Shown here piece after piece: positions 1-64,000 of a stretch of DNA of 64,000 nt. Below the pieces are notes generated by a model. That model was not told where the DNA came from and made no database searches. It saw only the letters and a program-made list of their open reading frames with translations. Each line of letters begins with the position of its first letter. Position 1 is the stretch's first letter. Source of the stretch: Streptacidiphilus jiangxiensis (GTDB lineage: Bacteria > Actinomycetota > Actinomycetes > Streptomycetales > Streptomycetaceae). The position numbers were made by a program, and so were the translations under genes. Location of the stretch: positions 62,001 through 126,000 of the forward strand of contig NZ_FOAZ01000020.1 of the NCBI RefSeq assembly GCF_900109465.1, given 5' to 3'.

Positions 1-443
1 GAGGCCAGGTAGCGGGCCCGGCGGCCGATCACGACGGCGAGCTCCACCTCCCAGTCCGTCTTCGCCGAACCGCGCGGGATCAGCACCTGGTCGTACGGAC
101 CGACCACGGTGCCCGGGTCCTTCATGAAGACCACGGGCCGGTTCGGGATCGCGGCGCCGGTCTCCTCCGCGTGGTCGCGGTAGTTGAGGCCGATGCAGAC
201 GACCTTGCCTGGGCGGGCGACCGGGGCACCGAGACGCCGACCTGCCGCCGGGGGCGCGAGCTCGGGGAGCGAGCCCTCGGCGAGCGCCGCACGCACGCGG
301 TCGAGCCCGCCCGAGGCGAGGAACGGCCCGTCGATGTCGGGGGTGACACCGGTCAGGTCGAGGTAGCGCGGGTGACCGTCGGCGGCGGTCTCGAGCAGGG
401 CCGGCCGTTCGGCCCCGGGGGCTCCGATGCGCAGCAGTTTCAC
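1..443 (-). CDS. Fumarylacetoacetate hydrolase (FAH) family protein, N-terminal part (cut by window edge)
   Basis: Reading leftwards from a GTG at 443, the product begins VKLLRIGAPG and runs off the window after about 147 residues. The stretches GKVVCIGLNYRDHAEETG, FMKDPGTVVGP and TDWEVELAVVIGRRARYL are typical of the FAH fold; the acidic residues of the last one are metal ligands in family members. FAH enzymes hydrolyse or decarboxylate 2-oxo acids such as acylpyruvates or 2,4-diketo-3-deoxy sugar acids. The gene diverges from a GntR regulator, with three copies of a palindromic motif in the ~200 bp between them, so it is probably the regulator's target. The specific substrate cannot be read from this fragment. 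Confidence 0.85.
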   Translation of the reverse strand, partial: MKLLRIGAPGAERPALLETAADGHPRYLDLTGVTPDIDGPFLASGGLDRVRAALAEGSLPELAPPAAGRRLGAPVARPGKVVCIGLNYRDHAEETGAAIPNRPVVFMKDPGTVVGPYDQVLIPRGSAKTDWEVELAVVIGRRARYLA

Positions 444-502
444 GGTCCAGAACCTCCGCGGGCGGGGAAGGGGGAAGGGGAGGGGAAGCGGGATTGCCCC
501 CA

Positions 503-603
503 ATACATCCGATGAATGGGGGAGAGGATGCCACGAATCTACGAGCCGAAGGGCAACTGCGCAAGGATTCATCCGACTATTGCTGCTCAGTCATCCGATG
601 AAT
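503..603. promoter_or_regulatory. Probable GntR/FadR operator sites (three copies)
   Basis: The divergent intergenic region holds ATACATCCGATGAAT at 503-517, AGTCATCCGATGAAT at 589-603 and a weaker ATTCATCCGACTATT at 567-581. The shared ideal is ATTCATCCGATGAAT, a near-perfect inverted repeat around one central base. Repeated palindromes between a FadR-type regulator and a divergent catabolic gene are the usual arrangement for autoregulated local repressors. Binding is inferred, not shown. Confidence 0.6.
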
Positions 604-648
604 CATGATGGACACGAGTCCAGCCCCCACGATCCGAGGAGCACCGCG

Positions 649-1326
649 ATGGCCCTGACCGACCAGGCGATCGACAAGATCAAGGCCATGATCGTGTCCG
701 GTGAGCTGCCGCCCGGCTCCCGGCTGCCCAAGGAGGGCGAACTGGCCCTCCAGTTGGGCCTGTCCCGAAGCTCCCTGCGCGAGGCGGTGCGCGCCCTGAC
801 GGCGATGCAGATCCTGGTCACCCGCCAGGGCGACGGCACGTACGTCTCCGACCTCGAACCGCAGCGGCTGCTGGAGAACCTCTCCTTCGTCTCGGACGTC
901 TCGCGCGGCGCCACCGCCCTGCACCTGCTCCAGGTCCGGCGCCTGCTCGAACCCCAGGCCGCGGCGCTGGCCGCGACCCGCGCGACCGAGGAGGACCTCG
1001 CGGCGCTGCGCAGGATCCTCGACGAGGCGACAGCGGCCGGGGACGTCGAGGAGTTCATCCGCTGCGACATCGACTTCCACCGCGCGATCGCGGACCTGGT
1101 CGCCAACCCGGTGCTGTCGGCAATCCTGGACATGCTCTCGACGCAGACCCAGCGGGTGCGCATCCTGCGCGGCACCGAGGCGGCCCAGGCGATCGACCAC
1201 GCCCACCGTGAGCACGAGGCGATCCTTGCCGCGCTGCGCGACGGCGACGCGCAACTGGCGGCGGCCGCCGCCGCGGTGCACGTGGCCGCCCTGGAGCGCT
1301 GGGTCCGCGACGCGGGCGGTCACTGA
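649..1326 (+). CDS. GntR-family transcriptional regulator (FadR subfamily, FCD domain)
   Basis: The 225-residue product has an N-terminal winged helix-turn-helix (about residues 1-70; GELPPGSRLPKEGELA, LGLSRSSLREAVRAL and the wing QGDGTYVSD) and an all-helical FCD effector domain from about residue 90. His and Asp residues in FIRCDIDFHRAIADL and the later DHAHREHEAILAAL match metal/ligand positions of FCD proteins. I chose ATG 649 because GAGGAG lies 8 bp upstream. An in-frame ATG at 598 falls inside an operator repeat and is less likely. The FAH gene diverges from it, so it most likely represses that gene and itself until a sugar-acid-type ligand binds. Its end overlaps the convergent hydrolase by a few bases. 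Confidence 0.9.
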   Translation: MALTDQAIDKIKAMIVSGELPPGSRLPKEGELALQLGLSRSSLREAVRALTAMQILVTRQGDGTYVSDLEPQRLLENLSFVSDVSRGATALHLLQVRRLLEPQAAALAATRATEEDLAALRRILDEATAAGDVEEFIRCDIDFHRAIADLVANPVLSAILDMLSTQTQRVRILRGTEAAQAIDHAHREHEAILAALRDGDAQLAAAAAAVHVAALERWVRDAGGH

Positions 1327-2981
1327 CCACCCCCGTCGGGTTCTGTGGTCGGCACCACCGGCAGGATCAGCCGCGACGGGCGTGCGGCGTCGTGGTGCAC
1401 CCGCCGGACACCGCCGGAGCCGCGGTCCCACCGCGGGAAGCAGCTCGCGGTGATCTGAAGCCGGATGCGGTGTCCGGGCAGGAAGACGTGGGCGGTCGAC
1501 CACAGGTCGATCTCGTGCTCCGTGGCGCTGCCGTCGGTTCGGACGATTCCGTCGGCGACGGTGCGGGACACCCCGTCCGTACCGACGTCGCAGAGCCGTG
1601 CCACCCAGTCCGAGCCGGGCGCGCCGGCCTCGGCGGCGAGCACGACCCGGAGACGTCCGATGACTTCGAGTGGCGCGGACAGCGGCTCGCCGGTGTAGAC
1701 GAGGACGTCCTCGCGCCGCTCGATGTCGCGCTGATCGAGCGGACCGGCCGGGAACTGCGGGGCCATCAGGATCGCACCGCCGTGCGTGGGCACCGGATCG
1801 TCCGGGTCGCACCGGCACTCGTCCGAGGACGTGTCCGGTACGTCCGCCGCAGGGGGACGCGGGGAGAGCCGCCCGCCCGCGTGCAGGTACCAGGCCACCT
1901 CCTGCGACTGGGGCGGCCAGGCGGCAAGGGGCCGCCACTGGTTGACGCCCATCACGAAGACCACCACCGTCGGCTCCTCCGGTCCCGGCGGTCCCGAGGG
2001 TCCCGACGGCTCCTCCGGCCCCGGCGGTCCCGTCGGTCCCGGCGGCGCGGCCCTGACGTGGCGGTCCAGCCAGTCCAGCTCCCGGGCGAGCAGACGGCCC
2101 GTCGCGTCCGCGGCCGGGCCGAAGTCGGCGTCGCCCAGGCGGCCGCTCAGATCGGTGTGGGACCAGGGGCCGACGATCAACGCAGCGGGCGCCCCAGCCC
2201 GCTCGGCGGCGGCGTAGCCGTCCAGGCTGCCCTGGAGGAAGCAGTCGAACCAGCCGGCCACGACCAGCACCGGCGGCAAACGCTCTGGTACCGATGGTCG
2301 CGTCGCCTCCGGCAGCGGCAGGGCCAGGCGGTGCAGGCTGGGCAGTCGGTCGGCCGGCAGCTCCCAGTACGTGTCGGACACCAGGTCCGTCAGCGCCGTC
2401 TCCAGGTCGGCGAGTCGGCGTGCCCGTTCGGTGGGGCGGTTCCCGTACCGGCGCTCCAGCACGTTCTGCCCGAGAGTCAGCGTCCAGTGGGTGACCAGCC
2501 CGAGTTCGTGGGCGCCGCCGCGTGCGATCAGCCCGTCGCGGGGGTCCCACCAGGTGAGCTCGGGGACGGCCGCGCGAAGGGCCGGCGGCTGCGCGGCGAT
2601 CGCGGCCCACTGGGTGTGCCCGAGGTAGCTGGGCCCGTACAGGCCCACGCGCCCGTCGGCGCCGGGCAGCCCGGCCGCCCACTGGACGCTGTCGAAGCCG
2701 TCCTCGCCCTCGTGGACCATCGGTCGCCACCGGCCGCCGGAGCGGAATCGCCCGCGGCAGTCCTGGACGACGACCAGGAAGCCGCGACCGGCGGCGGCCC
2801 ACGGGTCCAGGCGCGCCAGCACGCCGGGATCCCGCTTGCCGTACGGCGTGCGGGCCAGCAGCACCGGCCAGGGCCCGGCCCCGGCCGGGCGGTAGAGGTC
2901 GGCACGCAGGACGGTGCCGTCGCGCATCGTCGCCTCCACGTCGGCCTCGGTCCGGGCGACGCGGGGAGCGTGATGTGCCAC
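1320..2981 (-). CDS. CocE/NonD family X-Pro-dipeptidyl-peptidase-like hydrolase with a collagen-like insert
   Basis: The 553-residue alpha/beta hydrolase starts at GTG 2981, with GGAGGT 4 bp upstream. The N-terminal catalytic domain has MRDGTVLRADLYRP, ARTPYGKRDPG and the nucleophile elbow YGPSYLGHTQW (Ser near residue 118). A C-terminal jelly-roll domain of the PepX_C type follows, and VRRVHHDA near the end may carry the catalytic His. Members cleave acyl-prolyl peptides, cocaine or other esters. No signal peptide is visible, so it is probably cytoplasmic. Between the domains lies an unusual Pro/Gly-rich segment (GPTGPPGPEEPSGPSGPPGP), encoded by imperfect DNA repeats at about 1971-2048. It is convergent with the GntR gene and overlaps its stop codon. 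The true substrate is unknown. Confidence 0.85.
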   Translation of the reverse strand: MAHHAPRVARTEADVEATMRDGTVLRADLYRPAGAGPWPVLLARTPYGKRDPGVLARLDPWAAAGRGFLVVVQDCRGRFRSGGRWRPMVHEGEDGFDSVQWAAGLPGADGRVGLYGPSYLGHTQWAAIAAQPPALRAAVPELTWWDPRDGLIARGGAHELGLVTHWTLTLGQNVLERRYGNRPTERARRLADLETALTDLVSDTYWELPADRLPSLHRLALPLPEATRPSVPERLPPVLVVAGWFDCFLQGSLDGYAAAERAGAPAALIVGPWSHTDLSGRLGDADFGPAADATGRLLARELDWLDRHVRAAPPGPTGPPGPEEPSGPSGPPGPEEPTVVVFVMGVNQWRPLAAWPPQSQEVAWYLHAGGRLSPRPPAADVPDTSSDECRCDPDDPVPTHGGAILMAPQFPAGPLDQRDIERREDVLVYTGEPLSAPLEVIGRLRVVLAAEAGAPGSDWVARLCDVGTDGVSRTVADGIVRTDGSATEHEIDLWSTAHVFLPGHRIRLQITASCFPRWDRGSGGVRRVHHDAARPSRLILPVVPTTEPDGGGQ

Positions 2982-3010
2982 GGCACCTCCTACCTCTGGT
3001 GTGGCTGGCG

Positions 3011-5857
3011 TCAGCCGATGGTCAGGTCGTCGATGTAGCCGCGGTACCCACCGGTGGAGTTGGGGTTGTCGTAGCCGACCAGCAGCCGACTGATCTGCTT
3101 GTTGGCGTTGTTCGTGCCCAGGTTGACCGTCACGTGGTTCCAGGCGTCGAGCGTCAGGCGCCCGCACTGCTTCGCGGGATGGATGCCGTTGCCGTTCTGG
3201 TCCACGGCGCCCGAGTCCCGCAGGGTGCTGCCGTCGGTGAAGATCATGTCGATGGCGACACACTCGCTGTTGGTGGAGCCTGCGGAGACATAGGGCGTGG
3301 TGGCGTTGCTCTGCGGATAGATCCAGTAGCTGAGGGTCTTGCCGGAGCCGATCGCCAGGGGGGCGCCGCTGAGGTCGTAGACCTTCAGGTAGGCGTGCAC
3401 GTTGCTGCCGCCCTGCCCGGAGCCGGAGTACATCAGCGAGCCGCTGCCGGTGTGGGCGGTCTCGCCGGTGCGGATTCCGGCCTCGGGGCCGGTCAGGCCG
3501 CAGCAGAGACCGGTGACGGAGGACAGGCCACCGCCGGTGGAGTCGACGGTGTCGGTCCAGGTCAGCGCCGGGTCGCCGGACTCGAAGCCGGAGCTGAAGG
3601 TGGAGGTGGTGCTGGTCTGCAGCGGCTGCGTCAGCTCGGTCTGGATCGTCGCGAGCGAGGTGCCGGCCGGAGCGAGGTCGAGGGTGTCACCGGCTGAGGT
3701 GGCGATGGTGATCTTCGTGCCGGAGACGGTCCCGGTGTCGGTGCCGTTGCGGTAGACCTCGACGCTGCCGGGCCAGGGGTTGGTGAAGGTGAAGCTGCCG
3801 CCGTTCTGGCTGACCACCCGGGCGTACTGGACGGCGTTGGCAGCCAGGCTGCTGGAGATCTCGAAGTCGCCGTAGGCGAGCAGGTCCCCGAACTTCGCGT
3901 TGGTGTTGGCCGGCCAGTCGGGGAAGAGCTTGACGTCGTTCTGGAACGACTGCAGCAGCATCTCGTCGAGGCCGGACGTGGTGACGTTGATGTTCTCGAT
4001 CCCGCCGCCGTTGTGGTGGACGGCCATGTTGGGGTAGCTCTCGTTGGTCGCCTCGTCGTGCAGGTTGGTGAGGATGGTGTTCGGGTTGTAGCCCACGCGC
4101 GCGGCGGCCGCGTAGAAGGTGGCCGGGGCGTTGCTGCCGTTCCAGGCGTTGGTCAGCGCGCCGATGGTGTTCTGCGCGGTGGACAGCAGGGTCGAGCCGG
4201 AGTCCAGGCCGATCAGGCTGCCGGGGTAGATCGCCTGGGAGTCGATGTCGTTGCCGTCGTTGTAGAAGTCGCTGCCGACCTCGGTCTCGCGCAGGATCGT
4301 CTGGCCGTTCAGCGTCATCGTCGGCAGCGCGCTGAGGTGGGAGACGATGTTCTGCCAGGTGGCGCGGGTGGTGGCGTCCTGGTTGAGCGCGGTGCTCATG
4401 TCGATCAGGCCCTGGAAGAGCAGGTGGACCAGGCCGAGCGAGAGGCCGGAGTTGGTCTGCGGGTAGGCCTGGTCCTCGTGCGGGGCGTCGTTGGTGATCA
4501 CGTACCGGTTGTTGGTGGCGTCCCAGGTCAGGTAGTTCTGCCAGAACAGGCCGACCTGCTTGAGCCAGGGGTAGACGGTGGTGGCGTACGTGGTGTCACC
4601 GGTGTACTCGAAGCGCATCACCATGTCGCTGGCGAGGTTCGCCGCGTTCGACTTCTGGTTGTGCAGGTTGGTGTCCGCGCTGGTGCCCTTGGGCGACAGG
4701 CCCACCGGGTAGAGCACGCCGGTGTAGCCGTTCGACGTCGCCAGGGACTGGCCGGCGGACTGCCAGTCCAGGACCGGCTGGTCGTAGGCGGCCATCTGCG
4801 CGATGTGGTTGGTGGACAGCGCGGCGTAGAACGGGGCCTCGTAGTTGTAGTTGGTGTGGTAGTCGCCGTTCCAGTTCATCGCCCCGGTGATCCAGTTGCC
4901 CCACAGGCCGGGGGCGTACTTGCCGGAGCGGGAGACGCAGCCGAGCAGGTACAGGGAGCCGTACCAGCTCTTCTCCACGGCCTTGTCGGGGATCTCGACG
5001 AACGACTGCGACCAGTAGCTCTGCCACCAGGAGCGGTGCGCGGCGTTGTGGTTGTTCACGTCCGTCTGCGTGAGGCTCTGCACCAGCGAGTCGGCACTCG
5101 ACTGCCAGGACGAGCTGTCGATGCTGGAGACGATCCCGGTGACCAGCGTCGCCGAGGCGCCGGGCTGGAGCGTCATGCTCAGCGTGTTGCCCGAGATCGT
5201 CTGGGCCTGGCCGATGATCCGCGCCGCCATCCGCGCGTGCGGGTCGTTGCCGGTGCCGGTGTCCGCGTAGACGTCGGCGTCGAGGTCGTTGCCGGTGGTG
5301 GCGACGGTCGGGGTGCCGCCGGAGCCGTTCTGGAGCGAGATGCCGATGTTCTGCGCGCTGCCGCCGGCCAGGGTGAACGAGGTGACGACCGTGCCGGAGT
5401 TCGCGTCGACCCAGCTGCTGGTGGTCAGCGTCTGGCCGTTCAGGGTGTAGGTGCCGTCGACCTCGGCGTGGGCGATGTCCTGCACCACGTGGTACGAGGA
5501 GCCGTTGAGCCCGGACGCGTTGATCACGATCCGGCCGAGCGGCTTGATCGCGTGGCTGGAGGAGGAGAAGAAGTCGTTCTTGCCGACGTACAGGGTCTGG
5601 TTCGCGATCGACCCGCCGACGGCCACGCCGAGGTCGCCGTTGCCCATCAGGGGTGCGTCGACACTCTCGCCGCTGGTCAGCTGCGTGGGCGGGGTGGTCC
5701 ACACCCCGGTGTACTGCTGGGCGATGCGCCAGGCCTGGTTGGCGGTGACCGTGTCCGCCAGTGCGGGGCTCGACAGTGCCGTGGTGACCATGGCACCGGC
5801 GAGCCCCATCACGGTGGCGACGCTGACCAGCCTCCTGGGTCGCACTCTCAGCTTCAT
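3011..5857 (-). CDS. Secreted glycoside hydrolase, GH95/GH65-clan-like, with C-terminal carbohydrate-binding-type module
   Basis: The 948-residue product starts at ATG 5857 (AGAGG about 7 bp upstream). A basic N-terminus, hydrophobic core and ALA cleavage site give a signal peptide of about 35 residues. The N-terminal sandwich contains APLMGNGDLGVAVGG and LYVGKNDFF, resembling the start of GH95-type (alpha/alpha)6 enzymes. The middle reads as a helical barrel (GNWITGAMNWNGDYHTNYNY, ENINVTTSGLDEMLLQS). From about residue 750 a separate beta-rich module (FESGDPALTWTDTV, LSYWIYP, YRGYIDDLTIG) resembles modules I associate with Streptomyces GH92/GH95 enzymes. A LacI-type operator lies upstream at 6014-6031, tying it to the neighbouring ABC importer locus. 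It probably trims an extracellular oligosaccharide. The family is fairly likely; the linkage is not known. Confidence 0.75.
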   Translation of the reverse strand: MKLRVRPRRLVSVATVMGLAGAMVTTALSSPALADTVTANQAWRIAQQYTGVWTTPPTQLTSGESVDAPLMGNGDLGVAVGGSIANQTLYVGKNDFFSSSSHAIKPLGRIVINASGLNGSSYHVVQDIAHAEVDGTYTLNGQTLTTSSWVDANSGTVVTSFTLAGGSAQNIGISLQNGSGGTPTVATTGNDLDADVYADTGTGNDPHARMAARIIGQAQTISGNTLSMTLQPGASATLVTGIVSSIDSSSWQSSADSLVQSLTQTDVNNHNAAHRSWWQSYWSQSFVEIPDKAVEKSWYGSLYLLGCVSRSGKYAPGLWGNWITGAMNWNGDYHTNYNYEAPFYAALSTNHIAQMAAYDQPVLDWQSAGQSLATSNGYTGVLYPVGLSPKGTSADTNLHNQKSNAANLASDMVMRFEYTGDTTYATTVYPWLKQVGLFWQNYLTWDATNNRYVITNDAPHEDQAYPQTNSGLSLGLVHLLFQGLIDMSTALNQDATTRATWQNIVSHLSALPTMTLNGQTILRETEVGSDFYNDGNDIDSQAIYPGSLIGLDSGSTLLSTAQNTIGALTNAWNGSNAPATFYAAAARVGYNPNTILTNLHDEATNESYPNMAVHHNGGGIENINVTTSGLDEMLLQSFQNDVKLFPDWPANTNAKFGDLLAYGDFEISSSLAANAVQYARVVSQNGGSFTFTNPWPGSVEVYRNGTDTGTVSGTKITIATSAGDTLDLAPAGTSLATIQTELTQPLQTSTTSTFSSGFESGDPALTWTDTVDSTGGGLSSVTGLCCGLTGPEAGIRTGETAHTGSGSLMYSGSGQGGSNVHAYLKVYDLSGAPLAIGSGKTLSYWIYPQSNATTPYVSAGSTNSECVAIDMIFTDGSTLRDSGAVDQNGNGIHPAKQCGRLTLDAWNHVTVNLGTNNANKQISRLLVGYDNPNSTGGYRGYIDDLTIG

Positions 5858-6013
5858 GACCGGACCTCTCATCCGCGGGGTGGGGAGATGGAAGTCGCCT
5901 GGCGCGCAGGGAGAACCGCAGGGAGAACCCTTGACGGGGGGAACGCCGCAGACCGCGACACCGGGGCCGGGCCCTCACGCGCATGGCGGAATCGACGGAG
6001 TGAGGGCCCGTGG

Positions 6014-6031
6014 CGAAATAACGTTATCGCG
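6014..6031. promoter_or_regulatory. LacI-type operator upstream of the secreted glycosidase gene
   Basis: CGAAATAACGTTATCGCG has a perfect 10-bp palindromic core, ATAACGTTAT, and shares its centre with the site at 7217-7236. It lies between the glycosidase start (5857) and the end of the LacI gene (6118), where a promoter for the glycosidase would be expected. Confidence 0.65.
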
Positions 6032-6117
6032 AAAGATTGCGGGTGCCCCGAGCGCGTGTCAAGACTCCCGTCACACGGCGGTGATCCGCCGGAAACCCCC
6101 GAAAGCCCCGGGGGAGA

Positions 6118-7140
6118 CTAGGGCTTCAGCTCCCCGGAACCGCGGACCTTCAAGGTCACCGGCACGACCACGGTCTGCACCGGGCGGCTCGGGTCGGCCA
6201 TCCGGGCACGCAGCAGCTCGACGGCCGTGCGGCCGATCGTGAAGGTCTCCTGGGCGACCACCGTGAGGGCCGGCTGCAGCAGGTCGGCGAGCGGCACCTC
6301 GTCGAAGCCGACGATCGCCAGCTGCGCGGCGGCCTGCGGGCCGAGGCACCGCAGGACCGTGAGCGTGGTGTCCATGTTGCCCGTGACCAGGGCGGTTGCC
6401 GGGTCGTCGCCGTGCAGGGCGGTGTCCAGCGCGGCGCAGACGCGCTCGGTGGTGATCGGGCCGGGGTGCACCAGCCCCTCGATCGGCTGGCCGTGGGCCC
6501 GCAGCGCGGCGCGGAACGCGGCGGCGCGTTCCCGGCCCGAGAAGACGAGCTCGCTGTCGCCGATGTAGGCGATGCGGCGGTGCCCGTGCTGGGAGAGGTG
6601 GTGGAACGCGATGCCGATGCCGGAGGCGTTGTCGGACATGACGCAGTCCACCGAGATGCCGCTCATCGGCCGGTCCATCGCCACCAGCGGCATGCCCGCG
6701 TCCAGCTCCGGCTGCAGGTAGGCGTGGTTCTCGCCGTACGGCTCGACGATGATGCCGTCCAGGCGCTGGCGGCACATGGAGATCAGGATCTCCCGCTCCC
6801 TGGGCTCGTCGAAGTCCGTGGAGGCCGCCAGCAGCGTCAGCCCGCAGTCGCGGGCCGTCTGCTCGATGGCGGCCAGCTCCGGGTTGACCTCGGCGATCCT
6901 GCGGACGGCGGCACCTATGGTCCCCGTGACGCCGGTCCGCAGCTGGCGTGCGCGCTCGTCGGGGCGGAAGTTCAGGGCGGCGATGGCGGCCTCGACCTTG
7001 CTCACATATTCGGGTCCTACGGTGGGGTCGTTGTTGACCACCCGCGAGACCGTCCGCAGGGCCACCCCGGCCTCGCGGGCGACGTCGACCATCGTCGGCC
7101 GCTTCGGCCGGCCGCCGTTCCCACCCCGTGCCTGACTCAT
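6118..7140 (-). CDS. LacI-family transcriptional regulator of the glycan locus
   Basis: The 340-residue protein starts at ATG 7140 with GAGGAG 8 bp upstream. The N-terminal helix-turn-helix and hinge are clear: TMVDVAREAGVALRTVSRVV, then the VEAAIAALNFRPDERARQLR hinge helix. The periplasmic-binding-protein-like effector domain follows (IGAAVRRIAEVNPE, DGIIVEPYGENHAYL, AIVGFDEVPLADLLQPALT). It lies between the secreted glycosidase and the ABC importer and faces away from the importer. Near-identical palindromes lie upstream of both targets, at 6014 and 7217. Known members release DNA when a sugar or sugar phosphate binds, so induction by an imported saccharide is the expected mode. The site at 7217 would also give autoregulation. 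Confidence 0.92.
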   Translation of the reverse strand: MSQARGGNGGRPKRPTMVDVAREAGVALRTVSRVVNNDPTVGPEYVSKVEAAIAALNFRPDERARQLRTGVTGTIGAAVRRIAEVNPELAAIEQTARDCGLTLLAASTDFDEPREREILISMCRQRLDGIIVEPYGENHAYLQPELDAGMPLVAMDRPMSGISVDCVMSDNASGIGIAFHHLSQHGHRRIAYIGDSELVFSGRERAAAFRAALRAHGQPIEGLVHPGPITTERVCAALDTALHGDDPATALVTGNMDTTLTVLRCLGPQAAAQLAIVGFDEVPLADLLQPALTVVAQETFTIGRTAVELLRARMADPSRPVQTVVVPVTLKVRGSGELKP

Positions 7141-7216
7141 GCCGCTGACTCCTCGTTCTGCCTGTGGACCGTTATCAGATCGACTCTTGACACATTCCCG
7201 CAACGCGAGCCTATCC

Positions 7217-7236
7217 TCGCGATAACGTTATCTCGA
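7217..7236. promoter_or_regulatory. LacI-type operator between lacI-like gene and ABC importer operon
   Basis: TCGCGATAACGTTATCTCGA is a 20-bp inverted repeat with a single mismatched pair, centred on AACGTT. It lies in the divergent promoter region between the LacI gene (start 7140) and the solute-binding protein gene (start 7332). Confidence 0.75.
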
Positions 7237-7331
7237 AGGTGACCAGGCGTCGATACGCACCGCGATCCGCCCCCCACCCCTCGGATCACATCCCCCATCG
7301 GGTCACATCACCACTCAGGAGACAGACTCCC

Positions 7332-8612
7332 ATGCGGCACACTCGTCTGACTGCGGCATGCATCGCCGCCGGGCTCGCCCTGCTCACCGGTTGCTCTGCC
7401 GCGTCGACCGGCGGCTCGGCGGCTGCGGGCGGCACCACCCTGACGTATCTCACCTTCGAGACCCCCAGCCTGACGGCGTCGTTCTGGGACACCTCGATCG
7501 CCAACGGTGAGAAGAAGGTCCCCGGCCTGACGATCAAGAAGATCGTCGCTCCGAGTACGGACCGCGACGCGTACGCCAAGCAGCTCCAGGCGTCCGGGCA
7601 GTTCCCCGACCTGCTCCAGTCGATCACGCCCTCGACGTTCGCCACGGCCGGCCTGCTCAAGCCGTACGACCAGAACTGGGTGAACGCGAACTTCATGCTG
7701 CCCATGGGCAACGCCTACAAGGGCAAGGTCTACATCCCGCCGACCAACTCCCAGATCATCCCCATGGTCTTCTACAACAAGAAGATGTTCGCCAAGGCCG
7801 GCATCACCGCGGTGCCCAAGACCTGGGCGGACTTCATGGCGGTGAACGCCAAGCTCAAGGCCGCCGGCATGACCCCGATCGAGCTCGGCGGCGGCGACCC
7901 GTTCGCCGCGTCGATGCCGCTGGTCGGCATTCTGTCCGCGGACGTGCTGGGCAAGGACCCGAACTGGCTCCAGGAGCGCTACGCCGGCAAGGTCCACTTC
8001 ACGGACGCCAACGTCGAGGCGGCCGTGGCCAAGTACCGCACCATGGTCAAGAACGGGGACTTCGAGGACGGCGCGCTGGGCGTCAAGTACGCCGACTCGA
8101 TCACCAACTTCACCTCCGGCAAGACCGCGATGTACATGATGGGCAGCTGGTTCCTCGGCTCCGTGCCCAAGGCCAACGCCGACGACTTCGGCTCCTTCAT
8201 GACCCCGACCGACGACGGCTCGCTCGTCGTGCCCTTCGCGGTGGGCGGCTCCATGGCGATCAGCGCCAAGACGGCCGACCCGGCCAAGGCCACCGCCTTC
8301 GCCGAGGCCTGGTCGCTGGACCCGGCCAACTACAAGACCCTGATCGAGGGCGACGGCGCGTTCCCGATGCTCAAGGGCAAGACCCTGGCCGACTACAACG
8401 TGAACGTCACCCAGGTCTTCAAGGACTCCTACTCCTACGTCACCGACCAGAACACCAAGGTCTCGGCGTTCGGCTGGGCGACCAACGACGACTCCATGCC
8501 GTCCGGGCTCAACGACGCCTTCTACGCGGCCAGCCAGGCGCTGTTCACCTCGGACGACGTGAACGGGCAGATGGCCAAGCTCGACGCCGCCTGGGACGCG
8601 GCGACCAAGTAG
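7332..8612 (+). CDS. Sugar ABC transporter solute-binding lipoprotein
   Basis: The 426-residue product has a lipoprotein signal peptide with lipobox LLTGC (Cys about residue 21), so it should be lipid-anchored outside the membrane. It is a family 1 extracellular solute-binding protein: YLTFETPSLTASFWD, FYNKKMFAKAGITAVPKTWADF, GKTAMYMMGSWFLG. Start ATG 7332 has AGGAGA about 9 bp upstream. It is the first gene of the importer operon, 90 bp before the first permease, directly downstream of the LacI-type operator. It presumably captures the oligosaccharide released by the secreted enzymes. No ATPase gene is nearby; in Streptomyces such importers usually share the MsiK ATPase encoded elsewhere. 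Confidence 0.92.
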   Translation: MRHTRLTAACIAAGLALLTGCSAASTGGSAAAGGTTLTYLTFETPSLTASFWDTSIANGEKKVPGLTIKKIVAPSTDRDAYAKQLQASGQFPDLLQSITPSTFATAGLLKPYDQNWVNANFMLPMGNAYKGKVYIPPTNSQIIPMVFYNKKMFAKAGITAVPKTWADFMAVNAKLKAAGMTPIELGGGDPFAASMPLVGILSADVLGKDPNWLQERYAGKVHFTDANVEAAVAKYRTMVKNGDFEDGALGVKYADSITNFTSGKTAMYMMGSWFLGSVPKANADDFGSFMTPTDDGSLVVPFAVGGSMAISAKTADPAKATAFAEAWSLDPANYKTLIEGDGAFPMLKGKTLADYNVNVTQVFKDSYSYVTDQNTKVSAFGWATNDDSMPSGLNDAFYAASQALFTSDDVNGQMAKLDAAWDAATK

Positions 8613-8702
8613 GAGCCTGCCCCCGCCCCCTCACCCGGCGCCGTGCTCCGCACCGGCACGGCGCCGGACTCCCTGCCGCCGACATTCCTCAAGGGAAGAG
8701 CC

Positions 8703-9593
8703 ATGACCACCCGAGCCCGCCCACGCCGCGGCGACCCCGCCCTCGGTACGATCGCCGTCGTCGCGCTGGGCCTGTACGTCCTGTTCATCCTCGTGCCGGT
8801 GATCATGAGCGCCTGGAAGAGCCTGACCGACGAGAACCCGCTGCTGGCTCAGTCCCGCTTCGTCGGGATCGCCAACTACACGGAGATGACGCACGACAGC
8901 GCGCTCGCCGCGAGCCTCACCTTCACGCTGATCCTGGCCGCCGCGGTGACGCTCGTCGCCAACGCCGCCGGGATCGGGTTCGCGACGCTGCTGAACAAGA
9001 CCTCGCTGAGCTTCCGGGTGATGCGCACGGTGGCGTTCCTGCCCCAGGTGCTGTCCGGCGTGATCGTCGCCTTCGTCTGGCGCTACCTGCTGGCCCAGGA
9101 CGGCATCCTCAACCACGTCCTGCTCTCCCTGGGGATCATCGGCCAGCCGGTCACCTGGCTCGGCACCCCCCACCTGGCGATGTTCTCCGTGGGCCTGGTC
9201 GCCGCCTGGGTGCTGACGGGGTTCACCACCGTCGTCCACCTCGCCGCACTCCAGTCCATCCCGGTCGAGCTCTACCAGGCCGCGATGGTCGACGGAGCCG
9301 GCCGCTGGAAGCGGTTCCGGCACATCACCTTCCCGATGCTCGCCCCCGGCACGACGATCAGCGTCACCATCTCGCTGATCACCATGCTCAAGCTCTACGA
9401 CATCATCGCGGTGCTCACCTCGGGCGGCCCCGCCGACTCCACGCAGTCCACCGCCCTCTACATCATCCAGCTCGCCTTCACCGACGACCGCTACGGCTAC
9501 GCCTCCGCCGTCGCCATGCTGCTGCTCGTCGTCTCCGCGGGCATCGCCCTGACCGTCACCAGCCTGCTGCGCCGTCGTGAGGTGGAACTGTGA
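8703..9593 (+). CDS. Sugar ABC transporter permease (MalF-type)
   Basis: The 296-residue integral membrane protein has about six hydrophobic helices. The first is GTIAVVALGLYVLFILVPV. The permease EAA loop appears as ELYQAAMVDGAGRWKRFRHI followed by TFPMLAPG, the site that contacts the shared ATPase. Start ATG 8703 has AGGGAAGAG just upstream. It is the second gene of the importer operon, and its stop overlaps the next permease start by 4 bp (GTGA), indicating translational coupling. By family it forms one half of the inner-membrane channel. Confidence 0.92.
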   Translation: MTTRARPRRGDPALGTIAVVALGLYVLFILVPVIMSAWKSLTDENPLLAQSRFVGIANYTEMTHDSALAASLTFTLILAAAVTLVANAAGIGFATLLNKTSLSFRVMRTVAFLPQVLSGVIVAFVWRYLLAQDGILNHVLLSLGIIGQPVTWLGTPHLAMFSVGLVAAWVLTGFTTVVHLAALQSIPVELYQAAMVDGAGRWKRFRHITFPMLAPGTTISVTISLITMLKLYDIIAVLTSGGPADSTQSTALYIIQLAFTDDRYGYASAVAMLLLVVSAGIALTVTSLLRRREVEL

Positions 9594-10504
9594 CCGCATC
9601 GACCGAGCCGCGGACGGCCGCCCAGCGTCCGGCCGTCACCGCGACGGCCGTGCCCGCGTCCGTGCCGCGCCGCGGCCTGCGGGCCTGGGCCACCAAGGGA
9701 CACCTGGTGGCGGCCGGCCTGATCACACTGGCCTTCGTCAGCCCGATCTACCTCACCCTCGTCAACGCGTTCAAGTCGCAGGACCAGATCATCAGCAACC
9801 CGGCGGCCCCGCCCGCGCCGCCGACCCTGCGCAACCTCACCGACGCGCTGTCGCGGCCGGACCGCATCATCGAGATCGGCCTGAGCAACTCCGCGCTGAC
9901 CGTCGTCGCCTCGGTGCTGCTGATCATCCCGCTCGGCTCGGCGTTCAGCTTCTGGCTGTCCCGGCGGTCCGCGCGGTTCCGGGGGATCGTGCTGGGCGGG
10001 TTCGCGGCCGGTCTGATGATCCCGCCCGCCGTGGTGCTGCTGCCCACGATCCGCATCCTGACGTTCCTGCACCTGGACCACACCTATCCCGGGCTGATCC
10101 TGGCCAACGTCGGCGGCGGCTACCTCTCCTTCGCGGTCTTCGTCTACTCCGGCTTCCTGCGCTCCATCCCCGCCGAGATCATCGAGGCCGCGACCGTGGA
10201 CGGCGCCGGCAGCCTGCGGATCTGGTGGAAGATCGTCATGCCGCTGCTGCGTCCGGCCACCGCCACCGTGGCGATCTTCCTGTCGCTGTGGATCTGGAAC
10301 GACTTCATGAACCCGCAGTTCATCCTCGGCCCGCTCAAGGGCCAGACGATCACCACCGGCATCTACCTGTCGGTCGGCCAGTACTCCACCAACTACGCGC
10401 AGCTGTTCGGCGTGATGCTCCTGGCGGCGGTCATTCCCGTCGCGGGCTACCTGGCCCTGCAGAAGCAGTTCATCGCCGGACTCACCTCGGGAGCCAGCAA
10501 GTGA
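9590..10504 (+). CDS. Sugar ABC transporter permease (MalG-type)
   Basis: The 304-residue membrane protein begins at GTG 9590, overlapping the upstream stop. After a ~40-residue charged/Ala-rich cytoplasmic N-terminus, six transmembrane segments follow (VAAGLITLAFVSPIYLTLVN, FAAGLMIPPAVVLLPTIRIL). The EAA loop is EIIEAATVDGAGSLRIWWKI, then VMPLLRP. It pairs with the preceding MalF-type permease. Its stop overlaps the next gene's start (GTGACC at 10501) by 4 bp, so importer and cytoplasmic glycosidase are made together. Confidence 0.92.
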   Translation: MTASTEPRTAAQRPAVTATAVPASVPRRGLRAWATKGHLVAAGLITLAFVSPIYLTLVNAFKSQDQIISNPAAPPAPPTLRNLTDALSRPDRIIEIGLSNSALTVVASVLLIIPLGSAFSFWLSRRSARFRGIVLGGFAAGLMIPPAVVLLPTIRILTFLHLDHTYPGLILANVGGGYLSFAVFVYSGFLRSIPAEIIEAATVDGAGSLRIWWKIVMPLLRPATATVAIFLSLWIWNDFMNPQFILGPLKGQTITTGIYLSVGQYSTNYAQLFGVMLLAAVIPVAGYLALQKQFIAGLTSGASK

Positions 10505-13146
10505 CCACCAAGACCGAAGCGGCCCCCGTCGTCGAGGCGGGTGTCCCCGACCTGGACGCCGTCGCCGGGCGCTGGGTCGGCCTCGACGAGATCGCCCACC
10601 TGCCGTCCCTGCGCAACCAGCAGGGCCAGGGCCACGTCAACCACGATCTGACCTCGCTGTCCTGGCTGGTCGCCCCGCCGTTCACCTTCGGCTACCACAC
10701 CGGCGAACTGCGGGTGGACGGCTCCGTCCCCGCCGCCCAGCGGTTTCGCTGGAAGCCGTGGGGCGTCATCCGCGAGCACCGCGGCGACGGCCTGCGGCTG
10801 ACCACCGACACCCGCATGGCGCTGTCCCGGGACCTGCTGCTGTGGCGGGTCAGCGTCACCAACGAGGGTGCCGACGCCAGGACCGTCGAGCTGTCCCAGG
10901 ACCTGTTCGCCATGGTCGCCCACACCGAGGTCGGCTACGGGTGGCTCTACGACGGCCCCTGGAACCACGGCCAGCACCACGACTTCATGGCGCTGGAACG
11001 CATCCGCGCCACCACCGGGGGCCGCGGAGACTCCTACCTGCTCTCGCCCGCCGCGCGCAGGCTCCGGCTCGGCCGCCCGCGCATCCCCGGGATCCAGCGC
11101 GACGAGGACCACGGCCCGATGCTGCTGGACGACGCGCTCCCCGCCCACGTCAGCCACGACAAGGAGCCCGAGCCCCGCGTCGGCGTCGCGGGCGCCGTGC
11201 GCGCGCTGCGCGTCGAGTCCGCTGACGGCACGTCGATCCTCTGCGCCGAGGATGCGATCACGCTGGCCGTCGAGGACGAGGCAACCCTGGACGCCTTCGC
11301 CCTCGCTGCCGGCCAGACGGTCACCTTCGAGTTGCGCCTTGCCACCGAGGGCCAGACGGGCACCGTACTCACCCACGGCAACCACCCCGACTCGCTACAG
11401 GTCGGCCTCGACGGCGGCCGCCTCTGGCTCGGCATCACCGGGGAACGCGAGTTCACCGACGCCACGCTGCCGGCCGGGGAGTGGCACCAGGTCAGCGCGC
11501 ACATCGAGGCCGACCACGTCGCGCTGCGCCTGGGCGGTCGCGAGATCGCCCGGACCCGGCACTGGACCCGGTCGCGCCGCTGGACCGCGCACCTGGACGG
11601 TCAGGCCGTCGCCATCGCCGACACCTGCTCCCCGGCCCGCGCCGCCTACGCCTTCGCCGACGCGCCGACGGCCCTGCAGGTCGAGGGTCCCGGCGGCTGC
11701 GCCACCTGGACCGTCCGGCTCGAGCCAGGGGCGAGCGCGACCGTCGCCCTCGCCTGCGCCTACGGGACCGACGCCGACACCGTCCTGGCCGAGGCGCGCG
11801 CCGCCGCGGCGGACTTCCAGGGCACGCTGCGCGCGGGGGAGGAGGGCTGGCGGGCGCACTGGACCAACATGTTCACGCCCGGCAATCCCGACTTCTCCGG
11901 GCACCTGCCGGTGCTGACCACCGAGGACCCGGGCCTCGCGGAGACGTACTACCTCGGCGCGCTGCAAGCGCTCTACATGCGCAACATCCGCATCCGGCCG
12001 GGCGAGCCGGTCTTCCTCACCGGGGGCCCCCGCCTCGGCCCGACCACGACCTACTTCTGGGACCACTGCGAGTGGAGCCGGATGTACGCGCTGTTGGAAC
12101 CGGCCGGACTGCGCTCCTGGCTGACCCGCGTCCTGGTCGGTCCCTACAAGGACTCCTTCGGCATCGAGGCCCGCAGCGGCGGACCGCTGGGCAACGCCTA
12201 CAGCGCCAACGACCACGCCCTGTTCCGGCTGATCGAACACTACGTCTGCCTCAGCGGGGACACCGACTTCCTCGACCAGGAGACCGGCGGAGCCACGGTC
12301 CTGGAACACCTGGAGCGGCTCGGCTTCGGGTGGCGCGACAAGCGCAGTGCCGCCACCGGCGGCGTCCTCGCCGACTTCGGCGACGACGCGTGGAACCTGC
12401 TGGAGTGCGTCCCCACCTACACCGGCGTCGTCGCCTCCTTCAACGGCGCCTATGTCGGGGCGACCCGTTCGCTGGCCGGGCTGTACCGGCAGCGCGGCCG
12501 CCACGAGGACGCCGACCGGGCCGAGGCCGAGGCGGACGTGCTGGCGCGGGCGGTTCTCGATCTGTACGCCGGCGCGGGCCGCTGGCAGATCCGCCGGCCG
12601 GACGGCACCGACACGATCGGCCACTGCCTGGACTTCGGCCTGGTCTCGGCCCACCTCCACCACGACCTCGACGCGGACGTCCGCCGCGAGATGGCCGACT
12701 TCGTCACCGACCGTCTGCTGGTGGGCGGATGGATGCGCGCGCTCAGCCCCGACGACCCGATCGCCGCCGCCTCCGACCGGCCCGACCACGGCGCCGCCGG
12801 AGCGTTCTGCGCCTGGCCCGGTGCCACGGCCCACGGTCTGGCCCGGCTTGGCTACCGCGACCGGGCCGTCACCCTCCTGCGCGACCTTACCGCCGCCGCC
12901 TCCGGCGGCGTCTGGGGGCAGGCCATGGAGATCGTCACCGGCCCGGACGGCGAGCACCGCGCCCAGGTCGCCGAACGCGGCGTCTCCAACCGCGACTGCA
13001 TCGCGGGCGCCGCCGCGACCGAGGCGGTGCTGTCCGCCCTGTTCGACCTCGACCCGAGCTTCGCCCACGGCGTTCCGGTCGCGCGCCCGCACACGCTGAC
13101 CGTCGACGGGATCGGCACGCTGACCGGTCTCGGTCCGGCCAACTGA
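10501..13146 (+). CDS. Cytoplasmic MGH1-like (alpha/alpha)6-barrel glycoside hydrolase with internal LamG-like insert
   Basis: The 881-residue protein has no signal peptide. Residues 1-250 form a beta-sandwich-like N-terminal domain (WLVAPPFTFGYHTGE, LWRVSVTNEGADARTVELSQ). About residues 285-390 look like an inserted concanavalin/LamG fold (LDGGRLWLGITGEREF, GEWHQVSAHIE). The C-terminal half is a helical barrel of the trehalase/debranching/MGH1 type: GPRLGPTTTYFWDHCEWSRM, NAYSANDHALFRLIEHY, GDDAWNLLECVPTYTG, and GRWQIRRPDGTDTIGHCLDF. Acidic residues in FWDHCEW and the late EIVTGPDGEHRAQ region could be catalytic. It is translationally coupled to the permease, so it probably cleaves the imported oligosaccharide. 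I cannot assign linkage or a CAZy family with certainty. Confidence 0.75.
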   Translation: MTTKTEAAPVVEAGVPDLDAVAGRWVGLDEIAHLPSLRNQQGQGHVNHDLTSLSWLVAPPFTFGYHTGELRVDGSVPAAQRFRWKPWGVIREHRGDGLRLTTDTRMALSRDLLLWRVSVTNEGADARTVELSQDLFAMVAHTEVGYGWLYDGPWNHGQHHDFMALERIRATTGGRGDSYLLSPAARRLRLGRPRIPGIQRDEDHGPMLLDDALPAHVSHDKEPEPRVGVAGAVRALRVESADGTSILCAEDAITLAVEDEATLDAFALAAGQTVTFELRLATEGQTGTVLTHGNHPDSLQVGLDGGRLWLGITGEREFTDATLPAGEWHQVSAHIEADHVALRLGGREIARTRHWTRSRRWTAHLDGQAVAIADTCSPARAAYAFADAPTALQVEGPGGCATWTVRLEPGASATVALACAYGTDADTVLAEARAAAADFQGTLRAGEEGWRAHWTNMFTPGNPDFSGHLPVLTTEDPGLAETYYLGALQALYMRNIRIRPGEPVFLTGGPRLGPTTTYFWDHCEWSRMYALLEPAGLRSWLTRVLVGPYKDSFGIEARSGGPLGNAYSANDHALFRLIEHYVCLSGDTDFLDQETGGATVLEHLERLGFGWRDKRSAATGGVLADFGDDAWNLLECVPTYTGVVASFNGAYVGATRSLAGLYRQRGRHEDADRAEAEADVLARAVLDLYAGAGRWQIRRPDGTDTIGHCLDFGLVSAHLHHDLDADVRREMADFVTDRLLVGGWMRALSPDDPIAAASDRPDHGAAGAFCAWPGATAHGLARLGYRDRAVTLLRDLTAAASGGVWGQAMEIVTGPDGEHRAQVAERGVSNRDCIAGAAATEAVLSALFDLDPSFAHGVPVARPHTLTVDGIGTLTGLGPAN

Positions 13147-13189
13147 ACGCCACCGCACCGCACTTCTTTTGAGAAAGGCCGACAGCACC

Positions 13190-14893
13190 ATGTCGCTGGT
13201 TCGCGGCTACGAAGCCGAACCCTGTCACCGCATCACCTCAGCGGTCGGCGCCGGGTACCGTGAGGCGGTCGCCGACCTCACCGCCGGGCAGGTCCTCGCC
13301 GTCGACGGGCCCGTCGCCGTCGACTGGGAGGCGGTCGCCGCCGGGGTCTGCGACGCCCTGGCCGCCCGCGGGATCGCGGCCAAGCCGGTCGACCTGCGCG
13401 AGCACTACGCCGACTGGCAGGACATCCTCGACCTCACCGGGTCCGCCGTCCTGGAGGACGACCCGGACTTCGCGCCGCTCTCCCAGGCCGGCCTGGCCAG
13501 CTTCCTCGCCGAAACCCCACGGGTCGAGCCCGTTCCCGGCGGCGTGACCGTCGTCCTCGGCCCCGGCGCAGCCCTGGTCGCGCACGACCGGCTCTGGTAC
13601 GCGGACCTGCCCAAGCGCTACGCCGAGGCCGCCATCACCGGCGGCACCGGCCGCAACCTGGGCCAGCCCGCCGGAACCGGGGCCGGGACGACGCGTCGAC
13701 TGTTCTACATCGACTGGCCCGTCCTCGACCGGCACCGCGACGCGATCCTCGCCGACATCGACCTGTGGCTGGACACCCAGGACCCCGAGACGCCGTCCTG
13801 GCTCGACGGACCGGCCCTGCGCGGCGCCCTGGCCGACCTGGCCGCGCAGCCGTTCCGGACCCGACCCACCTTCAACACCACCTCCTGGGGCGGACACTGG
13901 GCCCAGGAACAGCTCGGCTTCAACCGCGACGCGGCCAACACCGCCCTGGGCTACGAGCTCATCGCACCCGAGAGCGGAATCCTCGTCGGCACGCAGGAGG
14001 GTGCGCGCGTCGAGGTCCCGCTGCAGGCGCTGGTCGCCCTCCACCCGCAGGAGGTGCTCGGGGAGCCCGTGCACGCCGCCTTCGGCACCTCCTTCCCGAT
14101 CCGCTTCGACTACCTCGACACCGTCGGCGGCGGCAACCTCTCCGTCCACTGCCATCCGCAACCGGACTACATGCAGCGGGTGTTCGGCTGGCCCTACACC
14201 CAGCACGAGACCTACTACATGATGCTCGGCGGGCCCGACCGCAAGGTCTTCCTGGGCCTGCACGAGGACGCCGACCTCGAACAGTTCCGGCGCGAGGCGG
14301 ACCACGCCTTCCACGACGGCGAGCCGTTCGACATCGAGCGCTACGTCCAGACCTTCCCCGCCGAGCAGCACCAGCTCTTCCTCATCCCCGGCGGCACCCC
14401 GCACGGCAGCGGCGAGGGCAACGTCGTGCTGGAGATCAGCGCCACCCCCTACCTCTACAGCCTCCGCTTCTACGACTGGCTGCGGAAGGACGGCGCCGGC
14501 AAGCCGCGTCCGGTTCATGTCGGGCACGCCTTCGAGAACCTCAACCGCGCCCGGGTGGGGGAGGACGTGGCCCGCGACCTGGTCCAGCAGCCGCAGGAGT
14601 TGCGGGCCGGTGAGGGCTGGCGCGAGGACGTCATCGGCCGGCTCCCCGAGATGTTCTTCGAGGTCCGCCGCTTCGAACTCGCCCGCGACGCGGTGGTGGA
14701 GGACACCACCGACGGGCGGTTCCACATCGTCAACGTCGTGGCGGGCGAGGGCGTCGTGGTGGAGACGGACTCCGGCCACCGCTACGAGCTCGCCTACGCC
14801 GAGACGTTGACGGTGCCGGCCTGCGTCGGTGACTACCGCGTGCGCGCGCTCGGCTCCGGGCCGGTCCGCTACGTCAAGGCGCTGGTGCGATGA
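13190..14893 (+). CDS. Class I mannose-6-phosphate isomerase-like protein with degenerate kinase-like N-terminal domain
   Basis: The 567-residue protein starts at ATG 13190 (GAAAGG upstream). The C-terminal half is a cupin-type phosphomannose isomerase: NLSVHCHPQPDYMQR supplies the two His ligands, HETYYMM the Glu, and IPGGTPHGSG the last His. Residues 1-200 resemble a nucleoside-kinase-like fold (VLAVDGPVAVDWEAVAAGV, RLFYIDWPVLDRHRDAILAD). The Walker A lysine is absent; the sequence there is DGPVAVDW. Phosphomannose isomerases interconvert mannose-6-phosphate and fructose-6-phosphate, which fits the following ROK kinase as the step before it. It is 43 bp after the MGH1-like gene and overlaps the ROK gene by 4 bp. 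The role of the N-terminal domain is unknown. Confidence 0.82.
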   Translation: MSLVRGYEAEPCHRITSAVGAGYREAVADLTAGQVLAVDGPVAVDWEAVAAGVCDALAARGIAAKPVDLREHYADWQDILDLTGSAVLEDDPDFAPLSQAGLASFLAETPRVEPVPGGVTVVLGPGAALVAHDRLWYADLPKRYAEAAITGGTGRNLGQPAGTGAGTTRRLFYIDWPVLDRHRDAILADIDLWLDTQDPETPSWLDGPALRGALADLAAQPFRTRPTFNTTSWGGHWAQEQLGFNRDAANTALGYELIAPESGILVGTQEGARVEVPLQALVALHPQEVLGEPVHAAFGTSFPIRFDYLDTVGGGNLSVHCHPQPDYMQRVFGWPYTQHETYYMMLGGPDRKVFLGLHEDADLEQFRREADHAFHDGEPFDIERYVQTFPAEQHQLFLIPGGTPHGSGEGNVVLEISATPYLYSLRFYDWLRKDGAGKPRPVHVGHAFENLNRARVGEDVARDLVQQPQELRAGEGWREDVIGRLPEMFFEVRRFELARDAVVEDTTDGRFHIVNVVAGEGVVVETDSGHRYELAYAETLTVPACVGDYRVRALGSGPVRYVKALVR

Positions 14894-15816
14894 GCCCCGA
14901 TCCTGCGGCCGTCGTCTCCGTCATGGACGTGGGCGGCACCCATGTCACCGCCGCGCACGTGGACGTCGGGACCCGCACGCTGCACCGCGGCCGGTCCTTC
15001 CGGGAGCCCCTGGACGGCGACGGCAGCGCGGATGCCGTCGTGGCGGCCCTGGTGCGGTGCGCCGCGCGCCTGCCCGAGGGCGGGAGCGGCCGGTGGGTGC
15101 TCGCCGTGCCGGGCCCGTTCGACTACGAGCACGGCATCGGACGCTACGAGGGCGTCGGGAAGTTCGACGCGCTGCGTGGTGTCGACCTGCGTGCCGCGCT
15201 GACGGCGCGGCTCCCCGGCGCCGCCGACGTCGCCTTCTGCAACGACGCGGACGCCTTCGTGCTCGGTGAGTGGTGGGCCGGGGCCGCGCGCGGACACCGC
15301 TCGGTGGTCGGCATCACCCTGGGCACGGGCGTCGGCTCCTGCTTCCTGCGGGACGGCCGGGTCGTGCGTGAGGGGCCCGGGATCCCGTCCGAGGGACGGG
15401 CGCACCTGCTGCGATACGCGGGGCAGCCGCTCGAGGAGACCGTGTCGCGTCGCGCGTTGCGGCGCGCCTACGGCCAGGCCGCGGGCACCTTGTCGCCGCC
15501 GGACGTGCGGGAGATCGCCCTGCGGGCGCGGGAGGGGGAGCGCCTGGCGGCGGACGTCCTGTTCCGCGCGTTCCGCGCGTTGGGCCTCGCGCTCGGCCCC
15601 GCGCTCGCGGCGTTCGATCCGTCCGTGCTCGTCGTCGGCGGTTCCATCGCGTCGTCCTGGGACCTCGTCGCGGAGCCCCTGCGGGAGGGGCTCGCCGACG
15701 CGGTCCCCGAGAGAGCCGGCCGCACCGACCTCGTCCGTGCCCAACTCCCGGAAACCGCAGCGTTGCTCGGAGCGGCGTACGTGGCGACGACCCGTCAGGC
15801 CGCCGATCTCCGTTGA
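14890..15816 (+). CDS. ROK-family sugar kinase
   Basis: The 308-residue product starts at ATG 14890, overlapping the upstream stop (ATGA). The phosphate-binding motif MDVGGTHVTAAHVD is near the N-terminus, FCNDADAFVLGEWWAG carries the catalytic Asp, and VGITLGTGVGSCFL the second ATP motif. The CxCGxxGCxE zinc cluster of many ROK proteins is not visible. There is no N-terminal helix-turn-helix, so it is a kinase rather than a repressor. Family members phosphorylate glucose, mannose, fructose or N-acetyl sugars. With a phosphomannose-isomerase-like neighbour, mannose or a related hexose is the most economical substrate guess. It ends the tight part of the operon; the secreted enzyme gene follows after 111 bp. 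Confidence 0.88.
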   Translation: MSPDPAAVVSVMDVGGTHVTAAHVDVGTRTLHRGRSFREPLDGDGSADAVVAALVRCAARLPEGGSGRWVLAVPGPFDYEHGIGRYEGVGKFDALRGVDLRAALTARLPGAADVAFCNDADAFVLGEWWAGAARGHRSVVGITLGTGVGSCFLRDGRVVREGPGIPSEGRAHLLRYAGQPLEETVSRRALRRAYGQAAGTLSPPDVREIALRAREGERLAADVLFRAFRALGLALGPALAAFDPSVLVVGGSIASSWDLVAEPLREGLADAVPERAGRTDLVRAQLPETAALLGAAYVATTRQAADLR

Positions 15817-15927
15817 ATTTTTGCATGTTTCAGTCAGGCTCTTCCGTCAGTCGATATCGGAAGTTACGGTGTGCGGTGCCTCACCCAGCGCAGTGCTCGC
15901 CCCTTCTGTATGAGCCGAGGAGTCGCG

Positions 15928-18900
15928 ATGAGACCCACGCCGTCCCTGCGCCGCGCCCTGACCAGCAGTCTTGCCGGGGCCGCGCTCGTCGTGGGGCTCC
16001 TCGCCGCAGGCGGCGCCGCCCACCGCGGTGACGCCGCCACCTCCGCCGGTCGCTCGGCCCCCGCCGCCGCGACGGTCGGCGCCACCACGCCGTTCACGAG
16101 CCTGGAGGCGGAGAACGGCACCCTGCTGGGCGGCGCGTCGGTCGTCTCGCTGACCGCGGCGCCGACGACGCAGTACTCCAGCCCGGCGCTGGAGGCGTCC
16201 GGCCACGCCTACGTCCACCTGGCCGGCACCGGGCAGGGAGTGCAGTGGACGAACACCACCGGGCAGCCGATCAGCTTCGTCAACGTGCGGGCCAGTATCC
16301 CTGACGCGCCCTCAGGCGGCGGCATCACGGCGACGCTCGACCTCTACGTCGACGGCGTCTACCGCCAGACCCTGAACCTTAACTCGAAGCAGAGCTGGAT
16401 CTACGAGGGCACCAACTACAACAACGGCGACGACAAGAACCCCGCCGACGGCGACCCCCGGGACTTCTGGGACGAGTCGCACACCTTCGTCACCGGTGCC
16501 CCGATCGCCCCGGGCAGTACCTTGTCGCTCGTCAAGAGCTCGTCCGACACCGCGGCCTTCTACGACGTCGACGTCATCGACGTGGAGAACCCGCCGGCGC
16601 CGATCGCGCAGCCGGCGAACTCCCTGTCGATCACCTCCTGCGGGGCGGTGGCCGACAACGCGCCGACCAACGGCAGCGCGGACGCCGCCGCCACCGACAG
16701 CACGGCGGCGATCCAGAACTGCATCAACCAGGCCGAGGCCCAGGGCAAGATCCTCTGGATCCCGCAGGGCACCTTCTACCTCAAGGGCACCACCGGCCTG
16801 CAGGCCACCGGCATCACCATCGCCGGCGCCGGCATGTGGTACTCCACCATCTACCGGGACGTGCCGCTGCCCAACAACCAGGGCCTGGCAGCGATCTTCT
16901 CGGTGACCTCGTGCAGCGTCGAGAACTTCCACCTGGACTCCGACGCGACCAGCCGCGGGACGGCAGGCGGCGACGGCGGCGCCATGGACACCACCGGCAC
17001 GAACTGGGTGGCCGACGGCATCTGGAGCCAACACGTCGAGTCCGGATTCTGGGCCTCCGGCAGCGGCGGCACGGTGAAGAACAGCAGGGTCACCACCGAA
17101 TGGGCCGACGGCATCAACCTCAACAACGTCTCGCTCACCGGCACCACCGGCAGCAACCTGACCGCGACCAACAACTTCGTCCGCGGCACCGGCGACGACG
17201 CGATGGCCATCAACTCCGTGGCCTACAACACCAACGGCAGCACCACGACGTACTACACCGCCATGTCGAACATCACCCTGTCGAACAACACCTTGATCGC
17301 CCCCTGGGGCGGCAAAGGCATCGGCATCTACGGGGGTGGCGGCCACCACGTCCAGAACAACTACATCAGCGACACCGCACGCTACATCGGCCTGGGCGCC
17401 GGGCGCTTCGGGGTCAACGGCAGTGACCTGACCTCGGCCACCGTCACGGGCAACACGGTCGTGCGATCCGGCGGCAACGGCTACAGCCAGGGCCAGCCGG
17501 CCCTGCAGATCGGCAACGGCGGCGACGGCCAGAACGTCGGCGTGGTCGACAGCGTCGACGTGGACGACAACACGGTCGTCAACGCGCTGTACGACGGGAT
17601 CGGCTTCTCGCAGTCCACCCACACGACCCTGCAGAACAACACGGTCACCTCGCCGTGGCGCAACGGAATCGTCATCCAACCGCCCTACTACCCGGCGCCC
17701 ACCGGCTCGGCGTCGATCACCGGCAACACGGTGACCGGACTCGGCGCCGGGACGTCCCCGTACCTGAACAACTCCGGCGGCTTCACCGCCACGCTGAGCA
17801 ACAACAGCTGGCAGGGCACCACGCCGCCCGAGGGACCCTACGGCGGCACCGCGGCCGCGATCCCCGGCACCGTCCAGGCGGAGAACTACGACACCGGCGG
17901 CGAAGGCGTCGGCTACCACGTCAACTCCACCAACGGGACCGGCAACGCCTACCGCTCCGACGGCGTCGACCTGGAGACCACCTCGGACACCGGAGGCGGC
18001 TACGACCTCGGGTGGACCTCCGGTGGCCAGTGGTTCCGCTACACCGTCGACGTCGCGACCGCCGGCCCGTACACCGTCGGCCTGCGCGTCGCGGCACCGT
18101 CCGCCGTCACCGACGCGCTGCACCTCTCCGGTGCGGCCGGGACGGATCTGTCCGGGCCGGTGGACATCCCCCAGACCGGGGGCTGGCAGAACTGGACCAC
18201 GGTGACGGCCACGGTCACCCTGCCCGCCGGTCAGCAGGTCCTCACCCTGAACCAGGACAACGGTGGGTGGAACGCCGACGACCTGGCCTTCACCGGATCC
18301 TCGGGCGCGGCCGCGCTGACGGCTTCCGCGTCGAGCCTGGCTTTCGGCGCGGTCTCCGTGGGGACGACCAGCGGCGCGCAGGCCGTGACGGTGACCAATC
18401 CCGGCGGCGTCGCGGCGGCGATCACCTCGGTCGGCGTCAGCGGACCGTTCGGTCAGACGAACACCTGCGGCACCTCGCTCGCCGCCGGGGCCAGCTGCAC
18501 CGTCACGGTCCAGTTCGCGCCGACAACGAGCGGCGCGGCGAGCGGCACCCTGTCCGTCGCGAGCGGCGCCCCGAACAGCCCGCTCACCGTCGCGCTCTCG
18601 GGCACCGGGGTGACGGCGAACCCGAACCTGGCACTCAACCGCCCGGCGACGGCGAGCGGCTATGTCCAGTCCTACGTCCCGGCGAACGCGGTCGACGAGA
18701 ACACGTCGAGCTACTGGGAGAGCACCAACAACGCCTTCCCGCAGTGGTTCCAGGTGGACCTGGGGTCGTCGGTGAGCGTCGGACGCATCGTCATGGATCT
18801 TCCACCTTCGGCCAGTTGGGGAGCGCGGACCCAGGCCGTCCTGATCCAGGGGAGCACGGACGGCACGACCTGGACGACCCTGGCGCCGTCACAGGGGTAC

Positions 18901-19038
18901 GCCTTCGACCCGAACACCGGGAACACCGTGACGGCGACGTTCGCGTCGACGGGGATCCGCTATCTGAGGCTCACGTTCACCGGGAACACCGGCTGGCCTG
19001 CCGGGCAGTTGTCCGAAGTCCAGGTGTTCGCGAGCTGA
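15928..19038 (+). CDS. Secreted GH87-like (alpha-1,3-glucanase/mycodextranase-type) beta-helix glycanase with CBM6, choice-of-anchor-D and F5/8C modules
   Basis: The 1036-residue protein starts at ATG 15928 with GAGGAG 5 bp upstream. A long signal peptide (to about residue 45) comes first. Then: an N-terminal beta-sandwich (about 50-215; FTSLEAENGTLLGGA); a right-handed beta-helix (about 230-640; GKILWIPQGTFYLKG, GTGDDAMAINSVAY, repeated NNT/GNT turns); a CBM6 (about 645-790; GTVQAENYDTGGEGVGY); a choice-of-anchor-D Ig-like domain (about 794-890; SLAFGAVSVGTTSGAQAV); and an F5/8 type C domain (about 897-1036; NLALNRPATASGY). GH87 enzymes cut alpha-1,3-glucans, and the order here resembles them, but other beta-helix glycanases are possible. 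It follows the sugar operon and probably supplies its oligosaccharides from outside. Confidence 0.8.
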   Translation: MRPTPSLRRALTSSLAGAALVVGLLAAGGAAHRGDAATSAGRSAPAAATVGATTPFTSLEAENGTLLGGASVVSLTAAPTTQYSSPALEASGHAYVHLAGTGQGVQWTNTTGQPISFVNVRASIPDAPSGGGITATLDLYVDGVYRQTLNLNSKQSWIYEGTNYNNGDDKNPADGDPRDFWDESHTFVTGAPIAPGSTLSLVKSSSDTAAFYDVDVIDVENPPAPIAQPANSLSITSCGAVADNAPTNGSADAAATDSTAAIQNCINQAEAQGKILWIPQGTFYLKGTTGLQATGITIAGAGMWYSTIYRDVPLPNNQGLAAIFSVTSCSVENFHLDSDATSRGTAGGDGGAMDTTGTNWVADGIWSQHVESGFWASGSGGTVKNSRVTTEWADGINLNNVSLTGTTGSNLTATNNFVRGTGDDAMAINSVAYNTNGSTTTYYTAMSNITLSNNTLIAPWGGKGIGIYGGGGHHVQNNYISDTARYIGLGAGRFGVNGSDLTSATVTGNTVVRSGGNGYSQGQPALQIGNGGDGQNVGVVDSVDVDDNTVVNALYDGIGFSQSTHTTLQNNTVTSPWRNGIVIQPPYYPAPTGSASITGNTVTGLGAGTSPYLNNSGGFTATLSNNSWQGTTPPEGPYGGTAAAIPGTVQAENYDTGGEGVGYHVNSTNGTGNAYRSDGVDLETTSDTGGGYDLGWTSGGQWFRYTVDVATAGPYTVGLRVAAPSAVTDALHLSGAAGTDLSGPVDIPQTGGWQNWTTVTATVTLPAGQQVLTLNQDNGGWNADDLAFTGSSGAAALTASASSLAFGAVSVGTTSGAQAVTVTNPGGVAAAITSVGVSGPFGQTNTCGTSLAAGASCTVTVQFAPTTSGAASGTLSVASGAPNSPLTVALSGTGVTANPNLALNRPATASGYVQSYVPANAVDENTSSYWESTNNAFPQWFQVDLGSSVSVGRIVMDLPPSASWGARTQAVLIQGSTDGTTWTTLAPSQGYAFDPNTGNTVTATFASTGIRYLRLTFTGNTGWPAGQLSEVQVFAS

Positions 19039-19072
19039 GTTCGGGTCGTCATGGCCCTCGCCCCGCTCCCGG

Positions 19073-19480
19073 TCAGGTGCGGAACCTCGTGAGCGTCCAC
19101 ACCACGAGCAGGTCGAGGGACATGACGGTGATCGCCCAGAGCGGGTAGTAGGGCAGGAACATGAACTGGGTGACGAGGCTGACCGCCGCGACGGTCACGC
19201 CGAGCCAGCGTGCCCAGCTCCGCCGCGCCAGTACGCCGATACCGGCGGCCACGAGGGCCACGCCGATCACGAGGTGGATCCAGCCCCACGCGGTGAGATC
19301 GAACCGGTAGACGTATCTCGCCGGATTGAAGACGTGGTCGCGGTGGATCCCCGTCACACCCAGGAGGATGCTGAGCGGCCCGGTCAGGAGGAGGACCGTG
19401 CCGGCGAACAGGGAGGGGCCGGGGAGCCGTGCGTCGCCGGCGCGGGTGTCGTCCCACTGTGCATGAGGTGTCGTGGCCAT
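19073..19480 (-). CDS. Small four-helix membrane protein, DUF7144-like
   Basis: The 135-residue product starts at ATG 19480, with AAAGGA 11 bp upstream; a GTG three codons earlier is possible. Four hydrophobic helices alternate with short loops: LFAGTVLLLTGPLSILLGVT, WGWIHLVIGVALVAAGIGVL, WLGVTVAAVSLVTQFMFLPY, WAITVMSLDLLVVWTL. This length and pattern match a family of uncharacterised actinobacterial membrane proteins. It is convergent with the GH87-like gene and diverges from nhaA. No function can be assigned. Confidence 0.8.
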   Translation of the reverse strand: MATTPHAQWDDTRAGDARLPGPSLFAGTVLLLTGPLSILLGVTGIHRDHVFNPARYVYRFDLTAWGWIHLVIGVALVAAGIGVLARRSWARWLGVTVAAVSLVTQFMFLPYYPLWAITVMSLDLLVVWTLTRFRT

Positions 19481-19664
19481 GGCCGCCACTGTCCTTTCGG
19501 CGCGCTCGGCGGAATCACAGGAGTGGCCCCTTCATCCAGCCTGAGCTCGATCCTCGGGTGGCGCGAATCGACCGCGGAGTCGCCCGAACGGGCCAAGCAC
19601 GCGAGCCGACGCGGCCGGCGGCCAGGTCGGCGTGAGATGTGTTGTCCGTGAACGGGAGAGGCGC

Positions 19665-20960
19665 ATGACGGACGACCCGGAGCCGCGGTCGCGGAGCATC
19701 ACCGTGGTCCTCAAGACGTTCCTGGCCGAGGAGGCGGCCGGAGCAGTGGTGCTGCTGGTCGCCACGGTGGCGGCCCTGGTGTGGGCCAACAGCTCCGCGT
19801 CCGAGGCGTATCTGCGCCTGTGGCACGCACCGCTGACGATCGGTGCCGGCCCGGTCTCGATCACCGCCGACCTGCAGCACTGGATCAACGACGGAGCGAT
19901 GACGCTGTTCTTCTTCGTCGCCGGCCTGGAGATGAAGCGCGAGTTGGTGGTAGGGGAGCTCAGTGAGCGGCGCACGGCCGTGCTGCCGGTCGCGGCGGCG
20001 CTGGGCGGTTGCGTCGTGCCTGCCGTCCTGTTCCTGGCCGTGACGCACGGCGGGGCGGCCGCGCGGGGCTGGGGCATCCCCATGGCCACCGACATCGCCT
20101 TCGCCGTCGGTGTGCTCGCCCTGGCCGGGCGGGGTGTCCCCTCGGGGGTCCGGGCGATGCTGCTGTCGGTGGCGATCGTGGACGACATCATCGCCGTCGT
20201 CGTCATCGGGATCGCCTTCAGCACCGGCCTGTCCTGGGGCTGGCTGCTGGCCGCGCTCGCCGGGCTCGGCGTGGTCGTGCTGATGCGTGTCGTCGGCGTG
20301 GTGTCCGTCGCGGCCTACGCCGCCGTGGGGGTGTTCGTCTGGTACACCGGCTTCCACTCCGGGGTCCACGCTACGATCTTCGGCGCCGTGCTCGGGTTGA
20401 TGACACCGGCGCGCCCGGTCGAGGGCCGGGACGTGATCGGCGGGCTGGAGCGCACGCTGCACCCCGTCTCGGCCTTCCTCGTGGTGCCGCTGTTCGCGCT
20501 GGCCAACGCCGGCGTGGACGTCCGGGGCGGTCTGCTCGGCCAGGCCTTCGGCAGCCGGGTGACCTGGGCCGTCATCGTCGGCTTCCTGGTGGGCAAACCG
20601 TTGGGCGTGGCCGCGGGCGCGTTCGCCGTGCGGCGGCTGGGCGTCGGCGCCCTGCCGCCCGGCGTCGCGCCGCGCATGGTGTGGGGGGTCGGCCTGCTGG
20701 CCGGCATCGGCTTCACCGTCGCCCTGTTCGTCACCGACCTGTCCTTCGGCGATCCGGTCCTCGCGGGCCACGCGAGGATCGGCATCCTCACCGCGTCGGC
20801 CGCCGCCGCCGTCCTGGGCGTGGTGGCGATGCGCGCGCTGGCGCGCGGCAGCACGGCGCCCGGGACGCCCGCGCCGACGACGCCGGTCGGGCCGACCGGG
20901 TCAGGCCCGCTCACCGGGACGGGAGGCCCGCCTCGCGGGGTGGGTGGTACGGGCGTCTGA
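19665..20960 (+). CDS. nhaA: Na+/H+ antiporter NhaA
   Basis: The 431-residue membrane protein starts at ATG 19665 (GGGAG upstream). NhaA landmarks are clear: DLQHWINDGAMTLFFFVAGL, EMKRELVVGELSERRTAVLP, GWGIPMATDIAFAVGVLAL, and LLSVAIVDDIIAVVVIGIAF with the paired Asp ion-binding residues. It exchanges cytoplasmic Na+ for external protons in the inner membrane and is most active at alkaline internal pH. The C-terminal ~40 residues are a Gly/Pro/Thr-rich tail (TTPVGPTGSGPLTGTGG) of no known role. It is followed by a 14-bp tandem repeat tract and then a peptidase/transporter operon on the same strand. Confidence 0.95.
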   Translation: MTDDPEPRSRSITVVLKTFLAEEAAGAVVLLVATVAALVWANSSASEAYLRLWHAPLTIGAGPVSITADLQHWINDGAMTLFFFVAGLEMKRELVVGELSERRTAVLPVAAALGGCVVPAVLFLAVTHGGAAARGWGIPMATDIAFAVGVLALAGRGVPSGVRAMLLSVAIVDDIIAVVVIGIAFSTGLSWGWLLAALAGLGVVVLMRVVGVVSVAAYAAVGVFVWYTGFHSGVHATIFGAVLGLMTPARPVEGRDVIGGLERTLHPVSAFLVVPLFALANAGVDVRGGLLGQAFGSRVTWAVIVGFLVGKPLGVAAGAFAVRRLGVGALPPGVAPRMVWGVGLLAGIGFTVALFVTDLSFGDPVLAGHARIGILTASAAAAVLGVVAMRALARGSTAPGTPAPTTPVGPTGSGPLTGTGGPPRGVGGTGV

Positions 20961-21015
20961 ATCGAAGGGGACGAGGAGTTCGCGCAGGCGCAGCAGCGCA
21001 TCCTGACGGCCTGAC

Positions 21016-21099
21016 GGCTTTCCCCGTCCGGCCTTCCCAGCCCGGCCTTCCCCGCCCGGCTTTCCCCACCCGGCTTTCCCCGCCCGGCTTCCGGGCCCC
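21016..21099. repeat. 14-bp tandem repeat (minisatellite), five full units plus a degenerate sixth
   Basis: Units of the form GGCTTTCCCCGCCC run head-to-tail at 21016-21029, 21030-21043, 21044-21057, 21058-21071 and 21072-21085. Each differs by only one to three bases, and a decayed copy follows to 21099. The tract fills much of the 280-bp gap between nhaA and the M17 peptidase gene. No convincing reading frame runs through it. Its role is unknown. Confidence 0.85.
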
Positions 21100-21240
21100 G
21101 GCGCCCGTGGTCACCCGGTCGGCGCACCCGGCGGCGCGCCCATGTGTGGAGCTTCGAGGTTTGTGGGACCACTGGGTCTGGCCCGCCCCGCTCGTGCACC
21201 CCGCACGGGCGGGGGAGCGCGAGCCCAGGAGGAGCCGAAG

Positions 21241-22800
21241 ATGGCCGTCGACGCCGAGGAGTTCGATCCCATTCCCTCATGGCGACGCCCCGCCGAACTC
21301 GCCGTCGTCGCGTCCGCCGACGACACGACGGCAGGGGTGCTCGGCGTGCCGCTCGCCGCCGGCGAGGCGCCGCCGGGGCCGCTCGGGCTCGGTGCGGCCG
21401 ATCTCGCCGCGGCGGGGTTCACCGGCCGCGTGGGGGAGACGCTCCTGGTCCCCGGTCGGGGCGGCCGTCCGGTGGTTCTCTACGGAACCGGGCCGTCCGA
21501 CGTGCTCGGCATGGCCGCGCTGCGCGACGCGGCCGCCGCGTTCGCCCTGGCCACCAGCGCGCAGGCCCGGCTGGTCATGGCCGTCCCCGAGTCGGACCGC
21601 CTCGACGCGCAGGCGGCGGCACAGGCGCTGGTCGAGGGCGCGCTGATGGCGCGTTACTCCTTCGACCCGATCAAGACCGAGCCGACCGACACAGGCGTGA
21701 GGTCGCTGACCCTGGTGCTGCCCGACGCCTCCCGCGCCGACGGCGAGCGCGGGGCCCGGCGCGGCTGGTGGATGGCGCGCGCGACCCTGCTCTCCCGCGA
21801 CCTGGCCAACTCGCCCCCGAGCCTGCTCAACGCCGAGCGCATCGCGCGCTGCGCGCAGGAGCTCGGCCGGGAGACCGGCTTCGGGGTGGAGGTCTTCGAC
21901 CAGGAGACGCTGCGGCGCATGGGTTGCGGGGGACTGCTCGGCGTGAACGCCGGCAGCGTCGACGAGGCCCGGATGATCAAGCTGACCTACCAGCCGTCCG
22001 CTGCCGACGGCCCGCCACGGGGCCGGCTCACCCTGGTGGGCAAGGGCATCATGTACGACTCCGGCGGGATCAGCCTCAAGCCGGCCGACGCGGTGCACGC
22101 GACGATGAAGAACGACATGTCCGGCGCCGGGGCCATCCTGGCCGCCATGTCCGTGCTGGCCGGTCTCGGCTGCCGAACGGCGGTGACCGGCTACCTGATG
22201 TGCACCGACAACATGCCCTCCGGCTCTGCCACCAAGCTCGGCGACATCCTGTGGATCCGCGGCGGCACGACCGTCGAGGTGCTCAACACCGACGCGGAGG
22301 GCCGCCTGGTCATGGCGGACGCCCTCGTCCTCGCCACCGAGGAGCCCACCGACGCCATCGTCGACATCGCCACCCTGACCGGAGCCTGTATGCGCGCACT
22401 CGGCGCGGAGATCGCGGGTGTCTTCGGCAACGCCCAGGGACTGGTGGACCAGGTGCTGGACGCCTCCGCCGACGTCGACGAGCCCGCCTGGCAGCTGCCC
22501 CTGTCCCGCCGCTACCGGGCCGAGCTGGACTCGGACGTCGCGGACATCAAGAACATCGGCGGCCCCAACGGCGGCGCCATCCACGCGGCTCTGTTCCTCG
22601 AGGACTTCGTGGCCGGCCGGCCCTGGGCCCACATCGACATCGCCGGCCCGGCCCAGAACGACCGCGCCGCCTCCTGGCGCACCAAGGGCTGCACCGGCTT
22701 CGGCGCGCGACTGCTGGCCCGGTTCGCGCTGGACTTCTCGCCGCCGACGACCGCCGAGAGCGGCAGTGCGGTGCGCGGCGTCAGCGAGGTGAGCCGCTGA
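21241..22800 (+). CDS. Leucyl aminopeptidase, family M17
   Basis: The 519-residue protein starts at ATG 21241 with AGGAGGAG 5 bp upstream. The N-terminal macro-like domain is followed by the catalytic domain: LVGKGIMYDSGGISLKPAD and MKNDMSGAGAIL (metal-binding Lys/Asp), and the signature NTDAEGRLVMADAL near residue 348. M17 enzymes are hexameric di-zinc/manganese exopeptidases that remove N-terminal residues from cytosolic peptides; some act on Cys-Gly or dipeptides. Its stop overlaps the start of the AbgT transporter (ATGA). This suggests that imported dipeptides or aminoacyl-glutamates are hydrolysed inside the cell. Confidence 0.95.
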   Translation: MAVDAEEFDPIPSWRRPAELAVVASADDTTAGVLGVPLAAGEAPPGPLGLGAADLAAAGFTGRVGETLLVPGRGGRPVVLYGTGPSDVLGMAALRDAAAAFALATSAQARLVMAVPESDRLDAQAAAQALVEGALMARYSFDPIKTEPTDTGVRSLTLVLPDASRADGERGARRGWWMARATLLSRDLANSPPSLLNAERIARCAQELGRETGFGVEVFDQETLRRMGCGGLLGVNAGSVDEARMIKLTYQPSAADGPPRGRLTLVGKGIMYDSGGISLKPADAVHATMKNDMSGAGAILAAMSVLAGLGCRTAVTGYLMCTDNMPSGSATKLGDILWIRGGTTVEVLNTDAEGRLVMADALVLATEEPTDAIVDIATLTGACMRALGAEIAGVFGNAQGLVDQVLDASADVDEPAWQLPLSRRYRAELDSDVADIKNIGGPNGGAIHAALFLEDFVAGRPWAHIDIAGPAQNDRAASWRTKGCTGFGARLLARFALDFSPPTTAESGSAVRGVSEVSR

Positions 22801-24500
22801 TGAGCGCGCTGGCCTCGGTCAACTCGGGTGACGATGAGGGGAGTTCCGCCACCGCCGTCGGGAAGGGCGAGGCCGGCAAGTCCGGCGGCGGCATGCAGCG
22901 GATCCTCGACCTGATCGAGCGGGTCGGCAACAAGGTCCCGCACCCGGCCGTGATCTTCCTGCTGCTGTGCGTGCTGGTGATCGTGCTGTCCGCGATCCTG
23001 TCCGCCTTCAACGTGCACGTCACCTACGAGACCGCGCAGTCCGTCCCCGCCCCCGCGACGCAGGAGTACGCCGGCGGCACGGAGTACCCGGGCACGGGGC
23101 TGCCGCCGGCCTCGCAGTACACCCACGACTACGTGACGGTGCTGGAGACCAAGAAGGTCGAGAGCCTGCTCTCCGGTGACGGGGTGCGGTTCCTCTTCAC
23201 CTCCATGACGCACAACTTCAACGACTTCGGCGTCGTGGCCGTCATCCTGGTGGTCATGGTCGGCGTCGGCCTCGCGGAGGAGTCGGGGCTGATCGCGACG
23301 CTGATCCGGAAGCTGGTGGGCTGGGCGCCGGCCTGGGCGCTGACGGCCATCATCGTCTTCGCCGGCATCGTGTCCAGCATCGCGACCGACGCCGGATACC
23401 TGGTGCTCATCCCACTCGGCGCGGTCGCGTTCATCGGCGCCGGACGCCATCCGCTGGCGGGCATCGCGGCGGCGTTCGGCGGAGTCAGCGCCGCGTTCGG
23501 TGTGAACATCCTCATCGCACCGGTCGACGGGATCATCACCGAGATCACCAACCAGTCGATCAAGCTGGTCAAGCCCGGCGAGTCGCTCAACCTGACGGCC
23601 AACTACTACTTCGCCATCGGGTCGACGCTCTTCCTCACCGCGGTGATCACCTTCATCACGGAGCGGATCATCGAGCCGCGGCTCGGCCGCTACGAGGGCC
23701 CGGGCGCCGTGCTGGAGAGCGAGGACCGGCCCGACCCCGCCGCCGAGAAACGCGGCCTGCGGTTCGCCGGCCTGGCCCTGATCGCCGTGATCATCGCCGT
23801 CACGCTGCTCGCGTTCATCCCCGGAGCGCCGCTGCGGAACCCCGAGACCGGCAGCCTCTTCGAGGACTCGCCCTTCATGGACGGCCTGATCGTGATCATC
23901 ATGATCGCGTTCCTGGTCATGGGCCTCGCCTACGGCGCCGGAGCCAAGACGCTCAAGGGCAGCGCCGCCGCGATGGAGGCGATCACGAAGACCTTCGCCG
24001 GCCTGGCCGGGCTGATCTTCCTGCTGCTGATCATCGCCCAGTTCATCGCCTACTTCAACTACAGCAACATGGCCACCGTCGCCGCGGTCAAGCTGGCCGA
24101 CCAGCTCGAGAGCGCCAACATCGGGGCCCTGTGGCTGCTGATCCTGTTCATCCTGGTGACCTACCTGCTGAACCTGATCATCCCCGGCATCATCCCCAAG
24201 TGGGCGATCTTCGCACCGATCTTCGTGCCGCTGTTCATCCGTCTCGGCGTCGCACCGCAGACGGTGCTGGCCGCCTACCGCGTGGGCGACTCGCCGACCA
24301 ACGTGATCACCCCGCTGATGGTCTACCTGCCCTTCATCGTGCTGGTCTGCGAGAAGTACAAGAAGAAGGCCGGCGTCGGCACCGTCATCTCGCTGATGGT
24401 CCCTTACACCGTGGTCGTGGGCGTCGCCTGGCTGCTCTTCTTCGTCATCTGGTACCTGATCGGCATCCCCATGGGCCCGGGCGCACCGGTCAAGATCTGA
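22800..24500 (+). CDS. AbgT-family transporter (p-aminobenzoyl-glutamate / peptide-type)
   Basis: The 566-residue integral membrane protein starts at ATG 22800, overlapping the M17 stop. After a ~35-residue soluble N-terminus come many helices, with AbgT landmarks such as ILDLIERVGNKVPHPAVIFL, GIVSSIATDAGYLVLIPLGA, FGGVSAAFGVNILIAPVDGI and AYRVGDSPTNVITPLMVYLP. E. coli AbgT imports p-aminobenzoyl-glutamate; others have been linked to sulfonamide export. Translational coupling to an aminopeptidase argues for uptake of a small peptide or aminoacyl-glutamate here. It is followed after 27 bp by a second transporter. Confidence 0.92.
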   Translation: MSALASVNSGDDEGSSATAVGKGEAGKSGGGMQRILDLIERVGNKVPHPAVIFLLLCVLVIVLSAILSAFNVHVTYETAQSVPAPATQEYAGGTEYPGTGLPPASQYTHDYVTVLETKKVESLLSGDGVRFLFTSMTHNFNDFGVVAVILVVMVGVGLAEESGLIATLIRKLVGWAPAWALTAIIVFAGIVSSIATDAGYLVLIPLGAVAFIGAGRHPLAGIAAAFGGVSAAFGVNILIAPVDGIITEITNQSIKLVKPGESLNLTANYYFAIGSTLFLTAVITFITERIIEPRLGRYEGPGAVLESEDRPDPAAEKRGLRFAGLALIAVIIAVTLLAFIPGAPLRNPETGSLFEDSPFMDGLIVIIMIAFLVMGLAYGAGAKTLKGSAAAMEAITKTFAGLAGLIFLLLIIAQFIAYFNYSNMATVAAVKLADQLESANIGALWLLILFILVTYLLNLIIPGIIPKWAIFAPIFVPLFIRLGVAPQTVLAAYRVGDSPTNVITPLMVYLPFIVLVCEKYKKKAGVGTVISLMVPYTVVVGVAWLLFFVIWYLIGIPMGPGAPVKI

Positions 24501-24527
24501 CCTGCGGCGACCGGAGGCGGTGACGTC

Positions 24528-26336
24528 GTGAACCATGCCGCGATCTGCCTCGTCGTGCTCGGCGTGGTGGTCGTCCTCTTCGTGTGGAACCGGCTGCCGG
24601 TGGAGCTGGTGGCGCTGGGCTCCGCCCTGGCGCTGCTGGCCACCGGCGTCCTGACGACCGATCAGGTCTTCGCCGGGTTCGGGGACCCGGTGGTGGCCTT
24701 CGTCGCCGCCCTGTTCGTGGTCAGCACCGCGCTCCAGGCGACCGGGGTCACCGCGTGGGCGGGCCGCGCCCTCGCCTCCGTCGTGGGCGCCGGGTCGCGG
24801 CGGCTGCTGGTCCTCACCATGGCGGCGGCCGGCCTGCTCACGGCGCTGATCACGGTGAACGGAGCGGTCGCGGCCCTGCTGCCGATGACGGTGCTGCTGG
24901 CCGTGCGGCTGCGGGTGCCGTCCTCCCGGCTGGCGATGCCGCTGGCGTTCGCCGCCCACGCCGGTTCCCTGCTGCTGCTCATCGGCTCGCCGATCAACGT
25001 GATCGTCTCCGAGGCGGCGAGCGAGTCCGGGGCGCGGCCGTTCGGCTTCTTCGAGTTCGCGCTCGTGGGCGTCCCGGTGCTGGCCGGCACGATGGCCATC
25101 GCCGTCCTGCTCGGGCCACGGCTCCTGCCCGAGCGGACACCCGACGCGATCCCCGCCGACCTGAGCCGCCACGCCCGCACCCTGATCGACCACTACGCGC
25201 TCGCTGAAGGATCGGCGGCCGTCCAGGTGACCAGCGCCTCCGACGGTGTCGGCGCCCCGCTCGACGCGCTCGCGGCACAGGCCCCGTCCGGCGTGCTGGT
25301 GGTCGGCGCCATGACCGCCGACGGTCACGACCCGCGCGGCGCCGCGCCGCTGGAGGCGGGCGACATCGTCGTGCTGCGCGGCGACGAGGACGACGTCGCC
25401 GCGTTCGGCCGGGCCCACGGCCTCGAACCACTGCCGCCGCCCCTGCACGAACATCTGGCGGACGTGCTGGTCAACCGGGACGCCGGGCTGGTCGAGCTGG
25501 TCGTCAGCCCCCGGTCGGCCCTGGTGGGCACGACCGCGTTTCCCGGGATGGCCAGCGCGAGCGGTGACCTCTCGGTGCTCGCGATCCACCGAGCGGGCGC
25601 CGAGGTCGGCCCGCGGCCCACGACCTTGGCCGCAGGGGACGGTCTGCTCATCCGGGGCCGCTGGGACGAGCTCGACCAGGCCGCGCGCGGGCGGACGTTC
25701 CTGGTCGTCGACCGGCCGCAGGCCGTCCGTAGCCAGACCGCGCCCCTTGGGCGGCCCGCGCTGGCGGCCCTCGCGGTTCTCGCGGGCATGGTCGTCCTTC
25801 TCGGCACGGGAGCCGCGGCCCCGGCCGTCGCCGCCACCTTGGCCGCCCTGCTGCTGGTGGCCGCGCGGACCGTCACCGTCCCGCAGGCCTACGCAGGCAT
25901 CTCGTGGACCACCTTGGTGATCGTCGGCGGGATGTTCCCGCTCTCCGTCGCGATGAAGGAGTCCGGGGCCGCCGACATGATCGCCGACCTCGTCGTCTCG
26001 GCCGCGTCCGGCAACGGACGGCTGCTGCTGCTCGCCGTCTTCGTCCTGACCGCCGTGCTCGGGCAGTTCATCAGCAACATGGCCACCGCGCTGATCGTCA
26101 CCCCGGTCGCCGTCAGCGCCGCCCAGGACGCGGGCGTCTCCGTGCTCCCGGTCCTGATGTGCGTGGCCGTCCCGGCTGCTGCGGCGCTGCTCACCCCCGT
26201 CGCCACGGCAGCCAACATGATGGTCATGAGCCCGGGTGGGTACCGCTTCGGCGACTACTGGAAGTTCGGCCTGCCGATCCTGGGCTGGTACCTGGTGGTC
26301 GCGATGGGCGTCGTGCCGCTGGCCTGGCCCCTGTGA
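24528..26336 (+). CDS. SLC13/ArsB-type (citrate/sulfate-like) permease with internal TrkA-C domains
   Basis: The 602-residue protein starts at GTG 24528 (GGAGG about 11 bp upstream). Two membrane halves, each with a hairpin motif (LLLIGSPINVIVSEAAS; then VATAANMMVMSPGGYRFGDY), flank a soluble middle. About residues 215-385 of that middle carry two RCK_C/TrkA-C-like domains (PLEAGDIVVLRGDEDDVAAF and AGDGLLIRGRWDEL). This layout is typical of the SLC13/DASS-like permeases that move dicarboxylates, sulfate or related anions. It follows the AbgT gene closely and precedes glutaminase, so a glutamate-related or organic anion substrate is plausible but unproven. Confidence 0.88.
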   Translation: MNHAAICLVVLGVVVVLFVWNRLPVELVALGSALALLATGVLTTDQVFAGFGDPVVAFVAALFVVSTALQATGVTAWAGRALASVVGAGSRRLLVLTMAAAGLLTALITVNGAVAALLPMTVLLAVRLRVPSSRLAMPLAFAAHAGSLLLLIGSPINVIVSEAASESGARPFGFFEFALVGVPVLAGTMAIAVLLGPRLLPERTPDAIPADLSRHARTLIDHYALAEGSAAVQVTSASDGVGAPLDALAAQAPSGVLVVGAMTADGHDPRGAAPLEAGDIVVLRGDEDDVAAFGRAHGLEPLPPPLHEHLADVLVNRDAGLVELVVSPRSALVGTTAFPGMASASGDLSVLAIHRAGAEVGPRPTTLAAGDGLLIRGRWDELDQAARGRTFLVVDRPQAVRSQTAPLGRPALAALAVLAGMVVLLGTGAAAPAVAATLAALLLVAARTVTVPQAYAGISWTTLVIVGGMFPLSVAMKESGAADMIADLVVSAASGNGRLLLLAVFVLTAVLGQFISNMATALIVTPVAVSAAQDAGVSVLPVLMCVAVPAAAALLTPVATAANMMVMSPGGYRFGDYWKFGLPILGWYLVVAMGVVPLAWPL

Positions 26337-26397
26337 GCGCGTGCGGCGCCCTGAGCCCCGCGTTGCGGGCCGTCCCGGCCCGGCCAAGCATGGGGGC

Positions 26398-27657
26398 ATG
26401 ACGAGCGGGGCCACCGGAGCCGTGCCGGACGTGATCAGTGAGGCGCTGGCGGACCTCCGCGACCGCCTGGCAGCCGACCAGGCAGGGGAGGTCGCGCGCT
26501 ACATCCCACCCCTGGCGCTGGCGGACCCCGCGGCCTTCGGTCTCGCCCTGGTCAGTCGCGAAGGACACTGCTACCGCGCTGGTGAGTCCGACGTCCGCTT
26601 CACGATCCAGTCCGTCTCGAAGCCGTTCGTCTTTGCCCTGGCCCTGACCGACCTCGGTCTGGAGGAGACGACCCGCTGGGTGGGCGCGGAGCCGAGCGGC
26701 GAGGCCTTCAACGCCATCAGCCTGGAACCGGGCACCGGTCGTCCGGCCAATCCGATGATCAATGCGGGTGCGATCGCCACCACCGGCCTGATCCGGGCGG
26801 CGGACAACGAGGAGCGCTTCGACCGCATCCTGGACGTCCTCGGCCGCTTCGCCGGCCGTTCCCTCGACGTCGACGAGACGGTCCACCGGGCCGAGGCGGC
26901 CACCGGTGACCGCAACCGCGCCCTGGCCCACCTGCTGCGCGCCTCGGGGCGGTTGCGGCTGGATCCGGCCGAGGCGGCCGACGTCTACTTCCGCCAGTGC
27001 TCCGTGCTGGTGGACACCGTCGACCTGGCGGTCATGGCCGCGACCCTGGCCGACGGCGGGCGCAACCCGGTCACCGGCGAGCAGGTGGTCCCGGAACCCG
27101 TTGCCGTCCAGGTGCTCTCGGTCATGGCGACCTGCGGGATGTACGACGCGTCGGGCGACTGGATGCTGCGTGTGGGCCTGCCCGCCAAGAGCGGGGTGTC
27201 GGGCGGGCTGCTCGCGGTCAGCCCCGGGCGGTTCGGCGTCGCGTGCTACAGCCCGCCGCTGGACGCGGTGGGCAGCCCCGTGCGCGCGGTGGCCGCCCTG
27301 CGTGAGCTGTCGGCGCGATTCGGCCTCCATCTGCTGCACAATCCCGCTCCGAGCGCGCCTCCGGTCACCGTGGTTCGGCGAGATCCTCGAACGGGTGGTC
27401 CTGTCGTGACGGCGCAGGGGTCCCTGGACTTCACCGCCGCCGAACGGCTGGTCCACACCCTGTGGCACTGCCTGCCGGCCGGAGGTGCGGAGCCGATCGT
27501 GCTCGACCTGGAACGGGTCTCCACGGTCGACGGCGCGGCCGTGGCCGTGGTGTCCGCGACCCTGGAACGGATCGAGGCCGCGGGGCGTCCGATCCGTCTG
27601 GTCGGCCGCGCCGGCCGAGCCTTCGGGCGACGGGACTCGGAATCGAAGTGGTCGTAG
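26398..27657 (+). CDS. glsA: Glutaminase A with C-terminal STAS-like domain
   Basis: The 419-residue protein probably starts at ATG 26398; the site before it, GGGGG, is weak. Residues 1-310 are a serine-dependent glutaminase with the beta-lactamase-like fold: the nucleophile motif SVSKPF at about 71-76, NAISLEPGTGRPANPMINAG, and VMATCGMYDASGDW. It hydrolyses glutamine to glutamate and ammonia in the cytosol. From about residue 334 a STAS-like domain follows (VLDLERVSTVDGAAVAVV, RPIRLVGRAGRAF), a fusion I know from other actinobacterial glutaminases. Its place after two transporters and a peptidase suggests a glutamate/ammonia supply or acid-tolerance role. Confidence 0.93.
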   Translation: MTSGATGAVPDVISEALADLRDRLAADQAGEVARYIPPLALADPAAFGLALVSREGHCYRAGESDVRFTIQSVSKPFVFALALTDLGLEETTRWVGAEPSGEAFNAISLEPGTGRPANPMINAGAIATTGLIRAADNEERFDRILDVLGRFAGRSLDVDETVHRAEAATGDRNRALAHLLRASGRLRLDPAEAADVYFRQCSVLVDTVDLAVMAATLADGGRNPVTGEQVVPEPVAVQVLSVMATCGMYDASGDWMLRVGLPAKSGVSGGLLAVSPGRFGVACYSPPLDAVGSPVRAVAALRELSARFGLHLLHNPAPSAPPVTVVRRDPRTGGPVVTAQGSLDFTAAERLVHTLWHCLPAGGAEPIVLDLERVSTVDGAAVAVVSATLERIEAAGRPIRLVGRAGRAFGRRDSESKWS

Positions 27658-27801
27658 ATGGCTGCCCTGCCCGCCGTCCGTCCCGGCCGGCGTCCACACG
27701 ATGCGTCGGTGCAGGCATCTCGTCGCTCTGCGGTCGCGCACATGCGTACCAGTACCTAACGTGAGCAAGCCGGTACGGTCCGGCATCGAGAGGAGAAAGC
27801 G

Positions 27802-28236
27802 ATGATCACAGCGCGCGACATCATGCACGCCGGGGCCCAGTGCATCGACGCCGACGAGAGCGTCCGTGCGGCCGCCATGATGATGCGGTCCAAGGGCGTC
27901 GGAGCCCTGCCGATCTGCGGCCCCGACCAGAAGCTCAAGGGCATGATCACGGACCGCGACATCGTGATGGACTGTCTGGCCGCAGGCAAGGACCCTGACC
28001 GGATGAAGGCGATCGAGCTGTCCGGCCACGTCCACTGCGTGCGGGCTGACGACGATCTGGACGTCGTGCTGCTCAAGATGGAACAGCACCAGGTGCGCCG
28101 AATGCCCGTGATCGACAACGAGCGACTGGTCGGCATCATCACGGAGAAGGACCTGGCCATGGGGCACAAGATGGCCAAGGGCGTGACCGATCAGCAGATC
28201 ATCGACTTCATGGACAGCATGTTCGTCAAGCACTGA
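27802..28236 (+). CDS. Tandem CBS-domain protein
   Basis: The 144-residue protein starts at ATG 27802 with GAGAGGAG about 7 bp upstream. It consists only of two CBS domains: about 8-62 (ARDIMHAGAQCIDADESV, GALPICGP, GMITDRDIVMDCLAAGKDP) and about 73-130 (VHCVRADDDLDVVLLKM, RRMPVIDNERLVGIITEKDL). The GMITDRDI and GIITEKDL ends are typical adenosine-nucleotide-binding motifs. Stand-alone CBS pairs usually sense AMP/ATP-type ligands and modulate a partner, which cannot be named here. A hairpin terminator at 28259-28283 ends the transcript. Confidence 0.93.
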   Translation: MITARDIMHAGAQCIDADESVRAAAMMMRSKGVGALPICGPDQKLKGMITDRDIVMDCLAAGKDPDRMKAIELSGHVHCVRADDDLDVVLLKMEQHQVRRMPVIDNERLVGIITEKDLAMGHKMAKGVTDQQIIDFMDSMFVKH

Positions 28237-28258
28237 CGAGCTGACCGCTCGGACGTAC

Positions 28259-28283
28259 GGGCCAGGAGCCAACGTCCTGGCCC
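28259..28283 (+). terminator. Hairpin terminator after the CBS-protein gene
   Basis: The arms GGGCCAGGA and TCCTGGCCC form a perfect 9-bp stem with a 7-base loop, 23 bp after the stop codon. There is no T-tract, which is usual for high-GC actinomycetes. Confidence 0.65.
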
Positions 28284-28514
28284 GCACTCATCGCCCGCGC
28301 AGTGTCGCCTTCGTCCCATGCCGGCGCGGTCGGCCCGGCTTCGGGCGGAAAAAGGGTTCGCTGCCCGGGCCGTCCAGCCCGTGCGGGCGAGGACCGATCG
28401 ACGTCCTCGCCGCGGGGATCGGTGACAACAGGGCGGCGCGCACGTGCCGCAATGCGGTGCGCCGGATCGTGGCTGGGGGATCATGGTGGTCATGGATGAG
28501 CGTGAGGCCGTCGG

Positions 28515-30659
28515 GTGCTCCGCGACGCACCGCCCGCGACGCAGCCGGTCCTCTCGCGGAAGGGCGAGCCAGGTGATCGGGTGGGACCGGTGAACCGGGC
28601 ACAGGAGCCGGCCGAGGGGCTGACCCTGGAGGCCTTGTTCAGTCAGTCGCCGCAGGGGCTGCACATCTTCGATGCCGGACTGCGGCTGGTGCGGATCAAT
28701 CCGGCGACGGCGGCCATGCGGGGGCGTGACGCCCGAGAACTGGTCGGTCTCCCTCTGCGGGAGGTCTTCGCGCTGGAGGATCCCGATTCGGTGGAGGCTC
28801 TGGCGCGTTCGGTGCTCGAGGACGGGCGGCCCGTACTGGAACGGCGTGTGAGGGCGTTCCTCGACCCGCCCACGGCGGCGGTGCGCACGTATTCGGTGTC
28901 GCTGTTCCGGCTGCGGTCCCCGGCGGGGGCGGTCCTCGGGCTGGCAGCGACCGTAGTGGACGTGACGGAACTGGTGGTCGCCGAGGCGGGCTCACAGGCC
29001 CTGGACGCGGTACGCGCACGGGTCGGTGTTTCACTGGACGCGGTCGAGATCTGCCGTGAACTGGCCGAGGTCCTGACAGGCGGGATGGCCGACGCGGTGG
29101 TCGTGGAGATCGTCGACGCGCTGATGACCGGCGACGACCCTCCACTGCTCCCGCTACCGCCGTTCGTGGCCTTGCACGGCGCGGCCGTGCAACGTCGCGG
29201 CGCCGACACCGGAAGCGGGCCGTTCGGGTCCTCGCACCCGCCGGACGCGACATCGCCCGTCGGCCTCGCGCTGGCGCAGGGCAGGCCGGTCACGGTCACC
29301 CTGGCGGGCGAACCGGCCTGGCTGCACGCCAGTGCGGACCACGCCGCCGCGGTGCGCGGGGAAGTGCCGGCGACCGTGCTGGTGGTGCCGTTCCTGCTGC
29401 GGGGCACGCTGCTCGGCCTGGCGAGCCTTTACCGGTTCGAGGGGTCGCCGTCCTTCACCCAGGAGGACACCGTGCTGGCCGCGACGGTGGCCGACTACGT
29501 GGCGCTGTGCCTGGACAACTCACGCCGCTACACCCGCGAGCACGCGGTCGCCGCCACGGTGCAGCGCAGGTTCCTGCCCCAGGCACCGCAGGCCGCCGTC
29601 GGTCTGGAGACCGCGCAGGGCCACCTGGCGACACCTTCGGCCAGCGGCGGCTGGTACGACGTCATCCCACTGTCCAGCGCCCGTACCGCGCTCGTCATCG
29701 GCGAGGTCGACGGCTCCGGGATCCACACGTCCGCCACCATGGGCCAGCTGCGCACCGCGCTGCGCTGCCTGGCCTCGCTCGACCTGCAACCGGACGAGCT
29801 GCTGGCCCGCCTGGACGAGACCACCCGGCAACTGGCAGCGGAACGTCGCGCGCTTCCCGCCGCCGACCCGCTGCGGGAGCAGGCGCTGACGGCGAACTGC
29901 CTCTACGCGGTGTACGACCCGGTCTCCGGGACCCTCACCGCGGCCCGCGCCGGCCACCCAGGCCTGGTCCTGGTCTCCCGGGACGGAACCCTCGCCGAGG
30001 TCGACCTCCCGGACGGGCCGACCCTCGGGACCTCCGAGACCGCTCCCTTCGCCGCGACCAGGATGCCCGTCCCCGACGGCACCGTGCTGGCACTCACCAC
30101 ACCGGCACTCTTCGCCTCCCTCGGCCCGCAGGCCCTGCACGCCCACCTCGTCGCCGCCGGCGGCCGCCCCCTGCGCGAGCAGTGCGACCAGACCCTGCAC
30201 GCCTCGGCCGACGCCCGGCACGCAGGGGCGGTGATGCTGCTCCTCGGCCGGGCCATCGGACTGGATCTCGACGCCTCCGCGGACTGGAACCTGGAGCCCG
30301 ACGAGCGAGCCCCTGCGCAGGCGCGGTCGCTGGTGCGGACGCAGCTGGGACGCTGGGGACTGTCGGAGGAGGCTGTGTACGCGACCGAGCTCGTGGTGAG
30401 CGAGCTGGTGACCAACGTCGTCCGCTACGGCGAACCGCCGTGCCGTCTGCGCCTGATCCACGCCGACCGTCTGAGCGTCGAGGTCAGCGACGGCGAGGCC
30501 TCCAGCCCTCATCTGCGCCACGCCCGAACCACCGACGAGGGCGGCCGCGGGCTCTACATCGTGTCGCAACTCGCGGACCGGTGGGGCGTCCGGTTCGCCG
30601 CCCAGGGAAAGACGGTCTGGGTCGAACAACACGTCGCCGTCGGCACCGATCCGCCCTGA
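28515..30659 (+). CDS. PAS-GAF-SpoIIE-like-HATPase signalling protein with degenerate phosphatase motifs
   Basis: The product is 714 residues from GTG 28515 (GAGG upstream); GTG 28581 is an alternative. Domains in order: PAS (about 38-150; QSPQGLHIFDAGLRLVRINP), GAF-like (about 170-340), SpoIIE/PP2C-like (about 350-570) and an anti-sigma-type HATPase_c (about 585-705; ELVVSELVTNVVRYGEPP, DEGGRGLYIVSQLADRWG). In SpoIIE phosphatases the metal-binding motifs are usually GGDWYD, GDVxGHG and a late Asp pair. Here they read SGGWYDV (~377), GEVDGSG (~395) and RHAGAVMLL (~567). Phosphatase activity is therefore doubtful while the kinase-like domain looks intact. Such proteins tune sigma factors through anti-anti-sigma switches; no partner is adjacent. 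Confidence 0.88.
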   Translation: MLRDAPPATQPVLSRKGEPGDRVGPVNRAQEPAEGLTLEALFSQSPQGLHIFDAGLRLVRINPATAAMRGRDARELVGLPLREVFALEDPDSVEALARSVLEDGRPVLERRVRAFLDPPTAAVRTYSVSLFRLRSPAGAVLGLAATVVDVTELVVAEAGSQALDAVRARVGVSLDAVEICRELAEVLTGGMADAVVVEIVDALMTGDDPPLLPLPPFVALHGAAVQRRGADTGSGPFGSSHPPDATSPVGLALAQGRPVTVTLAGEPAWLHASADHAAAVRGEVPATVLVVPFLLRGTLLGLASLYRFEGSPSFTQEDTVLAATVADYVALCLDNSRRYTREHAVAATVQRRFLPQAPQAAVGLETAQGHLATPSASGGWYDVIPLSSARTALVIGEVDGSGIHTSATMGQLRTALRCLASLDLQPDELLARLDETTRQLAAERRALPAADPLREQALTANCLYAVYDPVSGTLTAARAGHPGLVLVSRDGTLAEVDLPDGPTLGTSETAPFAATRMPVPDGTVLALTTPALFASLGPQALHAHLVAAGGRPLREQCDQTLHASADARHAGAVMLLLGRAIGLDLDASADWNLEPDERAPAQARSLVRTQLGRWGLSEEAVYATELVVSELVTNVVRYGEPPCRLRLIHADRLSVEVSDGEASSPHLRHARTTDEGGRGLYIVSQLADRWGVRFAAQGKTVWVEQHVAVGTDPP

Positions 30660-30909
30660 CGGTGGATCAGCACCACCAGCCTGGTCCACCAGTGGCGGGC
30701 TCGTCGGCCGCGTGCCGTGCGGAAAGGACGTGTGGGTGGCTCCTCGTGCTGCCGCCTTTGCCGGGTCCGTTCGCGCTCGGGATGCGCGGGGCCGGCCCGA
30801 CGGCGCCCGCAGGCAGCCGGAGGACGTCGTGTCACTGCCCGTGCCACGTCCAGGCCCGTTCACTCGTGATCGACGGGCGCTGGTTTGCACACAGTCGTAG
30901 CGTGACCGT

Positions 30910-31209
30910 ATGGCCACCGCAGCAGCCGGCAGTCCCTCCTTCACGGGCGCGATCACGTTCGGCCTCGTCGGCCGGCCTGTGGCCCGGTACTCGGTGATCG
31001 GGAGCGAACACGGGCCAGGGCTCCACGCGTGCCACCGCGAAGACGCCGGGCGGATCCGCCAGAGTAAGGACTGCGGAGCCGAGAACCGCGAACTTCGCCA
31101 AGGTGAGACGGCCCGCGGCCGGGAACGCGGCGGCCTGACGGTGGTCCTCACCGTTGAGGACACGGAGCAGTCGGCGTCCGAGAAGCGGCCGCCACGACGA
31201 GCATCATGA
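30910..31209 (+). pseudogene. Truncated Ku-like DNA end-binding protein (N-terminal ~95 residues only)
   Basis: The 99-codon frame has the Ku N-terminal pattern: FTGAITFGLVGRPVARYSV, then HACHREDAGRIRQSKDCG, ETARGRERGG and VVLTVEDTE. These align with the usual SGxISFGLVxxPV, HQxHxEDxGRIRxxxxCE, EIxKGYE and ITDEDL blocks. Bacterial Ku proteins are about 270-360 residues and form the ring that holds DNA ends for LigD. Here the frame stops after the first sheet segment, and its stop overlaps the next small gene (ATGA at 31206). It cannot form a Ku ring, so it is most likely a remnant, though a short expressed product cannot be excluded. No ligD is nearby. Confidence 0.72.
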
Positions 31210-31409
31210 GCACTCACCGCGTCATCGTCCACGGAACGGAAGCGGGAACCGCGAACGGACCCGGCCGGCCCGTCAACGTCGACGGCCAGGACATCGGAGT
31301 CGCCGTCGACCTCGACGATCTGCTGCTGCTCCTCGAGGAACATGACGTCTACGACCTCGACACCGTCGAGTGGCGCGGCGGCGGACCCGACGAATGGGGG
31401 AGCGCATGA
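31206..31409 (+). CDS. Small acidic hypothetical protein
   Basis: The 67-residue product starts at ATG 31206, overlapping the end of the Ku-like remnant, and ends by overlapping the next small gene (ATGA at 31406). It is acidic in its second half (VAVDLDDLLLLLEEHDVYDL) with no Cys, no membrane segment and no recognised motif. Back-to-back 4-bp overlaps suggest the three frames were once or still are one operon. I do not recognise the family. Confidence 0.5.
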   Translation: MSTHRVIVHGTEAGTANGPGRPVNVDGQDIGVAVDLDDLLLLLEEHDVYDLDTVEWRGGGPDEWGSA

Positions 31410-31602
31410 AGCTCCTGTTCACCCTCACCCACGACGGCCCCCAGGACTGGACGCTCGCCCTGTACCGCGAGGACACCGACGAGCTGCTCTTCGCCCTGAC
31501 CGGCTTCGCAGCGAGGCGGAGGCACGACACGCCGCACAGAGCCTGCGCGCGGCCGTGCACGTCGCGGCCGTTGTCCACGCAGAGGCCAAGGCCGCCGCGT
31601 AG
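31406..31602 (+). pseudogene. Small hypothetical gene with a single-base frameshift
   Basis: From ATG 31406 the frame reads MKLLFTLTHDGPQDWTLALY and on to LFALTGF, then becomes Arg-rich nonsense. In the other frame the sequence continues naturally as SEAEARHAAQSLRAAVHVAA to a TAG at 31602. One missing base near 31507-31510 (TTCGCAGCGAG where TTCGCCAGCGAG would fit) would restore one ~65-residue protein. This is either a recent frameshift mutation or a sequencing error. The function is unknown; it overlaps the preceding small gene by 4 bp. Confidence 0.6.
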
Positions 31603-31677
31603 CCGCGCGTGAAGCAGCCCCGCCGGCCGGACGGGCGTGGCCAAGGCGGGCCGGATCCCGCCGGTCGGGAGCCGTCC

Positions 31678-31712
31678 GGCTGTTCCATCGGGGACACTCC
31701 GACGGAACAGCC
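31678..31712. terminator. Hairpin terminator between convergent genes
   Basis: GGCTGTTCCATCGG pairs with CCGACGGAACAGCC (14 positions, one mismatch) across a 7-base loop. It lies between the small + strand genes and the convergent peroxiredoxin-like gene, so it may act in both directions. Confidence 0.65.
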
Positions 31713-31772
31713 CGGGGATCGTGGCGGGACTGGGTCACGCAGGGTTCGGCGTCGGTGTGGCGTGGGTGCCCG

Positions 31773-32438
31773 TCAGTCGAGAGTGGCGAGGGCGGCCAGG
31801 ATGGCGGCGGGTTCGGTGCGGGTGGCGTAGTTGGGGTGGACGTCGATCCAGCGAAGGACGCCGGTGGCGTCGACGACGGCGACGGTCGGCATCGGCAGCC
31901 CGGGGGTGCGGTCGGCGTTGACGGTGGTGAGGTCCAGTCCGAGGGTGGCCTGGGCCTGGCGTACGGACTCGGTGGGGGCGGTGAGGATGCCCAACGCGCG
32001 GGCGATCTGGTTGCCGGGGTCGGACAGCACCGTGAAGGTCAGTTCCTTGGTCTGCTGCATGGTCAGGGAGCCGTCGGGCGTCTGCGGGCTGATCGCGACC
32101 AGGGCGACGCCGCGCGCGTCGAGGGCGGGCTGCAGTTGCTCCTGGTAGGCGCGCAGGGCGATGTTGCAGTAGGGGCACCAGGTTCCGCGGTAGAACACGA
32201 CCACGGCCGGTCGGCCGTCTCGGGCCGCGGTGAGGGTGGTGGGTTCGCCGTGAACGTCGAGCAGGTCGCCGTCGGGCATCACGGACCCGACCGGGGCGAC
32301 GCCTGCGGGGACCCCGGCAGCGTCGAGCTGCTGCTGCTCGTCGCTGAAGGCGGCCAGGACGTCGGCGGGCAGCCGGCCGGCGGACTGGTGGTGCATGGCG
32401 TCGATCTGCGCGGCGACGGTGGAGCCGGTGGTGGTCAT
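31773..32438 (-). CDS. Peroxiredoxin-like (AhpC/TSA-type thioredoxin-fold) protein
   Basis: The 221-residue cytosolic protein starts at ATG 32438 (AAGGA upstream). A helical N-terminal extension (about 1-45; AQIDAMHHQSAGRLPADVL) precedes the thioredoxin-fold domain. That domain contains the redox motif VVVFYRGTWCPYCN, with a CPYC pair rather than the single peroxidatic Cys of classical AhpC, then LVAISPQTPDGSLTMQQ and FTVLSDPGNQIARALGI. Such proteins act as thiol-dependent peroxide reductases. It is the first of a set of redox genes (SDR, GMC oxidoreductase, catalase-like) on the same strand, but is separated from the SDR by ~160 bp. Confidence 0.88.
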   Translation of the reverse strand: MTTTGSTVAAQIDAMHHQSAGRLPADVLAAFSDEQQQLDAAGVPAGVAPVGSVMPDGDLLDVHGEPTTLTAARDGRPAVVVFYRGTWCPYCNIALRAYQEQLQPALDARGVALVAISPQTPDGSLTMQQTKELTFTVLSDPGNQIARALGILTAPTESVRQAQATLGLDLTTVNADRTPGLPMPTVAVVDATGVLRWIDVHPNYATRTEPAAILAALATLD

Positions 32439-32596
32439 GAGCAGGGGTGTCCTTGTGTGAGTGATAGACAGCGGGTCTGCGGGACAGCGGGTCTGCGGGA
32501 CAGTGGGCTGTGTGGTGCAACGGGGTCTCGTGGGGCTGGCCTGGAAGCCTTCGTACGCGCCTGTGTGGCTGCCCAGGCCGACCCGGGAGGGGGAGT

Positions 32597-33337
32597 TCAG
32601 ATGGCGGCGCGACCGCCGTCGACGGGTAGCACGACGCCCTGGACGAAGGCCGCCTGGTTGCCGACGAGGTAGGCGATGGCCTCGGCGATCTCGCTCGGGT
32701 CGGCGACGCGTCCCGCAGGGGCCTGGGAGGCGATCTGGTCCAGGGCTTCGCCCATGGGCGCGGTGCCCTCGGTGCGGACGGGGCCCGGGGAGACGGCGTT
32801 GACGCGCACGCCGTGCGGGCCGAACTCCGCGGCCCAGGCCTTGGTGAGCAGGGACACGGCGGCCTTGCTGGAGCCGTACAGGGCCATGCCGGGCCGGCCG
32901 AAGCCGGCCACCATGGTCGTCAGGCTCACGATGGCGCCCTCGCCGCGTTCGGCCATGGCCGGGGCCAGGGCGGCGACCAGGAAGAACGGAGCCTTGACGT
33001 TGACGGCGTAGGTGGCGTCGAAGTCCTGCTCGGTGACGGCGTCGGTGGGCCCGAAGGCGCCGATGCCGGCGTTGTTGACCAGGATGTCGATCCGGCCGGC
33101 TGTTTCGACGGCGCGGCGGGCCAGGTCGCGTGCCGATTCGGCGTCACGCAGGTCGGCGGGCAGGAAGTCCGCCTGGCCGCCGTCGGCGAGGATGGCGGCC
33201 ACCGTCTTCGCGCCGCGCTCCGCGTCGCGGCCCGAGACCAGGATGTGGGCGCCGCGGGCCGCGAGGGCCCGGGCGGTGGCGCGGCCGATGCCGCTGGTCG
33301 ATCCGGTCACCAGGGCGATCTTGCCGGTGAGTTCCAT
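32597..33337 (-). CDS. Short-chain dehydrogenase/reductase (SDR)
   Basis: The 246-residue classical SDR starts at ATG 33337. The NAD(P)-binding motif TGSTSGIGRATARALAARG is at the N-terminus, NNAGIGAFGPTD in the middle, and the catalytic pattern is SLTT...YGSSK (Tyr-x-x-x-Lys) followed by the SPGPVRTEGT loop. An Arg after the first Gly-rich motif region (VSGRDAERG) suggests NADPH preference. It diverges from a TetR regulator with a perfect palindrome between them, so the regulator very probably controls it. The substrate is unknown. Confidence 0.93.
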   Translation of the reverse strand: MELTGKIALVTGSTSGIGRATARALAARGAHILVSGRDAERGAKTVAAILADGGQADFLPADLRDAESARDLARRAVETAGRIDILVNNAGIGAFGPTDAVTEQDFDATYAVNVKAPFFLVAALAPAMAERGEGAIVSLTTMVAGFGRPGMALYGSSKAAVSLLTKAWAAEFGPHGVRVNAVSPGPVRTEGTAPMGEALDQIASQAPAGRVADPSEIAEAIAYLVGNQAAFVQGVVLPVDGGRAAI

Positions 33338-33420
33338 GGCAACCCTCCACTGGACGTGCGTCCCCGGGGTTCTGCTGAGCCCCGGAGTGGCTTGCCCGAT
33401 CCACTATTCGCCCATAAAAA

Positions 33421-33436
33421 TGGATTGTCCAATCCA
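33421..33436. promoter_or_regulatory. TetR-type operator between SDR and TetR genes
   Basis: TGGATTGTCCAATCCA is a perfect inverted repeat of two 7-bp arms around TC. It lies in the 121-bp divergent region, about 22 bp before the TetR start. A possible -10 box (TATGCT) follows about 11 bp downstream, so bound protein would cover the promoter. Confidence 0.7.
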
Positions 33437-33458
33437 AAAACGGCGTTATGCTGGATCC

Positions 33459-34082
33459 ATGACCACGCGCACCGAACCCAGACCCGCGAAGCTGACCCGC
33501 AAGGGTGAGCAGACCCGGATGCGCATCGTGACCGCAGCCGCGCAGCTGATGTTCGACAACGGCGTCGCAGGCACCACGATGGAGGACGTCAAAGAGGCAG
33601 CGCAGGCCAGCAGCTCGCAGCTGTACCACTACTTCGCTGACAAGCAGGCCCTGGTCCTGGCCGTGATCGCCTACCAGGACGAGACGGTCGTCGGCGGCCA
33701 GGAACCCATGCTGGCCCGGCTGGACAGCATCGAGGGCCTGCGGGCCTGGTGCGGCTTCCTCGTCCAGCACCAGCGTGACCTGGAATGCCGCGGCGGCTGC
33801 CCGATCGGATCACTGGGCGGCGAGCTGGCCGAGACCGATCCGAAGGCCCGCGTCGCCGTCTCGGGCGCGTTCCAGCGATGGGAGTCCGGCATCCGCGGCG
33901 GCCTGCACGCCATGCACGAACGCGGCGAACTGGCCGCCGACCCCGAAGACCTCGCCCTCACCATCCTCGCCGCCCTCCAGGGCGGACTCCTGCTCACCCA
34001 GATCCACCGCGACGTCCGCCCGCTGGAAGTCACCCTGAAGGCCATGATCGACCACGTTGCCGCCCACACGGCGCAACCGTAG
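33459..34082 (+). CDS. TetR-family transcriptional regulator
   Basis: The 207-residue protein starts at ATG 33459. The N-terminal helix-turn-helix is clear (TRMRIVTAAAQLMFDNG, TTMEDVKEAAQASSSQLYHY), followed by an all-helical ligand domain with the CRGGCPIGSLGGELAETDP segment. That segment recalls TetR proteins that sense electrophilic or quinone-like compounds (two Cys residues close together). It diverges from the SDR gene across a perfect palindrome, pointing to autoregulated repression of the reductase. A strong hairpin terminator follows at 34179. Confidence 0.93.
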   Translation: MTTRTEPRPAKLTRKGEQTRMRIVTAAAQLMFDNGVAGTTMEDVKEAAQASSSQLYHYFADKQALVLAVIAYQDETVVGGQEPMLARLDSIEGLRAWCGFLVQHQRDLECRGGCPIGSLGGELAETDPKARVAVSGAFQRWESGIRGGLHAMHERGELAADPEDLALTILAALQGGLLLTQIHRDVRPLEVTLKAMIDHVAAHTAQP

Positions 34083-34178
34083 GCCGGGCCAAGAGCGGTC
34101 ACCTCGTACTCAGCTACCGCCCTGACCTGCTCCGTGGATCTCCCACCTCCGCCCCGGTGCCCGATCTCGGCCGGCGAC

Positions 34179-34212
34179 GTGGAGCGCAACCGACAGGGCG
34201 GTTGCGCTCCAC
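34179..34212. terminator. Hairpin terminator between TetR and GMC oxidoreductase genes
   Basis: GTGGAGCGCAACC and GGTTGCGCTCCAC form a perfect 13-bp stem with an 8-base loop. It lies between two convergent genes, ending 7 bp before the stop of the GMC gene, and could serve both. Confidence 0.75.
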
Positions 34213-34219
34213 CACAGCG

Positions 34220-35761
34220 TCAACGACCTGCGATGATCTCGGCGGCACGCTCGGCGATGGCGAGCACCGTGGCGTTCGTGTTGGCGGCGACGATCGAGGG
34301 CATGACCGACGCGTCGGCGACCCGCAGGCCCTCGATACCGTGGACCTTCAACTCGGGGTCGACGACCGCATCGCCGCCGGTGCCCATGGCGCAGCTTCCC
34401 ACGAGGTGGAAGTACGAGCCGGTCGCCAGCTTCACGTAGTCCCGCAGTTCCGCGTCGCGCACGGCGCTGGATCCGGGAGTCAGTTCGCTGATCCGCCACC
34501 GGCTGAGCGCCTCCGCCTCGCCCATGGACCGGGCCATCCGCAGCGCCTTGACCATCAGGTCGAGGTCGCGTGGGTCGGAGTAGTACCCGAGGTCGATGAG
34601 CGGGGCGGTGTCAACCGTCGGGCCGGCCAGGCCGACGCGACCGCGACTGCGGGGCCGTTGCAGCGAGAACAGGACCGAGTAGCCGTCGAGCCGTTCGGGC
34701 CGCCAGTCCGAGCTGCCCCAGGGCTCGACGGTGCTCCCGGGGCTGCGGTGCGGCATCGGGAAGTGCAGGAACACGAACTGGAGATCCGGGTCGGCATCCG
34801 GGGTGCTGCGCAGCATCGTGTGTGCCATGTCGGGGAGGCCGTCGGGGATGATCGGCTCCGGCGTCGTGTACGTCACCTGGGCGAAGGGGTGGTCCTGGAG
34901 GTTCCTGCCGACACCGGGCAGGTCGTGGACCACGTCGACGCCCACCTGCCGCAGGTGTTCGGCGGGCCCCACCCCGGAGACCATGAGCAGCTGGGGTGAG
35001 CCGATCGCCCCGGCCGAGAGCACGACGTCACGGGCCGCTCGGACCTGGTGCGTCCGGCCCTCGACGACGTACTCGACCCCCACGCAGCGTCGGCCCTCGA
35101 AGAGAAGCCGCTGCACGACGGCGGAGACGGCGATGTCGAGGTTCGGCCGTCCGGTGACCGGAGCGAGATAGGCGTCGGCGGCGCTCTGCCGGGCGAAGTT
35201 CACGATGTTCAGCTCGAGATGGGCGATCCCTTCGGCCTGTTCGCCGTTGCCGTCCGCGGTGGCCGGGCTCCCGGCCTCGACCGCGGCCTGGTAGCAGGCG
35301 TGGTGGAAGGATCCGGGTTTCGCCGTCGGGGCCGGGGCGACCACCATCGGCCCGTCCGTGCCGCGCCACCGCGGGTCCTTGCCCGCGGCGCTCTCGCTGC
35401 GCTTGAGGTACGGCAGTAGCTGGTCGAAGCCCCAGCCGACAGCCCCCGCCTGCTCCCACGCGTCGTAGCTGGACCGGTGTGCGCGCACGTGCACCATCGA
35501 GTTGATGCCGCTGCTGCCGCCGATGATCCGGCCCCGCGGCACCGGGATGGTCACCCCGTCCAGCCCGGGAATCGGCACGCTGCGAAAGGCCCAGTCCACC
35601 GACGAACCCCACATGGCGACGTAGTCCAACGGGTCGCTGGGCACCTCGTCCTCGCCGGCTTCGAGGAGCAGGACCCTGTTCGCCGGGTCCTGCGACAGAC
35701 GGGCCGCGATCACGCAGCCTGCGGTCCCGCCCCCGACGACCACGTAGTCGAATTCGCTCAT
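34220..35761 (-). CDS. GMC-family FAD-dependent oxidoreductase
   Basis: The 513-residue protein starts at ATG 35761. The FAD-binding motif is VVVGGGTAGCVIAARL with LLLEAG; GRIIGGSSGINSMVHVRAH is the GMC signature, and GAIGSPQLLMVSGVGP the second. The C-terminal active-site region carries FHLVGSCAMG and PSIVAANTNATVLAIAERAA, giving the catalytic His/Asn pair. Members oxidise alcohols such as choline, glucose or aryl alcohols, many releasing H2O2. It lies only 4 bp downstream of a catalase-like gene on the same strand. This suggests a coupled pair in which the haem protein removes or uses the peroxide formed. Confidence 0.93.
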   Translation of the reverse strand: MSEFDYVVVGGGTAGCVIAARLSQDPANRVLLLEAGEDEVPSDPLDYVAMWGSSVDWAFRSVPIPGLDGVTIPVPRGRIIGGSSGINSMVHVRAHRSSYDAWEQAGAVGWGFDQLLPYLKRSESAAGKDPRWRGTDGPMVVAPAPTAKPGSFHHACYQAAVEAGSPATADGNGEQAEGIAHLELNIVNFARQSAADAYLAPVTGRPNLDIAVSAVVQRLLFEGRRCVGVEYVVEGRTHQVRAARDVVLSAGAIGSPQLLMVSGVGPAEHLRQVGVDVVHDLPGVGRNLQDHPFAQVTYTTPEPIIPDGLPDMAHTMLRSTPDADPDLQFVFLHFPMPHRSPGSTVEPWGSSDWRPERLDGYSVLFSLQRPRSRGRVGLAGPTVDTAPLIDLGYYSDPRDLDLMVKALRMARSMGEAEALSRWRISELTPGSSAVRDAELRDYVKLATGSYFHLVGSCAMGTGGDAVVDPELKVHGIEGLRVADASVMPSIVAANTNATVLAIAERAAEIIAGR

Positions 35762-35765
35762 GAGT

Positions 35766-36725
35766 TCACATGCCCTTCGGTTCGTTCTCGTTGCGTCGGC
35801 GGTAGGACTCGGCGTACGCCCGGGAGCGGAAGGCGAGCACGGGATCGTCGGAGAGCTCGATGCCGGCGGTGAGGTGCCCCGGATCGAACCGCTGCGCGCT
35901 CCAGTACTCCTGGTCGTCGACGGGCCCGGTCAGCTCCAACTGCCCTACGGCGACGTCGCTGCGCTCGGCCGGCCAGGCGACGGTGGGGTTGTCGGTCGGG
36001 TCGCCCGGCTCGCCGCGCTGAACGTGGAGCGTGAAGGCGACCGGCCCTCGGCGCAGCCGTTCGTGCAGTTCCCCGCTCAGGTAGTCGTCCGCGCAGGTGG
36101 CTGCCTCCTCAGGGGTGAGGTTCATCCGTCCCGCCGCAGGCTGCCAGCGGTAGCGCACCGGGCGTCGGCCTCCGGCAGCGTCGACCCAGATGAACGCGTG
36201 GATCGCCCAGTACGCGGCGGTGCCGTAGCTGGCCGGCACCGGCGGCTGTTGCGTGATCGGCCCGGCAAGGTGCGGGTGCGCCGCGACGTACTCCTGCACC
36301 CTGGACGGGTCAGGATGCCCGCTCTCGGCATTCGGCCGCAGGGCCTCGGTCAGCCCGAAGAACTCCAGCGGCGTGGACGCCACGAACAGCGGCACGGTGA
36401 TCCCGAGCAGATCGGTGTGCGTGCCGTCGGGCAGGTGGAAACGTGCCGCCATGCCGCGGGTCACCGGCGCGGAGTCCGGAACGTGAGGGTTGCCCTCCGA
36501 GCTCGAGAACCGCACGGTGACCGGGACCGGTCGGCGCTGGAGATGGGCGGCGACGGTCAGCTGCGCAGCGGCGCCGGTGGGAGTGAACACGCCGCTGAAG
36601 CACGCGCCCCGAGCCGAGGAGCGCCGATGCCCCGGATACACCGCTCCGGCCATGCGTTCCATGCTGTCGACCATCTGCGCCGGGGTCGGTGGATCGAGGG
36701 GAGTGTTCGCCGTGTTGTGAGTCAT
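35766..36725 (-). CDS. Catalase-related peroxidase (SrpA-like, single domain)
   Basis: The 319-residue protein starts at ATG 36725, with only a weak ribosome site. It has the reduced catalase core: GACFSGVFTPTGAAAQL, VPVTVRFSSSEGNPHVPD, RGMAARFHLPDGTHTDLLGI and the late RFDPGHLTAGIELSDDPVLAF. At about 320 residues it is far shorter than true catalases (~480+) and matches the minimal catalase-family peroxidases that oxidise organic substrates with H2O2. No signal peptide is seen. It is the first gene of a two-gene operon with the GMC oxidoreductase (4-bp gap) and diverges from a large SARP-type regulator across a phased repeat tract. Confidence 0.88.
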   Translation of the reverse strand: MTHNTANTPLDPPTPAQMVDSMERMAGAVYPGHRRSSARGACFSGVFTPTGAAAQLTVAAHLQRRPVPVTVRFSSSEGNPHVPDSAPVTRGMAARFHLPDGTHTDLLGITVPLFVASTPLEFFGLTEALRPNAESGHPDPSRVQEYVAAHPHLAGPITQQPPVPASYGTAAYWAIHAFIWVDAAGGRRPVRYRWQPAAGRMNLTPEEAATCADDYLSGELHERLRRGPVAFTLHVQRGEPGDPTDNPTVAWPAERSDVAVGQLELTGPVDDQEYWSAQRFDPGHLTAGIELSDDPVLAFRSRAYAESYRRRNENEPKGM

Positions 36726-36747
36726 GATCCGACGATCGAGGCTGCCG

Positions 36748-36820
36748 CTTTCCGCCCGCCTTCCCGGCGCTTTCCCCCGGCCTTTCCGCCTGCCTTTCCG
36801 CTGCCTTTCCGTCTGCTTCC
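36748..36820. repeat. Phased CTTTCC repeats between catalase-like gene and SARP regulator
   Basis: CTTTCC (or CTTCC/CTTCCC) begins at 36748, 36760, 36770, 36782, 36794, 36805 and 36816, that is every 10-12 bp, on one face of the helix. The tract fills the 126-bp divergent promoter region. SARP proteins are known to bind short direct repeats spaced by about one helical turn, so it could be a binding array for the regulator next to it. Confidence 0.7.
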
Positions 36821-36851
36821 GGAGGCCGTCGCGGATGCGACAATGTGCGGC

Positions 36852-39800
36852 ATGCGCGTCCGTCTGCTCGGCCCCCTCGACGTGGTGGGTGATGCCGGAG
36901 CGGTGCGTCTGCCCGGCGCGGTGCCCCGCGCCATCGTCGCGCGGCTGCTCCTGGCGCGCGGCGACGTGGTGCGGCGCGACGACCTCGTGGACGACATCTG
37001 GGAACAACGCAGCGCCAAGGATCCCGTCAACGCGCTCCAAGTTCAGCTGGCCAAGCTCCGTGCGGTCTTCGCCGCGGGCGGTGAGCACGACCGGCTGCTG
37101 TTCCGCCACGGCGGTTACCAGCTCGTCCTGCGCGCGCAGGACAGCCTCGACGTCACGCAGTTCGAATCCGGCATCCGCGAAGGCAGAGGCCGGCTGGACG
37201 CAGGCGACCACCGCAACGCCGAGCTGATGCTGCGCCAGGCTCTGGAACTTTGGCGCGGCCCGGCCTTCGCCGACACAGCGGGCGCGGTGTTCGACCGTGA
37301 ACGGTCCCGCCTGGACGGTTTGCGGCTGGCTGCACTGGAGGACGCCGCCTTGGCGGCGCTGGAGCTCGGCCGGGCCGACAGTGCGGTCCAAGAACTGCAG
37401 ACACTGGTCTCCCAGACCCCACTGCGTGAGCGGTCACGGGCCCGGCTGATGCTCGCGCTCTGCCGCGGCGGACGACACGCCGAAGCGCTGGAGGTCTTCG
37501 AAAGCGGGCGCCGGCTGCTGCGCGACGAGCTCGGCGCCGACCCCTCGCCGGACCTGCGCGACCTGCACGCCGCGATCCTTCGTCAGGATGAGGCCCTGTA
37601 TGCGCTCCGCACGGCGGACGCGGACGTCCACTCACCCCTCACCCGCTCACCCCTCACCACTGTCGCGGAGACCGCCGAAGCCGAGGGAGCTGCCGGAACT
37701 GCGGGGGGAAACGTGCGCCGGCCGCTGGGCTCGTTCGTCGGCCGCGGCGCCGACCTGGATGCCCTGCGGACACTCCTTGATCGGGAGCGGCTGGTGAGCG
37801 TCCTGGGTCCGGGCGGCGTCGGCAAGACGCGGCTGGCACTGGAGGCATGTGCACTGCTTCGCCCGGAGTACGAAGCGGTGTGGTGGGTGGACCTGGCAGC
37901 GGTCGGCGAAGACGCCGTCCCGGCTGCGATCGCGGCGGCGCTGGGACTGTCCGATGCCGCCGCGCGTCCAGGTCAACGGTCCCACGGCCACCTCTTCAGG
38001 CTCACCTCGTTTCTGACCGGGAAGCGGGTCCTGCTCGCGCTGGACAACTGCGAGCACCTGCTGGACGGCGTAGCCGCAGTCGTCGCGACGCTGTTGACCA
38101 CATGTCCGGCGCTGACGGTCCTGGCCACCACCCGGTCGCCCCTGGGCATGGTCGGCGAAGCGCTTTACCCGCTGGACCCCTTGCCCGACAAGGAAGCCGC
38201 GGAACTGTTCAGCGCGCGCGCCGCCCTGGTCGATCCGTCCTTCACCGCGGACGAAGGCACCATGCGCGACATCCGCGGCCTGTGCCGGCGTCTGGACGGT
38301 CTGCCCCTGGCGGTGGAGCTCGCCGCAGCCCACGTCCGGCTGCTGTCCGTCCGGGAGATCGAGGCGCGACTGGACGACCGTTTCGCCCTGCTGGCCAAGG
38401 GCGACCGCGCCGCGCCGCCTCGCCACCGCACCCTGCGTGCCGTGCTCGACTGGAGCTACGCACTCCTTGACGAACCGGAGCAACGGCTACTGATGCACCT
38501 GGCGTTGAACGTCAGCGGCAGCACCCTGGCCGATGCGGAGGGCGTCGCGGCATCACCATCGGTGGGCGCGGCACACGCGCCGCTGACAGCCGTCGGACGG
38601 CTCGTCGACGCCTCGCTCCTGGTGCCGGTGAGGACACCTTTCGGCCGCCGGGTCCGCATGCTGGAGACGGTGCGCGAATACGCCCTCGCGCGCCTGCGGG
38701 AATCGGGCTTCGCACCACAGGCCGAACGGCGCTTCATGGACTGGGCCGCCGACTACGCCCGTGCGGCCTGTGCCGGGATCGCCTCCGGCGACCAGGGCTG
38801 GTGGGCCGGGCGGATCACCGAGGAGTTCGCCAACCTCAGGGCGGCCTCGGAGCTCATGGCCCTCCGCTCCCGTGCCGACGACGCGCTCCTGACGGAGGCG
38901 CGGCTGGGGTACTACTGGTTCGTCAGCGGCCGTGAGGAAGAAGGCATCGAGCCGCTCCGCCGGAGTCTGCAGGCCTATGACGCCCAGTCGCGGCCGGCCA
39001 CCACGGCGCCCCGGGACCAGGACGAGGAATGGGCCCTCTTCTCCGCCGTAGCCTGGCTGGTGTGGCTCTGCCACGAGACCGGTCGGCACGCCGAGGCCGC
39101 CGAGTTCATCCGACGTCACGAAGAAGTCTGGCGCGCCGCGACCAGCCCGATGCTCAAGGCCCTGGGTCGCTGCTACGTACCCCTCTACGGGATGATGAGC
39201 GGAAGAGGCGATCTGAGTCAGCAGTTCGCAGCCGCGGATCAGGCGCTGAAAGGCACGGACCTGCACTGGGAACGGGTCGTCCTGCAGACCAAGTGGTCCA
39301 CCCACTGCCTCCACCAGGGAGACGGCGAGGCCGCCCGCCATCACGCGTCGGCCGCCATCGAGGCGTCACAGGATGCCGGCGACGGGTTCGCGCGAGCCTG
39401 GTCCCTCACCCTTGCCGGTGACGCGGACGAGAGCTGCGGCCTGCACCGCAGCGCACGCCGGCACTGGACCGAGGCCGCTTCCACCTTCCACTCGATCGGC
39501 GCCCGCACGCGATGGGCATACGTCCTGCTCCGCATCGCCTACCTCGACGTCGCCGAAGACCATCGGACCGCCGCCGAGGAGCGACTGGCGGACGTACAGC
39601 GCCTCGCAGACGACCTGAGTTCGGACGACCTCCGCGCCGGGGCGGCCAACCTGCGTGCCGTGCTGGCACTCCGCGAGAGCCGCCGTGACGACGCCCGCAC
39701 CGGATTCCGCCGCGTCTGGAAGACGACCACGGCGCCCCTCGACCGTCGAGCCGTCGCCGCACTCGGACTGGCCGCCCTCGCTTCGACAGCCGAGACACAG

Positions 39801-39947
39801 CGACACCTCGACCAAGCACAAGACCTGCAAACGCGTCTCCTCGAACCCCTCGGGCGCCGAGCAGTCGCTACCCTCCTGCAGCGCCCACATGACCAGCTCG
39901 CCACCGCACTTCTCGACGGTCCCTCCGTGTGGGCGGCCTTCTGCTGA
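36852..39947 (+). CDS. SARP/BTAD-type transcriptional regulator with NB-ARC ATPase and TPR-like region (AfsR-like)
   Basis: The 1031-residue protein starts at ATG 36852 (or ATG 36843). In order: an OmpR-type winged helix (about 1-95; MRVRLLGPLDVVGDAGAV, LVDDIWEQRSAKDPVNALQV); a bacterial transcriptional activation domain (about 97-245); an NB-ARC ATPase (Walker A GPGGVGKTRLALEA near 318; LLALDNCEHLLDGVA; LATTRSPLGMVGEALYPL); and a helical TPR-like C-terminal half. AfsR/SARP proteins activate specialised metabolite or local genes, with the ATPase acting as a switch. A repeat tract upstream may be its target, and the divergent catalase/GMC operon is the obvious candidate. No biosynthetic cluster is visible nearby. 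Confidence 0.93.
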   Translation: MRVRLLGPLDVVGDAGAVRLPGAVPRAIVARLLLARGDVVRRDDLVDDIWEQRSAKDPVNALQVQLAKLRAVFAAGGEHDRLLFRHGGYQLVLRAQDSLDVTQFESGIREGRGRLDAGDHRNAELMLRQALELWRGPAFADTAGAVFDRERSRLDGLRLAALEDAALAALELGRADSAVQELQTLVSQTPLRERSRARLMLALCRGGRHAEALEVFESGRRLLRDELGADPSPDLRDLHAAILRQDEALYALRTADADVHSPLTRSPLTTVAETAEAEGAAGTAGGNVRRPLGSFVGRGADLDALRTLLDRERLVSVLGPGGVGKTRLALEACALLRPEYEAVWWVDLAAVGEDAVPAAIAAALGLSDAAARPGQRSHGHLFRLTSFLTGKRVLLALDNCEHLLDGVAAVVATLLTTCPALTVLATTRSPLGMVGEALYPLDPLPDKEAAELFSARAALVDPSFTADEGTMRDIRGLCRRLDGLPLAVELAAAHVRLLSVREIEARLDDRFALLAKGDRAAPPRHRTLRAVLDWSYALLDEPEQRLLMHLALNVSGSTLADAEGVAASPSVGAAHAPLTAVGRLVDASLLVPVRTPFGRRVRMLETVREYALARLRESGFAPQAERRFMDWAADYARAACAGIASGDQGWWAGRITEEFANLRAASELMALRSRADDALLTEARLGYYWFVSGREEEGIEPLRRSLQAYDAQSRPATTAPRDQDEEWALFSAVAWLVWLCHETGRHAEAAEFIRRHEEVWRAATSPMLKALGRCYVPLYGMMSGRGDLSQQFAAADQALKGTDLHWERVVLQTKWSTHCLHQGDGEAARHHASAAIEASQDAGDGFARAWSLTLAGDADESCGLHRSARRHWTEAASTFHSIGARTRWAYVLLRIAYLDVAEDHRTAAEERLADVQRLADDLSSDDLRAGAANLRAVLALRESRRDDARTGFRRVWKTTTAPLDRRAVAALGLAALASTAETQRHLDQAQDLQTRLLEPLGRRAVATLLQRPHDQLATALLDGPSVWAAFC

Positions 39948-39984
39948 ACCGTCCTGAACTCAGCCTCGTGCGCGTCATGCGGCA

Positions 39985-40320
39985 CATCCCGCTCCCGGCG
40001 TCGTCACGGCTCGCCCCGGACACGGTCGCCGCCGCCCTCCAAGCCCTCGCCGCACCCTCCCGGCTGCTTGCCGTCGACCCCGCGCACGCCACCTCTGCCC
40101 ACGTCCCAGCAGGTCCACGGCCCGCGCCTCGACCGCCCGACGCCTGGCAACAACTGTCCGCCGGCCCCGGAGCCAAGCGTGAGCGTTTTTACGCCTGGGC
40201 GGCCGCCCGCCTCCCGGTTGTGTGGGACTTGACGGCGACCAGCCGGTCCGCCGGCGCTTGGTGCTCGCCCGCCGCAGCCTGACCAAGCCCGACGAGACCG
40301 CCTCCTACCTCGCCTGTGCA
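39985..40320 (+). pseudogene. IS701-type transposase remnant, frameshifted
   Basis: One frame reads DAWQQLSAGPGAKRERFYAW and continues to AARLPVVWDL; from about 40222 the neighbouring frame continues GDQPVRRRLVLARRSLTKPD and ASYLACAP. Together they match the order of an IS701-family transposase segment (SAGxGAKGxRxYDW, then HxLLxRRSLxxPxExAYYxCxAP). The flanks that would hold the rest of the DDE domain are missing. A one-base indel near 40220 breaks the frame. This marks an old insertion now decayed. Confidence 0.65.
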
Positions 40321-40382
40321 CCCCGTCTGCAGACCTCCCGAGCTGCTCCGGCCGGGGCATTCTCCATGTCCGGAGATGTCCT

Positions 40383-40417
40383 CCAGGTGGTCCAGCCCCC
40401 AACCCCGGACCACCTGG
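40383..40417. terminator. Perfect hairpin, possible terminator
   Basis: CCAGGTGGTCC and GGACCACCTGG form a perfect 11-bp stem with a 13-base C-rich loop, downstream of the IS701 remnant and before the beta-propeller gene. It could end transcripts entering from the SARP gene. The rest of 40418-40655 holds no visible gene. Confidence 0.5.
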
Positions 40418-40655
40418 TCCGAGCCCTTGCGAGCCGAAGCCCCATCGCGGCTCGCCGGTGAGGCGGTGTTCGAATGTCAGCATTCTGTGACGTATCGTCA
40501 CTTAAGGTACGCCGACACTGACCCCTCGATCCGGTGACGGCACCGGAGTTTCTGCGATCGCAGCACTCAAGGTCCTCGCCACGACGCCGGCAGTCGGGAA
40601 CACGCGCCCACGAGGACCCTCCACCCCCGCAACGCCGCACCTGGAGGCCCTCAGC

Positions 40656-41813
40656 ATGCCCGTTCTCTCTCGCCGCCTCAGTCTGTCCCTCGCGACCACT
40701 CTGGCCACGGCGTCCGCCCTGGCCATGTCCGCTCCCAGCGCCCCGGCGGCGGGCAACTCGGCCACACGCCACGCCGACGCCTGGCACGCAGTCTTCGCCC
40801 AGACCAACAGCCTGTCGGGCAACCAGATCGTCGCCTACGCCAGCGACGCGCAGGGGCGGCTCACCCAGGCGGGCACCTACGACACCCACGGCCTCGGCGG
40901 TCGGCTGACGGGATCCGTCGCCGACCACCTGGCCTCCCAGGGCTCGCTGACCTACGACCGCGAACACAGGCTCCTCTACGCGGTGAACGCCGGCAGCAAC
41001 ACCGTCTCGGTCTTCGCCGTCGACGGTGACCGACTGAGGCTGCGCCAGGTCGTCGACTCCGGTGGCCGTTTCCCCGTCAGCGTCGCCGTCCACGACCACC
41101 TCGTCTACGTCCTCAACGCTCTCGATGGCGGCTCCATCCAGGGCTACACCGTGGACGGCGACCATCTGACCAAGCAGGACCGCTGGCACCGCTGCCTCGG
41201 TCTCGACCCGAACGCCACCCCGCAGTTCACCAACACCCCCGGCCAGGTCGGCTTCGCCCGCGGTGGTTCTCAACTGGTCGTGACCACCAAGGCCAACGGC
41301 AACAACCTCGACGTGTTCGCCATCGACGACTCCGGTGCCCCGTCCGACTCCCCGGTCGTCACCAACCTCCCTGGCGCAGTCCCCTTCGGCTTCGTCCCCA
41401 ACGACCGCCGCGGCGTCTTCCTCACCGAGGCCGGCCCCAACGCCCTGACGACCATCGACATCCACCGCGACGGAACGGCTCAGCAGACGGCCTTCGCCGC
41501 GACAGGCCAGTCGGCCACCTGCTGGGTGGTCGCCATCGGCGACCTGCTCTACACCTCCAACGCTGGCAGCAGCAGCATCAGTGGCTTCCGTGCCTCGGAC
41601 CGCGGCCGCCACCTCACTGCCCTGGGCTACGCCAGTACCGACCCGGGCACCATCGACGCGACGGCCTCGCCCAACGGGCGCTTCGTCTACGTCCAGACCG
41701 GAGTCAACGGCATCATCGACGAGTTCGCCGTCAACCCTGACGGAACCCTGACCCAGTTCGACTCCGTGAACATTCCGGGCGGCGCCGGCAGCGAGGGCAT
41801 CGCCGCCACCTGA
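40656..41813 (+). CDS. Secreted beta-propeller (lactonase/YVTN-like) protein
   Basis: The 385-residue product starts at ATG 40656. A signal peptide is evident: LSRRLSLSLATTLATASALA, then APSAPAAG with cleavage near residue 32. The mature part is a run of ~45-residue blade repeats, each with a Tyr/Val-rich strand and NxxxNTVSVFxVDG-type turn (LLYAVNAGSNTVSVFAVDG, VYVLNALDGGSIQGYTVDG, FVYVQTGVNGIIDEFAVNPD). This is the pattern of 6-phosphogluconolactonase-like beta-propellers, but secretion argues against a sugar-phosphate substrate. The function is unknown. A very strong hairpin terminator follows at 41823. Confidence 0.85.
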   Translation: MPVLSRRLSLSLATTLATASALAMSAPSAPAAGNSATRHADAWHAVFAQTNSLSGNQIVAYASDAQGRLTQAGTYDTHGLGGRLTGSVADHLASQGSLTYDREHRLLYAVNAGSNTVSVFAVDGDRLRLRQVVDSGGRFPVSVAVHDHLVYVLNALDGGSIQGYTVDGDHLTKQDRWHRCLGLDPNATPQFTNTPGQVGFARGGSQLVVTTKANGNNLDVFAIDDSGAPSDSPVVTNLPGAVPFGFVPNDRRGVFLTEAGPNALTTIDIHRDGTAQQTAFAATGQSATCWVVAIGDLLYTSNAGSSSISGFRASDRGRHLTALGYASTDPGTIDATASPNGRFVYVQTGVNGIIDEFAVNPDGTLTQFDSVNIPGGAGSEGIAAT

Positions 41814-41822
41814 ACCCGTGCC

Positions 41823-41860
41823 CGACGTGCTGGTGGGCGGGACCGCCCACCAGCACGTCG
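41823..41860 (+). terminator. Strong hairpin terminator
   Basis: CGACGTGCTGGTGGGCGG and CCGCCCACCAGCACGTCG form a perfect 18-bp stem with only GA between them, 10 bp after the beta-propeller stop codon. Confidence 0.85.
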
Positions 41861-42208
41861 CGCCGTTCGCGTCGACGCGGGGAGTGTCTGATCCTTGGCT
41901 CTGCTTCTCAACCGGGATCGTGAGCTCGTCGAACTGCACCGAGCACACGATGGTGTGTGGCTGAGGCTTCCGGGCCGGCCACGCTCGCCTCAGCCACTCG
42001 TCGCGCAGGCCGCGTTCGGCGTCCGTGGGCAGCGGCAGTCCCGGGGATGAATCCGTTGGGGCGTGAAGCTGATCAGTGCTGGTCGGGCGAGGCTCTCGAG
42101 CGTCGCCGAGGAGGTCCTGCTCACCCTGCGCGACCGCAGTTCGCAGGCGGGCGGTCACCGAGCTCCTGGAGGAGCTGCCCGCACTGCGTCCCCTGGCGTC
42201 CGGGGGAC
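41861..42208. other. Intergenic stretch without a supported gene
   Basis: Open frames here on both strands are Arg/Pro/Gly-rich, as expected for shadow frames in high-GC DNA. None has a ribosome site, a recognisable motif or a start consistent with expression. It may be decayed DNA of the kind seen in neighbouring gaps. Confidence 0.4.
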
Positions 42209-42871
42209 TTACGGCCGGGGCGGCAGCGTGGTGAACGCGGTGCAGCTGGCCGCGGTGACCGGACCGGGGTTGACCGTGCAGACAGTCTCGGCGACGACGT
42301 TGGAAGGATTGAGCACCGTGACGTGCAGATCGTTGCCCTGCACCGACGTCTGGACGTCGGTCACGTTGCCGGGATAGTTGGCCAGGCCCGAGATGTTCAC
42401 CCACACGCCCGGATTGCGGCTGTCCAGGAGGTAGGTGAGACCACTGCCGGGAGCCTTCGCCCACAGCTCGGTCTCGCCCTCAAACACCGCGCTGATGTCG
42501 GGGCTGGCCGGGCCCGTGGCGCCGGTCGGGCCTACGGTCCCCTGAGGCCCGGTTTTGCCGGTGGGGCCTGCCGGGCCCTGGGGCCCTGCACTGCCGGTCG
42601 GTCCTGCGGGGCCCTGAGGGCCGATCGGCCCCTGGAGTCCCTGCGGCCCCTGTGGCCCCTGCTCCCCGCAGCAGTCGCAGTCGCACGACGGATCGTTGTG
42701 CTGCACGGGTTGCGCGAGCCGTGCGAGCTGCGGGTGCGACGTCTGGGCGACCGCCGGCGACGCGAGCGCGACGCCGCCACAGGCGACCCCTGCCAGTACC
42801 GTCAGGGCGCAGACGGCCCGGGTCTGCCGAAATGCGTTGCGCTCGGAAGACTTCTCATAGCCCCTGGGCAT
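42209..42871 (-). CDS. Secreted collagen-like (Gly-X-Y) repeat protein with Cys-rich head
   Basis: The 220-residue product starts at ATG 42871. A Sec signal peptide ([20 protein letters not shown], cleavage after AVAQ) is followed by a short linker and a Cys cluster ([10 protein letters not shown]). Then come about 16 Gly-X-Y triplets rich in GPQ/GPA/GPT ([31 protein letters not shown]). A ~90-residue C-terminal globular domain ends with two Cys residues. Bacterial Gly-X-Y proteins form collagen-like triple helices. The Cys head may crosslink chains and the C-terminal domain may nucleate trimers. No LPXTG or transmembrane anchor is seen, so it is probably released. It stands alone. Confidence 0.82.
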
Positions 42872-43324
42872 GATGCGGCCTTACCTCTCCACGCTAAGTG
42901 TGAATGTATGAAGAACGTGCCGTTCCGGCGATCACGCTCCCCGGTCCCAGCCTTCGATGAAACTCGGCCGGGAATGTCTCACTCGGTCGGCTGACAGACC
43001 CTCAGTGATTTCATCCGTCCGCACCCGCACAGCGCATGGCAAGCCACTGATGAACCATCAGGTCGGCGCCGTCGAGTTGGAACGTCAGGCCGTCACGGTG
43101 GCCGCCGGCCGGACGCGATGAGCGGCTCGTCGGCTTCGGCGCACTGTGGGGCACCCGCCGGGGGCTGGTGCCGGCCGGCATCCGCCGTAGCGACCGCCCA
43201 CCCGTTCCACGGGCGCGTCCAGTTCGATCAGCTGGTCCATGTACCACCGCACAGTGCGCCCCTGGATGCTGAGTCGGTCGCCGCGAGCTGCTGCTGAACG
43301 CCGCACGTGCCCTGGGGGCGAGCG
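42872..43324. pseudogene. Gap with a possible WYL/YafY-type regulator fragment on the minus strand
   Basis: No intact gene is visible. On the minus strand, near 43150-43290, the frame reads GDRLSIQGRTVRWYMDQLIE and LDAPVERVGGRYGG. This resembles the N-terminal helix-turn-helix of WYL/YafY regulators (SxRTVRRDIDRLxELGxPVxxxRGxxGGY). The remaining domains cannot be followed in one frame. The match is short and the call tentative. Confidence 0.3.
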
Positions 43325-43612
43325 TCACGCCCGGTCGGCGTACTGGCCGGACACGCCGACGTACCAGTCCCGCGCCAGCAGCGCGCGCGACGACGGGGCG
43401 TACGGCGCGAACGTCCCATCGGCCTCCAGGAAACCGATGAACGGGTCGATCCGCGGAAGGCCGGCAGCTGGATCGGCGTCCGCGCCGCCCACCAGCACGA
43501 TGTATTTGCCCGGCAGCGTCCAACTGAGCCGGGCGCACCGCTGCCCGGACCGCAGCGCCCGAAGGACCGCGCCGAACGACATCAGCTCAACTGCCCTGCC
43601 GCTTCTGCTCAT
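43325..43612 (-). CDS. DUF2829 / Tad2-like small protein
   Basis: The 95-residue frame starts at ATG 43612, but the family core begins at ATG 43582 (MSFGAVLRALRSGQRCARLS). Later landmarks are PGKYIVLVGG, PFIGFLEADGTFAPY and a terminal LLARDWYVG. The MxFGxALxxLKxGxxVxRxxW start and closing DW are those of DUF2829. Phage DUF2829 proteins (Tad2) bind cyclic ADP-ribose isomers and block Thoeris immunity; other DUF2829 members have no known role. It lies within 3 kb of a NADAR-domain gene, whose family also handles ADP-ribose. No phage structural genes are nearby. Neither start has a strong ribosome site. Confidence 0.72.
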   Translation of the reverse strand: MSRSGRAVELMSFGAVLRALRSGQRCARLSWTLPGKYIVLVGGADADPAAGLPRIDPFIGFLEADGTFAPYAPSSRALLARDWYVGVSGQYADRA

Positions 43613-43697
43613 TCACTCAGGCTACGACCGACCACGCCGTCCCTGCAGCCCGCACGCGAAGCGCGCCAGGAGACAGCACACCACAGCCACGGGCCAC

Positions 43698-43809
43698 TTT
43701 TGGCATGTGCCTACCGCATAGATTCGCCAAGGTTCGCCAGGGGTCGCCACCTGACGCTGAGGACCCGGACGGGTGTGAAGTAGAGGTGCATCTGATTTTG
43801 GCATATGCC
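43698..43809. promoter_or_regulatory. Two repeated palindromic sites upstream of the APH-like gene
   Basis: TTTTGGCATGTGCC occurs at 43698-43711 and TTTTGGCATATGCC at 43796-43809. The core GGCATATGCC is a perfect palindrome and the first copy differs by one base. They are 98 bp apart, the second 37 bp before the start codon. They look like operators for a dimeric regulator not encoded in this window. Confidence 0.5.
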
Positions 43810-43845
43810 CATCGGCATGACGGGCAGGCGGAGGGATCTGAGGGC

Positions 43846-44907
43846 ATGGCGACTCCCACGATGACGCGTGAATCCGACTCTGCCAGCCGTCCGGGGGCTC
43901 CCGCGGCGCACCGCGCCGGAACGTTTCGCGCGGCCGGCGCGCAGCACGGCGCTTCCGTTCCCGCACGGCAGGCAGCAGCGGGACCCGGCACAGGCGCGCT
44001 GTTCGACCGAGGCGCGACCTGCCCGCCGGCGGTTCTGGACGCCATCGCGCGCGCGGAGGCGTTCAGCCCTGGGTTCGCCCTGCAGCGCGTCCACTACACG
44101 AGCGCGGAGCACGTCGTGCTGACGGGCTCCTACAACAAGGTCAGCGCAGTGGCGAAGTGCCGGTTGTCCGCACACCCGGACACCTCGGCGGTCTCCTCGG
44201 CGCTGGCCGACGAGATCGTGGTCGCCCGGGCGTTGGTGCGTGAGCGTCCGCCGGTGCGCGTCCCGCGGCTGCTGGCGGCCGATCCGACCCACGGCGTCCT
44301 GATCACCGAGCGGGCGCCGGGCCGGCTCGCCGCCCCGTACCGCCATCCCGCCCAGGCCCCGGTGCCGGGCGCCGTGTTGTCGGTGCTCGGCGCGGTCGCG
44401 AAGCTGAACATGTGGCGGCCGGCCGGCGACGGGTTCGAGCGCCGTCTCGACTACCTCGCACTTCTCGCGCGGTATCACCACGACGGACACATCGCGGAGA
44501 GCGACCTGTCCTGCATCCAGCGCCTCCTGCGCGGACTGGTGGGCGCGCCTGCGCAGTTCTGCCACGGGCAGGCGATGCTGCGCAACGTGGTGCTGGCGCC
44601 GTCGGGCCCGGTATTCGTCGACTGGTCGTGCGCGGGCTGGTACCTGCCGGGCTACGACCTGGCGACGTTGTGGATGACCCTGGGCTGCGACCCCGACGCG
44701 CGCCGTCGGATCCGGGATCTTGCCCTCGGCGGAGGCCTGGCGGTGCGCGACGGCTTCCTGCTCGCGCTGCTCCTGCAGCTCATCGGCGAGACCAGGCGGC
44801 TGGACCGGTCAGAGGCAGGCGAGGCGCAGCGGGAGTTGTTGCGGTGCCTGCGGATGGACCTCGTGCACGTGCGGGGTGCGATCCGGGCCGCGGCGACGAG
44901 CCGGTAA
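43846..44907 (+). CDS. Aminoglycoside-phosphotransferase-fold protein lacking the catalytic Asp
   Basis: The 353-residue product starts at ATG 43846 (GGAGGG 10 bp upstream). An Ala/Gly-rich N-terminal ~55 residues may be disordered. Kinase-like landmarks follow: GSYNKVSAVAKCRL (nucleotide Lys), VPRLLAADPTHGVLITERAP (hinge), and the catalytic loop. In active family members that loop is usually HGDxxxxN; here it reads FCHGQAMLRNVVL (about residue 239), with Asp replaced by Gln. The metal motif FVDWSCAGWYLPGYDLATLW keeps its Asp. It is therefore either a pseudokinase or an enzyme using another base. Two palindromic sites precede it. No resistance function should be assumed. Confidence 0.8.
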   Translation: MATPTMTRESDSASRPGAPAAHRAGTFRAAGAQHGASVPARQAAAGPGTGALFDRGATCPPAVLDAIARAEAFSPGFALQRVHYTSAEHVVLTGSYNKVSAVAKCRLSAHPDTSAVSSALADEIVVARALVRERPPVRVPRLLAADPTHGVLITERAPGRLAAPYRHPAQAPVPGAVLSVLGAVAKLNMWRPAGDGFERRLDYLALLARYHHDGHIAESDLSCIQRLLRGLVGAPAQFCHGQAMLRNVVLAPSGPVFVDWSCAGWYLPGYDLATLWMTLGCDPDARRRIRDLALGGGLAVRDGFLLALLLQLIGETRRLDRSEAGEAQRELLRCLRMDLVHVRGAIRAAATSR

Positions 44908-45159
44908 TGCGTCGCAGCGCTGCTTGTTCAACCATGACGTCACGTGCACCGTGCGCCCGCAGGACCCTGCAACTGGTCCTGTTCTGGACCCGGGACACGC
45001 TGAGTTGCCTGGTGAACCCCGGGAGCGCCGGATGACCGCCGCGCAGCCGTATGCGCTTACGTGCAGACGGTCACCGGGCATCGCCGGATCACCCCGCCAC
45101 CAAGACCTCTCCTTGATCATAATCGGTCAGACGCTCGAAGTCGGGCAGCGCACGGCCCG

Positions 45160-46281
45160 TCACAACCCAGCGTGACCGGCCCGCTCTGCCTGGAGTTCGG
45201 AGCGGACGAGCTCCAGTAGCCGGCCCGCCCAGTTGCGGCCGCGTCCGGCGTTGTCGCCCCAGAAGTCGGAGTCGAAGTCGTCGTAGATCACGGTGGCGTC
45301 GTTCGTTGTCAGCAGGATCTCGGCGAGCTCGGGGTGCTGGTCGTACTTCGCGCGGAGCAGGCTCGCCATGACCGCAGTGCGGGCGTGCTGCCAGCCCCGG
45401 CTTCGTGTTGCTTCGGCCGCGTACTTGCGTGCGGCGCCATGGGTATCTGCCGAGGCGACCGCGGCCCGAACCTCGGGTTCAGCGACGGACAGGGCCCAGT
45501 AGGCGTGGGCGACGGACGGGTAGATGACCTCGCCGACGAGGATCGGAGCCGGGTAGTCATTGCGCAAACCCCGATATCCCGGGGCGACGACCGGTTTGCT
45601 CGGATACGAGTGATACAGCTTGATCGCCGGAGCGAAGGACGTCACCGGCCCGTCTGCCGGGACGCGCGCGGCCCGTTCAGCGGCCCATCGCGCCCGCTCC
45701 TCGAAGTAGGCGACGGCCCTGTCGTAGTCCTCCTGCGTGATCGGCCCGCCAGCCGAGACGTCAGTCCCGTTGCCGGGACCCGCCACCAGGACCCGCAGCG
45801 GCCAGTCCTTGCTGTCCATGTCGCCCAGCGCGTAGCGGCGCTGCGAGATCGGGATGGCCAAGTACGCGATGCGGGCTGTGGTGCGGTTCTCCTCGGTGCG
45901 ATCGGCGAGAAAGGTGTCGACGGCGGCGAGGCATCGGCCTGTCGAGTCCGGGCGCCCGTTCAGCTGGTCGATGGTGTCTCGTATCTCGGCGACCAGCAGC
46001 TCGGGGGTCAGATAGCTGTGGGGTTCGCTGAAAGTCCAGCTCGCCAGTTCGAAGGCGGATGCCTTGGCGCCTTCCGGCAGGGTGGTGGCAACCCAGCCGC
46101 TGCGGAGCTTGTCTTCGAACTCCTCGACGGTGACCAGTTCCCAGCAGTCGATGAGCCCGTCGGCGTAGATGAAGAGGTCAGTGAGGAAGTGCGTGCCACC
46201 GTTGCGGATGAAGGCGTGGCGCCAGGTGCCAGGTATACGGACGCCGTCCACAGTGCGATGAATGGTCTTCTTGCCGATCAT
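45160..46281 (-). CDS. NADAR-domain protein with uncharacterised N-terminal domain
   Basis: The 373-residue protein probably starts at ATG 46281; an in-frame TTG at 46299 is possible and neither has a good ribosome site. About residues 210-373 form a NADAR fold: IKLYHSYPSKPVVAPG, VIYPSVAHAYWALSVAEPEV, TAVMASLLRAKYDQHPEL, and the end motif FWGDNAGRGRNWAGRLLEL. NADAR proteins act on ADP-ribose conjugates; some remove ADP-ribose from guanine in DNA and protect against DarT-type toxins. The usual EHAYQA Glu is replaced (VAHAYWA), so activity is uncertain. The first ~200 residues (TWRHAFIRNGGTHFLTDLFI, CWELVTVEEFEDKL) are a separate domain of unknown role. No adjacent toxin is seen. Confidence 0.82.
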   Translation of the reverse strand: MIGKKTIHRTVDGVRIPGTWRHAFIRNGGTHFLTDLFIYADGLIDCWELVTVEEFEDKLRSGWVATTLPEGAKASAFELASWTFSEPHSYLTPELLVAEIRDTIDQLNGRPDSTGRCLAAVDTFLADRTEENRTTARIAYLAIPISQRRYALGDMDSKDWPLRVLVAGPGNGTDVSAGGPITQEDYDRAVAYFEERARWAAERAARVPADGPVTSFAPAIKLYHSYPSKPVVAPGYRGLRNDYPAPILVGEVIYPSVAHAYWALSVAEPEVRAAVASADTHGAARKYAAEATRSRGWQHARTAVMASLLRAKYDQHPELAEILLTTNDATVIYDDFDSDFWGDNAGRGRNWAGRLLELVRSELQAERAGHAGL

Positions 46282-46408
46282 CTGGCGATTGTGTCGCAAC
46301 AGGCGCGGCGGCGGGCAGGGATTTCCTGCGTGGCTGTTGGCAGCGGGACCACCTGTATGCGGCGGTCCGACTGGCCCCGAGGCGGCTGGGACGCGTATCG
46401 AGTCGTGA

Positions 46409-46558
46409 TCATGAGGGGGCCTCGGCCAGCTCTTTGATCCAGATCACCGAGGCACGTAAGTGGAGGCCGGCGAGGTAGCTCTCGGGGGTTCTGTCGTACC
46501 GGGTGGCGATGCCTCGCCAGGCCTTCAGCTTGTTGATCAGGCGCGCGACAGTGTTCCG
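46409..46558 (-). pseudogene. IS5-type transposase remnant (C-terminal ~49 residues)
   Basis: The frame reads RNTVARLINKLKAWRGIATR, then YDRTPESYLAGLHLRASVIW and IKEL to a stop. This is the end of an IS5-family DDE transposase (RNxVERxxxxLKxWRGIATRYDKTxxSYLAxLxLAAxxIW). Upstream sequence does not continue the protein in any frame. It marks a decayed insertion beside the NADAR gene. Confidence 0.8.
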
Positions 46559-46780
46559 CTGGCAGCCGGAGGGGGCCGGGGGCTCCTGCACTCGGATGAT
46601 GGGGTAGCCCTGGATGACCAGCTCCCCTTCTCGTCGTCGATCCAGAGGGTCGGCGACTCGCCCTGGCCGGTGTTCGGGTCGACTCCGATGAATCGCAGCG
46701 GCATGGTCTCAATCCGGCAAAAGCCGCTCGGGCGGCCTGTTCGACCGATCTAGGATCGGTCCACCTACATGGGAGGCCAA

Positions 46781-47677
46781 GTGTCGGAAGCCTGGTCCAC
46801 GGCGGTCATCTCTCTCGGTGGCGTGGCCTTGGGCTCGCTCGGAACGATCGTGGCTCAGTATTACCCGTCCCGCGAGCAGCGCCGACGCGAGGTGGCGGCT
46901 CAGGCAAATGCTGAGCGTGACGAACTGAGGGGTGAACTCCTGGAGTTCCTGGACGTTTGCCAAAGGGTGGAGCGCGAGGCAGAGCGCCGTTTCCAGGGCG
47001 AGGGAGCGTCTGAAGACGCACCGGCCCTCACTCACGAGATGTGGTTTCGCCAGAAGTCCCTCCAGCTGATCGCCAGTTCCAGTCTTGCTGGCGCTGTCAG
47101 CGACTACGCGTGGCGCCTCCAGCGTGCGGTGTTCCAGGGCCCCCGGAAGGGACTTGACGTGTGGGACTACATGTCCGAGTTCCGTGACCCCTTTTCTTGG
47201 AAGAGGCTGCGGGTGCACTTGGAAAGGCACGCAGCTGACTCTCACCGTTCAGGGTGCTGGTCCCACGTTTCGCAGCCGGAGGTCGTGCGGAGTGTGTCCG
47301 CCGTGGCCGTGGCCGTGGCCGTGGCCGTGGCCGTGGCAGCGTGCGCAGACGGGCCGATCCATGCTGGCGGTGCCGGGCTCGTAGCTCCAGCCTTCGCAGC
47401 GGTCGGCCTCGCTCAAAGAACATGCCTGCCTGTGAGGAGGCAGGCTATGGCAAAGCTGACCACCGCTGGGCCCCAGACGACACCCATCACCATGAAGACA
47501 CCCCAGAGGCGGTGCAGTGCTTCCGGGACGTGGGACCTGGGGTCGAGACCTAGGCCGGAGCGGGCGTGCCGGGTGAGCGCCACCGAGTCGCACCGGTCGG
47601 TGCGGGCGGCCTGGAGGACTTGGCGAAGCGCGGCGCTTGTCCTGGGAAGGTTCTCCACGGACAGTCTGATCCCGTAG
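46781..47677 (+). CDS. Hypothetical protein with one membrane segment; C-terminal half doubtful
   Basis: The frame starts at GTG 46781 with GGGAGG 4 bp upstream. A single N-terminal hydrophobic segment (AVISLGGVALGSLGTIVAQY) is followed by a charged helix (REQRRREVAAQANAERDELR) and a helical domain ending near residue 155 (FSWKRLRVHLERHA). This layout is common in small actinobacterial membrane-anchored proteins of unknown function. Beyond that point the sequence turns into an Ala/Val tract encoded by GCCGTG repeats and then overlaps a convergent gene by 265 bp. The natural end is probably near 47245, lost by frameshift. Confidence 0.5.
   Translation: MSEAWSTAVISLGGVALGSLGTIVAQYYPSREQRRREVAAQANAERDELRGELLEFLDVCQRVEREAERRFQGEGASEDAPALTHEMWFRQKSLQLIASSSLAGAVSDYAWRLQRAVFQGPRKGLDVWDYMSEFRDPFSWKRLRVHLERHAADSHRSGCWSHVSQPEVVRSVSAVAVAVAVAVAVAACADGPIHAGGAGLVAPAFAAVGLAQRTCLPVRRQAMAKLTTAGPQTTPITMKTPQRRCSASGTWDLGSRPRPERACRVSATESHRSVRAAWRTWRSAALVLGRFSTDSLIP
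47300..47335. repeat. Hexanucleotide simple repeat (GCCGTG)6
   Basis: Six perfect copies of GCCGTG run at 47300-47335 near the 3' end of the hypothetical + strand frame, encoding Ala-Val repeats there. As the unit is six bases, copy-number change would not alter the frame. Confidence 0.95.
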
Positions 47678-48126
47678 CGATCACGAAGGCGGAACTCGTC
47701 GATGTACCCCCCGCCGCGCGAGATCGTGCTGAAGCGGCGCACCCTGTGGAGCTGATCGAGATCGACGGTGCGACGTCCGGTCAGCGTTCGCGCGGAGATG
47801 AGCAGCCTTCCGTCGGCGTTCATGACCTTCGGGCGTCCGGCCCAGCCCTGGTGGATCCCGAGTAGCAGGCAACCCAGAATGCCGCCGGTGAGTGTGGCGA
47901 TGCCGGTGTAGTTGCCCCGCAGGACAGAGATGCGCATCAGGACGACGTCGAGGAGAACGATCAAGACCCACGCGGCCGCGAGGGACCCTGCGACGCGGCG
48001 CGTCCGGCGGCGGGCCTCCGACACGGGCACGGGTGCGTGGCCGGCCCCTGCGCTCGGCTGTCGTGGCGTCAGGCCCGCCTGGGTCAGTCCGGCGGCCCGC
48101 TCCCACTCGCGATCTCGTTCGTTCAC
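47413..48126 (-). CDS. Hypothetical membrane protein with PH-like cytoplasmic domain
   Basis: The 237-residue product starts at GTG 48126. After ~45 soluble residues come two hydrophobic segments (SLAAAWVLIVLLDVVLMRIS and TLTGGILGCLLLGIHQGW). A beta-rich stretch follows (RPKVMNADGRLLISARTL, VDLDQLHRVRRFSTI, EFRLRDRYGIRLSVENLP), of the kind seen in bacterial PH-like domain membrane proteins, and a final hydrophobic segment (FMVMGVVWGPAVVSFAIA) ends it. The family is not recognised with certainty. It is convergent with, and overlaps, the hypothetical + strand gene. Confidence 0.68.
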   Translation of the reverse strand: MNERDREWERAAGLTQAGLTPRQPSAGAGHAPVPVSEARRRTRRVAGSLAAAWVLIVLLDVVLMRISVLRGNYTGIATLTGGILGCLLLGIHQGWAGRPKVMNADGRLLISARTLTGRRTVDLDQLHRVRRFSTISRGGGYIDEFRLRDRYGIRLSVENLPRTSAALRQVLQAARTDRCDSVALTRHARSGLGLDPRSHVPEALHRLWGVFMVMGVVWGPAVVSFAIACLLTGRHVL

Positions 48127-48389
48127 ATCGACAGAGCATAGGCAGCGGGTTCCTGGTCTCGTATGCCTGGGAGACCAGAAACCCGACTGACCTTCGTTGC
48201 ATCTTCAACCGACCGGGGAAGCCGATCGAGGCTGGGGAATTTCAGGCATCCGCATCAATGCCCGGTGAGCGAGCTGCCGACCAGGTTGTTCTTCACCCGT
48301 GCGGGGGTCGTTGCCCCCGTCTCAGGATGCCGACCCGAGTGTCACCGCAGAGGCTGAAGACCCAGTACCCCTCAAAGGAGGAGGCCGGC

Positions 48390-48569
48390 ATGTCGGCGCA
48401 CTTCCAGGTCGACGAAGACAAGGCTCACCAGGGGCGATTCCGGCTCAAGGCCGGCAACGGCGAGATCGTCGCCGTCGGCGAGTCCTGCCCCACGAAAGCC
48501 AACGCGGAGCGCGGCTGCGAGGCCGTGAAGTGCGCCGCGGCCGACATCGTCGAGGCCAAGGCCGCCTGA
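48390..48569 (+). CDS. DUF1508 (YegP-like) single-repeat protein
   Basis: The 59-residue product starts at ATG 48390, preceded by AAAGGAGGAGG, a very strong ribosome site. It has one DUF1508 unit: GRFRLKAGNGEIVAVGESCP and NAERGCEAVK, closing with AAADIVEAKA. E. coli YegP has two such repeats in ~110 residues; many actinobacterial copies have one. The function is unknown. The next gene starts 11 bp downstream, so the two are probably co-transcribed. Confidence 0.9.
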   Translation: MSAHFQVDEDKAHQGRFRLKAGNGEIVAVGESCPTKANAERGCEAVKCAAADIVEAKAA

Positions 48570-48580
48570 AGGGCGCATTC

Positions 48581-48898
48581 ATGACTGTTCAGATCCTCAC
48601 CGAAGTCAGTGCCACCGTCGCGCCAGAGCGAGAAGCCGACCTTTTGGCCGCCTACCAGCAGACCCTCGCCCGGCCGCTCCCCGACGGCTTGCTGCGCAGC
48701 GAACTGCTCCAGGGCGCCGACGGGCAGTGGCGGATCCACACCCTGTGGCGCGACCAGGAGGCCCTGGATGCCATGCGGACATCTCCGGAAGGCCCGATCG
48801 CGCCCCGTCTGTTCCGCGACGCAGGAGCTGATCCCCACGTCGCCTGGTTCCAGGTCGCGGCGCACCACCTGGTGACCGACCCCCGGAGTTGGCCCTGA
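48581..48898 (+). CDS. Antibiotic-biosynthesis-monooxygenase-fold (ABM) small protein
   Basis: The 105-residue protein starts at ATG 48581 (GAAGGG upstream). It has the dimeric alpha/beta-barrel (ferredoxin-like) ABM pattern: VQILTEVSATVAPEREADLL, GLLRSELLQGADGQWRIHTL, then WRDQEALDAMRTSPEGP. ABM-fold proteins include small cofactor-free monooxygenases and stress proteins of unknown substrate. It lies 11 bp after the DUF1508 gene. No specific reaction can be claimed. Confidence 0.82.
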   Translation: MTVQILTEVSATVAPEREADLLAAYQQTLARPLPDGLLRSELLQGADGQWRIHTLWRDQEALDAMRTSPEGPIAPRLFRDAGADPHVAWFQVAAHHLVTDPRSWP

Positions 48899-48918
48899 CG
48901 AACCAGTCGCCGAGGCCC

Positions 48919-49045
48919 GTGCACGAACTGGGCGCGGAGAGCGGCCGCGAGCACACCCGCCTGGGCGTGACGGTTGCCGAGCTCGGCGTCTCCCCGCTGG
49001 TCATCGTCGGCGGCGCGCAAGCCGAGCGCGTTGGGCAGGCGGCTC
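48919..49045 (+). pseudogene. murF-like fragment (UDP-MurNAc-tripeptide ligase, C-terminal segment)
   Basis: The frame reads HELGAESGREHTRLGVTVAE and LGVSPLVIVGGAQAERVG. This resembles the MurF segment xMxELGxxSxxxHxxVGxxAxxLxVDxLVxVG. A few residues after, in another frame, GGGVDAVTAG recalls further decay. The ATP-binding domain and the rest are absent. The fragment is short, so the call is moderate. The ABM gene lies just upstream on the same strand. Confidence 0.45.
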
Positions 49046-49263
49046 GGCGGGGGCGTCGACGCTGTGACCGCAGGCGAGTCGCAGGCCGCGTACGCCGGCG
49101 CACCTGGGCACGTGCGATGCACGCGGCCGTCTACGGGTCGCCGGAAGCCTGCCGTCGCTTTCCCTGACCGACGCGGCAGCGTGGACACTCGGTGGGAGCA
49201 TCCTGTTTCGTGGCCGTCCCGGGCTGTGAGTTGTCCGGGACGGCCGTAGGGTGGGGCTGGGTA

Positions 49264-49440
49264 TTACCTGCTGTTCATCCAGAACAGCGCGGCTGATGCT
49301 GCTGTGACGGTGGTGATCAGTGCGCAGAGGCGGGCGGTTCGGGGCGTGCTTTCCAGGGCTTCCCCGACCGTCCGCTCCACCCAGTCGATCAGGCGCATGA
49401 CCACCTGGTGCCACCACGGTTCGAACGATGTCGGTTGCAA
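49264..49440 (-). CDS. Small membrane peptide (58 residues) with TTG start and strong ribosome site
   Basis: From TTG 49440, preceded 4 bp upstream by AAGGAGGTG, the frame encodes LQPTSFEPWWHQVVMRLIDW, then VERTVGEALESTPRTARL and a hydrophobic segment (CALITTVTAASAALFW) ending MNSR. The near-ideal Shine-Dalgarno and the single C-terminal transmembrane segment argue for a real small gene. The function is unknown. A terminator-like hairpin at 49500-49527 lies just upstream on this strand. Confidence 0.6.
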   Translation of the reverse strand: MQPTSFEPWWHQVVMRLIDWVERTVGEALESTPRTARLCALITTVTAASAALFWMNSR

Positions 49441-49499
49441 GTTTCACCTCCTTCGCCGGACTGGCAGGGGCTGTTGCAAGGGCCCCAGAAACGCAAGAA

Positions 49500-49527
49500 C
49501 CCGCCTGCACGTGTGTCTGCAGGCGGG
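49500..49527 (-). terminator. Hairpin terminator
   Basis: CCCGCCTGCA and TGCAGGCGGG form a perfect 10-bp stem with an 8-base loop. Read on the minus strand it is followed by TTCTTGCGTTTC, a T-rich stretch, so it probably ends leftward transcription upstream of the 58-residue gene. Confidence 0.65.
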
Positions 49528-49708
49528 GGACGACGCTGGCCCTCTTGCTCCGGAACTTACACCACTTTCGGCAGGCGACGGCGCCTTCTTGCCTCACGCG
49601 ATGCATCGCCCCTGCTCGGAGGGGAGTTGGGCAGGAAGGCGATGCCAACCGCGTAGCGATTGGGGGTGTCCACCCCTTGGAACCCCGCAGCCGACTCTGG
49701 TGGCGAGC

Positions 49709-49905
49709 CGGCAGGCGGAGTTCCTCGCGGTTGGCGTCCAGCGGCGGGTTGGTGACCTGCGCGAAGGACGGGCAGCTCCTCCTCGGTGTGGCCGAAGGTC
49801 TGCTGACGCCTCGCGGGCCGTCATCCGGTTGCGGTTGCCCTTGACGGTGTTGATCTCACCGTTGTGGGCGACGAAGCGGTAGGGGTGCGCCAGCGGCCAG
49901 CTCGG
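49709..49905 (-). pseudogene. gltB: gltB (glutamate synthase large subunit) remnant with internal deletions
   Basis: Three separate GltB signatures lie next to each other on the minus strand. [20 protein letters not shown], then [11 protein letters not shown], is at 49905-49810. [10 protein letters not shown] is at 49802-49773, and [16 protein letters not shown] at about 49765-49718. In a full GltB the first and second are separated by well over 100 residues and the second and third by some tens, so two internal deletions have fused them. The frame also shifts between pieces. No product of glutamate synthase type can be made. Confidence 0.75.
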
Positions 49906-50075
49906 GGAACGGCTCGGCTGCCCGGTGGTGATCGACGGCTGCTTCGCCGCTGCCGTTCTGCCACTGAGCGACATTCCCTGACCGCTCTCCGCATCAACAC
50001 CTGGATGCAGGCATCCCCCAGGACTACCGATGAGCTCCCGAACCTGGCCGCGACCAGCACGGCGTTTGATTGTCG

Positions 50076-50088
50076 TAGGCCTGGCCTA
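50076..50088. promoter_or_regulatory. Small palindrome before the SMI1/KNR4 gene
   Basis: TAGGCC-T-GGCCTA is a perfect 6+6 inverted repeat 11 bp before the ATG at 50100, next to a possible -35 (TTGATT at 50066-50071). It could be an operator or a promoter element; this is weak on its own. Confidence 0.3.
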
Positions 50089-50099
50089 GGGTCGGCCGC

Positions 50100-50717
50100 A
50101 TGGCATCACAGGTTCCCGACCTGCTTCGACCGGCGTGGACTCGGTTCTCCGGCTGGCTCGCCGTGAATGCGCCGGCCAGTCACGCTTCCCTGGGCCGCAT
50201 CGCTTTCGCGCAGGAGATCGCGTCCCTGGAGAGTCAGCTCGGCTTCCGGCTTCACCCCGAACTCAAAGCGCTCCTGCGTCTGCACAACGGAACGACCGGG
50301 GAGGGGTCGGCCATCTTCCTGCCTCTCCATCACCGCCTGATCGGCACCGCCGAGATCCTCCAGAGTCACTTCGCGCTCCTGGATCTGGGGTGGCACGACG
50401 AGAACGAGGATCTCCCGTGGGGAGAGGACGACTTGAACGGGCACATCCATCAGTGGGTGCCGTTCGCGGTTCCCCTCGACGGCGGTTACGCGTTCGTCGA
50501 CCACCGGCCCGGGCCGTCCTATGGCCATGTCTACGAGATGGGCATCGGCTCCGGAGACTGCGACGGGACTCTATGGGCCACCAGCCTCAGCAGCCTGTTC
50601 GCCCAACTCGCCGACGCTGTCGAAGGCCAAGCGCCCTTCCGGCGCTTCGCACCCCGGCTTGTCCACGACCCCGATCAGGGCAGCACACTCACCTGGGACA
50701 TCCTCCCCGCTCGCTGA
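50100..50717 (+). CDS. SMI1/KNR4 (SUKH) family protein
   Basis: The 205-residue protein starts at ATG 50100. It shows the SUKH pattern: an amphipathic N-terminal helix region (FAQEIASLESQLGFRLHPEL), KALLRLHNGT, LPLHHRLIGTAEILQSHFAL and a central QWVPFAVPLDGGYAFVDHRP strand pair. SUKH proteins include immunity proteins for nuclease toxins and yeast cell-wall regulators. No adjacent toxin gene is seen, so it may be an orphan immunity-type protein. It has no signal peptide or membrane segment. Confidence 0.88.
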   Translation: MASQVPDLLRPAWTRFSGWLAVNAPASHASLGRIAFAQEIASLESQLGFRLHPELKALLRLHNGTTGEGSAIFLPLHHRLIGTAEILQSHFALLDLGWHDENEDLPWGEDDLNGHIHQWVPFAVPLDGGYAFVDHRPGPSYGHVYEMGIGSGDCDGTLWATSLSSLFAQLADAVEGQAPFRRFAPRLVHDPDQGSTLTWDILPAR

Positions 50718-51472
50718 CCGCGACGGCCGTCATTCAGGCGGGGCAGCCGGGGGCTCACCCTCATGACCACACTGTCCGTCGCCGGCTTCGACCAGGGACT
50801 CAAGCGGACCTTCCCCGCACCGTGCCGCGCTCAAGGCCACGAGCTGGTTGCCGCCCTGCCCCATTGATCGCTCGGCGGCCCTGGCTGTGCGCGCGGGGGA
50901 GTCGGGGCGTCTGGTCGCTCCTCTCTGTCGCAGGTGGCTGCTGGTCCGGTCGTTGAACGACAGAGGATGGATTTCAGGGCCACCCTGTACCGGCAGCTCA
51001 CCGGTGTCGATCATCAGGTCCCAGGCAGACGTTCCGTCGCGCAGATCATGCCGAATGTGGCCTGAGGCGGGCGCCGGCCGGGTGGGCGTCCTTCACCCTC
51101 GACCCTGCTCGGCATCGACGGTGCCGGGCCTCGAGCGTTTCAGAGAAGGCTGCGCGGTCCACCCCAGCGCCGTGCCGGACCGCGAAGCCGCGCTTCGCCT
51201 TCACCGAATCGTCGAGGACCTGCCCGACCTCCCGCCGTGAGGCTTGGCGCGCAGGAGCGGAACCCTGACCCCTGGCCGGTCCAGCCCGCCCGGTGCCTTG
51301 AGATCAGTGGGGCGGGGTCGGGCAACGGACTGGGGTCGGCTCGCGGGGGAGAGGGACGAATGGAAGACTTTGTCGCAGGTGCGCCGTTTGAATCGCCCGG
51401 TGCAGCCACCTCTTCCACGCGGGCCGCAGTCAGTGCTCACGGACCACGCGACGGATCAGTGGAGGTCGTCCC
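50718..51472. other. 755-bp stretch with no supported gene
   Basis: Open frames here are short, Arg-rich or shadow-like. A 32-codon frame from an ATG near 50968 (MDFRATLYRQLTGVDHQVPG) has a modest upstream AGAGG and could be the start of a lost gene, but nothing follows it in frame. I see no promoter, repeat or RNA signature that I would defend. Confidence 0.45.
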
Positions 51473-51907
51473 ATGGACGCAGAGATCCTCGGCCCGATCG
51501 ACTACCTGGTGATGGAGCTTCCGACCGGCCACCTGACTGGCGAGGCATTCGACCGTCTCCGTGAAATCGCCGACAATCGAACGGTGCGCGTGCTCGACCT
51601 CGAGTTCGTCGCGAAATCCGAGACCGGCAGCGTGAAGCTGGTCGCTCTCAGCGAGGTTGAGCCTGAAGGGCATCACGATGTCCGGCGCTGGGAAGGCCTG
51701 TCCTCGGGCCTGCTCGACCAAGCCGACCTGGAACGGGTCGGCTCCGCCATCGACCCGGGGAGCCTGGCAGTCGTCCTGGTCTACGAGAACCTCTGGGCCG
51801 TTCCGCTTCTTGCCGCGCTGGACCACGCCGGCGCGAACCTGATCGGCCAGGGCCGCATCATCCCCGAGGACCTCGTGGACCAGCTCGACGCCACCGAGAC
51901 ATCCTGA
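51473..51907 (+). CDS. DUF6325-like protein
   Basis: The 144-residue protein starts at ATG 51473 with GGAGG 8 bp upstream. It reads GPIDYLVMELPTGHLTGEAF, then RTVRVLDLEFVAKSETGSV, and LAVVLVYENLWAVPLLAALD. This matches a family of small actinobacterial proteins of unknown function. The next gene, a SHOCT-domain protein, starts 21 bp downstream. The pairing of this family with SHOCT proteins is common in actinomycetes and suggests they act together, possibly at the membrane or in stress. No enzymatic motif is visible. Confidence 0.82.
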   Translation: MDAEILGPIDYLVMELPTGHLTGEAFDRLREIADNRTVRVLDLEFVAKSETGSVKLVALSEVEPEGHHDVRRWEGLSSGLLDQADLERVGSAIDPGSLAVVLVYENLWAVPLLAALDHAGANLIGQGRIIPEDLVDQLDATETS

Positions 51908-51927
51908 ACCGAGCGGAGGCGATACGG

Positions 51928-52170
51928 GTGGGACTGATCAAGACAGGACTGAAGGCGGCGATCGCGGTGAAGACCGCTCACATGGTTCACGAACGCATCG
52001 AACGCCGGCAACAAGCGAGCCCAACGGCCGAAGCGGCAGCGCCCGCAGTCTCGTCTCCTCCCTCGGACGTGATCGATCAACTCGAACGTCTGGGGAGACT
52101 CAGAGACGCCGACGTCCTAAGCCAGGAAGAGTTCGAGACGCAGAAGGCCCGCATCCTTGACGGCCGTTGA
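51928..52170 (+). CDS. Short SHOCT-domain protein
   Basis: The 80-residue product starts at GTG 51928 with GGAGG 8 bp upstream. An N-terminal amphipathic segment (GLIKTGLKAAIAVKTAHMVH) leads through an Ala/Pro linker to a C-terminal SHOCT motif (IDQLERLGRLRDADVLSQEE then FETQKARIL). SHOCT is a short two-helix oligomerisation or anchoring module. It is 21 bp after the DUF6325-like gene and clearly in its operon. Confidence 0.85.
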   Translation: MGLIKTGLKAAIAVKTAHMVHERIERRQQASPTAEAAAPAVSSPPSDVIDQLERLGRLRDADVLSQEEFETQKARILDGR

Positions 52171-52433
52171 AGGGCTGATCAAGAGCGTCAACGCCTCTTC
52201 ACGGGAGCGGCAAGCCCGTGCAGGGCGTCGCGGGCCAGTGATGCCACGGGTTGCCAAGGGTGCCGGCCTGTCGTGAGACTGCGGTGCCCGGATCCGCACC
52301 GACGCTCCTTGTCCTCGTCGTGCACCCCTGGGCAAGGCGAATGTCCAGTCCTACCCAACAACGTGGCACCCGGCGTGTGAGCGCGACGTGCGTGGTCGGG
52401 CCTGGACAAGCTAAGGACTGCACGCGGTGAGAG

Positions 52434-52616
52434 CTACCTGGAGCTGGTGCCCGCGCGGTGGCCGAACCGCTTCCCGAATCGGAAAATCCCGACCAGCACA
52501 GCCACGACAAATACGACGCAGCCGATGATCAGGAGCCAGAACAGGCCCTTGATGATCGCGCCGAGGACCCCGAAAACGATGGCGATCAACACCAGGATCA
52601 CGAGAAAGGCGAGCAT
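52434..52616 (-). CDS. Small two-helix hydrophobic membrane protein
   Basis: The 60-residue product starts at ATG 52616 with GGAGGAGG 3-4 bp upstream. It is almost wholly hydrophobic (LAFLVILVLIAIVFGVLGAI, GLFWLLIIGCVVFVVAVLVG), with a basic tail (RFGKRFGHRAGTSSR) that should stay in the cytoplasm. Such small proteins are common in actinomycetes and have no known role. It lies 64 bp downstream of the SRPBCC gene on the same strand. Confidence 0.75.
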   Translation of the reverse strand: MLAFLVILVLIAIVFGVLGAIIKGLFWLLIIGCVVFVVAVLVGIFRFGKRFGHRAGTSSR

Positions 52617-52680
52617 GGCCTCCTCCGCTGCCAAGGCGGTCCCCGGCTCCATTGTCGCCCTGGCGCTCAGGGGACGCGCG

Positions 52681-53382
52681 TCAGGTCTCGCGGTCCATGT
52701 CCGGGCCCAGGCCCCGAGTAGCGGCGGCCTCGCGCACGCGTTCACGCAGGCCGGCGAAGAGCCACTCGAAGGTGATGTAGTCCGGCAGGGCGGCGATCGG
52801 GACCAGCGGACGCAGCGCTGTTCGCACTGCGCGCCGTTGGGGCTCGGCGAATCGCAGCCGCGTGTAGAGGCGGCTGGTGCGGTCGTCGAGCGGCTCCACC
52901 AGGAACAGCCAGCTGAAGTGATAGCCCCCATCTGACCTGGGCCGATCCGGAATGACCGATCCGTAGACCAGCTGGTTCTCCTCGACCTGGAGTACCTCCA
53001 GGGAGCCGGGCCCCCAGTCGGCCAGCATCGCGCCGAGCCGGGGCGGGGGCATCTGAGGGTCGATGGTGCGCAGGCTGCGGGGGTGGCCGCCGAGCAGCGT
53101 CTGCAGCCATCGGGGTGCGTACCAGCCGCCGCGGCCCTTGCCGACCTGCAAGAGCCAGGGCCAGACCTCGGCTGCTGGTGCGGGTAGCACGGCGGCACGG
53201 TCGACGACGTGCCACGGCACCTGCACGACCGAGTCGCCCGGCAGCGTCCTTGCGAGATCCGCGTCGCCGACATCCCCCGACCGGCGAGCCACCCGCGAGC
53301 CGGCGCACCACAGCAGAACTGCTGCGACGCCGGCCGGCGCAATTCGTCGGCCCGTCCTCGCGAAAGCCGCACGAGCGATCAT
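52681..53382 (-). CDS. SRPBCC-fold (START-like) protein with N-terminal membrane segment
   Basis: The 233-residue protein starts at ATG 53382. A hydrophobic N-terminal segment (IAPAGVAAVLLWCAG) is followed by a SRPBCC lipid/ligand-binding fold: VDRAAVLPAPAAEVWPWLLQ, GGWYAPRWLQTLLGG, VLQVEENQLVYGSV and SWLFLVEPLDDRTSRLYTRL. SRPBCC proteins bind hydrophobic ligands in a deep pocket. The ligand is unknown. It precedes a tiny membrane protein gene on the same strand. Confidence 0.83.
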   Translation of the reverse strand: MIARAAFARTGRRIAPAGVAAVLLWCAGSRVARRSGDVGDADLARTLPGDSVVQVPWHVVDRAAVLPAPAAEVWPWLLQVGKGRGGWYAPRWLQTLLGGHPRSLRTIDPQMPPPRLGAMLADWGPGSLEVLQVEENQLVYGSVIPDRPRSDGGYHFSWLFLVEPLDDRTSRLYTRLRFAEPQRRAVRTALRPLVPIAALPDYITFEWLFAGLRERVREAAATRGLGPDMDRET

Positions 53383-53511
53383 CTGCCGTCCTCAGGATTG
53401 TGGTCCGCAACCCAACTCTGCCAGTGCGTCGGAGCTGGGCAACCTCAGTCACGGCCACACACACAAACCGGTCGGTGAACGTGCTGTCCGGGCTGAGTCG
53501 GCGTTCACTGC

Positions 53512-53712
53512 CCGTTGCCGGAGCTGGCACGACGGGAACAGATCCGTGGCGACCGGACGCCAGGTTTTGCCGCGCGGCAGTTCGAGCGGGTTCATGCGCA
53601 CGGCGTCTACGACATCGAATGCGACACGAGCCGGAACACCCCCGGGGAGCTCGCCCAGCAGATCAAGAGCACCTTGGCCCAGCGGCCCACTCCGACCGCA
53701 TTCACGCGCTTG
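53512..53712 (+). pseudogene. Chloramphenicol-phosphotransferase-like gene fragment (C-terminal part)
   Basis: The frame reads ELARREQIRGDRTPGFAARQ, FERVHAHGVYDIECDTSRNT and PGELAQQIKS. This is the C-terminal third of CPT-family P-loop kinases (ERRExARGDRxPGLARAQxxxVHAHxxYDxExDT). The Walker A half is absent: the sequence to the left (53383-53511) has no matching frame. It is therefore a remnant with no expected activity. Confidence 0.7.
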
Positions 53713-53829
53713 AGGGTCGCCCTACGCCGGCTGGCTTTGTTCATGAGAACGAGCAGCGTTTGTACCGCACTTCGGACGGCACCTCCGGCCAGCGAGCATT
53801 CGAACAAGCCGCGGTGAGGGGGGATCGAA

Positions 53830-53860
53830 GGGGGCTCAGCCCGACTGCGGCTGAGCCCCC
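53830..53860. terminator. Strong hairpin terminator after the aldo/keto reductase gene
   Basis: GGGGGCTCAGCC and GGCTGAGCCCCC form a perfect 12-bp stem with a 7-base loop, 48 bp beyond the stop of the leftward aldo/keto reductase gene. It may serve both strands. Confidence 0.8.
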
Positions 53861-53908
53861 TGCATGCATGGCGCGCTTGTCAGGTGCTGAATCGACGGTA
53901 GGTCCTGG

Positions 53909-54966
<1,058 letters not shown>

Positions 54967-54983
54967 CAGGTAGCGTGGGATGC

Positions 54984-55577
54984 ATGACCCCCACCAGGAG
55001 CAGCGCCGACTCGGCCCGCGAGCGCATCCTCGCGGCGGCCCTGGCCGAGTTCTCCCGGCACGGGATCGCCGGAGCGCGAGTGGACCGCATCGCCAAGGCC
55101 GCCAGGACCAGCAAGGAACGCTTCTACGCCTACTTCGGCTCCAAGGAAGAGCTGTACCGGCACGTCTCGGCCCAGGAACTGGCCGCCGTGGCAGAAGCGA
55201 CCCGACTGGACCCCACCGACCTGCCTGCCTACGCCGGCCGCATCCACGACTACTTCCTGGACCACCCCGAGCACCTGCGCCTCATGCGCTGGGGCCAGCT
55301 GGAACTGGACGCCAACGGAGACGGAGCCGACGACGCCGTCCGGCAGTCCGTCGCCGCCAAGGTCGAGCAGCTCCGAATGGCCCAGGAGGCGGGTCGGTTG
55401 GACGCCGCGTGGGAGCCGATCGACATCCTCGTCTTCGTCAACCAGATCGCTTTGGCCTGGGCGTCCCAGCCTGATCTGCTGCCACCTGACCACGACGAGC
55501 GAGCCGAATTCATGGCGGCCCGTCGAGCAGCGGTCGTCTTCGCCGTCGCCCGGCTCTTCCCGGCATCCACCGGCTGA
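54984..55577 (+). CDS. TetR-family transcriptional regulator
   Basis: The 197-residue protein starts at ATG 54984. The helix-turn-helix is clear (ARERILAAALAEFSRHGIAG, VDRIAKAARTSKERFYAYFG), followed by an all-helical ligand-binding domain (LRLMRWGQLELDANGDGADD). The closeness of operator copy 2 (18 bp before the ATG) implies autorepression, and copy 1 covers the divergent aldo/keto reductase promoter. The ligand is unknown. Confidence 0.93.
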   Translation: MTPTRSSADSARERILAAALAEFSRHGIAGARVDRIAKAARTSKERFYAYFGSKEELYRHVSAQELAAVAEATRLDPTDLPAYAGRIHDYFLDHPEHLRLMRWGQLELDANGDGADDAVRQSVAAKVEQLRMAQEAGRLDAAWEPIDILVFVNQIALAWASQPDLLPPDHDERAEFMAARRAAVVFAVARLFPASTG

Positions 55578-55740
55578 TCGCCTTCAAACCACCGTCTTCC
55601 GAGCGCGACCTCGCGAAATCGAACGGCCGCTGCGGGGAGTGCCGCCCACACTCGCGAACACGTGCTGTCTCCATTCATGAACAGAGCCACGCCGGCGATC
55701 CGAACTGAGCTGCAGACGTCGGGACGACTTCCCCCAAGAC

Positions 55741-58059
55741 TCACCCAGCCAGGCCGGCCCCGCCGGTCACGTCGGCGAGCCGCTCGATCTCCGCCTCGGC
55801 GTCGGCCGTCTGCGGGCTTCCGAGCTGCGCCAGTACTGCGCGTGCATCGACGAGGACCTGGCGCGCCTCGTCCGGGGCGCCGCTGCGGGCGAGGGCGCGG
55901 CCCAGAGCCAGTCGGCTCTGGCCGATCCAGCTGGGCATGTCCGCGGCTTCGAAACCGGCAAGGGCCTCGCGCAGCCACGATTCGGCTTGCGCCCACTCCT
56001 CGAGGGCGGCCAGGTCGTTGCCGATGTTCAGGCAGGTGGCGGCCTGATACAGCGCGATCAGCTCCGTCGGCTGGTCCGGAACCCCGGCTCGGCAGATGGC
56101 GTTGCTCCTGCGGTGCACGGTGAGTGCCTCTTCGGCCCGTCCGGCGTCGCGCAGGTGGTTGCCCAGCGTGTTGAGTGTGTAGAGCTCGGAGAGCCGGGCG
56201 CGCCCGCCGCTGAGAGGGGCGAGCGTGTGGGCCGCCTGCCGCAGTCGCTCCAGCGCCGGTTCGACCTGGCCGAGGCGGCGCAGCGCTGCGGCGCCGAGAG
56301 CGAGGGCGTAGCCCACCTGCTCGGGTTCTCCGATGGTTTGGGCGAGCCTGAACGCGGCGTCTGCCGCGGCCAAGGACGCGTGGGGATCGTCCGCGCATTC
56401 GAGGGCGGCCCAGGCGAGGTTCGTCTGCTGCACGGCCTCGTCGTCGGGGCTGCCCGATGCCCGCGCTGCCTGGGCCGCGTACCGGGACACCTCGCACCAC
56501 ACGCCCCAGTGCCGGTTCAGTTGTGCGAACCAGTGCAGCACTTCGGCGGTCGTGATCACGTCGCGGTGGCGGCCGGCTGCCAGCATCCTTTGCAGCCCCG
56601 CCTGCCACTGGGCCTGTTCCGCGTCGAGCCAGGCCTTGGCACTCTCCTGGTCGGTGGGCGCGCTCGCGGGATCGGGGTCGCAGATCGAGGTGTCCAGTCG
56701 CCGCACGGCGTCGAAGCGCGCGGCGGCTACCCTGGCTCGGGCAAGTGTCCATTCGTCGAGTTCGCGCAGTGCCTTCTCGCGCTCGTCGGGCGGGTCCTGG
56801 CTCGTCAGTTGCTCGGCGGCGAAGACCTTGAGCAGGTCGTGGAGGCGGAATCGTTCCAGGGCCGGGTGCGGGTGGAGCAGACCGGCGTCCACCAGCTCGT
56901 CGGCGTACAAGGCCGTCTGGCGGACCGACAGGTCGGACAGCAGTGCGGCGCCGTGCAGGCTGAAGTCGGCTCCGGAGGTCAGCGAGGCGCGGCGCAGCAC
57001 CCTCTGCGCTCCTGTGGACAGCTGTCGGTACGACAGCTCGAAGGCGCTCCTGATGCGCAGGGAGCCCGCTTGAAGGACGTCGAGTCGGCGCTCCTCACAG
57101 GCGAGTTGGGTGGCCATCTTGGCCAGCCGCTCGTTGGGGCGGCTGGCGAGTCGCTGGGCGGCGATGCGAATGGCCAGCGGGAGCCCTCCGCACAGCTCCA
57201 CCAGGTCCTGTGCCGCCTGCTCCTCGCCCTGGACCCGATGCGCGCCGATGATGCGCTTGAGCAGTTCCAGGCCCTCCCTGGGGTCCAGCAGCGTGAGCTC
57301 GATGCGGTGGACCGCCTCCAGGCCGGCGAGGGCGCGGCGGCTGGTGACCAGCGTCAGGGAGCGGCCGGCTCGGGGAAGCAGGGGCCCAACCTGGTCCTCG
57401 TCGGCCGCGTTGTCCAGGACGAACACGGCCCGCCGCTGGCCGGCGAGCGTGTGGAACAGCCCGGACCGCGCCTCGGTCCCGGCCGGGACCGCGCCGGCGG
57501 CGACGCCCAGCGCCGAGAGGATCCGGCCGAGCGCCTCGTGGGGGCTGGGCGGATCCTCGTCGGTGCCGCGCAGGTCGAGGCAGTACTGCCCGTCGGGGAA
57601 GCGGGATGTGAATTCCCGTGCTGCGTGCACGGCGAAGGCCGTCTTGCCCAGCCCCGGCTGACCGCTGACGACCACGGCTGGAGGAAGGGTGGCGACCCGG
57701 TCGACGAGCTCGCGAAGATCGCTCGATGCCGCGTCGCGCCCGGTGAAGTCCTCAAGGCCCCGAGGCAGCGGCAGGGACAGAACACCCCCTGCCGCCTGGG
57801 CACGGCTCGGACGCGGACGCCCGGCGCGGGCGGCGTGCTCCAGCGCCTGGGTGTCCGCCTCGTCGAGGGCGAGCGCATGGGCGAGTGCCTGGACCGTACG
57901 GCGCTGCGGTCCCCGCGAGCGGCCGCGCTCGAGATCCGCCAGTGCCCGGACGCTCGCGCCGGACAGGTGCGACAGGGCCTCCTGGGTCAGGCCGGCGCGC
58001 AGGCGATGGCCGCGCAGCAGTACCCCGAACTGCGGACCTTCCGCCGCCCCTGCCCCCAT
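55741..58059 (-). CDS. XRE-type helix-turn-helix regulator with NB-ARC ATPase and TPR region
   Basis: The 772-residue protein starts at ATG 58059 (GGGGGAA 6 bp upstream); a GTG at 58089 is an alternative. An N-terminal XRE helix-turn-helix (about 10-68; LRAGLTQEALSHLSGASVRA, LADLERGRSRGPQ) is followed by an NB-ARC domain (GRDAASSDLREL; Walker A SGQPGLGKTAF near 135; AVFVLDNAADEDQV; LVTSRRALAGLEAV; LCGGLPLAIRIAA), then a long helical TPR-like tail. This is the AfsR-related STAND architecture used for signal-triggered regulation. The ligand and targets are unknown. It is followed on the same strand by nothing within 160 bp. Confidence 0.92.
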   Translation of the reverse strand: MGAGAAEGPQFGVLLRGHRLRAGLTQEALSHLSGASVRALADLERGRSRGPQRRTVQALAHALALDEADTQALEHAARAGRPRPSRAQAAGGVLSLPLPRGLEDFTGRDAASSDLRELVDRVATLPPAVVVSGQPGLGKTAFAVHAAREFTSRFPDGQYCLDLRGTDEDPPSPHEALGRILSALGVAAGAVPAGTEARSGLFHTLAGQRRAVFVLDNAADEDQVGPLLPRAGRSLTLVTSRRALAGLEAVHRIELTLLDPREGLELLKRIIGAHRVQGEEQAAQDLVELCGGLPLAIRIAAQRLASRPNERLAKMATQLACEERRLDVLQAGSLRIRSAFELSYRQLSTGAQRVLRRASLTSGADFSLHGAALLSDLSVRQTALYADELVDAGLLHPHPALERFRLHDLLKVFAAEQLTSQDPPDEREKALRELDEWTLARARVAAARFDAVRRLDTSICDPDPASAPTDQESAKAWLDAEQAQWQAGLQRMLAAGRHRDVITTAEVLHWFAQLNRHWGVWCEVSRYAAQAARASGSPDDEAVQQTNLAWAALECADDPHASLAAADAAFRLAQTIGEPEQVGYALALGAAALRRLGQVEPALERLRQAAHTLAPLSGGRARLSELYTLNTLGNHLRDAGRAEEALTVHRRSNAICRAGVPDQPTELIALYQAATCLNIGNDLAALEEWAQAESWLREALAGFEAADMPSWIGQSRLALGRALARSGAPDEARQVLVDARAVLAQLGSPQTADAEAEIERLADVTGGAGLAG

Positions 58060-58131
58060 GCCCGTTCCCCCGGAACTACCTCGCCGCACCCCGAACGAGG
58101 AGCCTGGTCAGTATGACCGATCCCTGGACGG

Positions 58132-59349
58132 TCAGCTGGTGTAGGAGTACTCCTGCTGCGGGGCGAAGTTCTGGGCGCCGGTCACCAGGTCGGCCTTCGA
58201 GTAGCGGCTGGTCGGGTACAGGTAGGTGCCGTAGCCGATGTTCCCCAGGACGTACACGGACTCTTCGTAGTCGAGCGGGTAGACCGTCGACTTGTACTCG
58301 TTGAACTGCCACTGCTGGTTGAGCAGGGTGGGCTGGCAGGTCTGCTGCACCACGGGCGCGTTGTTGCCCCGGCCCGTGGCCGTGAGACAGAGCCCGCTGG
58401 CGGAGTTCTTGACCTGCCAGCCCTTGCTCGCCCAGGTCCAGTTCCACACCTGCGTGGAAGAGCTGCTGGTCGTGCACGGCTCGATGTCGACCTGCGCAAC
58501 GGTCTTGCTGTTGCCCAGGGCCTGGATGCACATGTTGGTGATGTCGGAGTTGACGAGTCGACCGTTCGACGGGTACCAGGCCAGCGTCGAGGCCTGTTGC
58601 AGCACCGGAAGAGTCTTGACGTAGGTCTGCCAGTCGCTCCCCGTGCAGTTCTTGATCTCGTCGGTGGACATGATGCGGTCCAGGCCCTGGAATGAGTCCG
58701 TGGTCGGGCTGGCCAGTGGCGCGGCCCCGTAGGTGGTGAACTTGTACGGATCCTCAGCGTAGGTCTTGCCGTTGAAGTAGTTCGCGGTGACTGTCATCTG
58801 CGATTCGTCGTAGGTGGCGTCGTCCTCGAGCCAGCCCACATGGTGGTAGTCGGCGTTGACCGTCTCGGTCGATCCGTGGGTGCGCTCGGTGACGGTCTCG
58901 TACGAGGCCTCGGGTGCGATCGCCGCAGCGATCGTGCTGCCCATCAGTGCGTGCTCCCACTCCATTTCGGGGAACAGGAAGCCACCGAAGTTCCAGCCCG
59001 TGGACAGGGTGACCTCGAAGTCCTTGGCGACCGAGATCCCGGACGTCGAACAGGCCTCGCCGACAGGGCTTCCGGTGCCGTCCTTGGAGCTGATCATCTG
59101 GGCGGGGAAGATCACCGAGGTCTTCGTCACCGGCCCGGCGGTCACCGTGCACGCGGGGTCGGACCTGTCCAGGAGGTAGGCGGCGTTGTTGCAGTCGTGC
59201 ATCATCTGCGCGGGGCTCTTCAGGCTGCCGTCGGGATTGAAGGGCGAGAAGGGCGCCGTGTCGGCCGACGCCGGCGTCGAACTCACCAGCATGCTCGCGA
59301 GCAGCGCGCCTGCGAACACGGATGCGCCCAGCATGTGTGCGGGTTTCAT
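58132..59349 (-). CDS. Secreted protein with C-terminal ricin-B-type lectin domain
   Basis: The 405-residue product starts at ATG 59349 (AGGAAGG 6 bp upstream). A signal peptide (LGASVFAGALLASMLVSS, cleavage after ASA) leads to a ~230-residue domain of unknown type (CSTSGISVAKDFEVTLSTGW, SYETVTERTHGSTETV). A ricin-type trefoil lectin region then follows from about residue 270: MCIQALGNSKTVAQVDIEPC, QVWNWTWASKGWQVKNSASG, LCLTATGRGNNAPVVQQTC and NQQWQF. The QxW-like motifs bind sugars in known members. Several Cys pairs suggest disulfides outside the cell. The N-terminal domain's activity is not recognised; it could be a hydrolase or a toxin-like module. Confidence 0.8.
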   Translation of the reverse strand: MKPAHMLGASVFAGALLASMLVSSTPASADTAPFSPFNPDGSLKSPAQMMHDCNNAAYLLDRSDPACTVTAGPVTKTSVIFPAQMISSKDGTGSPVGEACSTSGISVAKDFEVTLSTGWNFGGFLFPEMEWEHALMGSTIAAAIAPEASYETVTERTHGSTETVNADYHHVGWLEDDATYDESQMTVTANYFNGKTYAEDPYKFTTYGAAPLASPTTDSFQGLDRIMSTDEIKNCTGSDWQTYVKTLPVLQQASTLAWYPSNGRLVNSDITNMCIQALGNSKTVAQVDIEPCTTSSSSTQVWNWTWASKGWQVKNSASGLCLTATGRGNNAPVVQQTCQPTLLNQQWQFNEYKSTVYPLDYEESVYVLGNIGYGTYLYPTSRYSKADLVTGAQNFAPQQEYSYTS

Positions 59350-59483
59350 GGGAAGCCTTCCTGAGACGGACGCGGCGTCGGGTACGAGGACAGATCGCCT
59401 GCGGTCGCTACGAGGGGTGCCCGGTGAAGTCGGCACATCCCTTTCCGGGGCCTGAGTGGATCACGCCAGGGCATCGCCGGAAC

Positions 59484-59540
59484 AGGCGGAACTACCAGCA
59501 GAATTACCGCCACCGTCTGGTCGTGCCGGTAGTTCCGCCT
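59484..59540. repeat. Long inverted repeat (13-bp arms)
   Basis: AGGCGGAACTACC at 59484-59496 and GGTAGTTCCGCCT at 59528-59540 are perfect inverted copies 31 bp apart, in the 331-bp gap (59350-59680) between the lectin gene and the ribbon-helix-helix gene. It may be a hairpin, an operator pair or a mobile-element end. No gene is seen elsewhere in this gap. Confidence 0.6.
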
Positions 59541-59643
59541 GGTCCGCATCGCTCGCCCGTGATGGCGTGGGACCCACGTCGACCGCGCGTGTGGCCACCG
59601 CATGCGCCGCAGCCCGGGAGGAGCATCGAAAGCGTCCCGCCCG

Positions 59644-59691
59644 GGGTTGACGCATGCGGAAACCTCCGTAGGGTTGACGCATGCGGAAACC
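59644..59691 (+). repeat. 21-bp direct repeat carrying a duplicated ribosome site and start codon
   Basis: The sequence GGGTTGACGCATGCGGAAACC occurs at 59644-59664 and 59671-59691, 27 bp apart. Each copy has a GGG...ATG ribosome-site/start arrangement and a CGCATGCG palindrome. The first ATG (59654) opens only MRKPP then a stop; the second (59681) opens the ribbon-helix-helix gene as MRKPIP. Confidence 0.9.
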
Positions 59692-60256
59692 CATCCCCAG
59701 GGACACCATGGGCGCCACTGAGCCCAGCAATCCGGGCGGACGACCGGAAATCGGCCCCAAGATCGATGTTCGTCTGCCGGTCGACACCCTCCGCCGTCTC
59801 GACGCGCGGGCCGAAGCCGCCGACGAGTCCCGCGCCGTCACGCTCCGTACCCTCATTGCCAACGGCCTCGAACACCCCCGGACAATCGCGGAGCTCGCCG
59901 CCGAACGCCCGCTCGAACTCGTCGACGAGGTCGTCGAAGGCGACCAGGCCCACGGTGTCCGGCCCCACGGTGTCCGCGTCCACCGCAGCGGCCGCACGTT
60001 CTGGCTCTCCAGCTGCCCGGACGGGTGGATCCTCGCCCACAGCCCGAACACCTACCGCATCGCCGCCTTCCAAGGTGCGGCGCTACTCGCCTTCCAACGC
60101 CTCCCCATCAACGAAGTGACACCCCAGCGGCAATCCGACGAGCCCGCCTTCCCCGCCCTGATCGCCGCCGGACGGGCCATCCTCGACGACATCGGCGCAC
60201 AAGAACGCCTGCTGAGCCGAAACCTCGACACCATGCAGTGGCCGCCCATGCTCTGA
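59681..60256 (+). CDS. Ribbon-helix-helix-type DNA-binding protein
   Basis: The 191-residue protein starts at ATG 59681 inside the second direct repeat; an ATG at 59708 is an alternative. Residues ~25-65 fit a ribbon-helix-helix: KIDVRLPVDTLRRLDARAEA, then SRAVTLRTLIANGL. The C-terminal region (VRVHRSGRTFWLSSCPDGWI, RLPINEVTPQRQSDEPAF) has no recognised fold. Such proteins often are antitoxins or local regulators. No toxin partner is seen downstream, only fragments of a dinB-like gene. The repeat over its start suggests autoregulation. Confidence 0.62.
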   Translation: MRKPIPRDTMGATEPSNPGGRPEIGPKIDVRLPVDTLRRLDARAEAADESRAVTLRTLIANGLEHPRTIAELAAERPLELVDEVVEGDQAHGVRPHGVRVHRSGRTFWLSSCPDGWILAHSPNTYRIAAFQGAALLAFQRLPINEVTPQRQSDEPAFPALIAAGRAILDDIGAQERLLSRNLDTMQWPPML

Positions 60257-60299
60257 CCAGTACACGGCCTGGTCAGGGCGACGTGGTGACCGATGGCTG

Positions 60300-60570
60300 C
60301 CGGCCGGTGCCCGAAGCACCCCGAACCACCACCGTCCGCACCCGCAAACTCGCCGAGGCCACCGCCCACACCACGACCCTGGTCGGCGCCGCCTACCGCC
60401 TCTACACCACGCTCGGCCTGCAGCGCGCCCGGGTCCGGGTCTTCACCTTGAAGGCCGACGGCATCCGCCCCGCCGAACACGTCACCCAGCAGCTCACCTT
60501 CGACCCGGCGACGAGCGCCAGCGCCTGATCGAGACCGTCGCCGACAAGTTCCGCACGAAGGTCATCCAGG
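60300..60570 (+). pseudogene. Y-family DNA polymerase (DinB/ImuB-like) fragment, frameshifted
   Basis: The frame reads RTTTVRTRKLAEATAHTTTL, then RLYTTLGLQRARVRVFTLKA, DGIRPAEHVTQQLTFDP. It then shifts by one base near 60506 to DERQRLIETVADKFRTKVIQ. This is the little-finger domain and tail of DNA polymerase IV-type proteins (TVRYxDxxxxTRxxTLxxPT, LGLxRxRVRxLxLRxxGLxP). The catalytic palm and fingers are absent. Confidence 0.7.
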
Positions 60571-60591
60571 GGTGCAGGCAGTCAGGCCGCG

Positions 60592-60739
60592 GCGCTCGCG
60601 ATGGTGTTCAAGCTCGTCGAGTCCACCCAGTCCCGCTGGCGCACGATCACCGGCGCCCACCTGGTCCCGCTTGTCCGCGCGGCGCCGGTTTCGAGAACGG
60701 CCACCTGGTCGAACGGACCGAGAACCACGCAGCCTGAGG
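60592..60739 (+). pseudogene. IS256 (Mutator)-type transposase C-terminal remnant, frameshifted
   Basis: ALAMVFKLVESTQSRWRTIT and GAHLVPLVR are followed in the neighbouring frame by GAGFENGHLVERTENHAA and a stop. These match the end of actinobacterial IS256 transposases (MxYKLxxSAxxRWRxVxxPHLVALVRAGAxFExGxLVER). The catalytic domain is missing and a single-base indel breaks the frame. Confidence 0.75.
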
Positions 60740-60771
60740 AGCAAGCCCACCGCGATGACCGTCACCGACAC

Positions 60772-60858
60772 CTACGGCATCCACGCCGGCCGCACGTACT
60801 CGGGCTCGACGGGCCAGCCTGTCGGGACGTCGGGTGTGGGCTGCTGATGGGTGGGCAT
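60772..60858 (-). CDS. Possible 28-residue peptide
   Basis: The frame starts at ATG 60858 with AAAAGGA about 10 bp upstream and reads MPTHQQPTPDVPTGWPVEPE, then YVRPAWMP and a stop. It is Pro/Trp-rich and antisense to another short frame (60756-60848, ending VGTSGVGC). Either may be real or both chance. A strong hairpin at 60895-60929 lies just upstream. Nothing nearby looks like a modification enzyme. Confidence 0.3.
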   Translation of the reverse strand: MPTHQQPTPDVPTGWPVEPEYVRPAWMP

Positions 60859-60894
60859 GATGCTCGGGTCCTTTTCATAGAGGGGACGGGCTGG

Positions 60895-60929
60895 CCCGTG
60901 CCGCCCGCCTGCACTGCGGGCGGCACGGG
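60895..60929. terminator. Very stable hairpin
   Basis: CCCGTGCCGCCCGC and GCGGGCGGCACGGG form a perfect 14-bp stem with a 7-base loop. It lies between the IS256 remnant/short peptide region and the small membrane protein gene at 60952. It may end transcription on either strand or mark a junction. Confidence 0.65.
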
Positions 60930-60951
60930 TCTCGTTGTCACGGGGGCGCAT

Positions 60952-61146
60952 GTGCTGACGAACGTGGATCACGGCATCACCGCGCTGATTCCGGTCGTGG
61001 CCGGCTATGCGATGTACGTCAACTTCGGGGGCCAGTTCGGCAGGACCCCCCGAGCGCGCCGCCGCTACCGACGAGGCGGAATCGCATTGATGGCCTTCGG
61101 ACTGCTGCTGGTCGCCCTGACGCTCTGGGTTGCAGTGCGCCACTAG
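60952..61146 (+). CDS. Small two-helix membrane protein
   Basis: From GTG 60952 (GGGGGCG upstream) the frame encodes 64 residues: a first hydrophobic helix (ITALIPVVAGYAMYVN), a basic loop (RTPRARRRYRRGG) and a second helix (IALMAFGLLLVALTLWVAVR). This is a plausible small membrane protein of unknown role. A longer in-frame start at 60847 would add an improbable leader through the hairpin. Its end touches the stop of the IS481 remnant. Confidence 0.5.
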   Translation: MLTNVDHGITALIPVVAGYAMYVNFGGQFGRTPRARRRYRRGGIALMAFGLLLVALTLWVAVRH

Positions 61147-61373
61147 CTGTATTGATCCGCAGCGTTGTTGACTCGGCTGACGGGGGTCTGACCTCCCAGG
61201 GCGGTGTGGCAGCGGAGGTAGTTGTAGCGGTGGAGGAAGTCGGGCAGTGCGTCCGTTCGTTCCTGGTTGGACGTGTAGGGGCGCAGGCACGCCCACTCGT
61301 CGGCCAGGGTGCGGTGGAAGCGCTCAACCTTCCCGCTGGTCTGCGGGCGGTAGGGGCCGCACGACCGCGACAC
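61143..61373 (-). pseudogene. IS481-type transposase C-terminal remnant
   Basis: The frame reads GPYRPQTSGKVERFHRTLAD, EWACLRPYTSNQERTDALPD and FLHRYNYLRCHTALGG, then SRVNNAADQYS and a stop. This is the integrase-core end of IS481-family transposases (RPYRPQTNGKxERFHRTL, YNxxRxHxALGGxxP). It keeps the Glu-containing KVERFHRT motif but lacks the rest of the DDE domain. The next 270 bp to the right contains no gene I can support. Confidence 0.85.
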
Positions 61374-61645
61374 CGCACCCGACGGCCTCTACGCCACCGG
61401 CGCCCCGGCCGAAGCGATCGACCCGCGCACCCTGAACCCGGGCAGCAAGGGCAGCAGGACCGAGCGCTCCGGAGGCGGCCCGCCGTGCAGCGCCAAGCAG
61501 GAACTCGGACAACCCCTCCGCTGCGACGCTCGAGGCGGTCCATCCACACGCGGCCTCGACCTGGACACTCCGCGCGGACACGTTCGAGTGACCCAGCGGC
61601 GAGGCACAACAGACCTTGCGTCGCTGCGGCCTTACGGTCACGGCC

Positions 61646-62236
61646 ATGCGCGTTCCTGCTGCCGCCTGCACGTGCGGGCCTTCCGTCATCGAGGGCCCTG
61701 GCCTGATGGCAGCCGACCTCCTCTACCGCTCACGCCTGTACGCCGAACGCCGCCAGAGCGGAAGGCGGCTGCGCCGACGGGAGTCGGACCACCTGCCCGG
61801 ACACCTGCTCCGCCTGATTGCCGCGAGGATGACCGGGGACGCGGCGGTACTGTTCCGTCTCGACGGCGCCCGGGATGAAGCGCCACCCGACCAGCTGCGG
61901 GCCGGGCTGGCATGGTTGCATGACCACCAGTTCATTGCCCTGGAAGGCACCGTGGACGCCATCGCACGGGTGTGGGTGAACCCGGCCGTCGCCGTGCGCG
62001 GCGGGGCGGACCCGCGGACTGCCGCTGCCCGACACCACTTCCCGTACATCTCGGTCGCGGACACGGGGATGGCAGCAGAGGAGCCGGTCACTTTCCACCC
62101 CTACCATCCGGACCTGTGGGAAGTCGTCTACGAAGGCAACCAGGAGACCTTCGACCAGAGCACCTTCTTGGACTGGCAGTGCCCTCGGCACGGACAGTCC
62201 AGTGTCTACCCGCGGCTGGTGCCAGACCGCGAGTAA
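61646..62236 (+). CDS. Hypothetical protein, possible winged-helix fold
   Basis: From ATG 61646 the frame has 196 codons (ATG 61706, opening MAADLLYRSRLYAERR, is an alternative). The central part (HLLRLIAARMTGDAAVLFRL, LRAGLAWLHDHQFIALEG) followed by ARVWVNPAVAVRGG looks like a winged helix plus a wing strand, reminiscent of plasmid replication or accessory regulators. This is an impression, not an assignment. It ends shortly before a GH3 fragment. Confidence 0.5.
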   Translation: MRVPAAACTCGPSVIEGPGLMAADLLYRSRLYAERRQSGRRLRRRESDHLPGHLLRLIAARMTGDAAVLFRLDGARDEAPPDQLRAGLAWLHDHQFIALEGTVDAIARVWVNPAVAVRGGADPRTAAARHHFPYISVADTGMAAEEPVTFHPYHPDLWEVVYEGNQETFDQSTFLDWQCPRHGQSSVYPRLVPDRE

Positions 62237-62363
62237 GAAGAGCGGCACTCGCGGATCAGCTTCCACGATGCGGTGACCAACCAGATCGACCTGGTCGAAG
62301 GCGACATTCACAAGCTGCGCGGACTCACCGCACGCGGCGACTCCACCTACTACGTCGACCTCG

Positions 62364-62510
62364 GTCGTGGTCAACGCTGGCGCCCCCATCCTGATGCCGT
62401 GGCGTGACCAGGTCGCCGCGATCCTCCTCACCTGGTTCCCCGGCCAGGAAGGCGGCCCGGCCCTGGCCGACGTCCTGCTCGGCCACCGCGAACCCCAGGG
62501 GATGCTCTAG
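62364..62510 (+). pseudogene. GH3 beta-glucosidase fragment
   Basis: The frame reads VVVNAGAPILMPWRDQVAAI, LLTWFPGQEGGPALADVLLG and HREPQG to a stop. This is the GH3 C-terminal domain segment (VVVxNxGxPVxMPWxxxVxAxLxxWFPGQExGxALADVLxGxxxPxG). No catalytic N-terminal domain precedes it. The ~125 bp to its left (TNQIDLVEGDIHKLRGLTAR) is not recognised. Confidence 0.8.
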
Positions 62511-62520
62511 GCTCGGCCAC

Positions 62521-62925
62521 GTGATCTTCGACAGGTTCCCGTTGGTCGGCGGCTTCAAGGAACTGGAGTACGGCAGGCCGGACGCGCCGCCGATCCTGAC
62601 CGCGGTGCGGGCGACCGCGGCGGAGCGCGAGGACGATCTGGTTCGGTACCTGCGTGCTGGGACGGTCCTGGTCGCCACGCCCTCGGCTGTGCCCGACGTG
62701 CTGAGCGAGACCGGCGCGCTCATCGGAGGGCTGCACCTGCTGACCGATGGGCAGTGGCTGTGGTACTCCGACCTGGCTCACTACGTGGGGTGCTACCACG
62801 TGGAGCTCGACCCAGTGTTCATCGAGCACGCGCACGGCAACAACTGGGCCGTTCCGCAGGTCGGCGACGAGCACCTTGAGGCGATGGTGGCGTTGCTCAT
62901 TGGAGACGAAGACCAGTCGAACTGA
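62521..62925 (+). CDS. Hypothetical protein, immunity-protein-like
   Basis: The 134-residue product starts at GTG 62521. It is acidic and globular with aromatic-rich strands (VIFDRFPLVGGFKELEYG, IGGLHLLTDGQWLWYSDLAH, YVGCYHVELDPVFIEHAHGN). The WYSDLxxYVxxYxVxLDxxF pattern is one I associate with small orphan proteins in actinomycete accessory regions, sometimes near toxins. No family can be named. It starts right after the GH3 fragment. Confidence 0.6.
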   Translation: MIFDRFPLVGGFKELEYGRPDAPPILTAVRATAAEREDDLVRYLRAGTVLVATPSAVPDVLSETGALIGGLHLLTDGQWLWYSDLAHYVGCYHVELDPVFIEHAHGNNWAVPQVGDEHLEAMVALLIGDEDQSN

Positions 62926-62945
62926 TATCGCTGGCCGCGCCACGA

Positions 62946-63224
62946 TCACACCGAAGTTCGGGTCAACGGACGCGGACCCGAACGCGAAGCCGGCGTTGCC
63001 CGGGTCAGTCGCCGGACCATGATGCCGATCATCGCCCAGCGGATCATGGTCTCCGACCGCGCCGGGCTGGCCTCGTCGTCCCTAGCCAGAAGTCGGTGGG
63101 CGGTCAGCCACGAGAAGGTACCTGCTACCACCCAGCGCTTCGACTGGACTTGGAAGCCCCGTTGTTCAGGGTCCTTGCGGACGATCTGCCTCCATCCGGC
63201 GCGAACGTTCGGGCGCCTGCTCAC
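62946..63224 (-). pseudogene. IS5-type transposase remnant (C-terminal part)
   Basis: The frame reads QIVRKDPEQRGFQVQSKRWV, then TFSWLTAHRLLARDDEASPA and SETMIRWAMIGIMVRRL. This matches the end of an IS5-family (IS112-like) transposase (GFxVxPxRWVVERTFxWLxxxRRLxRDYE). The catalytic ERTF Glu/Arg are replaced (VAGTF). Upstream domains are absent. It differs from the IS5 piece at 46409. Confidence 0.75.
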
Positions 63225-64000
63225 GCGCTCGTACGGTCGGGAAGTTTCTCCAGCGCATCGCGCAGTGCCGCGCGCGAGGAGACGCCCAGCTTGGGAAAGA
63301 CCCGATAGAGATGTGAGCTGACGGTGCGGGGGGAGAGATGGGTCCGCTCGCCGATCTCCTTGTTGGTCAAGCCGCTGGCAGCAAGATCGGCGATCCGACG
63401 TTCCTGCCAGGTCAGCGAGGTCACCGGGAGTGCCGAGGCGCGGGCGGGCAGGTCGATCGCGCAGAGCTCGGCAAGCGCTCGCTCGGTCCAGGCGGTGGCG
63501 CCGAGCAGCTCGAACGAGGCCGCCGCGCGGCTGAGCAACTGACGTGAGGCCCGGCGGCCATGAAGCTGCCGAAGACGGATGCCGCGGGCCAGTTGGATCC
63601 GCGCCAGCTCGAACGGGAAGGTCGCACTCGTCGGATGTGCTTCGGCGCGGGCGTACATCTCGGCGGCCTCCTGCTCGTCCTCCGCGGTCATCGACAGGAC
63701 TCCGTAAGTCAGCAGGGCCAGCCGTGGTGAGATGTACGGAAGTCCGGCGGCCTGGGCAGCCAGCGCGTGGTCTCGGGCCTGTTGGGTGCGTCCCGTGTGC
63801 AGGGCAGCCTCGACCAGGTCGAGAAGTGTCTGCGAGGCCTGGTGCTGGTACGGCTCGAAGCTGCCCGGCCGGGTGATGCCGATCGCGTGGAGGTAGGCCG
63901 CCTCGTAGTCCCCCTCGCTCAGCGCGGCGATCGTGCCCGCGGTGTCGGCGAGCTGGGTCAGCAGCCCGATTCCGCGCGGGCGCGCCCAGGAGTCGACCTG
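63221..64000 (-). CDS. LuxR-family regulator, C-terminal part (cut by window edge)
   Basis: The last 259 residues of a rightward-truncated gene are present. They show helical repeats (LADTAGTIAALSEGDYEAAY, HQASQTLLDLVEAALHTGRT) typical of the TPR-like middle of LAL/large LuxR regulators. A C-terminal GerE helix-turn-helix follows: LTWQERRIADLAASGLTNKE then IGERTHLSPRTVSSHLYRVF and KLGVSSRAALRDAL. The ATPase domain expected for this class would lie beyond the window. Stop TGA is at 63221-63223. Confidence 0.9.
   Translation of the reverse strand, partial: QVDSWARPRGIGLLTQLADTAGTIAALSEGDYEAAYLHAIGITRPGSFEPYQHQASQTLLDLVEAALHTGRTQQARDHALAAQAAGLPYISPRLALLTYGVLSMTAEDEQEAAEMYARAEAHPTSATFPFELARIQLARGIRLRQLHGRRASRQLLSRAAASFELLGATAWTERALAELCAIDLPARASALPVTSLTWQERRIADLAASGLTNKEIGERTHLSPRTVSSHLYRVFPKLGVSSRAALRDALEKLPDRTSA

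Follow-up and report, generated by a model that had tools for sequence, protein, structure and literature searches.

What role is left to a SpoIIE-type protein in which none of the four metal-binding aspartates remains? The question is raised by a signalling protein of soil bacteria related to Streptomyces, encoded by one gene in the window, by which we mean the whole stretch of 64,000 nucleotides analysed here, lying on contig C51 of a 9.5 Mb genome with a completeness of 99.99%. SpoIIE phosphatases number in the dozens in streptomycetes (45 proteins in the genome of the window), and few have been studied. Zhang and Shi are said to have described Streptomyces PPM phosphatases in 2004, and OsaC of S. 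coelicolor, which has a kinase domain, is a studied protein of the PAS-GAF-SpoIIE-HATPase sort. Its GAF and PAS domains are mentioned in an excerpt of PMC12143880. No report of a SpoIIE pseudophosphatase in Streptomyces was found in the open-access papers searched, and an earlier mention is possible.

The reading that we prefer, at a probability of roughly two in three, is that the protein would be a partner-switching regulator whose PPM domain is a pseudophosphatase, acting as a relay or docking module that gates the fused RsbW-type kinase. By its sequence it appears to be a pseudoenzyme form of the PAS-GAF-SpoIIE-HATPase regulators, and such proteins call for caution in annotation as phosphatases.

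Gene and domain architecture

The reading frame contains no internal stop codons, and its features are collected in Table 1. Residues are numbered from the GTG at 28515; upstream alignment indicates that the GTG at 28590 is probably the real start instead. The SpoIIE match proper (PF07228) spans residues 388-565 and lies above the curated cut-off, which places the domain in the superfamily by profile. The protein stops 11 residues past the HATPase match, and a C-terminal STAS (RsbV) domain is absent. It is also not a member of the RsbA anti-sigma family, as the NCBIfam model NF041045 scored 56.7 bits against a cut-off of 210 and aligned with the kinase domain alone.

Table 1. Coordinates of the gene and its predicted features in the window
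Feature	Position	Strand	Details and basis
Protein with PAS, GAF, pseudo-SpoIIE (putative) and HATPase domains	28515..30659	+	714 aa from GTG 28515; ORF list and translation, Pfam
PAS_4 sensor domain	28638..28973	+	residues 42-153; Pfam E 1.9e-17
GAF sensor domain	29049..29516	+	residues 179-334; Pfam GAF_2 E 1.4e-08, GAF E 2.5e-08
Long linker helix into phosphatase fold	29460..29573	+	residues 316-353; AlphaFold2 model
Degenerate SpoIIE/PPM domain	29628..30254	+	about residues 372-580; Pfam PF07228 100.1 bits, cut-off 25; PPM fold in model
Motif 1, SGGWYDV	29643..29663	+	residues 377-383; metal Asp replaced by Gly379 (29649); HMM alignment with intact paralogues
Motif 2, GEVDGSG	29700..29720	+	residues 396-402; metal Asp replaced by Glu397 (29703); HMM alignment with intact paralogues
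Switch helices alpha1 and alpha2	29721..29849	+	residues 403-420 and 426-445; AlphaFold2 model
Switch loop with clade-specific L447, P448, D451	29850..29888	+	clade conservation
Motif 8, TTPAL	30096..30110	+	metal Asp replaced by Pro530 (30102); TDG to TPA within 528-532; HMM alignment
Motif 11, GAVMLL	30225..30242	+	DD replaced by Gly571-Ala572; HMM alignment
HATPase_c_2 (RsbW-type GHKL kinase)	30303..30623	+	residues 597-703; PF13581 54 bits, cut-off 27.4

Loss of the metal-binding site

Intact PAS-GAF-SpoIIE-HATPase relatives from the Streptomycetaceae are about 36-42% identical to the window protein, can be aligned with it from sensor to kinase and have like kinase motifs, yet they hold four metal-site aspartates where the window protein has none. 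In a profile HMM alignment, their VGGDWFDV, GDVVGHG, YTDGL and DDVALL correspond to ASGGWYDV, GEVDGSG, TTPAL and GAVMLL. The four Asp ligands of the M1 and M2 metals in an active PPM phosphatase are thus replaced by G379, E397, P530 and G571, the change at 397 being conservative. An earlier note on this DNA had described three altered phosphatase motifs; the alignment bears it out at Gly379, Glu397 and Gly571 (the last within RHAGAV, residues 568-573, 30216-30233). The note had also proposed this comparison with intact SpoIIE relatives as a check, and the loss proves more complete than it said, because a fourth site that it did not list (TDG to TPA, Pro530) is altered as well.

The aspartate of motif 1 is a further metal ligand in SpoIIE-type phosphatases, and we take the SpoIIE ligands D628, D746 and D795 to match motifs 2, 8 and 11. 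An excerpt of PMC5468089 assigns metal coordination to these three residues and to the backbone of G629.

Four orthologues at 78-80% identity, from S. pinicola, S. anmyonensis, S. fuscans and Kitasatospora sp. A2-31, read G-E-P-G like the window protein. The pattern is not a matter of chance, since these orthologues share it and 39 of the 45 SpoIIE proteins of the same genome read D-D-D-D. An alignment or sequencing artefact, in favour of which we found nothing, is scarcely credible when four separately sequenced genomes agree with the window.

That genome has 46 SpoIIE places corresponding to 45 proteins, one of them split, and the 39 D-D-D-D readings imply many intact paralogues within the organism. 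One site was unreadable in three proteins (motif 11 in two, motif 1 in one), and three others are altered: the window protein, L104 (G-D-S-R) and L098 (D-S-D-D). Zero aspartates are found in the window protein only. L104 shares its PAS-GAF-SpoIIE-HATPase order, and Pfam finds the SpoIIE domain alone in L098.

Phylogenetic extent of the loss

The closest named relatives of the window protein belong to Streptacidiphilus and Kitasatospora; beyond the orthologues, the next matches listed from the 394 genomes of the family fall to about 39-49% identity. Matches with E of at most 1.1e-143 (480 bits) occur in 63 of these genomes, as counted by eye. We built a tree of 106 proteins, comprising the window protein, its relatives and ten paralogues from its own genome whose alignment reaches as far as the kinase. 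Its rows were picked by similarity to the window protein, with four second orthologue copies and the other own paralogues omitted, and for that reason the counts below are not a census.

The window protein lies in a clade of 68 rows (SH-aLRT 99) to which all tree-placed rows of the 63-genome group belong; the tree leaves out the best matches from two of those genomes, along with three second copies. None of the four aspartates is kept in 45 clade rows, one in 21 and two in two, with a gap counted as no Asp (two clade rows are gapped at motif 8). Among the 38 rows outside, four are kept in 25, three in six, two in three, one in three and none in one. The clade is retained with residues 353-593 removed (SH-aLRT 99, 106 rows); a mixture-model tree of 64 of the 106 rows, including 34 of the 68 clade rows, recovers it, also without residues 353-593 (UFBoot 100, SH-aLRT 96). 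As the clade survives removal of the SpoIIE region, the grouping is independent of the decayed motifs. The loss is shared by ancestry across a large clade, a point beyond the reach of the earlier note, and from these sequences the metal-binding active site seems to have been lost long ago.

The rows adjoining the clade read D-D-P-D (L138), D-D-D-D (L145), H-D-V-H (L147) and D-D-N-D (L140). If proteins with at most two aspartates are called degenerate (75 of 106 rows), the trees require at least five state changes, a count that does not distinguish gain from loss; repeated loss is the likelier reading. L104 (G000:C43:131500-135500) groups with L061 and L063 in a lineage apart from that of the window protein, and this separate lineage suggests that the phosphatase site may have been lost more than once.

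Single aspartates are retained in the clade at motif 8 (15 rows), motif 2 (seven) and motif 11 (three). Some clade members thus keep one Asp, and single-metal binding is therefore possible elsewhere in the clade. A further subclade of 11 rows (CGAA; L045 and L122, for example) has metal strands that are 96% identical, with Cys, Gly, Ala (Ser in one row) and Ala at the four sites, as if an empty pocket had acquired a new fixed role. Two genomes (at G111:C1:3296950-3317520 and G135:C64:32814-52593) each carry two high-scoring relatives in opposite orientation, about 16-17 kb apart.

Possible substitute ligands and residual activity

Acidic ligands supplied at shifted positions, named in the earlier note as grounds for abandoning the idea of a lost site, were sought as clade columns with at least 80% D or E, and the alignment offers no replacement set in the metal strands. 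D382, D423, E428 and D468 were rejected as substitutes, being about as acidic in intact rows; columns 451, 508 and 558 show acidic enrichment in the clade, yet lie outside the metal strands. An apparent Asp loss at column 508 was likewise set aside, since almost every intact row has an alignment gap there. The sequence strongly implies that PP2C activity has been lost, because no canonical metal Asp remains and no acidic column replaces one clade-wide in the metal strands.

We consider it distinctly unlikely that the PPM domain has a weak or unusual activity, resting on one metal or on ligands at shifted positions. Such activity could draw on E397, which is acidic, as is column 397 in 46% of clade rows, and on positions 451, 508 and 558, which are more often acidic in the clade than in intact rows. 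TAB1 and PHLPP2, animal pseudophosphatases, are inactive and still bind one metal, according to excerpts of PMC12002173. However, three of the four ligand sites carry Gly, Pro and Gly, and across the clade the frequency of D or E is 0.03 at column 379 and 0.09 at 571. Of the three enriched positions, moreover, 451 falls in the switch loop, 508 is mostly gap in intact rows and 558 sits in a helix of the model; none is in the metal strands.

TAB1 and PHLPP2 resemble the window protein in that evolution has preserved a degenerate metal site within a PPM fold (excerpts of PMC12002173). They differ in pathway and architecture; they bind one metal, to which three of the four ligand sites of the window protein are unsuited.

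Predicted fold and shifted constraint

The AlphaFold2 model of the window protein (mean pLDDT 85.9, pTM 0.73) predicts that the degenerate domain retains the PPM fold, aligned to about residue 580. Its PPM part matches the solved structures of SiaA (6k4e, Z 24.4), Pseudomonas aeruginosa RssB (3f79, 22.7), SpoIIE (5ucg, 22.3) and RsbX (3w40, 21.5). The nearest solved structure both by profile (3.1e-26) and by fold is Mycobacterium tuberculosis Rv1364c (PDB 3ke6), which is also the best chain over the PPM and kinase domains together. Like the window protein, Rv1364c joins a PAS sensor, a PPM domain and then an RsbW-type kinase in a single chain. Unlike it, Rv1364c aligns with GGDWFD and GDVVGHG at motifs 1 and 2, and therefore looks intact there. 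Rv1364c also has the C-terminal anti-anti-sigma domain that the window protein lacks, and excerpts of PMC12143880 do not mention a GAF domain for it.

Rates of substitution were compared over five regions in the five orthologues (the window set), with 95% intervals from a codon bootstrap. The dN/dS of the SpoIIE domain is 0.275 [0.207-0.359] and that of the kinase 0.243 [0.160-0.358]; intact paralogues of these species, taken as four sets, span 0.160-0.250 and 0.101-0.275, respectively. For the SpoIIE domain, the values in four further subclades of the dead clade are 0.204, 0.252, 0.350 and 0.360. The dead domain is under purifying selection, as is the kinase, and this upkeep is likewise something that the earlier note could not show.

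Within the domain, constraint is unevenly placed. The metal strands of the window set (32 codons) reach 0.355 [0.157-0.801], and the switch helices (residues 408-446, 39 codons) have the lowest value of the five regions, 0.023 [0-0.059]. In the intact sets, the metal strands stand at 0.034, 0, 0.249 and 0.072, the third not being clearly tighter (0.249 [0.046-0.840]), and the switch helices (39-52 columns) at 0.156, 0.092, 0.216 and 0.231. Amino acid identities run in the same direction against all four controls: 0.938-1.000 in the intact sets versus 0.806 in the window set for the metal strands, and 0.885-0.936 versus 0.979 (97.9%) for the switch helices. In the window subclade, the switch helices have clearly taken over the constraint that the metal strands lost. 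The HENR set of four rows repeats this shift (0.310 for metal strands versus 0.094 for switch helices); as a clade-wide rule we rejected it, the CGAA, A.D. and C/S sets (three of the four other subclades) being without it.

The same displacement can be followed column by column, with 30 rows reading DDDD or DDND as the intact reference. Among 72 SpoIIE columns that are 90% conserved in these rows, 379, 571 and 397 belong to the seven that the clade conserves least (0, 0.044 and 0.103), and the Asp of column 530 is present in 83% of intact rows and 0.22 of the clade. Conversely, A431, R432, A441, L447, P448 and D451, in helix alpha2 and the following loop, are near-fixed in the clade and variable in intact rows. 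L447, P448 and D451 reach 94-97% in the clade versus at most 33% in intact rows, a letter being present in 18-24 of the 30. The same is true of T391, Q411 and D558 in the SpoIIE domain, and of two kinase residues, G639 and I682. Inside close subclades the switch loop as a whole is not slow, with dN/dS of 0.269-0.627 in four sets and wide intervals. In SpoIIE, the alpha2-beta4 loop is a docking element for the STAS substrate, according to an excerpt of PMC11418112.

These data bear on plain decay, in which the domain would be a relic drifting after loss of function. Many different residues occupy the ligand columns across the clade, and dN/dS of the ligand strands is raised in the window subclade (0.355), as drift would produce. 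Decay is nevertheless very unlikely: whole-domain dN/dS stays at 0.20-0.36 in five subclades, the reading frame and a Pfam-recognisable domain persist throughout a diverse clade, and new residues have become fixed.

The kinase domain and the proposed role

The earlier note had stated that the kinase domain keeps ELVTN and GGRGL, and this holds. SELVTN occupies residues 629-634 and GGRGL residues 676-680; with D659 also present, the N box, G1 and G2 of an RsbW/SpoIIAB-type GHKL kinase are in place. Seven residues of the ATP site (E630, N634, D659, G677, R678, G679 and K699) are invariant across the clade. Mutation of the conserved N54 and D84 abolishes the function of SspH, a single-domain HATPase regulator of Streptomyces (excerpt of PMC9137472), and retention of N634/D659-type residues is meaningful for that reason, the SspH pair presumably corresponding to N634 and D659. 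From these motifs we infer that the window protein would be a working kinase.

The main rival to our reading is a pure docking scaffold, in which both catalytic halves would be inactive or unimportant and a STAS or sigma partner would be titrated, much as by the RssB adaptor. The fixed residues that the clade has gained in the docking-loop region would suit it, and Escherichia coli RssB is a known pseudophosphatase adaptor (excerpts of PMC12143880). A scaffold would have no obvious need, however, of a clade-invariant ATP site, and the dN/dS of the kinase domain lies inside the range of the four intact sets; we judge this rival improbable. The N-terminal receiver and truncated PPM domain of RssB-type adaptors are both absent from the window protein.

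The comparison with RssB is instructive in other respects. It too is a stress regulator whose PPM domain lacks phosphatase activity and keeps linker and switch helices in use; in RsbU and RssB signals are transmitted by these elements, and RssB has been proposed to retain regulatory features after its ancestor lost phosphatase function (all from excerpts of PMC12143880). RssB carries a receiver domain, and its PPM is truncated at the C-terminus, whereas the window protein has PAS and GAF domains, no receiver among its Pfam matches and a PPM of full length in the model. Unlike that of RssB, the window PPM has lost the metal site and precedes a kinase domain.

In the gated-kinase reading that we favour, the PAS and GAF domains would sense a signal, and the long linker helix would carry it into the dead PPM domain, to the switch helices. 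In relatives that are active, these helices hold a metal in position; here the helices and the next loop may serve as a dock for a STAS anti-anti-sigma protein, alter the state of the kinase, or both. The protein would work one way only, either as a kinase gated by the signal or as an anti-sigma factor, and removal of phosphate would fall to intact SpoIIE paralogues. We infer that the conserved helices form the relay and that the client is a STAS or sigma protein. The sensing kinase or scaffold put forward in the earlier note is, on this sequence evidence, a reasonable suggestion that is partly supported.

A wider form of this proposal can be offered only tentatively, as we think it may well fail. 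An old, large clade of the Streptomycetaceae would have abandoned the metal site and converted SpoIIE into an internal docking and relay module, with the helices most constrained in some lineages, a newly fixed loop binding one conserved STAS or sigma client, and, as the outcome, a one-way, signal-gated kinase set among dozens of paralogues that are intact. A clade whose phosphatase is dead but kept would mean that some SpoIIE-HATPase proteins cannot reset their own substrate. In such a clade, what the PPM switch helices do as a relay could be told apart from catalysis, a natural experiment on the proposal that such helices serve generally to transmit signals (excerpts of PMC5468089 and PMC12143880).

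Genomic surroundings

The gene is surrounded by genes for a CitMHS-type transporter, a glutaminase-STAS fusion, a CBS protein, a redoxin-like protein, a TetR regulator, a GMC oxidoreductase and a catalase-like protein. The glutaminase with its C-terminal STAS domain (26236-27654, +) lies two genes upstream, and it is unmatched in the 8-kb flanks of the orthologues (L031-L036). When thirteen stretches of the window between 19.6 and 37.4 kb, the gene included, were compared with these flanks, the gene alone was matched, and no gene order is common with the four orthologues. An all-against-all comparison gave one weak extra pair, between the ORF at about 32600-33403 (-) and L033 (32% over 149 aa). 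Among 77 of the 148 called neighbours (two genes to either side at 20 loci), no family in more than four members, and no STAS neighbour, was found in the 25 of 118 families listed. The window gene looks like an orphan; with no recurring neighbour, its client is not readable from context.

Immediately 5' of the gene is a small ORF on the same strand (28492-28593; ATG at 28492, 33 codons plus stop). No codon-position bias was seen in it across the five orthologues. It is open in all five (32-34 aa), with a common AVGC stretch and indels in multiples of three only, and its TGA overlaps an RTG (GTGA or ATGA) which in the window, at 28590, is in frame with the main gene.
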